In this document: positions 1-31,743 of the stretch, piece by piece
Layout of the letters: every line of letters begins with the position of its first letter
How positions within the stretch are numbered: position 1 is the first letter of the stretch
IMG/VR virus record: IMGVR_UViG_3300044695_004828
Span: 1 to 31,743 of that record
Strand: one strand, 5' to 3'
DNA: 31,743 nt
Origin: a virus
Notes under the pieces: model-generated
Seen by the model: the letters and a program-made list of their open reading frames with translations, nothing else
Databases searched by the model: none
What the model was told of the DNA's origin: nothing
Program-made: the position numbers and the translations under genes

Positions 1-1027
1 AGCCCGTGTTGATCGTGCAGTCGTTGATATTGGAGACCGAGACCTTCCCGAGGTACAGGGCCTCAATGGCCGCGAAGTCGGCCGGGTCGGTGATGTCCAG
101 TCCCGCCGCCTGCGCGTAGCAGGCGCTAAAGACGATCTCAAGCGCGTCGGCGATGTAGTAGTCCCCGAAGACGTCCGTGAGCGAGTACTGGGTTTCGACG
201 GTGTACGACTCGCTCGCGTCGACCTCGCTTGAGCACAGGCCGGGGATGCTTACGCAGGGGTCCGGGTACGGGTCGTCGTCGCAGCACTGGAGCGCGTCGA
301 AGCAGTCCGGGCACTCCGCGTACTCCAGCACCGAATACTCGTACCACGCCGTCGACGAAATGGGCGCGAGCGGCGAGAGGATCGTGACGCCCGGCGGCGG
401 GTCCCGCTGGTAGCAGAGGCCGACGTCCTGCTCGAGGAACTTGGACATGGAGGCGTAGGTCTCGGGGCGGTTGACGTCACAACGCAGGTTGAACGGCACC
501 CCCCACTCGTTGTAGCAGGCGGTGGCGTTGCTCGAGACCGTCACCGGGAAGACCGTGCCGAACTGGTCCTGGTACAGGTAGCACTCGGCAATGGTGTCCT
601 CGCACGGCGACGCCGGCGGCAGGATCACGGGGCCTTCCCCGGTCGACAGGTCCGCAATGCCGCCCGGTTCAATGTTGGCCTGGGACGGGTCGGGCCGGCA
701 GCAGGGCTCCTCGCCCTTGGGGAACGTCGCTACGAGGATTCCGACGTTGGTCGGGACCGTCGGCGTCGGCGGCGGGCAGGGGGCCGAGTAGAAGTTCGTC
801 AGGGTGAAGGCGCACCCCTGGTACCCGATGACGTAGCAGGTATCCGGGTCAGGCGGCAGCGGGATGCCGAGCGCCTTGAGATACCACTCGCAGAACTCGA
901 TGCGCGTGACCCCCGACTCGCAGCACGGCTCGCAGCAGTACGAGTCAAACCAGTCCGGGCAGATATCCGCCCACCAGATGACGCCAGGGGGTTCGCAGCA
1001 GCAGGTGACGGCCGTAACCGCGCTCAC
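1..1027 (-). CDS. Cysteine-rich protein of unknown function (C-terminus beyond window)
   Basis: An open frame begins at a GTG at 1027 and stays open for 342 codons to the left edge, so the C-terminus is missing. I count 27 cysteines in the visible part (about 8 percent), many paired (TCCC at residues 8-11, then YCCEPCC, EEPCC, LQCC), together with many Pro, Asp, Tyr and Trp residues. There is no clear signal peptide or membrane segment. The GTG overlaps the stop of the preceding micro-ORF as GTGA, so it appears translationally coupled to the lysis-like cluster. I do not recognise the family. Paired cysteines could bind metal or form disulfides after release; this is inference. It could be a late virion or host-interaction protein. 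The start is supported only by the overlap. Confidence 0.7.
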   Translation of the reverse strand, partial: MSAVTAVTCCCEPPGVIWWADICPDWFDSYCCEPCCESGVTRIEFCEWYLKALGIPLPPDPDTCYVIGYQGCAFTLTNFYSAPCPPPTPTVPTNVGILVATFPKGEEPCCRPDPSQANIEPGGIADLSTGEGPVILPPASPCEDTIAECYLYQDQFGTVFPVTVSSNATACYNEWGVPFNLRCDVNRPETYASMSKFLEQDVGLCYQRDPPPGVTILSPLAPISSTAWYEYSVLEYAECPDCFDALQCCDDDPYPDPCVSIPGLCSSEVDASESYTVETQYSLTDVFGDYYIADALEIVFSACYAQAAGLDITDPADFAAIEALYLGKVSVSNINDCTINTG

Positions 1028-1068
1028 GCCACCATGACGATGCAGAGGGCGATGATCAGGAAGGGCAT
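1024..1068 (-). CDS. 14-residue hydrophobic micro-ORF
   Basis: The peptide MPFLIIALCIVMVA is encoded between two genes. Its ATG overlaps the preceding stop by one base (TGATG) and its TGA overlaps the next GTG start (GTGA). The peptide is almost entirely hydrophobic, the length of a partial membrane helix. Coupling at both ends argues that ribosomes pass through it, but a stretch this short could simply be a coupling spacer. No family can be assigned. Confidence 0.35.
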   Translation of the reverse strand: MPFLIIALCIVMVA

Positions 1069-1196
1069 CACTTGTGGCCGAGCTTCGAGAGGAGCCACGA
1101 GAACGGGAAGAGCTGGCCGGCGATGTAGCCGCCGAGCGCCGCGGCCGCCACGGCCCAGATGCTGCCGAGGAGCGAGGAGAGGTCTGCGAGGATCAT
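1068..1196 (-). CDS. 42-residue membrane protein, possible holin
   Basis: A 42-codon frame starts at an ATG overlapping the stop of the lipoprotein gene (ATGA). Residues about 9-36 are hydrophobic and Ala/Gly/Leu-rich, including WAVAAAALGGYIAG, followed by a short basic tail ending SKLGHK. Its size, single membrane segment and position in a cluster of membrane and lipoprotein genes after the tail fibre fit a small holin or accessory lysis protein. No diagnostic motif distinguishes a holin from another small membrane protein, and no endolysin gene is visible nearby; it may lie beyond the left edge. Confidence 0.55.
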   Translation of the reverse strand: MILADLSSLLGSIWAVAAAALGGYIAGQLFPFSWLLSKLGHK

Positions 1197-1687
1197 GTCT
1201 TGGGCTTCCTTTGTGCTTGAGCCTTACGGAACGCCGCGTCGAACTCGGGGTCTTGCGCCCGCATCGCCGCCACGTACTCCCGATCTCCCTCGGGCCGGGA
1301 CGGGTCTAGCATATCGGCGGCGAGCTGCGCTTGATTGACCTTCTTCCGGGGTAACCACCCGACCGCGATGCGGGCGGCCTGGCCGAGGCCGCTCTGCCAG
1401 ACAAAGACCACCACCGCCACGGCGATCACGGCCGCCGCCACCCAGACGAGGGTGGACATCCACGCCGGCGTCCGGTCGGCCGTTCCCGGCAGGTCCTCGT
1501 GGATGGTCGCCGCGAGGGCGTCGATCCGCTCGGCACGGGCCACGACCTCAGGCTGCTCGGTGGTGCTCCCAAGCACCATGAGGGCTTTGGCCTCGCTGCG
1601 GATGTCATTTGCCGTGCCAGCAATGCGGGCCGTGGGGCTGCAGGCCGTCAGAATGCCCCACAAGGCGACGGCGGCCCACCGGAGCAT
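1193..1687 (-). CDS. Lipoprotein with internal transmembrane segment (spanin-like candidate)
   Basis: This 164-residue protein begins with a lipoprotein signal: a hydrophobic run ending in the lipobox LTAC, giving a lipidated Cys at about residue 16. A roughly 60-residue helical stretch follows, then a strong membrane helix at about residues 79-97 (LVWVAAAVIAVAVVVFVW), then a basic patch (LPRKK) and a soluble tail of about 60 residues. Lipid anchor plus membrane helix is the layout of unimolecular spanins, which join outer and inner membranes in Gram-negative lysis; the long tail is atypical. Its ATG overlaps the upstream stop by one base. A minor membrane protein unrelated to lysis is the alternative. 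Confidence 0.6.
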   Translation of the reverse strand: MLRWAAVALWGILTACSPTARIAGTANDIRSEAKALMVLGSTTEQPEVVARAERIDALAATIHEDLPGTADRTPAWMSTLVWVAAAVIAVAVVVFVWQSGLGQAARIAVGWLPRKKVNQAQLAADMLDPSRPEGDREYVAAMRAQDPEFDAAFRKAQAQRKPKT

Positions 1688-1950
1688 CAGCGGCGCTCCA
1701 GGCGTCCCATGCGCTCCTCGAGCGCCCTAACGCGCTCCCCGAGGATGCGGGTCTGCGCGTTGCCCTCAGTCGCGGTCTGGCGGATCTCGTGCAGCTCGGT
1801 GGCCATGCGCTCGAGGGCCTTGCCCTGGGCCTCGTCCCGCTCGGACCGTTGGCCCGCATAGATCATGGCCCCGATAAGCGCAGTCAGGGCGACGCCGAAC
1901 TGGGCGAGCTTCAGCCACTGGTTGAGGCTGTCCGAGAGCTCCTTGGTCAC
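1687..1950 (-). CDS. Small membrane-anchored coiled-coil protein (lysis-cluster candidate)
   Basis: An 87-residue protein starts at a GTG two bases after the tail-fibre stop. Residues about 12-33 form one hydrophobic helix (AQFGVALTALIGAMIYAG). The rest is highly charged with heptad-like spacing (RVRALEERMGRLERR), predicting a coiled coil. This topology is seen in Rz-type inner-membrane spanins and some holin-like proteins. The following gene encodes a lipoprotein, which makes an Rz/Rz1-like pairing possible, although that lipoprotein has its own membrane helix. Function is inferred from topology and position only. Confidence 0.6.
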   Translation of the reverse strand: MTKELSDSLNQWLKLAQFGVALTALIGAMIYAGQRSERDEAQGKALERMATELHEIRQTATEGNAQTRILGERVRALEERMGRLERR

Positions 1951-1952
1951 GA

Positions 1953-3782
1953 TCAGTACTCCGAAATGATGAGGACCAAGCCCGCGCCGCCCGTTCCGCC
2001 CGCTGCAGACTGCGTCGCGCTCCCGCCTGAACCGCCGCCACCCGACCCGTAGATGCCGTTTCCGCCGACGTTGAGTGCCGTTCCACCCCCGTCGCTTCCG
2101 CCTGCGCCCGACCCGTAAATGCCGATGGCCGTAGCGTTGATGCCAGAAAGCGATGTTGCCACGGTGCCGATGCCGAATCTGCGCCCGCCGGCTGCGCCAA
2201 CAGTCGCGCTGCCGCCGCCACTGATGCCGCCGCCGCCACCGCCACCTGGTGCGCCCGTGCTGTCGACTGCGGCCGTCGGGGCCGTCCCCGTGCCGCCCGT
2301 ACCGCCTGCGCCACCGGGGTACAGGCCCGAGGTCGATCCTGCGCCTCCCGAGCCGCCGCTGTTTGTGCCCCCAAGCCCGCCCGCGCCTGCTGCCGCTTGG
2401 CAATAGGGCGCAGTCGTCGGACCGATTCGGGACAACGTGCCCGCCGAGCCTGGGTTTCCATTGGCGTTCGCCGTGACGCCTGCGCCGCCCGCGCCACCCG
2501 TCCCGACTACGACCGTGAGGGTCGCCGGCAGGTCCGAAGCGCGGTAGGTGATCTCGCTGATCGCACCGCCGCCGCCACCGCCGCCGCCAGCGCGTGTACC
2601 GCTTGCATGGGCGTGCCCGCTTCCACCGCCACCTCCACCGCCGATGCAGATCATGCGGACGACCTTGCACCCCGTGGGCTTGGTCCATGTACTCGTTCCG
2701 GCCGTCGTGAACGCCTGAATATCCACAAGCGCCGTGTGGTTCCACTGCGACCCGCTGTAAAGCCACCCGTCGCCGGCAGCCGGGGCCGTGACGTCGATGG
2801 GCTGGCCCGCAAGGCCATCAACCGTGGGGCTCGGATAGGTCCCGGCGAGGTCACCGCTTGCCGCGCCGCTCGGGGGCGTGCTCAACGTGCTCTGGGCCTG
2901 ATGGTTCCACTGCGAGCCGCTGTAGACCCAGACGTCGCCGATGGTCGGCGTCGCCGTGTCCACCGCAAAGCCCGCGATGCCGTCCACGGTCGGATTCGGG
3001 TAGGTCCCGGCGAGGTCGCCGCCCGCTGCTCCGGTCGGGGCGCGGCTGTTGGACAGGCGGGTATCCGTCGCCTCAACGGGCTTCCCGACAGTCGCGCTGC
3101 CGCTCGCCGCAAAGTCGCAGGCCAGCGTGACGTCCGAGGACAGGTTGCCGCCGCCCGTCAGGCCCGTGCCTGCCGTCACGTTCCGCGTGGTCGGGACCTT
3201 GCCCGCGAGGTCGGTCGTGAGATTCGCCACCTGGCTCTGGGCGAGCGCGCCAGCGGGAATCGGGTCAGTGCCCGCGCTGCCGTGCGTGCCGCCGTGGCTC
3301 GTCGGCGTGCGGGCGTCTGACAGGCGGGTATCGGTCGCGCTCACGGCCTGGGTGGCGATGCCGCCCCCGCTCGGGGCGAGGTCGACGTTGAGGGTGACGC
3401 TTGCCGACAGTGCGCCGCCGCCCGTAAGTCCCGTTCCGGCCGTCACCGTCGTGGTGTTGTCGACCTTGTCGGCCAAGACCGTAGACAAGCCTCCTACCTG
3501 AGCGATCCCGATTGAGATAGGATCGCTTCCGAGCAGCGCGTGGCTTGCCGCGTGCGCCGTAGGCGTCCGGGCGTTCGACAGGCGGCTGTCCGTGGCGCGT
3601 GGCACCTGGTTGGCCGTGCCTGCGCCGTCCGGGGCAAGGTCCACCGCCAGCGTGCCCGCACCCACAATCGTCGTACCGGGAGACCCGTTGCCGAGCACGC
3701 CCGTCCCGGCCGTGATCGACGCGAGGCCGTTGACGGCAAGCTGCACCGTGTTCTGCGTAACTGCGATGTCGATGTCGGCCAT
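1953..3782 (-). CDS. Tail fibre protein with repeats and a glycine-rich tip
   Basis: A 609-residue protein with tail-fibre architecture. The first 350 residues hold repeated segments: two copies of ATDxRLSxARTPT.H, with GTDPI or GSDPI after each; two of GDLAGTYPxPTVDG; and two of YSGSQWNH. The GDLAGTYP-type repeat is common in phage fibre and collagen-like proteins. From about residue 375 the protein becomes glycine-rich, with runs of six or more Gly separated by short hydrophobic strands such as LTVVVGTGGAGG. This resembles glycine-rich receptor-binding tips built as polyglycine bundles (compare T-even gp38). It probably contacts the host surface. It is the last recognisable virion gene before the membrane cluster. 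Confidence 0.8.
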   Translation of the reverse strand: MADIDIAVTQNTVQLAVNGLASITAGTGVLGNGSPGTTIVGAGTLAVDLAPDGAGTANQVPRATDSRLSNARTPTAHAASHALLGSDPISIGIAQVGGLSTVLADKVDNTTTVTAGTGLTGGGALSASVTLNVDLAPSGGGIATQAVSATDTRLSDARTPTSHGGTHGSAGTDPIPAGALAQSQVANLTTDLAGKVPTTRNVTAGTGLTGGGNLSSDVTLACDFAASGSATVGKPVEATDTRLSNSRAPTGAAGGDLAGTYPNPTVDGIAGFAVDTATPTIGDVWVYSGSQWNHQAQSTLSTPPSGAASGDLAGTYPSPTVDGLAGQPIDVTAPAAGDGWLYSGSQWNHTALVDIQAFTTAGTSTWTKPTGCKVVRMICIGGGGGGGSGHAHASGTRAGGGGGGGGAISEITYRASDLPATLTVVVGTGGAGGAGVTANANGNPGSAGTLSRIGPTTAPYCQAAAGAGGLGGTNSGGSGGAGSTSGLYPGGAGGTGGTGTAPTAAVDSTGAPGGGGGGGISGGGSATVGAAGGRRFGIGTVATSLSGINATAIGIYGSGAGGSDGGGTALNVGGNGIYGSGGGGSGGSATQSAAGGTGGAGLVLIISEY

Positions 3783-3783
3783 G

Positions 3784-4137
3784 TCAGGGGGCTCCTGCGT
3801 AGGTGTTGACCTGCGCCGGGCCCAACGACTTCAGGCGATGGACGACGCTGCCGGGGAACCGGATCTCGAAGTCGAACCGTGCCTGCCCGAGCGGAAGGGT
3901 TGCCGTCGTTGCCGCCGGGATCGTCAGGGTGCCCTGCGTCTGGGCGACGTTCAGCACCCACATCGGCGACACGCCCGTCGAGCTCGCCGTCAGGAATGCC
4001 GACCCGCCGGGCGGGGACATGGTGAGCCGCCATTCCGTTGCCGTCGCAAGCGCGGGGTACGTCGCCGGCCATGCCGTAATGGCGACCGTGGTGACGTACG
4101 TCTCTCCCTGCGCGATGTTGATCGACCATGTGTCCAT
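3784..4137 (-). CDS. Small beta-rich tail-associated protein
   Basis: A 117-residue protein immediately upstream of the fibre gene (1 bp gap) and 1 bp after the large tail protein. The sequence alternates hydrophobic residues as in a beta sandwich, with QGETYVTTVAIT near the N-terminus and a closing strand pair around RFDFEIRF. Short proteins of this style occur next to fibre and receptor-binding genes and often act as fibre attachment or baseplate-accessory domains (compare BppU N-terminal-like domains). That analogy is weak and based on strand pattern and context only. Confidence 0.55.
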   Translation of the reverse strand: MDTWSINIAQGETYVTTVAITAWPATYPALATATEWRLTMSPPGGSAFLTASSTGVSPMWVLNVAQTQGTLTIPAATTATLPLGQARFDFEIRFPGSVVHRLKSLGPAQVNTYAGAP

Positions 4138-4138
4138 G

Positions 4139-5959
4139 TCACTCTCCTGGCGTTTCGGCGCATTCTATGCGGACGGCATTCGGCATCGAGAACCAATACT
4201 GCGGCTCGTACGGTGCCGTGGCGAGGCCCGTGTAGATGGTCGGAAAGTGCTCGACCATCTCGACAATGGTCCCCACGGAGATCGGCAGCGCGGAGATGAC
4301 CGCGACCCCGGTGTAGTGGCTCTGCAGGACGCCGGGCGCGACGACGTTGCCGGCATTTCCCGGTCCGAGGAAGACGTTGCCTGCCTCGGCCATGTTGCGC
4401 GCCTTCGTTCCGGTTCGGCCGTACGGCGTGACCGAGACGTATTGCGTCGGGCAGGCCGTGTCATCGGGGTTCGGCTCGACCTCCTGAAACTCGTAGAACC
4501 ACCGCCAGATCGTGCCCTCGCCCTCGGTGCATTGCGTGGCCGCCGTGACTCGAGCAGGGAACACGCGGGTGTTCGGCGGCGGGACGTCCACAATCGTCGC
4601 CCCGACGAGGTTGCGGTAGGCCTGCGCCTTGCCCTTGGCCGTGACCAGCTGCGCCGGGTCGGTTTCCGCCGTGCCCTGCAGGCCGAACCGCCAGTCGTCG
4701 ATCTTGAGCTCCGTGATCGTGTACGGGCTCCACTTGCCATCCACGACCGCAAGGCGGTACGAGACCGTCCCGAGCTGACCGATGGTCGTGGTGGAGTCGA
4801 TGTAGTACGGCACCCACCCTGCCCAGACCGTGCGGCCGAACGGGGTGTTGGCGTAGCGGCTCGCGTAGTTGGCCTGCACCTCGGCGACCAATGGGGCCGG
4901 GTTCCATCCTGGCGTCGTCGTGAGGGGCGCGCCCGCGTTGTTGTTGACCACGACCGCCGCCTCGGTCAGCTGGCCCGCGCCGCGCCCGATGGGGCTTCGG
5001 GTCCATGCCGGCGTTGCCTGCGCCGCGTAGACCTGCTTCATGGCGAAGTTCTGCTGCGTGGCCGGGGTCTCGTTTACGTCCACGTTTCCGTAGACCGTCA
5101 GGCCTTCCACCGACCGATTCGGCATGATGACGTTGGCGTCCCGCGGCGCGGTCGTCTGGTAGCCCGCCTGGTTCCAGTTGTTGACCAGCGCGTCCGTCCC
5201 GCCGGCGGTCCCGTTCACGGGGTTCATGCCACCCGCCATGGCCCGCTTCTGGGCGTTCATGCGGGTGTCGTATTGGGCCTTGAGCGTGTTGATCTCGATG
5301 AACCGCGTGCCCGCGCCCGTCTGAATGATCACCTGCCGATTCGCCGATGCGATGGCGTCGAGCACCAGCGCGAGGCTTGCGTTGGGGCTGCCGTACAGGT
5401 CCGAAAGCCGCCGCAGGTACTCGGGCGTCCGCGTCGTGAATCCGACCGGGCTCACCAGCGACAAGGACGAGGCCACCGCGTCGATCTCGTTGATCAGGGC
5501 CGCATACGAGATGATCGGGTCCGGGCCACCGACGTCGAAGTTGGTCTGCCAACGACCGTCCGAGGAGTAGGTCGGGGCCAAGGCTTGCCCGAGCTGCGCT
5601 GCGCTCGAGAACTGCCAGTACCACCGTTCGTCCACGAGTTCGACGAGCACTGGGCCGCCCGGCTCGCGCCAGAGGAATGGCTGCGGCGGCCGCACGTACA
5701 GGTTCTGCAGGACAATGTTGGTCCCCGTGGCCTCGGACAGGGTCAGGGTGACCGTGGTCGTCGCGTACAAGTTGGCCAGCTGCGTGCTCTTGACAAGGCA
5801 CGACGCGCTTACGTGCCGAGTCATGCCCGCAGGGATATCGACCCGGAAGAGGTCCTCCTGCGGGATGCCGATCTGCCGTGCGACGTCGACCATCGCCTCG
5901 TCCGGGACGAGGCATTCGATGATGTTCGCGCCCGCCGTGATGTAGGCCTGCACGCTCAT
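4139..5959 (-). CDS. Large virion protein, probable tail-tip component
   Basis: A 606-residue protein starting at an ATG that overlaps the previous stop as ATGA; the longer in-frame extension upstream lies inside the previous gene and is rejected. I do not recognise a named family. The sequence is mixed alpha/beta, rich in Thr, Asn, Tyr and Trp, without membrane segments, as expected of a structural protein. A central helical stretch (residues about 190-215, containing LALVLDAIASANRQ) separates two beta-rich parts. Position between the tape-measure candidate and the fibre points to distal tail, hub or tail-tip function. Confidence 0.6.
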   Translation of the reverse strand: MSVQAYITAGANIIECLVPDEAMVDVARQIGIPQEDLFRVDIPAGMTRHVSASCLVKSTQLANLYATTTVTLTLSEATGTNIVLQNLYVRPPQPFLWREPGGPVLVELVDERWYWQFSSAAQLGQALAPTYSSDGRWQTNFDVGGPDPIISYAALINEIDAVASSLSLVSPVGFTTRTPEYLRRLSDLYGSPNASLALVLDAIASANRQVIIQTGAGTRFIEINTLKAQYDTRMNAQKRAMAGGMNPVNGTAGGTDALVNNWNQAGYQTTAPRDANVIMPNRSVEGLTVYGNVDVNETPATQQNFAMKQVYAAQATPAWTRSPIGRGAGQLTEAAVVVNNNAGAPLTTTPGWNPAPLVAEVQANYASRYANTPFGRTVWAGWVPYYIDSTTTIGQLGTVSYRLAVVDGKWSPYTITELKIDDWRFGLQGTAETDPAQLVTAKGKAQAYRNLVGATIVDVPPPNTRVFPARVTAATQCTEGEGTIWRWFYEFQEVEPNPDDTACPTQYVSVTPYGRTGTKARNMAEAGNVFLGPGNAGNVVAPGVLQSHYTGVAVISALPISVGTIVEMVEHFPTIYTGLATAPYEPQYWFSMPNAVRIECAETPGE

Positions 5960-7803
5960 ATGTAGGTGGGGGCGATTCCGACGTTGTAGGTCTGCGTGTT
6001 GGTCGATGCAACATCGACAACGCTTGACCCGGAGAGCTGCACGGTGGGGTCGTATCCGGGCGTCAGCGGGGCCACCACGGCCTGCGTCGTCGGCCACCAC
6101 TGCCGCACGGAGCCGCTCGTCGAGTATCCGTTGCTCGTCACACCGCCGCCGTCGTAGGCGCGGCTGACGCGGGTGTAGATCCCCGTGAACGTCCGGTTGC
6201 CGTCGGGGCCGATCTCGCCGTGGTTCACCCGCCACGAGTCATGCACGAGCATGAAGCCGGCGGGCATCGGGCGGTAGACCCGTGCCGGGGCCTCGTTGAC
6301 CGACCGCACGGTCACGGTTTCGATGATGTCGACGCCAGGCTTGCCCGTCTGGAAGGTGAAGTCCGCGCCCTGCGTGTACATCGTCTGCAGGCGGTGCATC
6401 TTCGTGTCCTGCTCGACGTTGGTGACCGTGCTGACCTTCTCCACGGCCTTGACCACGGCGTCGGGCGAGAACTTCGCGATGGCTGGCTGGAACGGGCCAG
6501 CCTGAATCGCGGCGTTCGCTGCGGCGAAGGAGTCGTCGCTACCGACGAAGCTGATCGTGGGAACGGTGGCTGGGCAGTCGGAAGTAAGTACTTCCACCAT
6601 TTCCGCCACTGCCACTGAAAACGGAAGTGTTTCTGGTTTGGCTTGCAAGAGGTTGCCTAGCCAGTGCGGGCTGCCGTAAACACCGCCGGCGTTGCCGTAG
6701 GCATCGGGCCGCCAGTCGCAGGAGCGCGACACCGTGAAGTTTCGGCCGACGATCTCGGCCATCGGGACCGATGCCACCGTGCTGACCGGAGCAAGCGTGC
6801 CGACCGCGGGCGAGTCGGCGTCGACCTCAAAGCGGATCTTCGCTTTGGTGAGCATGGTCTGCTCGGTGATCGCCATGCGCTGAATGCGGAAGCGCGAGAA
6901 GTTCATGCGGCTCTGTGAGAGCAGCACGGCGGCGTTGATCAGCTCGCGGGTGTCTCCGTCGGCAGGCCCCTCAAGGTCGCAGCTGAAGCGGAAGATGCCC
7001 CAGGAAAGGTTGGACTTCGTGCGCTCATACGTGAACTCGCAGTTGCCGGCGAAGGCCGCGTCGGGCAGGTTGGTCCGTGCCTGGACGTCGGTGATCTCGT
7101 AGATGAGCTGATTCCCGGCCTCGTTGTATGCGAAGGTCTGGGATTCGCGCCGCCACTTGATCGCGCCCGAAAGGGTGTCTGCTGGCGCAATGGTCTTGCG
7201 GAAGAGATCCGCATATGGCTTACGAATCGAAACTTCCGCGAACGAATTATCTGCCGCTGGGCTTGAAAATGTACCTGTGGCGGCAAGATTCACCGTGAGA
7301 ACGCCGGCAACCGTGCGGGTGATCAGGCCAGCGGCGTCGAGCGCAAAACGCTGCGTCCATCGGTGGCTGATGACTGGCCACTGCGGAATTGGGACGCCTC
7401 CTTCAGTGGGGTAGGCGGTCGCGGCCGTTAGAGTGAACGTGATGAGGCACGCCTGTCGACCGTTGATTTCCGTCGCCTGCAGGTGCAGCAACGGGCCGTT
7501 CATGGCGTCTGGGAAGGACACATCGAGCAGGTCCTCGGTGCCGCCGCTTGCCGTCACCCGCACCCGGACACGGTCAATCCGCCCCGTACCCATCTGGAGC
7601 TTGGTGGCGAAGTCCACGAAGGTCGCCGTGCCGTCCGACACGATGCACGACCCGGACAGCGTGGTCTCGTATCGGTCAAGGGTGTAACCGTCTGCAGCAT
7701 AGATCGGCCGGCAGTCGTAGCTCGTGATGTTGGCGTATGGGAGCTCGTAGTCGACGCCGTCCCATCGAAAGACGATGTAGGTATTGCCTGGGCTGATAGG
7801 CAT
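5956..7803 (-). CDS. Large virion protein, probable distal tail or hub component
   Basis: A 615-residue protein whose ATG overlaps the tape-measure candidate stop by one base (TGATG) and whose stop overlaps the next gene by four. It is beta-rich and soluble, with an N-terminal strand pattern (TYIVFRWDGVDYELPY) and later segments dense in Arg and Phe (MNFSRFRIQRMAI). No catalytic motif is visible. Genes directly after the tape measure usually encode distal tail and tail-associated hub proteins. The pair of roughly 600-residue proteins here fills that place, but sequence alone does not assign them. Confidence 0.6.
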   Translation of the reverse strand: MPISPGNTYIVFRWDGVDYELPYANITSYDCRPIYAADGYTLDRYETTLSGSCIVSDGTATFVDFATKLQMGTGRIDRVRVRVTASGGTEDLLDVSFPDAMNGPLLHLQATEINGRQACLITFTLTAATAYPTEGGVPIPQWPVISHRWTQRFALDAAGLITRTVAGVLTVNLAATGTFSSPAADNSFAEVSIRKPYADLFRKTIAPADTLSGAIKWRRESQTFAYNEAGNQLIYEITDVQARTNLPDAAFAGNCEFTYERTKSNLSWGIFRFSCDLEGPADGDTRELINAAVLLSQSRMNFSRFRIQRMAITEQTMLTKAKIRFEVDADSPAVGTLAPVSTVASVPMAEIVGRNFTVSRSCDWRPDAYGNAGGVYGSPHWLGNLLQAKPETLPFSVAVAEMVEVLTSDCPATVPTISFVGSDDSFAAANAAIQAGPFQPAIAKFSPDAVVKAVEKVSTVTNVEQDTKMHRLQTMYTQGADFTFQTGKPGVDIIETVTVRSVNEAPARVYRPMPAGFMLVHDSWRVNHGEIGPDGNRTFTGIYTRVSRAYDGGGVTSNGYSTSGSVRQWWPTTQAVVAPLTPGYDPTVQLSGSSVVDVASTNTQTYNVGIAPTYI

Positions 7804-8657
7804 CAGATCCTCGCTCCCATGAGACGCAGATCATTCACGAACGGCTCGTTGGCGGTCGTGAAGTCGTATTGCGGTTGCGTGTTGCGGGCGATCTGCTGCA
7901 GGGTCGGCACGACCTGCGTCTTGAGCACGCCCCCAAGCAGAATCAGTCCTATTCCAATCCCTCCGAAACTCAAGCCGCTCGACATAAGACCTGCGCCTCC
8001 GCGCTGCATGAGATCTGCCGTCTTGCTTACTGTTGTGATCAATGCCTCAAGGATCTTGGGGAGGTATGCGACAAGGGCCTCCAGAATCTTGGCAAGCGCT
8101 TCCGTCATGGGCGCGAGGAACGCCGCGCCCACGCCGGCGGCGAAACTCTTGATCGTCAGGAGGCTGCGCTCAATGCGCCCCGCCTGCTGGATCTGCGCCG
8201 CGATGGCAGGCCCGGCGATCCCGCCTAGGCGCAGCTTCTCCATCGTCATGGCGATCTCGTTCGTCATGTCGGCGATCTGGATCGCAGGGCTGAACTCCCG
8301 CAGATCCGAGGCCACCCCCATGATGAACTGGTGCAGGCGCATCACGGCGTCAATGGCCATCTTGAACGCCTTGGTGATCGCTCCCACGACCACGGTCGCC
8401 ATGGCCAAGCCTGCCGTCGACTTGATCAGCATCGACCCGAAGCGGCTCCCGCTGTCCTCGAGCGCGTTGTCCATCTCCGCGAGGGTCGCGCTAAAGTCGA
8501 AGCCATTGCCCTTCATGGACGAGAACATCCCAGGCAGGGCCTTGAGGATCTCGCCCAGGCCAAGCTTGTCGGCAGCCTCCTCCTCGCCCCCGACGCCGCT
8601 CCCGCCGCCCCCCATTCCCGTCACGACGTCGACCGTGATCTTGCCTAGGTCCTGCAT
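7803..8657 (-). CDS. Tape-measure-like tail protein (short)
   Basis: A 284-residue, mostly helical protein with a Gly-rich N-terminus and several hydrophobic stretches: LIKSTAGLAMATVVVGAI at about 80-97, KSFAAGVGAAFLAPM at about 168-182, and a Gly/Leu/Ile segment near 230-245. Hydrophobic helices inside a helical protein, placed two genes after the frameshifted chaperone pair, are hallmarks of tape-measure proteins, which set tail length and enter the host membrane on ejection. It is short: at 0.15 nm per residue a full helix would span about 43 nm (inference). An alternative is an accessory tail-lumen protein. Confidence 0.55.
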   Translation of the reverse strand: MQDLGKITVDVVTGMGGGGSGVGGEEEAADKLGLGEILKALPGMFSSMKGNGFDFSATLAEMDNALEDSGSRFGSMLIKSTAGLAMATVVVGAITKAFKMAIDAVMRLHQFIMGVASDLREFSPAIQIADMTNEIAMTMEKLRLGGIAGPAIAAQIQQAGRIERSLLTIKSFAAGVGAAFLAPMTEALAKILEALVAYLPKILEALITTVSKTADLMQRGGAGLMSSGLSFGGIGIGLILLGGVLKTQVVPTLQQIARNTQPQYDFTTANEPFVNDLRLMGARI

Positions 8658-8660
8658 GGG

Positions 8661-9122
8661 TCATACGCTCCAGTCGATCTCAAAGGCGCACAGGAAGGTC
8701 TCCGTGCCACGCATCCAACCGGGCAGATCGTCCACGGGCTCGACCACGCCGCCCGACCGCCATGTAAGGGCGATGGTGAGGCGGTCGTTGAGCGTGTTCT
8801 GGATCAGAAGTTGCCGCAGGCCGTCAATGGCGTTCTCGATGCCCGAGCTGCCGGCGATGCGGAGGGTGGCCTGATTCACGGGGTCCATGAGGTTTCGCCA
8901 CCAGACGACCACCTGCACGTTCGCCTCGAGAAGGCCCACCCCGCTCCGGGGGTGCATGGCCGTGTCGCCGCCGGGGATGATCTGGAAGGCGTACTGCGCG
9001 ATGGTCTCGTCCGTGGGGCGCTCGGTCAGATAGACCGCGCCGCCGTAGCCCTCGGCGAGGGCCCACGTGCGGATCTCGTCCCGAAGGGCGATCCAGATGT
9101 CCGCATTCGTCTGCACGCTCAT
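8661..9122 (-). CDS. Tail protein of unknown type, possible tail terminator-like
   Basis: A 153-residue alpha/beta protein whose ATG overlaps the chaperone-fusion stop as ATGA. Its N-terminal helix (ADIWIALRDEIRTWAL) followed by strands containing VQVVVWWRN and IALTWRSGG resembles the compact fold of minor tail or terminator proteins, but it lies after the chaperones rather than before the tail tube, which is unusual for a terminator. I do not recognise a specific family. Tight coupling with its neighbours indicates a tail-assembly role. Confidence 0.5.
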   Translation of the reverse strand: MSVQTNADIWIALRDEIRTWALAEGYGGAVYLTERPTDETIAQYAFQIIPGGDTAMHPRSGVGLLEANVQVVVWWRNLMDPVNQATLRIAGSSGIENAIDGLRQLLIQNTLNDRLTIALTWRSGGVVEPVDDLPGWMRGTETFLCAFEIDWSV

Positions 9123-9618
9123 GCGCCACCCCGCTGGTGCTGCATGTCCATGCGGATCTTCCAGGCGAGGTCAGCATCGCCCGTGGCGAGCTGCACGGCC
9201 TGTTGGGTGACCTCGGGCGACCCGAAGGCGATGGCGATCCCCTGCGCGAGGGCGAGCGCCTGGCGGGCCTCCACGGCGGGGATGTTCAAGGCGAGGCCCA
9301 TGGCGGTCTCCGGGTCGAAGTCGGAGGGCGGCCGGCCGTAGGTCGCTGTGAAGACGGCCGCCGCCCGTGTCAGTTTCCCGAGCGTTCCGCCGCGTTCTTG
9401 ATGCGGATGAACAGGCCGAAGAGCTGCTCGTCGCTCGCTGCCGCGGCGGTCTCGGGCGTGCGCGCCACCTTCCGCATCGCTGCCGTGACGTCGGCGATCT
9501 CGTAGTCGTCCTTGCGCCCGATGGCGGCGATGATCTCGTGGAACTGGACGATGATCACGCCGACGGGGAGCTCGGCGCGGAACAGGAGGGGGTCGTTGTC
9601 GGAGTTCAGGTCGATCAT
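9119..9618 (-). CDS. Tail assembly chaperone fusion made by -1 ribosomal frameshift (GT-like)
   Basis: Translation starts at ATG 9618. At the heptamer G GGA AAC (9379-9373), exactly in the zero frame and just before the TGA at 9372-9370, a -1 slip continues through CTG at 9373 to the stop at 9119. The fusion is 166 residues: 82 from the first frame and 84 from the second (LTRAAAVFTATYGRPPSDFD onward). Phage lambda gpG/gpGT uses GGGAAAG in the same gene position, between the major tail protein and the tape measure. Such chaperones bind and deliver the tape measure for tube polymerisation. The second frame has no well-placed start of its own except an internal ATG at 9301, which supports expression by frameshifting. 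Confidence 0.8.
9326..9379 (-). promoter_or_regulatory. -1 programmed ribosomal frameshift signal
   Basis: Read on the minus strand, the slippery heptamer GGGAAAC (9379-9373) is followed after six bases (TGACAC) by a long stem: GGGCGGC GGCCGT (9366-9354) pairs with ACGGCC (9339-9334) and GCCGCCC (9332-9326). There is one bulged G at 9333 and a 14-nt loop. That is 13 base pairs, nearly all G-C, at the usual distance for a stimulatory structure. The heptamer fits X XXY YYZ in the zero frame. Confidence 0.85.
9370..9618 (-). CDS. Tail assembly chaperone, short form (G-like)
   Basis: The unshifted product is 82 residues, starting MIDLNSDNDPLLF and ending ERSGN before the TGA at 9372-9370. It follows the tail-tube candidate by 2 bp and precedes the frame that encodes the T-like extension. 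Size, position and the embedded frameshift site identify it as the abundant short chaperone of a G/GT pair. Sequence similarity to lambda gpG is not evident by eye, as is usual for this fast-evolving family; the assignment rests on the recoding signal and gene order. Confidence 0.75.
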   Translation of the reverse strand: MIDLNSDNDPLLFRAELPVGVIIVQFHEIIAAIGRKDDYEIADVTAAMRKVARTPETAAAASDEQLFGLFIRIKNAAERSGN

Positions 9619-9620
9619 GG

Positions 9621-10109
9621 TCAGGTTGTCGCGGTCGTGTAGAGGACGCCCGAGACGCCGGGGATGGCCTTGAACGTCACGCCGGCGCGCTGCTCGACGT
9701 TGCCGAACTGGCTCGTCACGATCCCGTTCGCCGGGACAAAGCAGCGCCCGAAGATGTAAGCCGTCTTGCCCGCCGTCAGGGGCAGGATCTTGACCGCGAA
9801 GGTGCCACTGTTGGCCACGAGCAGCCGGCCGATGGTCGCCGTGTTGAACGCCCCGCGCTGGCGAGTCCGCAGCGCCGTGAGCTGCGTGGCGTCCCACTTG
9901 ACCAGGGTGGCCGTGACGGTGGCGTCGATGCCCTGCACCACGATTTCCTCGGGTGCCTGGCCGCTCGAGACCGTCTTGATCTCGTGCGTATAGTCGTTCT
10001 CGCTGATCTGGGGGAGGTTGTCGTTGTCGGTCTGGCCGAGATCCACGTATCCCGACCCGAGGTCGACTTGGATCATGCATGGACCGCTGACAATGATGGA
10101 TGCCGGCAT
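9621..10109 (-). CDS. Major tail tube protein candidate
   Basis: A 162-residue beta-rich protein preceded by a good ribosome-binding site (GGAAGG, 5 bp before ATG). Short strands alternate with Gly/Thr/Val-rich loops, for example TATLVKWDATQLTALRTR and GTFAVKILPL, and no membrane segment is present. It lies after the head-tail completion genes and directly before the frameshifted chaperones, the standard place of the major tail protein in siphophages. It would polymerise into the tail tube around the tape measure. Assignment is by position and fold impression. Confidence 0.65.
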   Translation of the reverse strand: MPASIIVSGPCMIQVDLGSGYVDLGQTDNDNLPQISENDYTHEIKTVSSGQAPEEIVVQGIDATVTATLVKWDATQLTALRTRQRGAFNTATIGRLLVANSGTFAVKILPLTAGKTAYIFGRCFVPANGIVTSQFGNVEQRAGVTFKAIPGVSGVLYTTATT

Positions 10110-10111
10110 GG

Positions 10112-10810
10112 TTACCTTCCTTTGAGGACCTTCTGAAGCCCTAGTCTAATCGTTCGTCCAATGTCCGACCATTCCGATGTCGTCGGAACGAGGAACGGCC
10201 TTGCGGGGACCTTGACGCCGTTCCACGCCATGAGGAAGTCCTTGCCCTCGGTCAGGCCCTCGGCGTTGGGGTTCGCGCCCGTGGCGTGCGACCGCACGCC
10301 CTTGCGGGTCAGGGGGATGTAGTTCGGGCCCTCGGTCTCGAATCCGAGCTCGTGGAAGATCGCGTACAGGGGCCCGGTGAGGACGATCTCAAGCTGCGTT
10401 TCGCCGCTGCGCTGGGCGCGTGCCCCGAGGCTGCGGACGAGGTTGCCCGTGTCCCGCAGGGGCTGCCCGCCGGCGCGGTAGCTCTTGCCCTTGACCCGGT
10501 ACTCGGTCACCTTGACCGTCTTGATCTTGGGCCCGGCCTTGGTCTTGGTGACCTTCTGAACGGTGCGCTCTCGCGTGCCCAGGATGGCCCCGGCGTCCTT
10601 GGGCTTCCGCAGGGTCCAGAACTCAGCGTCGATGTCCTTGAGGGGCTTGAGCGCCACGGCGGCCCCGGACGGCCCTCGGCCCTGCCCGGAGGCGATGTGG
10701 GCCTTGGCGTAGCGCGACACGGCGGCCGCGATGCCCTTCAGGACCTCGGGGCTCCCGAGCGCCTTGGCGATGGCCCGCCGGCTTGGCTCGTCGTGCGCCC
10801 CGTAGGCCAC
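10112..10810 (-). CDS. Head-tail/tail completion protein (HK97 gp10 / Mu G virion-morphogenesis-like)
   Basis: The likely start is the GTG at 10810, two bases after the previous stop; this gives 232 residues beginning (M)AYGAHDEPSRRA. A longer in-frame start overlaps the upstream gene and gives a low-quality N-terminus. The C-terminal half carries the pattern of phage virion-morphogenesis proteins: PLRDTGNLVRSL (about 146-157), then YAIFHELGFET, then ARPFLVPTTSEW near the end. The family acts at tail completion or the head-tail joint. A basic Lys-rich middle (about 90-130) is a local peculiarity. Confidence 0.75.
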   Translation of the reverse strand: MAYGAHDEPSRRAIAKALGSPEVLKGIAAAVSRYAKAHIASGQGRGPSGAAVALKPLKDIDAEFWTLRKPKDAGAILGTRERTVQKVTKTKAGPKIKTVKVTEYRVKGKSYRAGGQPLRDTGNLVRSLGARAQRSGETQLEIVLTGPLYAIFHELGFETEGPNYIPLTRKGVRSHATGANPNAEGLTEGKDFLMAWNGVKVPARPFLVPTTSEWSDIGRTIRLGLQKVLKGR

Positions 10811-10811
10811 T

Positions 10812-11303
10812 TCAGCCTCCCGGCATCGTGTTCGGGCGGCGGCTGCGGAAGAAGGCGCTGTTCGACATCTGGTCGTAATAGGCGAAGGTCTGCAGGGGGG
10901 TCGCCCGGACCTCGGGCAGGCCCGCCTCGGCGGCCTTGGCGAGCGCCCCAAAGATCGCCCGGCCGTCCCGCAAGTGCTCGAGCATCTCGTGCGCCCGCTT
11001 CATGCGCTCCTCGACCGCCGGCGGGATCTTGGCCGCCCGGCGCTGGAAGAGGATCTCGGTGGCGAGGTCGACGGTCAGGGACACGATCAGGTAGTCCGAC
11101 GCGGTCGCCAGCGCCGTGAGGTCGGTGTCCAGATAGATGTTCCCGACGCGGGCGTAGGCCTTGATCATGGCCGTGGCGCGCTCGAGCGCCATGGTCGTGA
11201 CCGGGTTCGCCCCTGGGTTCGGGTTGCCTTGATCGGTGCAGAGCTCGGCAATGATGCGCGAGTCGAGTTCCTTCTCAAGGTCCGCGTAGGTAGCGAATGC
11301 CAT
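10812..11303 (-). CDS. Head-tail connector, DUF1320 / Mu gp36-like
   Basis: A 163-residue helical protein with the layout of DUF1320 proteins: N-terminal FATYADLEKELDSRIIAELC, a central ALERATAMIKAYARVGNIY helix, the segment LIVSLTVDLATEILFQRR, and a later RAHEMLEHLRDGRAIFG helix. In Mu-like head modules the DUF1320 gene follows the major capsid gene and precedes the virion-morphogenesis gene, exactly as here. It probably forms a connector ring between portal and tail. The ribosome-binding site AGGAG precedes the ATG, just after a strong hairpin. Confidence 0.75.
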   Translation of the reverse strand: MAFATYADLEKELDSRIIAELCTDQGNPNPGANPVTTMALERATAMIKAYARVGNIYLDTDLTALATASDYLIVSLTVDLATEILFQRRAAKIPPAVEERMKRAHEMLEHLRDGRAIFGALAKAAEAGLPEVRATPLQTFAYYDQMSNSAFFRSRRPNTMPGG

Positions 11304-11316
11304 GCGCTGCTCCTAT

Positions 11317-11362
11317 GGCACGGGGAGGGCGGTCGCCGAAGCGTGCCGCCCTCCCGTGTGCC
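11317..11362 (-). terminator. Strong hairpin after the major capsid gene (attenuator or mRNA-stabilising)
   Basis: In the 74-bp gap after the capsid stop, GGGAGGGCGG (11323-11332) pairs perfectly with CCGCCCTCCC (11346-11355) around a 13-nt loop. The stem extends through GGCAC (11317-11321) and GTGCC (11358-11362) across small bulges. No run of T follows on the minus strand, so it is not a canonical intrinsic terminator. It may be a partial terminator or a 3-prime protective hairpin keeping capsid mRNA more abundant than the downstream genes. Confidence 0.6.
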
Positions 11363-11377
11363 GTTGGGGGGCTTGTG

Positions 11378-12427
11378 TCAGCTCGTGACGTCGAGCACGA
11401 GGTAGCCGGAGACCGGCGCGACGAGCTCCACGGTGCTGTTGTCGATGACGCGACCCTCGATGCGACGGTCCTTCGGATCGTCCCAGTTCTCGACGGTCAT
11501 GTCCTCGAAGGCGAAGATCTGGGTGGTCGAGAAGCTCGTTGAGCCCTCGATGCCAACCAGACCGCCCGGACGGCTCACGAACACCGCCGAGTTCCCGAAG
11601 ACGAAGCTGCGGGTGGTGCTGGCTGCGCCCTTCTTCGTCGTGACCTTGACCGAGTCGTCAACGACGACCTGCACGCCGAACAGGTTCGGCGGGAGGCCGT
11701 ACTTGGCGAACGTATCCGAGCCCTGCAGGAAGGGCAGAGCGGCGGGGTAGTTCTTGACGTAGTCACGCACTTCGGCCGTCTGCGAGAGCAGGTTGGCGAT
11801 CACGGGGGAGATCACCATCATCACATCGTATTCCGCACGCACCGCGCCGCCGGTGGCGAGCGAGATGGCGCGCAGAGCGCCCTGGATGCCCTTCTGGATC
11901 ACGTTGCCGCCAGCGACTGACGTCGTCCACGGAGCGCCACCGGGCGACAGAGTGCCCGTCGCCGCGTAGTTGCCGACGTTGTTGAACGCCGTCTGCGCCG
12001 CCGAGCCCGTCAGCGCCGTCGCAGCGCGCATACCGCGCGCCGTCATGGCGAGCTGCGCCTTGCTGCGAGCGTGCTGGGCAACGACGTCCCACGCCGCCTG
12101 CTTGACGGTCTCGTTCGGGATGTAGAACGGGTACGCGTAGCGCTGGCAGGTGAACGCGACGAAGTCCTGCTCGTTCATCTTGCCGACCGGGCGGTCATTG
12201 CCCAAGGGCCAGACGAACTCGTTGATGTCCGTCACGCGGACGTTGTCGTCCGAGTTGAGGCGCAGGTAGTACCCGGTCATCTGGTTGGCCGGGACGATCT
12301 GCGCGTACTTGGTGATGGGGAAGGTGTTCACCGCACGGGTGAACTCCACCTGAAGAGCGCCCGTTGCGAGGGCGTTGGTGGACGGCACGTAGGTGTTCAG
12401 GCCGCCACCGACAGTCACGTAGCTCAT
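11378..12427 (-). CDS. Major capsid protein
   Basis: A 349-residue protein with the gross features of an HK97-fold capsid subunit: a flexible N-terminus (VGGGLNTYVPSTNALATG), a long helix-bearing middle with Ala-rich segments (RSKAQLAMTARGMRAATALTG), and a C-terminal beta part containing ENWDDPKDRRIEGRVI and a closing strand LVAPVSGYLVLDV. It is preceded by the best ribosome-binding site in the window (AAAGGAGGT), follows the protease/scaffold and surface-protein genes, and is followed by a strong hairpin, all consistent with the most abundant virion protein. The N-terminal motif VGGGLNTYVP recurs in the protease/scaffold gene. Confidence 0.85.
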   Translation of the reverse strand: MSYVTVGGGLNTYVPSTNALATGALQVEFTRAVNTFPITKYAQIVPANQMTGYYLRLNSDDNVRVTDINEFVWPLGNDRPVGKMNEQDFVAFTCQRYAYPFYIPNETVKQAAWDVVAQHARSKAQLAMTARGMRAATALTGSAAQTAFNNVGNYAATGTLSPGGAPWTTSVAGGNVIQKGIQGALRAISLATGGAVRAEYDVMMVISPVIANLLSQTAEVRDYVKNYPAALPFLQGSDTFAKYGLPPNLFGVQVVVDDSVKVTTKKGAASTTRSFVFGNSAVFVSRPGGLVGIEGSTSFSTTQIFAFEDMTVENWDDPKDRRIEGRVIDNSTVELVAPVSGYLVLDVTS

Positions 12428-12430
12428 GGT

Positions 12431-12442
12431 ATGACCTCCTTT
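12431..12442 (-). promoter_or_regulatory. Near-perfect Shine-Dalgarno site of the capsid gene
   Basis: On the minus strand AAAGGAGGTCAT ends 3 bases before the ATG at 12427, nearly the full complement of the 16S rRNA tail. No other ribosome-binding site in the window matches it as well, in keeping with the high dose of capsid protein required. Confidence 0.75.
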
Positions 12443-12458
12443 GGGTCAGTTGTTTCGG

Positions 12459-12845
12459 TCAGACTGCCTTCGTGGAGGGCAGACGGTACGCCCAGAAGAT
12501 CTGGCCATCCGCGCCAGCACCTTCAAGGGCGACAAAGTGCGCGACGTTGCCCGACCCCGACACCGCAACGACCTTGCCGGCCGTCGTGGGGATGACGCCC
12601 TGCCCAGCCGTGATGCCCGCGCTGGCGGTGAGCTGCACGCAGTTCGAAGGCTGCAGGGAGATGGGGTCGCCCGTTTCGGCATGGTTGGCCGAATCGAAGC
12701 GGCGGGTGGAGCCGTCGGTGACGCCCACGACGAAGTCGGCGGCGGCGGTCGACGCCACGCCCTGGAAGGCGGTGGTGTCCATCTTGACGACGCGGTAGGG
12801 CAGGATCGTGCCGCCCGCGACGAGATTGGGAGAGAACTGAAGCAT
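12459..12845 (-). CDS. Capsid surface/decoration-type protein (paralogue A)
   Basis: A 128-residue beta-rich protein between the protease/scaffold and the capsid gene, where many phages encode a DUF2190-like decoration protein. It shares a clear core with two other products in this window: GVTDGSTRRFDSANHAETGDP here, against GITDGSTRAFDSTNHAVAGDP and GVTDGSTRAFDSTQHAIAGGP; a run of strands follows, ending in FWAYRL. The three arose by duplication. This copy has the most diverged ends and lies closest to the capsid gene, so it is the best candidate for the main decoration protein. A Shine-Dalgarno-like AAGGA precedes the ATG. Confidence 0.7.
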   Translation of the reverse strand: MLQFSPNLVAGGTILPYRVVKMDTTAFQGVASTAAADFVVGVTDGSTRRFDSANHAETGDPISLQPSNCVQLTASAGITAGQGVIPTTAGKVVAVSGSGNVAHFVALEGAGADGQIFWAYRLPSTKAV

Positions 12846-12863
12846 GGTGTGTATTCCTTGTAG

Positions 12864-13481
12864 TTAGCGGCGGGTGCGGGCGTTGATCGCCTTGGCAAAC
12901 TCTTCGGGCTTGCCGGCGAACTGCTTGACGAGGTCACCGACGTCGGCGATGCCCATTCCCTTGGGCATGGCGGCGCGGCTCATGTCGATCTTCGTCCCGA
13001 TGGGGTCGCGGGCGAACAGCTCGCGCCACGACTCGAGCAGGGAGACCGGGTCACGGGAGGCCTGTAGCTGGCCGACCAGCGCGTCGCGATGCGTGTCGGG
13101 GATGCGGTAGCCCTCCTGCTCCATGATCTCGATCTCGCGGGCGAACTTCTCGCGGGTGAGCTCGGCCTTCAGGGCCGCGTTCTCGCGCTCGATGCGGGCC
13201 ATGCGGGCGCGCAGGCCGTAGTGGCTCTTGGACGCGATGACCTCCTCGGCCTCCTCCTCGGGGGCCTCGACGTCATGGCTGCCGATGTCGATGTGGACGC
13301 CCTCGCCGCCTTCCTCGGCATCAAACTCCATGCCTTCGCCGGCCATCTCGTCCTTCTCTTCCTCGGCCATCTCTTCCTTGTCGCCCTCGTCGGCGAACTT
13401 CTTCTTCATCATCGCGGACAGGTCGGAGATCGCGCACTTCATGGCCTCGAGCTCCTCGCGGATGTCGTTGTCGGATGCCAT
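12864..13481 (-). CDS. Scaffolding protein from an internal in-frame start
   Basis: Inside the protease gene, an ATG at 13481 is preceded by a strong Shine-Dalgarno sequence, AAGGAGG (13496-13490), with 8 bp spacing. Translation from it yields the 205-residue C-terminal part alone: an acidic region rich in Glu, Asp and Met, a coiled-coil stretch (RARMARIERENAALKAELTR) and a C-terminal domain. Lambda C/Nu3 and Mu I/Z use the same nested arrangement, producing excess scaffold in frame with protease. The strength of the internal site for a Met that would otherwise be mid-protein is the main evidence. Confidence 0.7.
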   Translation of the reverse strand: MASDNDIREELEAMKCAISDLSAMMKKKFADEGDKEEMAEEEKDEMAGEGMEFDAEEGGEGVHIDIGSHDVEAPEEEAEEVIASKSHYGLRARMARIERENAALKAELTREKFAREIEIMEQEGYRIPDTHRDALVGQLQASRDPVSLLESWRELFARDPIGTKIDMSRAAMPKGMGIADVGDLVKQFAGKPEEFAKAINARTRR

Positions 13482-14360
13482 TGCGGCCTCCTCCTTATTC
13501 AGCGCCGGGACGAAGGTGTTGAGGCCACCACCGACCCCGGCGAGGTCGTGGTTGCTCTTTGAGAACGTGATGCGCTCGCCGCGGCGAGCGAAATGCGTGT
13601 CAGGAAGCGGCCGGCGCGGGGTCTCACGACCCAGCAGCGCCACCTCGGACAGGTGGTCGCTCTCGGACCAGATCTCCGCCGACCGCCTGGGGAAGGCGTT
13701 CGTGGCGATAAGTCTGTCGAAGATGTCCCTGCCGACCTCCATGTCTCCCACAATGTACCCAACGCCATCCCGTTCCTCGTATCGGAGTTGCGGGATTCGA
13801 CCGACCGCGCTCTTGGGCTCCTTGCCATCCTTCTCGTGCATGATCACGATGCGGGGGTAGGAGCCTCGGGCCATGTGCTTCCCGGTAGCGGCGACGATCT
13901 TCTTCAGGCGCTTGTTGTCGAAGCGCTTGAGCTCGGGGTCGGCCTCGCCATCGTCGATGGCTGGGTCGAACGCCATGAAGAGCTCAACGCCACGCAGGAC
14001 GACCTTGTCGTCGTCCTCAACAACCTCGTGCGATGCCTTCTGGTTCACGCTCTTGCCCTCCTTGCGGTCCATTTCGGCCACCTTGCGCTCGGCCCACGCC
14101 TTGCCGGCGTCGCCGCCCCAGAGCAGCCACGCGATATACCCGGCGTCATCATCCCCGCCCTTCTGGTTGCCCTCGTGGCGGGCAAAGAAGGACGCCATGC
14201 GGCGCACGGTGTCGGCGGACAGGCTGGCCCGGTTCTTGAGGTCGCGGGCGCGCGCCACGCCGACCTCGGTGCCCCCACGGCCGTGCTTGGCCCGCAGCTC
14301 AAGGCCGCGGGCGGCGTTAGACGCCATCTCCTGGGTGGGCTTGAAATCGATGTCGGTCAT
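12864..14360 (-). CDS. Capsid maturation protease fused to scaffold (Mu I-like)
   Basis: A 498-residue protein starting at ATG 14360, overlapping the previous stop as ATGA. Three parts are visible. Residues 1-115 contain a phage-typical segment (GVARARDLKNR, then RRMASFFARHE and GYIAWLLWGGDAGKAWA). Residues about 120-290 form the protease, with KRLKKIVAATGKHM, a conserved RRSAEIW segment holding a candidate catalytic Ser, and LSEVALLGRETPR as in Mu I or assemblin-type proteases. From about residue 294 comes an acidic, coiled-coil scaffold. The protease would cleave scaffold and other head proteins during maturation. The catalytic His is not assigned with confidence. Confidence 0.75.
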   Translation of the reverse strand: MTDIDFKPTQEMASNAARGLELRAKHGRGGTEVGVARARDLKNRASLSADTVRRMASFFARHEGNQKGGDDDAGYIAWLLWGGDAGKAWAERKVAEMDRKEGKSVNQKASHEVVEDDDKVVLRGVELFMAFDPAIDDGEADPELKRFDNKRLKKIVAATGKHMARGSYPRIVIMHEKDGKEPKSAVGRIPQLRYEERDGVGYIVGDMEVGRDIFDRLIATNAFPRRSAEIWSESDHLSEVALLGRETPRRPLPDTHFARRGERITFSKSNHDLAGVGGGLNTFVPALNKEEAAMASDNDIREELEAMKCAISDLSAMMKKKFADEGDKEEMAEEEKDEMAGEGMEFDAEEGGEGVHIDIGSHDVEAPEEEAEEVIASKSHYGLRARMARIERENAALKAELTREKFAREIEIMEQEGYRIPDTHRDALVGQLQASRDPVSLLESWRELFARDPIGTKIDMSRAAMPKGMGIADVGDLVKQFAGKPEEFAKAINARTRR

Positions 14361-16162
14361 GCGGATGCGAGAAGCGCTGACACAAGGCCATTCATCATCG
14401 CCGTGTACCCGTCCGTCGGATGCCACGTGCTTACTCCAATCAGCCCGCCGGAAAGGTGCTGATAGAAATCCGAACCTGCGTTTGGCCAGTTGCTGATGCG
14501 CTGATAGTAGGGCTTGCCAACCGTCGACAAAGCCGGAACGCCCGTCGCTCCAATTTCTCCCGTGCCCATGAGCAGCTGGTTGTAGTTGAACAGTCGCTTG
14601 ATATCCACGACCGTCATATCGGGATTGTCAATTGCCATCTGATTCGCAGCCGCTCGCACTGTCGCCAGGTTGCCACCCGTACCCAGCGAACTGTTGTCCT
14701 GTGCATCAATCTGATGGCTTACCCATCCAACGGTTGCAAGGTCCGATTCCGGGTATCCAAGGTTCTTCCATGCCAGCTTGTACGTTGCCCAGATGTCCTT
14801 CGCTGCTTGGACCCACTTCGCCGGCGTTTCTGGCTGGCTCGTAGTGGTTGCATTCACTCCAAACTGATACATCACAACGACACGACCAGATCCGCCAGCC
14901 AAAATCTGCCGCTCTCGAATCTCTTGCAAGAGCAGTTTGATGCGGTCGAGGTTGTTGCCAATCACCGTAGCGATGGCATCACTGCTGAATCCGCCGAGAT
15001 ACGAATGCGAGTGAACCGACCAGCCCTTCACCTTGCGGTACATTGAGACGCTATGTACAGCGAGCGGTCCCTTGCACTGCTCTCCTGAAGGTCCAACAAA
15101 GGACCACGTGGCTCTGTAGGAGGTCGTTCCGCTCGTCACCCACGACTTCTCGTAGGCAGAGTATGAGTACGACGGTCCGAGGCTTGACTGGAATGCACGC
15201 GGGGAGAACTGTTCTGCGCTTGATCCATTGAAGACCATCGGCGCAAACCCACCCCCCGTAGCCGGGTCGGTGCCGTATCGGATACGCCAGAACACTGTCT
15301 GCCCAGTTGCTGCTAGCGGATGGTTTGAGTTGATTTCGTAACCGAACGTCTGGAAGTACTGCGCTGATCCAGTTGCAAGATAAGCCCAGTTATCACGCGA
15401 ATCCGGACTTGAACTGCTTGATCCATATCGCGTGAAGTTGCCGTTGGGAGACCAACCTGCATATGCGGTCGCGCCTCCCGATGTGTTGCCGGACTGCAGC
15501 GCACCTGTTGGGGCAAAAAGGTTGATCGCTCCGCGCCACAAGCCGGGCGCGTTATCGACGTTTCTGCCATTCATGGCTGGCGCAATGGCTGCGCCGTAGT
15601 TGGTGTATCCACGCTGCAACAGCGTTTCGCTCAAGCCGGAGTAATAACCCCAGAAATCATAGAGCGCGCTTCCGACATTGCTATCGCCGATGATGATGAA
15701 GTCGGCACTGTCGGTCCCCGATGCCAAGTCTGCCATGAACCGCGAGGCGCGAGACGAACCGTACACGACTGGGCCAGCCATTGCGGGCTCAACCGACCCC
15801 ACGCGCTGCGCCCAGAAGATCTCGCCGCTGACTGCGGCGTCGCAAGCCACGAACTGAATCCGGGCGGTCGCCACACTCACTGCGCCGTTCGTCGTCGGTC
15901 GCAGGCCGTCGCCGACCGCAATCGTCCCGCCGGCGCGGAGCTGTACGAACTCGCTGTTCTGCAGGACCACCGGGTCGCCTGCCACGGCGTGGTTCGTGGA
16001 GTCGAACGCCCGCGTGCTGCCGTCGGTGATCCCGAGCACCACTTCGTCCTCGAGCGTGGCGACCTGGACGCGGAACGGGTCCGTGGTGCCAGCCTTCACG
16101 CACGAGAACGGGAGGATGGTGCTGGCCGCGGTGAAGTTCGGGGTATGTCCTGCGATTCCCAT
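14357..16162 (-). CDS. Capsid surface-type domain fused to an SGNH/GDSL hydrolase-like domain
   Basis: A 601-residue protein. Residues 1-128 are a paralogue of the two surface proteins (VVLGITDGSTRAFDSTNHA). The rest carries SGNH hydrolase signatures: block I FIIIGDSNVG with Ser161, block III FGVN with Asn437, and block V STWHPTDGY with His581. The Asp usually three residues before that His is Ser here, so a Ser-His dyad is more likely than a full triad. A beta-rich insertion of about 250 residues separates blocks I and III. The DNA of the hydrolase part is visibly less G+C-rich than the surrounding head genes, suggesting acquisition. A virion-surface esterase acting on host polysaccharide is the inference. 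Confidence 0.75.
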   Translation of the reverse strand: MGIAGHTPNFTAASTILPFSCVKAGTTDPFRVQVATLEDEVVLGITDGSTRAFDSTNHAVAGDPVVLQNSEFVQLRAGGTIAVGDGLRPTTNGAVSVATARIQFVACDAAVSGEIFWAQRVGSVEPAMAGPVVYGSSRASRFMADLASGTDSADFIIIGDSNVGSALYDFWGYYSGLSETLLQRGYTNYGAAIAPAMNGRNVDNAPGLWRGAINLFAPTGALQSGNTSGGATAYAGWSPNGNFTRYGSSSSSPDSRDNWAYLATGSAQYFQTFGYEINSNHPLAATGQTVFWRIRYGTDPATGGGFAPMVFNGSSAEQFSPRAFQSSLGPSYSYSAYEKSWVTSGTTSYRATWSFVGPSGEQCKGPLAVHSVSMYRKVKGWSVHSHSYLGGFSSDAIATVIGNNLDRIKLLLQEIRERQILAGGSGRVVVMYQFGVNATTTSQPETPAKWVQAAKDIWATYKLAWKNLGYPESDLATVGWVSHQIDAQDNSSLGTGGNLATVRAAANQMAIDNPDMTVVDIKRLFNYNQLLMGTGEIGATGVPALSTVGKPYYQRISNWPNAGSDFYQHLSGGLIGVSTWHPTDGYTAMMNGLVSALLASA

Positions 16163-16165
16163 GAT

Positions 16166-16555
16166 TCAGATCTCCCAAGTCTGGACGCGGAAGGCCCAGA
16201 TGATTTCATTGTCTGCTGAAGCGCTCTCACACGCCTGGAAGAAGGCGCGGTCGCCTGCTGCCGGGACAAGCTTGCCGCCCGTGGAGACCTTCAGGAGGTC
16301 ACCGACCGCACACGCGGCCCCTGCGGTCACCTGTACGAAGCGCCCGTTCTGAAGGCTCACCGGGCCGCCGGCGATGGCGTGCTGGGTGGAGTCAAAGGCG
16401 CGGGTGCTGCCGTCGGTCACGCCGAGCACGACCTGCACTGGATCTTCTGCCAGGCTCAAGGTAAACGCTGACCCGGCAATCCGCACGGCGCGATACGGGG
16501 ACAACACCTGCGCGGGGGCGCAGGTGAAGTTCGGGACGTATCCGGCGGTGCCCAC
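16166..16555 (-). CDS. Capsid surface/decoration-type protein (paralogue C)
   Basis: A 129-residue protein starting at GTG 16555, two bases after the polyprotein stop. Its N-terminus (MGTAGYVPNFT) and core (VVLGVTDGSTRAFDSTQHAIAGGP) match the first domain of the following 601-residue protein closely, and the 128-residue protein near the capsid gene more loosely. Like them it ends in an aromatic strand (IIWAFRVQTWE). It may be a second decoration protein or a free form of the domain displayed by its neighbour, allowing mixed occupancy of capsid sites (inference). Confidence 0.7.
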   Translation of the reverse strand: MGTAGYVPNFTCAPAQVLSPYRAVRIAGSAFTLSLAEDPVQVVLGVTDGSTRAFDSTQHAIAGGPVSLQNGRFVQVTAGAACAVGDLLKVSTGGKLVPAAGDRAFFQACESASADNEIIWAFRVQTWEI

Positions 16556-16556
16556 T

Positions 16557-18515
16557 TCAGAGCTCTCCCCGCCGCTTCATGTCGAGCGCGATGGCGACCG
16601 CCTGGTCCTGCGGCTTTCCCTCGGCGATGAGGGTGCGGATCTTGTCGCTGACGGCCTTGTCGGCCTTCTCCATGAGCTTCAGGCCGGCCTTGACGTCCTC
16701 GCGCTCGAGGTCGGAGGGCTTGGCGGCCGTGGCCTTCGCGCCGGGGCGGGAGGCGCGGGACTTCTTGATCCTCTCGCCAATGTCCATCAATCGCTCTCGC
16801 GTGCTGCTTCCGGCGCGGTTCAGGTCGGGATGAGCAGTAATCATCTTCGCTGCTTGATCGTAGAAATCTTGAGCGACCGCGTAATTCTTTCTAGCAACCG
16901 CCGTACCCGCATAGTCCAACAATCGCAGGAACGCTGCCATGACACTTGCGTCCGCAAACGTGGCCTTCGCGCCGGGGCGGGACCACACGCCTGCGGCTTT
17001 TGCGACTTCGGGCCAACTACGCGATTCCCAATGCTCGCTGTCGGACTCAAAGGTCTTTTCCATCTTGTCCGTGGCTTCCATCATCTCATCCACGGTTCGG
17101 AAATTTTGTGCAATCCAGGCACGCAGATGCGACTGCTCCTGCTGCGTCATCCGGCGCATCTTCGCCTTCGCGCCGGGGCGGGAGAACTCGGCGGCGCGCT
17201 CAAGGTTCTGCGTGAAGCCACGCAGCTCAGCTGCAGGCTTTCCCATGCGATCCCACGTGCGGACGGCAATCTGCGCCGCGCGACCTGCCTCAACGGCGAA
17301 GCGATTCGCGTCCTTGGTGTTGCCCTGCTTGAGCAGGCGATTAGACGCTTGGGTGTTGTCGTAGTAGTCGATCAGCGCCTTCTGCAGCGCATCGCGCTGC
17401 GCGCCGGCAGGCACGTCCGCGATGGCTTTCCCGACGATGGCGAGCGCGGCGCTCTTGTCCATCTTCGCCTTCGCGCCATGCGCGGCGAACTGTGCTGCCC
17501 AGACTCGCAATTCCTTCGGAACGAAGTGGGTCGTGAGCAGCGAGTCCGTCTTTGCGAGCAGCGCCTTCGCCCTCTTGCCATCGCCGGAACGCGCTGCCTT
17601 GAGGAGATTCTCAAAGAACGCGAAGTCCTTCTTCTGGCCGGAGGTCATTCGCTTCTGCTCACCAGCGTCGCGGTACTTGTTCGGCGTGAACAGGCGCGTC
17701 GACTCTTGGAACTTGGCGTACAGTCGCTCGAGTTCCGGGACGCCCGGTGCTGCCGCCATCTTCGCCTTCGCGCCGGGGCGGGAGGACTTGATCTTCTCCA
17801 TCGACCCGTCCTCATGCAGCCAGTACGGCGTGTTGTCGGGGTCGCTTGCAGAGATGCCGTGCCACTCAAGGTCGGCGAGATCCGTTATCCCCTGGGCCTT
17901 GAGCTGCTTGCGAAGCGCGCCAGCGGTAGTGCGCTTGCTGCCAAAGGCTGCCTTCGCGCCGGGGCGGGAGGACTTGAGCGTTTCCGCGTATCGCTTCAAT
18001 TGTTCGACGGAACCACGCTTGATGGTTTGCGGAGCGCGCCCTGGTTGAACTCGCATGAGCGAACCATTGCCAGTCGCGCCCTCAACAACGATAGCCCATT
18101 GCGTTCCGTTGATGGTTGCCGTCCATTGCTTGGACAGGTCGCCCCATCCTTCGGATGCGTCTAGCGTCCACCGCGCCATCTTCGCCTTCGCGCCGGGGCG
18201 GGAAGCTAGCAACTTCTTCTTCCGCTCAACCTCCCGCAGGTAGGATTCTAGTTCATCGCGCATCGCTCCAGGCGGCGTTTGGCGAAGCTTATTGTCGACC
18301 TGCAATGCCCTATCGCGGTAATGAATGAACGCGATGTACTTGCCCTGCTTGAACCGAGGCGCATCTGGCTCGTCTTGCCGCTTGGCCCGTTCATCGATGT
18401 ATCGGTCCTCTGAAAGCCACTTGGCCGGAAGTGCCATCTTCGCCTTCGCGCCGGGGTGCGCCGCCATGCCCAGCCGGGCAGCGATCTGCTTACGAGTGTT
18501 GCTCATGTCCCTCAT
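16557..18515 (-). CDS. Motif-punctuated modular head polyprotein of unknown function
   Basis: A 652-residue, largely helical, basic protein without membrane segments. A short motif, consensus (S/R)RPGAKAKM, occurs eight times, with GAKA near residues 22, 108, 186, 248, 347, 448, 515 and 592, separated by 62-101 residues. The segments between motifs do not resemble each other. The last ends KIRTLIAEGKPQDQAVAIALDMKRRGEL, similar to small basic phage proteins. It lies between the Mu F-like gene and the surface and protease genes, so it is probably a head protein. Possible roles for the motif are maturation-protease sites, capsid-targeting signals or recombination junctions. No family is recognised. 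AAGGAGG precedes the start; a second Met at residue 4 is also possible. Confidence 0.75.
   Translation of the reverse strand: MRDMSNTRKQIAARLGMAAHPGAKAKMALPAKWLSEDRYIDERAKRQDEPDAPRFKQGKYIAFIHYRDRALQVDNKLRQTPPGAMRDELESYLREVERKKKLLASRPGAKAKMARWTLDASEGWGDLSKQWTATINGTQWAIVVEGATGNGSLMRVQPGRAPQTIKRGSVEQLKRYAETLKSSRPGAKAAFGSKRTTAGALRKQLKAQGITDLADLEWHGISASDPDNTPYWLHEDGSMEKIKSSRPGAKAKMAAAPGVPELERLYAKFQESTRLFTPNKYRDAGEQKRMTSGQKKDFAFFENLLKAARSGDGKRAKALLAKTDSLLTTHFVPKELRVWAAQFAAHGAKAKMDKSAALAIVGKAIADVPAGAQRDALQKALIDYYDNTQASNRLLKQGNTKDANRFAVEAGRAAQIAVRTWDRMGKPAAELRGFTQNLERAAEFSRPGAKAKMRRMTQQEQSHLRAWIAQNFRTVDEMMEATDKMEKTFESDSEHWESRSWPEVAKAAGVWSRPGAKATFADASVMAAFLRLLDYAGTAVARKNYAVAQDFYDQAAKMITAHPDLNRAGSSTRERLMDIGERIKKSRASRPGAKATAAKPSDLEREDVKAGLKLMEKADKAVSDKIRTLIAEGKPQDQAVAIALDMKRRGEL
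16732..18462 (-). repeat. Dispersed in-frame 20-bp repeat, eight copies
   Basis: On the plus strand the 20-mer gccttcgcgccggggcggga is exact at 16732, 16963, 17164, 17764, 17950 and 18184, and diverged at 17467 and 18442. It encodes the RPGAKA motif in reverse. Distances between exact copies (231, 201, 600, 186, 234) are all multiples of three, while the intervening DNA differs in sequence and base composition. Conservation at the nucleotide level exceeds what the peptide requires, which suggests recent spread or ongoing recombination at the repeat. Confidence 0.9.
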
Positions 18516-18536
18516 CGTAGCGTTCCTCCTTGTAGT

Positions 18537-19616
18537 TCACGCATTCACGAAGCCCGGATCGGGGATCTCGCCGCGGTCCACGACCGTCTGGCGTGCACCG
18601 TTGTGGCGCTTGATCGCCGCGTAGTCCAACGTCCCGTTCGGGCGCGTCCATCCCTTGTCCAACGCCATCGCCGCCGGCACAGGGATCAACGCACATCGGC
18701 AATTGAATCCGCAGGGCGGCGTCAGGCCCATGCGGTCGAAATCCTCGATGGTGCCCACGTAGCCGTCCATCGCCCGGTGCGCCGGCCGCGTGCGGGGGTC
18801 CTTGGTCGCGCTGTATTGCACCAGCGGCACGAACGCCTGGACGCGCTCGTCGCGCAGGACCTCGGCCGCGCCCTCCGTGGTCGCCCGGTTCGTGTTGGTC
18901 CGCAGGACGGTCTCAAGGCGCGCCGTGGAGAGCTCCGTGCCCGTCAGGGCCTGCGTGGTCGTCACGAAGTCCCCGAGGTTCATGGACCGGATGAGCTTGC
19001 CCACCGTGCTCTTGCCGGGGCGCTCCTCAATCACCCGCGCCACCAGCTCTTGCGTCTGGCGGGTCTGCTCGGGGGTCATGGCCGTCACGAAGAACGTGTC
19101 GTTTGTGATCCGCTTGACGGTGGTGATCCCCCCCTCCTGCGGGCGGCTCAAGACCCCGCGCAGGAGGCCGTCAAGGATGGGGCTGCGCTTGCGGAGGTCT
19201 ACGAGGGCGTTCTGGCGCTCGTGGTCGCCGACCTCGCCGGCGCTTGCCCGTGCCGCCTTGACGAGGAGCTCCCAATCCTTGCGGGAGATCGGGACGCGCC
19301 GGCGGAACCACCCGGCGATGGGCTTCATCCACTTGGACCCGAACTCGGTCAGGACGGGCAGTGCGGCGAACTCCACGACGTCGCCGTCTTCGAGCATCCC
19401 CTCCACGGCCTCGTCGGGGACCTTGGCGCGGTCAATGGTGCCTCGAGCGCCTGCGAGCCAGGACGCCATGAGCAGGGCGGCCGTGACCTCGGCGAAGGCC
19501 TCCCATGCCTCGGCGTCGGGCTCCCCGCGCACCTGGGCGGCGAGGGCGCGGCGGTAGGTGGCCTGCGCCTCCTTGAGGGCACGCCGGAGGTGCTTGTCGA
19601 GGGTGTCGCGGGTCAT
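18537..19616 (-). CDS. Mu F-like head morphogenesis protein
   Basis: A 359-residue protein whose ATG overlaps the portal stop as ATGA. The C-terminal half has the Mu F-type (PF04233) pattern: RTNTNRATTEGAAEVL, then QYSATKDPRTRPAHRAMDG, then GLTPPCGFNCRCALIPV with paired cysteines. The N-terminal half is helical. These proteins associate with the portal and are minor head components needed for assembly, sometimes ejected with the DNA. Order portal, F-like, further head genes matches Mu-like modules. The next gene, the polyprotein, starts 21 bp downstream. Confidence 0.85.
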   Translation of the reverse strand: MTRDTLDKHLRRALKEAQATYRRALAAQVRGEPDAEAWEAFAEVTAALLMASWLAGARGTIDRAKVPDEAVEGMLEDGDVVEFAALPVLTEFGSKWMKPIAGWFRRRVPISRKDWELLVKAARASAGEVGDHERQNALVDLRKRSPILDGLLRGVLSRPQEGGITTVKRITNDTFFVTAMTPEQTRQTQELVARVIEERPGKSTVGKLIRSMNLGDFVTTTQALTGTELSTARLETVLRTNTNRATTEGAAEVLRDERVQAFVPLVQYSATKDPRTRPAHRAMDGYVGTIEDFDRMGLTPPCGFNCRCALIPVPAAMALDKGWTRPNGTLDYAAIKRHNGARQTVVDRGEIPDPGFVNA

Positions 19617-21097
19617 CGCTTGCGCTTGCGGACGGCAGCGACCTTCGGGGCCTCGGGCGCGGGCTCCTCGCCCTCATCCGGCTCGTTGCCCTTGCCGAGG
19701 AGCGCCGCGAGGGGGTTGTCTGACGCGCCTGCGCCTTGGCCGCCGCCAAGGATGGCCTCGCCGTCCTCGGGCTCGGACAGGCCGAGCAGGTCGCGGACCT
19801 CGCGCTCGCTCACGCGGCCGCCGAGCTGCACGAAGGCCTGGATGGCCTCCATGCGCTCCTTGGCGTTGGGGCGCTCGGGGGCGAACTCAAAGCGGATGCC
19901 GCGGGCTTCCTCCTCGCTCGCGCCGAGCATGGTGGCGATGACCCGGACGAGGTCGGAGTTCACGCTCTCGGCAAGCGCGTCTGCGTGATAGCGGATGACG
20001 CGGGAGAGGGTGTCGGCGTGCAGGTCGGCGACGCCTGACCCCATGCCCGTGCCGCCGGCCTCGCTCGAGAGGCTCTGCCCGAGGATGGCCTCCTTGAGCT
20101 TGGACGAAAGCCAGTTCACGAGCTCCATGAAGATCTGGGCCCGGCCGGCGTTGGCGTCCTTGATGTCGATGTCGTACATCGACTCGTTCGGCCCGATCCT
20201 CGGCAGCACGACCGAGTTGTCGTTCACGAGGTTCTGGAGGATCGTGAGCATCTCGCTCTTGGCGGCGTCGTTGCCGGCGGGGTAGTACCCGACCCGGATG
20301 CCGAGGGCGTAGCGCTCGATGTAGGCGGCGGCGTTCTGCAGGACCTCCTGCTTGAGCAGCCAGATGTACCAGCAGACGTCACGCGCCCCGACGCCGCGGT
20401 AGACGGCCTCGCTCGTGTTGGGGTCGATGAAGCTCGGGGCCGTGGTGAAGACCCGGTGCAGGACGATGGCCCGGCGCTCGTTCTCTTCGAAGAGGTGGAC
20501 GAGAGAGTCGAAGCCGAGGTCGGTGACCGAGGGCTCGTTGATGTACGCGCTGCCGACGCGCATGGCGAGGTTGCCGTACTGGTCAAATGCCAGGCTGTCG
20601 GAGGCGAACGGGAACCACTCCTTGATGCGGACGCCGAGGATGGGGTCGCGGTCGTAGACGAGGTTGGCCGCGCTGCAGCCGTACCAGACGGCCTCGTGCA
20701 GGGCGCGGAAGAGGTCGCTACGGCGCGGGATGGCGTCGATGATGGCGCTGACGCGCTGGGCGAGCTTGACGAGGCGGGGGTTCTCGTCGTCGGTGGGCAC
20801 GACGGCCCACTCGAGGCCGGCGAGCGTGACGAGGAGGGAGCGCAGGACGCCTTCGATGTCGGCGTCGGCCCGCATCATGGCCGAGTAGTTGGGGTCAAGC
20901 CTGTAGGCGAGGCTCGAGTTCCGCAGCATCAGGGACGCGGTGCGGAAGAAGGTGCGCTGCACCTCGACGGGGAGCGCGAGCGGCCCGGTGGGTCCGCGGT
21001 CCTTCGGCGCGGGCAGGGGCTTGCGCGGCCGCTTGGCAGGCGGCAGTCCTGCGCCTGGGACGGTGTTCGGCATCATCGGATTGCTATGGTCGGCCAC
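19613..21097 (-). CDS. Portal protein, DUF935 / Mu gp29-like
   Basis: A 494-residue protein starting at GTG 21097. It matches the DUF935 portal layout: an N-terminal segment with RADADIEGVLRSLLVTLAGLEW, a middle with REWF-like IKEWFPFASDSLAFD, then AAYIERYALGIRVGYYPAG, a segment VVLPRIGPNESMYDID, and LKEAILGQSLSSEAGGTG near residue 345, typical of the family. The acidic, Gly-rich C-terminus ends in a basic KVAAVRKRKR tail. Portals form the dodecameric DNA entry channel and bind terminase; the terminase large-subunit gene is directly upstream. Confidence 0.87.
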   Translation of the reverse strand: MADHSNPMMPNTVPGAGLPPAKRPRKPLPAPKDRGPTGPLALPVEVQRTFFRTASLMLRNSSLAYRLDPNYSAMMRADADIEGVLRSLLVTLAGLEWAVVPTDDENPRLVKLAQRVSAIIDAIPRRSDLFRALHEAVWYGCSAANLVYDRDPILGVRIKEWFPFASDSLAFDQYGNLAMRVGSAYINEPSVTDLGFDSLVHLFEENERRAIVLHRVFTTAPSFIDPNTSEAVYRGVGARDVCWYIWLLKQEVLQNAAAYIERYALGIRVGYYPAGNDAAKSEMLTILQNLVNDNSVVLPRIGPNESMYDIDIKDANAGRAQIFMELVNWLSSKLKEAILGQSLSSEAGGTGMGSGVADLHADTLSRVIRYHADALAESVNSDLVRVIATMLGASEEEARGIRFEFAPERPNAKERMEAIQAFVQLGGRVSEREVRDLLGLSEPEDGEAILGGGQGAGASDNPLAALLGKGNEPDEGEEPAPEAPKVAAVRKRKR

Positions 21098-21115
21098 GGC
21101 ATCAGTCTAACGCGC

Positions 21116-22555
21116 TCACCCGAAGATACGCCTACGCATCGGTCGGTTGTCGAAGAGGCGGGGCGGGCTGGCGTTGACGGTCACGGCTCCGCCGGCGACG
21201 GAGACCGTCCCGCGTGCGGCGGCCTCGCAGAGGTCCACGATGCAGTCGACCGTATCGTCGTGGCTGCCTGCCGGGAAGGCGAGCATCTCGTCAAGGACGG
21301 GTCGGAAGGCGTGCTCGACCTGCCCGTCGGCGGCCTGCGGGAACAGGAGCTTGCCCTGCTCCACGAAGGGCTGCGCGCTCGCGGCGCGCAAGTGCTTGTC
21401 GGCGGTGCGCTCGACGGCGACCACGGGCTGGCGGCAGGAGGCTCGGAACTGGTCGAAGACGCCCTTCTGCGGCCCGTTGGCCTCGGCGAGGACCATCTGC
21501 GCGCCTCGGCGCTCGACGAGCTCACGGGCGAATCGGGCGAACTCGGGGAAGGATTCGCGCACGCGCAGGATGTCCGTCAGGTGCAGGTTGCGGGCGTGGT
21601 CGACCTGCCCGACGATGCAGACCGACCAGTCGGGGTCGTCGCGGTCCTGGCGCTTGCGGCCGTAGCCCCAGTCGATGGCGGCGACGGTTCGGGAGCCGTT
21701 GGGCAGTTCCTTCCAGTACCGGACCCATTCGGGGCGGAAGACGAGGAGGTCCGAGGAGAGGGGGACGAGCTCGTAGGCGCGAGCGTAGGCCATGGGGCCG
21801 ATCTCGCGGCGCTTGGCCTCGAGGATGGCCGGGGTGAAGATGTCGGGCCACGGGCTGTCGGTGCCGCGGCACGGCCGGCGCAGGAGGGTGCGGGGCTCCT
21901 TGCGCCATTCGGCGGTGATGTCGTCCGTGTGGAAGGGGGTGGCCGTGCGCCAGATGCGCGTGGGGTGAGTGGCCGACGGGTCGAGCATCGGGAGCCAGAT
22001 GTTGGCGACGGCCTCCTTGACCTGCTGACGCAAGGCGGGCTGCAGCACGGCGTTGCGGAGGTCGCAGATGTCGTCAAGCCAGATGACGTCGGCGCGGCCG
22101 CCCGTGCGCCCGAAGATCCCCGAGGCCTGCACGGAGGGGTCGCGGCGGGCGGTGACGCCTGGGGCGACCACGCTCCACGCCATCACGGTGTCCTCGCCGG
22201 GCTTGAGGGTTACGTGGGGGAAGACGGCCCGGTAGACGGGGCTGCGGATGATGTCGCGCAGGAAGCGGCTGGTGGCGGCGGCCCCGTCGTCGTTGGAGCC
22301 GACGAGCTTGAAGCGGGTGGAGGGGCGGTTGCCGATCCACCATGCGGCGAGGTAGGTGAGGGTGGAGGTCTTGCCGTGGCCGCGGGGGAGCTCTGCGTAC
22401 CAGGAGTGGTGGTCGAGGGCGTGGGCGAGCAGCTCGCGCTGGAGGTCCGATACGGGCCGGCCGAGCAGGAGGGCGATGAAGGCGGCGGGGTTCTCGCGTG
22501 CGGCCTCGAGGGCCTGCGCGGGGCTTACCGCTTTCGGCGCGGCTTTGCGGGGCAC
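21116..22555 (-). CDS. terL: Terminase large subunit
   Basis: A 479-residue DNA-packaging motor starting at GTG 22555 and overlapping the small-subunit gene by 31 bp. The ATPase domain shows Walker A LPRGHGKT (residues 56-63) and Walker B VIWLDD (157-162). The C-terminal nuclease shows the acidic residues expected of an RNase H-like fold: AIDWG (Asp295), LAEAN (Glu358) and HDDTVD (Asp433/434). The length is normal for the family. It cuts concatemeric DNA and drives it through the portal encoded next. All key catalytic residues appear present. Confidence 0.93.
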   Translation of the reverse strand: MPRKAAPKAVSPAQALEAARENPAAFIALLLGRPVSDLQRELLAHALDHHSWYAELPRGHGKTSTLTYLAAWWIGNRPSTRFKLVGSNDDGAAATSRFLRDIIRSPVYRAVFPHVTLKPGEDTVMAWSVVAPGVTARRDPSVQASGIFGRTGGRADVIWLDDICDLRNAVLQPALRQQVKEAVANIWLPMLDPSATHPTRIWRTATPFHTDDITAEWRKEPRTLLRRPCRGTDSPWPDIFTPAILEAKRREIGPMAYARAYELVPLSSDLLVFRPEWVRYWKELPNGSRTVAAIDWGYGRKRQDRDDPDWSVCIVGQVDHARNLHLTDILRVRESFPEFARFARELVERRGAQMVLAEANGPQKGVFDQFRASCRQPVVAVERTADKHLRAASAQPFVEQGKLLFPQAADGQVEHAFRPVLDEMLAFPAGSHDDTVDCIVDLCEAAARGTVSVAGGAVTVNASPPRLFDNRPMRRRIFG

Positions 22556-22935
22556 GGCGGGGCCTTGGGGGCGAGGGCGGCGGCGACGGCCTGCAGCGCC
22601 CCGTCGGGGATGTCTTGGACGATCTGGATGCGGTCGGTGGCCGATCCCTCGTCAAGGCGCATGATGCGGTCAAGGTTGACGGCGGCTTCGCAGTCGTGCT
22701 TGCGGAGGGTGGCGAGGAGTTCGGTGGCGCGGATGCGGTCGCGGGGGCTGGCGTTGGGGTCCGAGGCGATGGCCATGATCTCGCGGGGCAAGGCTGCGGC
22801 CGCCTCTGGCGGGATCTGCCACCCGTTGTAGGCGGCCTCCTCGAGGATGCGGAGGTGCTGGCGATTCTCTCGCCGGATTCTGCCGACAAACTCCCCCCTA
22901 GTCCCCCCATCCGGCGGGAGATTCTGGTCGGTCAT
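22525..22935 (-). CDS. terS: Terminase small subunit candidate
   Basis: A 136-residue protein with a strong ribosome-binding site (AGGAGGG) and an ATG at 22935, directly before and overlapping the large subunit gene. The N-terminus (GEFVGRIRRENRQHLRILEEAAYNG) is helical and basic, the centre contains SPRDRIRATELLATLRKHD, and the C-terminus is an Ala/Pro/Arg tail (PAKPRRKR). Small subunits recognise packaging sites and are poorly conserved. Here the call rests on size, charge, helical character and position. Confidence 0.7.
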   Translation of the reverse strand: MTDQNLPPDGGTRGEFVGRIRRENRQHLRILEEAAYNGWQIPPEAAAALPREIMAIASDPNASPRDRIRATELLATLRKHDCEAAVNLDRIMRLDEGSATDRIQIVQDIPDGALQAVAAALAPKAPPCPAKPRRKR

Positions 22936-22956
22936 TGTGTGCCCTCCTGCATGATC

Positions 22957-23202
22957 TTACGGGATGCGCTCGAGGGCAAGTCGGAATCCTGCGGCCTCGG
23001 CGATCTTGAGCACGGAGTCGAACGTGGCAATCCGCCGGCCGATGCGGGTGCCTGGGGTGCCGAGCAGGCATCGCACGGTATGGGCGCGCAGGATGCCGTC
23101 GGCCTCCATCTGGCGGGCAAGGCCCGAGCGCGTGCCGCCGGCGGCGGCCACGGCCTGCGTGATCGCCGCCTTGAAGTCGTCGTAGTCGCGGATCGCTGTC
23201 AT
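22957..23202 (-). CDS. Small helix-turn-helix-like protein
   Basis: An 81-residue protein beginning MTAIRDYDDFKAAI; an in-frame ATG at 23214 would add four residues, and neither start has a good ribosome-binding site. The helical sequence TRSGLARQMEADGILRAHTVRCLLGTP followed by SVLKIAEAAGFRLAL resembles an XRE-type DNA-binding domain of the sort seen in small regulators and antitoxins. It lies directly before the packaging genes and after the hairpin-rich region, so a role in regulating late genes is plausible. No toxin partner is visible. Confidence 0.6.
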   Translation of the reverse strand: MTAIRDYDDFKAAITQAVAAAGGTRSGLARQMEADGILRAHTVRCLLGTPGTRIGRRIATFDSVLKIAEAAGFRLALERIP

Positions 23203-23234
23203 ACCCGCGAGCATAGCAGGATGTGCGTTCGGCG

Positions 23235-23534
23235 TCACTCGGTGTCGCTGACCCAGGGGTCGGGTTCTGCGCCCATGTCGATGGCGGTGGCTGCCCAACA
23301 GATGCGGGGGGTGCCGGGGCCGTAGTCCTGGGCTTCGATGTGGTCGGCGACGAAGTGGCGGGCGGCGCTCGGTCCGAATCCGTCGCGGTCGCGCAGGCGG
23401 GCGGCGATCATGTCTGCCGAGTAGATGGCGACGGGGACGCCCTTCTCGTTGGCTCTCGGGAACGAAATCCCGAGGAGGCAGTCGTCGTACCCCTTCAGGA
23501 GGATGGGGCCGCGTGGCCTGCGGCGACGGCTCAT
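23235..23534 (-). CDS. Conserved phage protein of unknown function
   Basis: A 99-residue protein starting with a basic patch (MSRRRRPRG) at ATG 23534. The body LLKGYDDCLLGISF, then VAIYSADMIAARLRDRDG, then ARHFVADHIEAQDYGPGTPRICW follows a pattern I have seen in many small phage proteins (a D-rich start, a YDxxxII helix, then GPGTP near the C-terminus), but no function is known to me. It is the first gene of the leftward packaging/head cluster and lies 32 bp upstream of the helix-turn-helix gene. Confidence 0.7.
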   Translation of the reverse strand: MSRRRRPRGPILLKGYDDCLLGISFPRANEKGVPVAIYSADMIAARLRDRDGFGPSAARHFVADHIEAQDYGPGTPRICWAATAIDMGAEPDPWVSDTE

Positions 23535-23968
23535 GCGGTCAGTCTACCGCCGTGCCTGTGATGATCGAAGATCTTGGGTACGACGCCGCTCGCTTCGCTC
23601 CGCCGAGCTTCGCCTATGGCTCCGCTCCGCTCCACTCGCGGCGTCTTGGGGACGGTTTCGGTCGGCGTGAGGTCATTCCAATCCCTCCCTCGCTCCGCTC
23701 GGGACCCTGCGCCGGCTGCGCCGGCCCCGGAGGGCTGTATGCAGTTCGCATGGTGAGCGCAGAGGGAGGGACCCCCCGTAGGAGGTCCGAATACGAGCCC
23801 GCACGGAGCCGCGCTTTCAGTCGAGCCACGAGTTTCACCATTTCGCTAGAGGACGGCTAGCCGCTGCCCTCGTGGGGGAGCGCGCCCTTGCGGGCGGCGC
23901 AGGGTAGGGTCACCTCCTGCGTCTACATCCATGCCCCCCTACCGCGCCGGGGGCGTCTTGCGGCATTC

Positions 23969-23996
23969 TTGACCCTGGGGCCAGCTTCGCTAGAAT
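23969..23996 (+). promoter_or_regulatory. Sigma70-like promoter within the intergenic region
   Basis: TTGACC (23969-23974), a 16-bp spacer and TAGAAT (23991-23996) match the bacterial consensus at 5 of 6 positions each. It points rightward although the nearest genes on both sides run leftward, so its product would be a non-coding or antisense RNA. An intrinsic-terminator-like hairpin lies about 65-95 bp downstream of the expected start. Confidence 0.5.
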
Positions 23997-24002
23997 GCAA
24001 GC

Positions 24003-24097
24003 GGTTCTGATCTCTGGCTCACAGCGTACCGACCTCGGTCGGGGGCTGCAAGCGAAATCTGCAGGCGAGCGCGATCTTGGTCGCGCTCGTTCTGTTT
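24003..24097 (+). ncRNA. Candidate small RNA of about 95 nt
   Basis: A transcript starting about 7 bp after the TAGAAT box would run to the terminator-like hairpin ending at 24097. It contains CCGAC-CTCG-GTCGG (near 24029-24042), CTGCA...TGCAG (24046-24064) and the terminal stem. There is no open frame with a ribosome-binding site inside. The call depends on both the promoter and terminator being real; the family is unknown. Confidence 0.35.
24066..24097 (+). terminator. Intrinsic-terminator-like hairpin
   Basis: CGAGCGCGA (24066-24074) pairs perfectly with TCGCGCTCG (24081-24089) around the loop TCTTGG, followed by TTCTGTTT (24090-24097). A 9-bp G-C-rich stem followed by a T-rich tract is the form of a rho-independent terminator for rightward transcription. 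Confidence 0.6.
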
Positions 24098-24161
24098 CCG
24101 CCCCGTCGGGGTACGATGGGCCTGCCGGCCGCTGCGACCTTCGGCTTGCAACCGCCGTGCC

Positions 24162-24186
24162 GTCCGGGTAGCATGGCTGCCCGGAC
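24162..24186. repeat. Inverted repeat GTCCGGG...CCCGGAC
   Basis: Seven perfect base pairs enclose TAGCATGGCTG, whose AGC and GCT can also pair across a T-G wobble, giving an 11-bp hairpin. On the plus strand it is followed by GTATCTCTCTG, moderately pyrimidine-rich. Role unknown. Confidence 0.5.
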
Positions 24187-24282
24187 GTATCTCTCTGACG
24201 AGGCCGACCGCCATGTGGCGCAAGGCGCGATGCGATCCACGCCGAGGCCACGGACGGCCCGGCACTTGAGCCCCCGGATGCG

Positions 24283-24310
24283 CCCTGCGTAGACCTCGCG
24301 GTCCGCAGGG
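24283..24310. repeat. Two-part hairpin CCCTGCG...CGCAGGG
   Basis: CCCTGCG (24283-24289) pairs with CGCAGGG (24304-24310). Inside, after a TA bulge, GACC (24292-24295) pairs with GGTC (24300-24303) over the loop TCGC. The result is an 11-bp stem with one bulge. Role unknown. Confidence 0.55.
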
Positions 24311-24348
24311 CGTTCCGCTTACGGGGTGGCTTCTGGTTGAAGCAACCA

Positions 24349-24366
24349 TTGACCGCTATCGGTCAA
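24349..24366. promoter_or_regulatory. Perfect 18-bp palindrome, operator candidate
   Basis: TTGACCG (24349-24355) and CGGTCAA (24360-24366) form a perfect inverted repeat around CTAT. The size and geometry fit the operator of a dimeric helix-turn-helix regulator. It lies 20 bp from the phased TTCACGC repeats and just after a smaller GGTTG/CAACC inverted repeat. No regulator has been matched to it. Confidence 0.45.
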
Positions 24367-24385
24367 CGGGCGTCGTGTACGCGCC

Positions 24386-24422
24386 TTCACGCATATTCAC
24401 GCAGCTTCACGCATATTCACGC
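24386..24422 (+). repeat. Four TTCACGC iterons at 10-bp spacing
   Basis: TTCACGC occurs at 24386, 24396, 24406 and 24416, alternately followed by ATA and AGC. The exact 10-bp period puts every copy on the same face of the helix, as in iterons of replication origins or arrays of regulator sites. No such array is seen elsewhere in the window. Confidence 0.7.
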
Positions 24423-24641
24423 GGCCACACTTGTGCGGATCTGTAGCACTTCCGCTCCTGCGGGCGAGGTTTCGTCACGTGGTGGGACAGCGCACGGCTT
24501 CGCCAATGCCTGCCCCTGGCGGAATGCTCTTCCTACACCAACGGTTGCGCTGCGCGCCGGCGTACCTCGCGGCCTTCTGGACGCGCCCGTGCGGGTGGTT
24601 GGCCTCCGACTGCCGCAGACCCGCGCCTCCGCGCCCGCAGT

Positions 24642-24902
24642 CTACTCTCGGCGATAGCCGAGCTTCCACAGAAGGCGCGAGATGTCGTTGGCCGTCTGGT
24701 GGACGGCGGTCTCGTCGAGCTCCGGGCGGGCCGCGTGCAGGGCCTCGTGGATGATCGAGTCGAGCGTGTCCTGCTCGCCCTGCCACGTGCCGATGCGGAT
24801 GAGCCGCCCCTCGGCCTTGCCGGGGTCGATCATGTCACCGTAGTCGCGGAGGTTGGCCGCGAAGCGGAACCGCCAGTACTTGCCGCCAAGGCGTACCCGC
24901 AT
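24642..24902 (-). CDS. Small HExxH metallopeptidase-like protein
   Basis: An 86-residue protein with a good ribosome-binding site (AGGAGG) before ATG 24902. The segment DTLDSIIHEALHAARPELDE contains HEALH, the zinc-binding HExxH motif, with a nearby acidic residue in PELDE as a possible third ligand; a C-terminal helix follows (ANDISRLLWKLGYRR). Small phage proteins of this form are conserved but functionally unclear; a minimal SprT-like or gluzincin-type peptidase is possible. It follows the metallophosphoesterase by 17 bp and is probably co-transcribed. Confidence 0.65.
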   Translation of the reverse strand: MRVRLGGKYWRFRFAANLRDYGDMIDPGKAEGRLIRIGTWQGEQDTLDSIIHEALHAARPELDETAVHQTANDISRLLWKLGYRRE

Positions 24903-24919
24903 CTGTCCTCCTCAAACGG

Positions 24920-25897
24920 TCAGTTTGCGTCGATGACGTCCCACGCGAGGCGAGGATAGCCCCGCGTCTTGCTGCCGTTCCCGGTCGGGGTCTGCTCCCA
25001 TTTCACGTGCAGCCGCACCCACTTGGCGCGCAGGCTCGTCGGGCCGGGGCCCTTCTCGACGATCCACCCGCCGCTTCCGTCGCCCCAATCGGCCTTGTAG
25101 GTCCCACAGCGCACAAAGTCGCAATGGCGGTTTCGGACCTCGTAGACTCCGTTGCGGGTCTCGAGGTACTCGCGGGCAATGCCGACGATGTTGGAGTGGT
25201 GGTTGTGGCCGACCGCGATCATGTCCGCGCCCTCAACCCACGAGAACATGCGCCGGCTATCAAGGACGCCCATGGACATCGGGGCACCGCCGCCGGAACC
25301 GTGGTGGTAGCGCAGGGTCCACGTGAGGCGGGAGTTGTTGATGGTCACCCGGACCTTCATCCATCCGCCGTAGCCGCCCGCTCCCATCTGGGAGGACGGG
25401 TTCATGCTCTTAATCGCCCGCACGAGGTTGGTTGTTGGGCAGGTCTCGTGGTGCTTGAGCCAGGCCGATTCGTGATTCCCCTGGCCCATGAAGGCCCAGT
25501 GCTGCGCGTAGGGCTCGTAGCGCTCGGCGACCTCGTTGATGACTGCGTCGAAGTAGGCGGCCGCCGCGTGCGAGCTGCGGAGCATCGCCTTCGACTGCCG
25601 CCTGTCGGAAACGCCACACATAAGATCGAGGCAGTCGCCCAGATCGCAGATGATCGCGCTGCGCTCGAGCGCCTGGCGCAGGTGCTTCTGCTCGAGCTCG
25701 CGGTCGCACTTGCTGTTGTCGGTGTGGGCGTCAGAACGCAGGAGGAGCCATTGCTCCCACCCGGTCGCCGTGCTCGGGTCGCAGTCGACGATATGGACGT
25801 TCTTGCCGTAGTGCGTGACCCGGAACGGGGGTGCGGCCGGCGCTTTTGCCGGCGCGGCCTTGCGCCTCGGCTGCGGCTTCTTGGTGGCCTTCGCCAT
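24920..25897 (-). CDS. Calcineurin-like metallophosphoesterase
   Basis: A 325-residue protein from the ATG at 25897 (GGGG just upstream); an in-frame start at 25963 would add 22 residues that look non-native. After a basic Lys/Pro/Ala-rich N-terminus come the metal-binding blocks of the family in order: RSDAHTD (Asp56, His58), DLGDCLD (Asp88), GQGNHES (Asn141, His142), RYHHG (about 198-199) and VGHNHH (His231, His233). The family hydrolyses phosphoesters of nucleic acids, nucleotides or proteins; the substrate here is unknown. It is the rightmost leftward gene and faces the early operon divergently. Confidence 0.85.
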   Translation of the reverse strand: MAKATKKPQPRRKAAPAKAPAAPPFRVTHYGKNVHIVDCDPSTATGWEQWLLLRSDAHTDNSKCDRELEQKHLRQALERSAIICDLGDCLDLMCGVSDRRQSKAMLRSSHAAAAYFDAVINEVAERYEPYAQHWAFMGQGNHESAWLKHHETCPTTNLVRAIKSMNPSSQMGAGGYGGWMKVRVTINNSRLTWTLRYHHGSGGGAPMSMGVLDSRRMFSWVEGADMIAVGHNHHSNIVGIAREYLETRNGVYEVRNRHCDFVRCGTYKADWGDGSGGWIVEKGPGPTSLRAKWVRLHVKWEQTPTGNGSKTRGYPRLAWDVIDAN

Positions 25898-25956
25898 GCC
25901 CCTGCACGGTAACAAGGCGTATTGCAGAAATCGGAAAAAAGTTTGAAGGTTGGCCC

Positions 25957-25986
25957 TTGACACGCCGATATACCCCGGACTAACGT
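25957..25986 (+). promoter_or_regulatory. Early promoter P1
   Basis: TTGACA (25957-25962), a perfect -35 box, lies 18 bp before TAACGT (25981-25986), a weak -10 that keeps the key T, A and final T. It stands in the divergent gap before the rightward gene chain, in a locally A+T-rich stretch, and is followed by the leader hairpin and a good ribosome-binding site. It is similar in layout to the promoter before the annealing-protein gene. Confidence 0.6.
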
Positions 25987-26001
25987 ACCGCCGTCGATGC
26001 A

Positions 26002-26015
26002 GGGCGCGTTGCCCG
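26002..26015 (+). promoter_or_regulatory. Leader hairpin shared by both early promoters (copy 1)
   Basis: GGGCGCGTTGCCCG lies 16 bp after the P1 -10 box. GGGC and GCCC pair around GCGTT. The identical 14-mer is found at 30555-30568, 13 bp after the second promoter. Both sit in the untranslated leader just before a ribosome-binding site, so they may affect transcript start, elongation or translation. Confidence 0.6.
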
Positions 26016-26043
26016 AGCCTCGGCAGCCAGAGAGGAACGACCG

Positions 26044-26301
26044 ATGAAGATCAAGGCCACGCTCGAGGACCTGCTCACCAAGCATCCGCAGGTCGCACTA
26101 CGCCATGAGAACGGGGACCTGCTGCTCGCCGCCGCTCGGGAGCTCGGCGACAGCGCGAGCCTCCGCCTGCTCCACGCCCGCGAGGCGCTCGCCTCCATCA
26201 ATCCCGACTCGGAGCACGAATGGAACCTCGCCGCCGACGAAGTCGTGGCCGCCGAAGCGGCCTTCGTTCAGACGCACGCTCAGACCGAGGTGGAGCTGTG
26301 A
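26044..26301 (+). CDS. Unknown small early protein
   Basis: An 85-residue, acidic, helical protein (MKIKATLEDLLTKHPQVAL...), the first gene of the rightward operon, with ribosome-binding site GAGAGGAA before ATG 26044. It contains an Ala/Leu-rich helix (LLLAAARELGDSASLRLL) and no recognisable motif. Its stop overlaps the next GTG start (GTGA). First early genes of phages often target host processes, but nothing in this sequence indicates which. Confidence 0.65.
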   Translation: MKIKATLEDLLTKHPQVALRHENGDLLLAAARELGDSASLRLLHAREALASINPDSEHEWNLAADEVVAAEAAFVQTHAQTEVEL

Positions 26302-26558
26302 AGGCTCCCCGCGGCGAAGTCATGGTCGCACGGATGCTTGAGCTCGTCCGTATCGCGGCATTCGACCCCACCCCCCGGCGCACGCTCGCGGCGCGCTGGG
26401 ATCTGACCCCGCGCAACATCAACTACCTCAAGCGCCGTGCGGAGAGCTGGTTCGATTGCTGCATCACCCACGACCCGCATCGGGGCTACGTCCTGACGCA
26501 TCCGGGCATCCTGAACGTCCACGCGCTTCGGACGAGCCGGGTCGGGGGTGCGCGATGA
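26298..26558 (+). CDS. Small winged-helix-like protein
   Basis: An 86-residue protein beginning at GTG 26298, overlapping the previous stop by four bases. LAARWDLTPRNINYLKRRAESW looks like the helix-turn-helix of a winged domain, and the following DPHRGYVLTHPGI like its wing. Short DNA-binding proteins of this form occur in phage early operons. The start is chosen from the overlap; an upstream in-frame ATG lies inside the previous gene. Confidence 0.55.
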   Translation: MKAPRGEVMVARMLELVRIAAFDPTPRRTLAARWDLTPRNINYLKRRAESWFDCCITHDPHRGYVLTHPGILNVHALRTSRVGGAR

Positions 26559-26896
26559 TGCCAAACAACACCACCCCAAGCGCTCGGGCCGTAGACCCCG
26601 GCACGAGCCACGCGGCGGCCGCGTCGATGGCGACGCCGTCCCGAGGCCAGCGGGCGGCCCTGCTCGCGGTCTACCGCAGCCACCCCGGCGGCCTCACCGA
26701 CGAGGAGGCCTGCGTCCTCGCCGTGATCCCCGGCGGATGGAAGCGCTGCAGCGAGCTCCGCGCCGCTGGCCTGATCCGCGAGACCGGGCGCACCCGCCCT
26801 GGGGCAAGCGGGCGCGAGCAGCGGGTCTGCGAGGCCGTCATCACGGACATCCCTGCTTCCTTGTTCCCCACCCCGAAGGGAGGCTTCCGATGGTGA
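26555..26896 (+). CDS. Winged-helix DNA-binding-like protein
   Basis: A 113-residue protein starting at one of two adjacent ATGs (26555 or 26558), both overlapping the upstream stop. The N-terminus has DPGTSHAAAAS, and the body GGLTDEEACVLAVIPGG, then KRCSELRAAGLIRETG, as in a common group of small phage winged-helix proteins in which a recognition helix is followed by GLI.xTG. It is likely a regulator or DNA-binding accessory protein; the target is unknown. Confidence 0.65.
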   Translation: MMPNNTTPSARAVDPGTSHAAAASMATPSRGQRAALLAVYRSHPGGLTDEEACVLAVIPGGWKRCSELRAAGLIRETGRTRPGASGREQRVCEAVITDIPASLFPTPKGGFRW

Positions 26897-27276
26897 GCAA
26901 CCGATGGGCCGAGCCCACCATCGACGACGTCGAGTACCGCGCCGACGCGCTGCCCTTGTTCCTTGAGCGCGTGGACGTTGCGAGCAAGATGCGCGAACTG
27001 CGCTCCCATATCCACGGGATCGCGGCCCTCGTGGTCGTCGGCACCGATCCCATGCTGCACCGGGTCGACGAGGGCGACGGCACGCCGGCGGTCCTATGGT
27101 GGCGCGCCTCGTGCGTGTTCCTCGACGCAAAGCCTGGCAGCACCATCTACACGGGGCTGCGCCTCACTTCGTGCGCCATGCACCAGGACGGCGACCTGCA
27201 GGACACGGTCCGCGAGGAGTTTGTCGACCGCTGCGTCCAGTTCGCCACCAAGCTCAAGGATCGCCCCCATGCATGA
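26890..27276 (+). CDS. Hypothetical protein
   Basis: A 128-residue alpha/beta protein starting at ATG 26890 with ribosome-binding site GGGAGG; it overlaps the previous gene by 7 bp. It begins MVSNRWAEPTIDDVEYRADA and has two strand-rich segments, GIAALVVVGTDPML and PAVLWWRASCVFLDA. No catalytic motif or family is recognised. It lies immediately before the CsrA-like gene. Confidence 0.65.
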   Translation: MVSNRWAEPTIDDVEYRADALPLFLERVDVASKMRELRSHIHGIAALVVVGTDPMLHRVDEGDGTPAVLWWRASCVFLDAKPGSTIYTGLRLTSCAMHQDGDLQDTVREEFVDRCVQFATKLKDRPHA

Positions 27277-27457
27277 CGTCAAGGACGCGGGCCGGGTTGC
27301 CATGACCCTCAAGCCCGGAGAGGCGTGCGTCCTCGTGGACGAGACTGGCCGCCGCGTGGCGGCGGTCCTGCCCAACGAGCGCCATGCGGGGAAGATGCAG
27401 ATCGTAGTCTGCGCCCCGCGGTCGGTTCGCATCATCAGAGAGAAGGCGCTGCCATGA
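27269..27457 (+). CDS. CsrA/RsmA-like small protein
   Basis: A 62-residue protein from ATG 27269, overlapping its neighbours. From residue 11 it aligns by eye with the carbon storage regulator CsrA: MTLKPGEACVLVD corresponds to the LTRRVGExxxI start, then a second strand, then KMQIVVCAPRSVRIIREKAL corresponds to the VRIGVxAPxxVxVxREEI end, including the AP and RE pairs. CsrA dimers bind GGA motifs in mRNA leaders and repress or stabilise transcripts. The first strand lacks the usual Arg of LTR, so RNA binding is uncertain. It may act on phage or host transcripts. Confidence 0.5.
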   Translation: MHDVKDAGRVAMTLKPGEACVLVDETGRRVAAVLPNERHAGKMQIVVCAPRSVRIIREKALP

Positions 27458-27708
27458 CGAAGGACCACGTGGAAGACATCGCTGGCCGCCTGCGCGAGGC
27501 GAGCAAGTGCATCAAGTACGACCTTGACCACATCCGGCTTCTGTCCGAGGCGTATGCGTGCATGACCCAGATGCAGCGCGAGCACTATGAGCGCCTGCAG
27601 GCCATGATCGCAGCAGGGCTGCAGCTCCGCCGGCTCACGACCGAGCTTGAGGCACTGCGCCGCGAGCTCGACGAGCTCCGCGCCATCGGGCCGGGAGCGA
27701 CGCCATGA
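27454..27708 (+). CDS. Small coiled-coil protein
   Basis: An 84-residue helical protein with ATG 27454 overlapping the previous stop and its own stop overlapping the methyltransferase start (ATGA). The C-terminal half is a leucine-heptad coiled coil (LRRLTTELEALRRELDELRA). No known function; oligomerisation through the coil is likely. Its coupling to the methyltransferase gene may only reflect the compact operon. Confidence 0.6.
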   Translation: MTKDHVEDIAGRLREASKCIKYDLDHIRLLSEAYACMTQMQREHYERLQAMIAAGLQLRRLTTELEALRRELDELRAIGPGATP

Positions 27709-29459
27709 GATATCTATCGGTGTGCTCCGGCATTGAGGCCGCGAGCGTCGCGTGGCACCATCTCGGTTGGGAGCCCGTGGGCTTCAGCGAGATCGAACCA
27801 TTCCCGAGCGCGGTACTCGCGCACCACTACCCCAACGTTCCCAATTTCGGAGACATGACCAAGCATGAGCAATGGCCCCTTCAACCCGGATCAATTGACC
27901 TTCTCGTGGGCGGAACGCCATGCCAGTCATATTCAGTCGCGGGGTTGCGGCAAGGACTCGCAGATCCGCGAGGGAGCCTCATGCTCACCTACTTGGCAAT
28001 CGCTGCTCGGCTGCGACCTCGGTGGATTGTCTGGGAAAATGTCCCCGGTGTTCTGTCCTCGAATGGAGGACGGGACTTTGGCACCTTCCTCGGGGCGCTG
28101 GGCGAACTCGGGTATGGGTTCGCGTACCGAGTGCTGGACGCTCAATACGTGCGAGTGGGGCGATGGCCCCGAGCCGTCCCGCAGCGCAGGCGACGTGTCT
28201 TCGTTGTCGGATGTCTTGGAGACGGGACCGCTGCCGCCGAGGTTCTCGCTCTCGAAGAAGGCCTGCGAAGGCATCTTGAGGCGCAGTCAAAGAAGGGCAA
28301 AAGTTCTTCCCCCGATGCTGAAGGCGGCGCTCGAGGCGGCTGCTGGTGGGACGGAAGCGACTGCGCTGGGACGTTGACGAAGCAAAACGCAGGCGGCGGT
28401 CAGCGGATGCCGGACAAGGACAATTTCGGGGCGGTGTTGCAGCCGACCGCCTACCGCTGGCAGAACGACCGCGACGGCTTGCAGCAAGACGATGCTGTTG
28501 CCGCGCTGCGGGCATCGGCAGGAAGCTCCGGGTTCCATGAGATGAACCATCCGGTGGTAGTGGCTCACGCCTTCTACAGCACAGGCGGAACGCACGGCGT
28601 GAATCAACATCCCGAAGTGTCTCCTGCCGTCAAGGTTGGTAGCGGACTTGGCATTCCCTCGCCGCCGGCGGTGGCCCACTCTCTCCGCGCCGATGGGTTT
28701 GACGCCAGCGAGGATGGCACTGGGCGAGGGACGCCGCTTGTACCTGTCGAAACCTTGCCGCAGCAAGGGTATGATGCGTTCCATGCCAGCACACAAGAAA
28801 CCAACGCCGTTGCGACATTGCGAACATTGCGGAGCCAAATTGGAGAGGAAGCGTTCGCCGCGTGGGGACTTGGAATACTTGATTCACTTCAACCGCAGGA
28901 AGTATTGCGGGCGCGTTTGCATGGCCTTGGCATTCGATGCGCGACATTCAGCCGTAGTTGGCCCATCGACTGCGCGATATCACGCAAGGAAGATCGTGCC
29001 ACTTGGGCCATGCAATCGATGCGGGAAGCCCAAGGCGAAGGATGTTCATCACTTGGATGGCAACTACCTCAACAACTCGCCGCAGAACTTGGAGCGTATT
29101 TGTCGGAGCTGCCACGTCCAGGCGCACAGACAGAAAAGTTCGTGCGCGATCTGTGGCTCGCCGGCGAAGGGATTGGGTTTCTGCGAGAAGCACTATCAGC
29201 GTTTCAAGAAGCACGGCGATCCATTGTTCTTACGGGGCAAACGCCAACAGCAATGACGGTGCGTCGGCTAACGGCAACCGAATGCGAGTTTTTACAGGGA
29301 TTTCCGCGCAACTACACGCTGATCCCGTGGCGCAAGAAGCCTGCCGAGGACTGCCCAGATGGGCCGCGCTACAAGGCGCTCGGCAACAGCATGGCCGTCA
29401 ACTGCATGGCCTGGATCGGGGAGCGGATTGCAAAGTGGGAGGCCGAGCATGAACGCTGA
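27705..29459 (+). CDS. DNA cytosine-C5 methyltransferase, with overlapping ORFs in its gene
   Basis: A 584-residue frame with C5 methyltransferase motifs in order: I at residues 5-12 (SVCSGIEA), IV GGTPCQSYS with catalytic Cys73, VI ENVPG (111-115), VIII QRRRRVFVVG (160-169), a target-recognition region, IX VRRLTATECEFLQGFP (519-534) and X ALGNSMAV (558-565). The C-terminal part restarts at an ATG (residue 517) overlapping the stop of an embedded HNH gene. It may thus be one long protein or a split enzyme of two chains. It probably protects phage DNA from host restriction. Two other ORFs overlap it in the +1 frame. The stretch around the HNH gene is less G+C-rich. Confidence 0.85.
   Translation: MRYLSVCSGIEAASVAWHHLGWEPVGFSEIEPFPSAVLAHHYPNVPNFGDMTKHEQWPLQPGSIDLLVGGTPCQSYSVAGLRQGLADPRGSLMLTYLAIAARLRPRWIVWENVPGVLSSNGGRDFGTFLGALGELGYGFAYRVLDAQYVRVGRWPRAVPQRRRRVFVVGCLGDGTAAAEVLALEEGLRRHLEAQSKKGKSSSPDAEGGARGGCWWDGSDCAGTLTKQNAGGGQRMPDKDNFGAVLQPTAYRWQNDRDGLQQDDAVAALRASAGSSGFHEMNHPVVVAHAFYSTGGTHGVNQHPEVSPAVKVGSGLGIPSPPAVAHSLRADGFDASEDGTGRGTPLVPVETLPQQGYDAFHASTQETNAVATLRTLRSQIGEEAFAAWGLGILDSLQPQEVLRARLHGLGIRCATFSRSWPIDCAISRKEDRATWAMQSMREAQGEGCSSLGWQLPQQLAAELGAYLSELPRPGAQTEKFVRDLWLAGEGIGFLREALSAFQEARRSIVLTGQTPTAMTVRRLTATECEFLQGFPRNYTLIPWRKKPAEDCPDGPRYKALGNSMAVNCMAWIGERIAKWEAEHER
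27865..28377 (+). CDS. Overlapping +1-frame ORF of a conserved phage family
   Basis: A 170-residue frame lying wholly inside the methyltransferase gene. Its sequence carries segments I recall from a separately annotated, widespread phage hypothetical family: ASCSPTWQSLLG, then GTLAPSSGRWANSGMGS, then CWTLNTCEW, then SSLSDVLETGPLPPRFSLSKKACEGILRRSQRR. The DNA encoding methyltransferase motif VIII (RRVFVVGCLGDG) encodes SSLSDVLETG one base over. Either both frames are translated, or the family is a shadow frame repeatedly annotated next to these methyltransferases. The start at 27865 has no clear ribosome-binding site. Confidence 0.45.
   Translation: MSNGPFNPDQLTFSWAERHASHIQSRGCGKDSQIREGASCSPTWQSLLGCDLGGLSGKMSPVFCPRMEDGTLAPSSGRWANSGMGSRTECWTLNTCEWGDGPEPSRSAGDVSSLSDVLETGPLPPRFSLSKKACEGILRRSQRRAKVLPPMLKAALEAAAGGTEATALGR
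28774..29256 (+). CDS. HNH endonuclease embedded in the methyltransferase gene
   Basis: A 160-residue protein in the +1 frame. It has zinc-binding cysteine pairs (HCEHCG, KYCGRVC, CNRCG, CRSCH, CAICG) and the HNH core DVHHLDGNYLNNSPQNLERI followed by CRSCHVQAHR. The chosen ATG (28774) has AAGGG 5 bp upstream; 28771 and 28783 are alternatives. The stop TGA overlaps ATG 29253 of the methyltransferase C-terminal part as ATGA. Phage HNH enzymes often act as homing endonucleases. The surrounding frame stays open, so the insert did not break the methyltransferase ORF. Base composition is lower in G+C than the flanks, consistent with insertion. Confidence 0.75.
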   Translation: MRSMPAHKKPTPLRHCEHCGAKLERKRSPRGDLEYLIHFNRRKYCGRVCMALAFDARHSAVVGPSTARYHARKIVPLGPCNRCGKPKAKDVHHLDGNYLNNSPQNLERICRSCHVQAHRQKSSCAICGSPAKGLGFCEKHYQRFKKHGDPLFLRGKRQQQ

Positions 29460-29706
29460 CTACGCCATCTACCTCCTGCGCCGGCGTGCCGACGAGCGTG
29501 CCGCTGCTGCCGAGCGCACGCCCACCCGGCACCACGAGTTTGCCGAACACTGTCGCGCCGAGGCGCGGTTCTTCGACGGCGTCGCCGACTGCATCGAGCA
29601 GCTCCAGCGCGAAGCCGCCGAGGAACGAACGAGCCGTGTATTGGAGACGGCGGGGGCCGGGGGCGTTCCTCGGCCCCTGCCCGCCATACTGGAGGGATTG
29701 CGATGA
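29449..29706 (+). CDS. Unknown small helical protein
   Basis: An 85-residue protein from ATG 29449 with ribosome-binding site GGGAGG, overlapping the methyltransferase end by 11 bp. It is rich in Arg, Ala and Glu (YLLRRRADERAAAAERTP, then ARFFDGVADCIEQLQREA) and predicted helical. No family recognised. Its stop overlaps the next ATG by four bases. Confidence 0.6.
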   Translation: MNADYAIYLLRRRADERAAAAERTPTRHHEFAEHCRAEARFFDGVADCIEQLQREAAEERTSRVLETAGAGGVPRPLPAILEGLR

Positions 29707-29903
29707 ACGACCCCGGCGACGAGCACAAGCACCGCGACATCCTCGAGCGCCTCGACCTGCTATGGCCTGGGATGGGCGAGATGGCGAACGATGAGCGCCG
29801 CGAGGCCGCACGCGAGATCCGCGCCCTACGCGACGAGGTGCGACTCCTTCGCGCCCTGCTGCCCGTGAAGGTGACGAAACTCCTCTACGAAGGTGAGGGG
29901 TGA
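29703..29903 (+). CDS. Unknown small coiled-coil protein
   Basis: A 66-residue acidic protein (MNDPGDEHKHRDILERLDLL) with a leucine-rich helix REIRALRDEVRLLRALLPVK. A good ribosome-binding site (GGAGGG) lies within the previous gene, and the start overlaps its stop as ATGA. It resembles the next product in style (short, charged, with DILERL/DIVERI starts), possibly an old duplication. Function unknown. Confidence 0.55.
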   Translation: MNDPGDEHKHRDILERLDLLWPGMGEMANDERREAAREIRALRDEVRLLRALLPVKVTKLLYEGEG

Positions 29904-29904
29904 C

Positions 29905-30102
29905 ATGCCGCGCAGGAGGGAGCCGGATGACACCGATATCGTCGAGCGCATCGAGTCGCTCGAGTGCCCGGACCGCCTGCACCTCGACGCACGCGACGAG
30001 ATCGTGCGCCAGCGCGGGGAGATGGCGTCCATGATGCGCGACCTGCGAGCCTGCACCCAAGAGCGCCTGTTCCTCCTCAACCACAAGATGCGCCGTGATT
30101 GA
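29905..30102 (+). CDS. Unknown small charged protein
   Basis: A 65-residue protein from ATG 29905 (GAGGGG upstream), starting MPRRREPDDTDIVERIESLE and ending in a basic helix. The DTDIVERIESLECPDRL part is comparable with DILERLDLLWPGM in the previous product. No recognised family. Its end overlaps the GTG of the RusA gene by eight bases. Confidence 0.55.
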   Translation: MPRRREPDDTDIVERIESLECPDRLHLDARDEIVRQRGEMASMMRDLRACTQERLFLLNHKMRRD

Positions 30103-30517
30103 GTTCCATGTCCCTGGAGCCGCCGCCCCGCAAGGCTCCAAGCGCCCCATCAAACTCCGTAACGGCCGCGTAGTCCTGCTCGAGAGCTCGACGCGGGTCA
30201 AGCCCTACCGGGCCGTCGTTGCCCTTGCAGCGCGCCAGGCGTGGTCGGGTGCCCCGGCTGCGGGCGAGGTCACCCTCGACGTCGCCTTCACGTTCCTGCG
30301 CCCTAAAAGCCACCTGACGCGGTCGGGCGCGGTCCGAGCGGGCGCGCCGGCGGCACCGGGTCGGCCGGACCTCGACAAGCTCCTTCGGGCCGTCGGGGAC
30401 GCCCTCACCGGGATCGTGTACGCGGACGATTCGCAGGTGACTGGTTTGATCGCCACCAAGGCCTACGGGACCTCGGCCGGCACCCGGATTCGCGTCTGGG
30501 CCGCAGATATCGGTTGA
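30095..30517 (+). CDS. rusA: RusA-type Holliday junction resolvase
   Basis: A 140-residue protein starting at GTG 30095. It has the RusA signature: N-terminal FHVPGAAAPQGSKRP, basic middle, and the acidic core GRPDLDKLLRAVGDALTG (Asp92, Asp94) followed by YADDSQVTGL (Asp111, Asp112) and a Lys at about 122. RusA dimers bind and cut four-way DNA junctions with metal coordinated by these Asp residues. Its length is close to E. coli RusA (120 residues). It stands before the annealing-protein gene, together giving a recombination pair. The second promoter overlaps its stop. Confidence 0.88.
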   Translation: MIEFHVPGAAAPQGSKRPIKLRNGRVVLLESSTRVKPYRAVVALAARQAWSGAPAAGEVTLDVAFTFLRPKSHLTRSGAVRAGAPAAPGRPDLDKLLRAVGDALTGIVYADDSQVTGLIATKAYGTSAGTRIRVWAADIG

Positions 30518-30542
30518 CGGGAATGCTACCCGCCTGTATAGT
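30514..30542 (+). promoter_or_regulatory. Early promoter P2 before the annealing-protein gene
   Basis: TTGACG (30514-30519) and TATAGT (30537-30542) are 17 bp apart, each one mismatch from consensus, making this the best sigma70-like promoter in the window. The -35 box overlaps the RusA stop. The transcript would begin near 30549 and carry the shared leader hairpin and a GAGAGGAGA ribosome-binding site. Confidence 0.75.
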
Positions 30543-30554
30543 CCGCATGGGGTC

Positions 30555-30568
30555 GGGCGCGTTGCCCG
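30555..30568 (+). promoter_or_regulatory. Leader hairpin shared by both early promoters (copy 2)
   Basis: GGGCGCGTTGCCCG, identical to 26002-26015, with one more pair from C30554 to G30568 around GCGTT. It sits between P2 and the annealing-protein ribosome-binding site. The match of sequence and relative position in two leaders argues against chance. Confidence 0.65.
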
Positions 30569-30595
30569 GTCCCGCATTCACGAGAGGAGATCACC

Positions 30596-31597
30596 ATGAC
30601 GGCATTGGCACGGCTTGATGACGAGAAGCGCGACCTGCTCGCTCGCACCCTTTGCTCGGGCGCGACCCGCGACGAGCTCGACCTGTTCTTCAACATCTGC
30701 GAGCGCACCGGGCTCGACCCGTTCGCCCGCCAAATCTACGCGGTGAAGCGGTGGGACAAGCGCGCCGGCCGCGAGGTCATGCAGACGCAGGTCAGCATCG
30801 ACGGCTTCCGCCTCGTCGCCCAGCGCAGCGGCGAGTACGCAGGGCAGACTGCCGTGGCCTACTGCGGCACGGACGGGGTCTGGGTGGACGTCTGGCTGCA
30901 CGAGGAGCCGCCGGCGGCCGCACGTGTCGGCGTCTACCGCAAGGGGTTCGTTGAGGCGGTCGGGGCCATCGCCCTGTTCCGCGAGTACGCGCAGCGGTCG
31001 AAGGACGGCTACCTCACCGGGATGTGGGGCAAGATGCCCTCGGTGATGATCGCCAAGTGCGCCGAGGCGCTCGCCCTCCGCAAGGCGTTCCCCGCCGAAC
31101 TCTCGGGCCTGTACACCCCCGAGGAGATGGCGCAGGCCGACAATCCGCCGGCGGCCCCCGCCGTCCCGGCTGTCGCTGCCCTGCCCGCCCCGGCCCCGGA
31201 GCCCGTGGAGGCCGCCACGATGCCCCAGGACGCGCCGGCAGTCGCCGACGCCCCGAAGTCCGTCCGCAAGCGCAAGGCCGCGCAGGACGCCCCTGCGGCC
31301 GCCCCGGCGTCGCCCAACGACATCCCGGTCGCCAAGCCCAAGGACACCTACCCCGATGAGCTCATCGGGACCTTCCGCATCCACGGGGTCGTTCGCCGGG
31401 AGGGTCGGGCGCACGCCATCGACGCCACCGGGGAGTTTGGCCGGCTCTGGATCGCCACGACGGTGAACGAGTACGCGCGGCTCTGCGAGCAGGCCACGGA
31501 CGCCGACCTCACGCTTGACGTCGCCCGCGTCGGGAACGCCATGACCATCATGCGCGTCCTGCGCTCAAAGCCCGCCGAGGAGGCCACCCATGTCTGA
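30596..31597 (+). CDS. bet: Bet/RecT-type single-strand annealing protein
   Basis: A 333-residue protein with a strong ribosome-binding site. The N-terminal 180 residues match the Bet/RecT family: [28 protein letters not shown], then [21 protein letters not shown], then [23 protein letters not shown] and [10 protein letters not shown]. The protein coats single-stranded DNA and promotes annealing in recombination-linked replication. A Pro/Ala-rich linker (about 182-250) leads to an extra C-terminal domain of about 80 residues ([13 protein letters not shown] onward) of unknown role, perhaps partner binding. An exonuclease or single-strand-binding partner is not seen and may follow beyond the right edge. 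Confidence 0.88.
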
Positions 31598-31743
31598 ACC
31601 GATCCGCGACTGGCAAGCCACGGCCATCAACGCCCAGCAGGCGCTCGGCAAACTCACCGCCGAGTTTGAGGTCGCCAAGCAGCTCCACGAGCAGCGGGCG
31701 GCAATGATCAAGGCCCTGCAGGCCGAGATTCAGGCCCTGAAGG
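31590..31743 (+). CDS. Coiled-coil protein, truncated at the window end
   Basis: An ATG at 31590 overlaps the annealing-protein end by 8 bp and opens a frame that runs off the window after 51 complete codons. The visible part ([20 protein letters not shown] then [19 protein letters not shown]) is helical with heptad spacing. Function cannot be judged from the fragment. Confidence 0.55.

Follow-up and report, generated by a model that had tools for sequence, protein, structure and literature searches.

A head-cluster gene punctuated by a recurring motif

The window, by which we mean the whole 31,743-nucleotide stretch of IMG/VR virus record IMGVR_UViG_3300044695_004828, contains at 16557..18515 on the minus strand a gene encoding a 652-aa protein with an ATG start and a predicted pI of 10.0; the plus-strand reading of this interval is interrupted by stops. 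Its upstream neighbour encodes a MuF-like minor head protein (PF04233; 18537..19616, minus), next to the gene of a Mu-type portal protein (PF06074; 19613..21097, minus). On the other flank are a decoration-like gene, a fusion of a decoration-type domain (phrog_673) with an apparent SGNH hydrolase bearing a GDSN motif (14357-16162, minus), and a putative protease/scaffold protein with an N-terminal phrog_2859 domain (12864..14426, minus), which agrees with the head-cluster location given in a preliminary description of this DNA.

That description had noted a 652-residue protein repeating RPGAKAKM eight times. We found eight copies at spacings of 62-101 residues, with the consensus (S/A)(R/H)PGAKA-x-(M/F); seven are strict PGAKA copies and one is degenerate (AAHGAKAKM, aa 344-352). 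Since copy 1 is spelled HPGAKAKM and several others terminate in AF, TF or TA, the eightfold RPGAKAKM is to be read as a consensus. A composition-matched protein is expected to contain PGAKA 0.004 times, and the maximum in 2,000 shuffles was 1 against the seven strict copies, ruling out chance repetition. The segments between the copies are 55-94 aa long, and clustering placed the segments of this array in nine different families without mutual similarity. A tandem or fibre repeat was therefore ruled out, as had been argued before. A Pfam search of the 652-aa protein gave no match, and its sole PHROGs match was phrog_2423, at the tail.

Parts of the array

All parts lie on the minus strand and are given here in the direction of translation. 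The protein opens with a constant N-terminal leader (MRDMSNTRKQIAARLGMA; 18462..18515), the beginning of which is found in most array ORFs, and joint 1 (18441..18461) is a leader version of the motif-coding sequence, GCGGCGCACCCCGGCGCGAAGGCG. Cassette D (79 aa; 18204..18440) follows the leader here and follows cassette C in another array, L056. Joint 2 (18183..18203) has the exact 21-bp core TCCCGCCCCGGCGCGAAGGCG and precedes cassette C (71 aa; 17970..18182), modelled as a beta-sheet and helix domain. Joint 3 (17949..17969), cassette M (55 aa; 17784..17948) and joint 4, again an exact core (17763..17783), lead to cassette A (92 aa; 17487..17762), which is present in 11 of the 12 arrays of the same species. 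The upstream half of joint 5 (17466..17486) is degenerate (GCCGCGCAT) and travels with cassette A. Beyond it are cassette J (94 aa, a four-helix domain model; 17184..17465), joint 6 with the exact core (17163..17183), cassette E (60 aa; 16983..17162), joint 7 (16962..16982), cassette H (70 aa; 16752..16961) and joint 8 (16731..16751). The protein ends in a constant C-terminal tail (...KIRTLIAEGKPQDQAVAIALDMKRRGEL; 16557..16730), the part matched by phrog_2423.

Related arrays and the cassette pool

Relatives were gathered from IMG/VR by a pattern scan and a protein scan, and array ORFs with one to seven strict motif copies were found on many contigs; a second pattern, in which M was replaced by F, returned 67 stretches. 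A search of the INPHARED phage collection with the whole 652-aa protein gave no match, and all copies come from metagenome contigs. The IMG/VR set comprised 105 distinct array ORFs. Their internal cassettes numbered 265, of which 214 were distinct in sequence and fell into 115 families. The pool is open, most families having been encountered once (67 of 115 were singletons).

Across phages, cassettes measured 60-142 aa (10th-90th percentile) with a median pI of 9.5. Arrays held at most seven internal cassettes, and one family occurred twice in 2 of the 69 arrays with at least two internal cassettes. Most arrays open with the leader MSNTRKQIAARLGMA... and close with a tail ending QAVAIALDMKRRGEL. 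A given cassette could be flanked by as many as 11 different neighbours on its left and 11 on its right, with its ends still falling exactly at the joint. We also observed an empty mini-cassette in L014, L058 and L105/L129, where two joints stand 11 residues apart (RPGAKAKGTASRPGAKA). When terminase and portal were compared with those of cultured phages, the matches had only 20-29% identity. In bacterial genome contigs the motif pattern gave only four isolated single matches, in unrelated bacteria, and no host is therefore proposed.

Permutation within a species and sharing between distant phages

One phage species was represented by twelve array versions with flanks 96-99.9% identical. The upstream flanks of the eleven other distinct arrays were 96.5-98.9% identical to that of the window; on one contig the match runs for more than 4 kb, as far as the first joint. 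Recurring cassettes were 95-100% identical and stood in differing orders. With B for the leader and F for the tail, the window reads B-D-C-M-A-J-E-H-F, that is, leader-D-C-M-A-J-E-H-tail. Comparison with the strings B-A-E-H-?-C-K (L053; leader-A-E-H-?-C-tail), B-D-L-A-C-G (L091), B-D-A-C-G (L061), B-D-L-A-I-E-K (L125), B-C-I-?-A-?-E-?-F (L096) and ?-A-?-C-D-F (L056), together with five more, revealed both D-C and C-D, as well as C before A and A before C, indicating true permutation beyond gain and loss. One array (L051) was exactly as in the window. In two cases different metagenomes yielded the same array (L053 and L103; L037 and L096), which speaks against chimeric assembly. Cassettes are also shared with distant phages: the DNA of cassette C was 98.8% identical in L133/L134, phages with backbones about 70% identical (portal genes compared with that of the window).

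Conservation of the joint as DNA

In related phages, 261 of 297 RPGAK peptides were spelled by the same 15 nt, CGCCCCGGCGCGAAG, when 5.9 were expected from codon use. Among 213 distinct instances the codons were CGC in 200, CCC in 203, GGC in 209, GCG in 205 and AAG in 208, against background frequencies of 0.46, 0.41, 0.54, 0.37 and 0.90. Fourfold sites were compared in nine near-complete genomes: those of the joints were 87.5-100% identical to the window core, and those of the terminase, portal and major head genes were 39-67% identical to the window. The spelling was kept even between phages with backbone fourfold sites near saturation. Synonymous variation was visibly greater in the conserved constant tail than in the joint, and about half of the synonymous sites differ between cassette C and its copy in L041, yet the same joint borders both. 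All joints were in frame and none out of frame. As judged from these alignments, the motif is conserved at the DNA level rather than as a peptide alone.

The peptide matters as well. Change within the joint was moderately amino-acid-conserving (omega-like 0.4-0.5), and of the 214 cassettes 206 begin with M or F (residue +7, after PGAKA-x); together these observations indicate some selection on the joint peptide too, and a DNA-only view leaves the M/F preference unexplained. The cassette-initial M may be the remnant of a start codon, for a relative of cassette C in L205 and L206 apparently starts its ORF at the joint ATG, behind a ribosome-binding-like stretch of the AGGAGGTG type. A diverged spelling of the joint, SRPGEKEMM or SRLGEKEMM, is repeated inside one array (L206, 3001-3903), and this pattern suggests lineage-wise homogenisation of the joint.

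Position of the partner switch

Aligned junctions showed that bases before the core go with the upstream cassette and bases after it with the downstream cassette, and at every junction inspected the switch of partners fell inside the joint. Only GGCGCGAAGGC to TCCCGCCCCGGCGCGAAGGC was common to the joints sampled. Ordinary joints share TCCCGCCCCGGCGCGAAGGC; cassette A always ends in GCCGCGCAT and shares only GGCGCGAAGGC with eight different downstream partners, as counted among the junction contexts sampled. The simplest reading of these alignments is that crossover would take place within 11-20 bp of joint. RecA-type exchange inside shared cassettes could also carry junctions that already exist into further arrays, the degenerate cassette-A allele among them, and an 11-bp minimal crossover is therefore not forced. 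Collectively, the alignments demonstrated a joint conserved as DNA and cassettes that behave as conserved domains, permuted within a species and shared with distant phages.

Cassettes as domains and the nature of the product

The values for cassettes C, J, E and A (dN/dS-like, 0.09-0.19) indicated purifying selection. AlphaFold models, built from shallow alignments, gave a beta-sheet and helix for cassette C (pLDDT 72.7) and four helices for cassette J (pLDDT 74.8); both cassettes were compact, and the motif ends fell below pLDDT 50 in both models. As modelled, these two cassettes are separate domains and the motif is disordered. The preliminary description had pictured small independent proteins joined by a common tag and had suggested predicting each segment alone; the cassette families and the two models support that picture, the motif lying inside a continuous fold in neither. 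Foldseek comparison of the C and J models with the PDB gave nothing below E 0.1, and a PDB profile search of the arrays gave nothing. Pfam searches of 60 arrays returned only DUF7678 (3) and TACC_C (1, a coiled-coil match). Weak Pfam matches of cassettes J and C (EAD1, 0.017, and STING_LBD, 0.24) were treated as chance.

The array protein, with its pI of 10.0, stands apart from the portal, major head and scaffold proteins, which have pI values near 5-6. The array gene is adjacent to MuF or, in G001 and G002, sits between the terminase and portal genes; in G003, G007, G008 and G025 arrays occupy both positions. We found that the phrog_2859 domain (aa 22-133 of the protein at 12864-14426 in the window) occurs once per genome in 9 of 10 genomes. 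It is fused to the putative protease/scaffold protein in the window, G003, G004, G005 and G025, and caps the leader at the array N-terminus in G001, G002, G006 and G008. This swap fits a common role inside the prohead. Considering the basic pI, the position among head genes by MuF and the phrog_2859 swap, the array product is probably a basic, capsid-packaged cargo, so the internal-head cargo proposed earlier is plausible.

Recombination proteins and a proposed mechanism

The window encodes at 30596..31597, on the plus strand, a single-strand annealing protein (SSAP) of the lambda Bet/RecT family, which scored 105 bits against TIGR01913 (curated cut-off 76.95) and 104.9 bits against PF03837 (cut-off 24; 5e-30). 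An SSAP candidate of varying kind was found in 10 of 10 near-complete genomes; RecT was found in G006, ERF in G001, G002, G003, G007, G008 and G025, and RecT-like proteins, by weak PHROGs matches, in G004 and G005. SSAPs drive relaxed recombination between phages (PMC3945230). They are common in phages, and hence their presence here is not specific.

We consider it likely that the gene holds an array of cassettes, all in frame, between a constant leader and a constant tail, and that the cassettes are shuffled at a joint of 15-21 bp, the process probably being single-strand annealing. On this reading the leader and the tail enclose a variable series of small exchangeable domain cassettes, linked by the joint core TCCCGCCCCGGCGCGAAGGC, which doubles as the code for a flexible basic linker, SRPGAKA. 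New junctions would form by recombination through the short joint between phage genomes during replication or co-infection, and the phage's own annealing protein (Bet/RecT, ERF or RecT-like) would be the likely agent. With less confidence, we suggest that the product may be packaged in the head as basic cargo and perhaps ejected with the DNA, and that cassette turnover may vary what the phage delivers. A wider extension is offered as a tentative possibility: many lineages might share a public cassette pool, the standard joint serving both as annealing homology and as a linker, possibly processed, in a packaged protein, and populations might thereby go on producing fresh combinations of injected domains for host takeover or counter-defence.

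Alternative explanations

The preliminary description had taken the motif for a cleavage or targeting signal, at which a maturation protease would release internal-head peptides from a polyprotein. The M or F after PGAKA-x does suggest a requirement at the peptide level, both models leave the motif disordered and accessible, and the same cluster encodes a protein in which a His (H197) and a Ser (S249) are invariant. However, a protease would be blind to the fixed DNA spelling, and the motif behaves as the exchange point. RPGAKA is absent from the other window proteins, among them the portal, MuF, major head and scaffold proteins, and degenerate joints (AAHGAKA, the GCCGCGCAT half) persist next to the most widely used cassette. 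The candidate at 12864-14426 lies three genes downstream, not two, and found no protease family match in Pfam, PHROGs, NCBIfam or PDB profiles. We therefore regard a polyprotein as unlikely, while cleavage at the linkers is possible and compatible with a cassette array. A dedicated recombinase or nuclease acting on the joint, as in integrons or shufflons, would explain why one fixed short sequence borders the cassettes, always in the same orientation. Against this, neither tyrosine (PF00589) nor serine (PF00239) recombinases were found in 17 records, many of them fragments; clearly degenerate half-joints still have many partners; and free or inverted cassettes were not seen among the fetched loci, which are assembled contigs. 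We consider such an enzyme quite improbable.

Mosaicism by relaxed recombination is common in phages (PMC3945230), and the joint might in principle be a linker inherited from a recent common source that plays no part in recombination, with cassettes relocated by illegitimate events and then sieved by selection. Under common descent, synonymous positions would have drifted in the joint as they have in the backbone (39-67% identity); those of the joint have not, and cassettes with up to 11 neighbours on either side end exactly at the joint. This explanation is accordingly very doubtful in our view. That an assembler spliced unrelated pieces at short identical joints could be suspected because every copy comes from metagenome contigs and none from INPHARED. 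However, separate metagenomes gave identical arrays, the flanks stay colinear for kilobases, no reading frame is broken, and near-complete genomes hold several distinct array genes, so that such an artefact is extremely improbable.

Relation to known systems

In integrons and shufflons, cassettes are bordered by a fixed short DNA site, as they are here; the array differs in that its cassettes are in-frame parts of one protein, no integrase or resolvase was found in the 17 records, and no free cassettes were seen among the fetched loci. In Borrelia VlsE, 17-bp direct repeats are present and silent copies are exchanged into one site by gene conversion. Short identical direct repeats thus border in-frame coding cassettes in both systems, but the array varies the order and number of whole cassettes. 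The T4 internal proteins are encoded by separate genes and carry one removable N-terminal capsid-targeting sequence. They resemble the array product as small basic head proteins and possible injected cargo; the latter differs in being one chain with repeated joints. Lambdoid phages carry 'boundary sequences' at module borders. These share with the array short common sequences at module borders and an SSAP as the likely agent, and the same holds for phage mosaicism by Rad52-like annealing proteins (De Paepe et al. 2014, PMC3945230). In the known cases the borders fall between genes or at various positions, whereas one standard joint recurs here several times inside a single reading frame.

Polyvalent proteins are multidomain, are encoded beside portal/MuF genes and have been inferred to be packaged and injected, and cassette recombination has been suggested at one kinase locus (Iyer et al. 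2017, PMC5512222). The window array, with nine segment families, likewise combines several domains in one chain. It differs in that Pfam found no polyvalent enzyme or LPD domain in 60 arrays, and in that the arrays are built mostly of 60-142-aa domains with one DNA/peptide joint and an order permuted within a species. Polymorphic toxin systems, including MuF toxins, also obtain variable domains by recombination of cassettes into a gene near head genes (PMC3482391). In those systems the exchange concerns a single C-terminal toxin domain, with immunity genes behind it. In the array it is internal domains, many of them, that change order, and the constant tail forms the C-terminal end. A toxin or immunity gene was not found.

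Our search of the open-access literature found no paper that mentions RPGAKA and, as the preliminary description had supposed, no described system of this kind. Within that literature, the layout, in which many phages use a standard joint several times in a single reading frame, appears new; the ingredients, SSAP mosaicism and multidomain cargo, were already known. If the proposal is correct, phages own a standard-part system for multidomain proteins in which one joint is both recombination homology and peptide linker, and they share a pool of more than 100 cassette families; about 115 small, mostly unannotated domain families may then act on host cells. SSAP-driven mosaicism would be linked to rapid diversification of one delivered protein, and intragenic domain shuffling would become measurable in wild populations.

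Other features of the phage

Within the same phage species we observed a second variable region at 14364-16549, occupied here by the decoration-like gene and the decoration/SGNH-hydrolase fusion. In L051, L037, L056, L040 and L103 a 278-aa protein and a protein with a constant N-terminus and variable C-terminus substitute for this content, with flanks 93-99.5% identical despite the replacement. The fusion has relatives in G005 and G008 and is possibly, from its domain composition, an esterase displayed on the capsid. The phage also encodes a C-5 cytosine DNA methyltransferase (PF00145; 27705-29459, plus). Finally, the stretch VGGGLNT(F/Y)VP is common to the putative scaffold (12864-14426) and the major head protein (11378-12427, minus), in the latter near the N-terminus.
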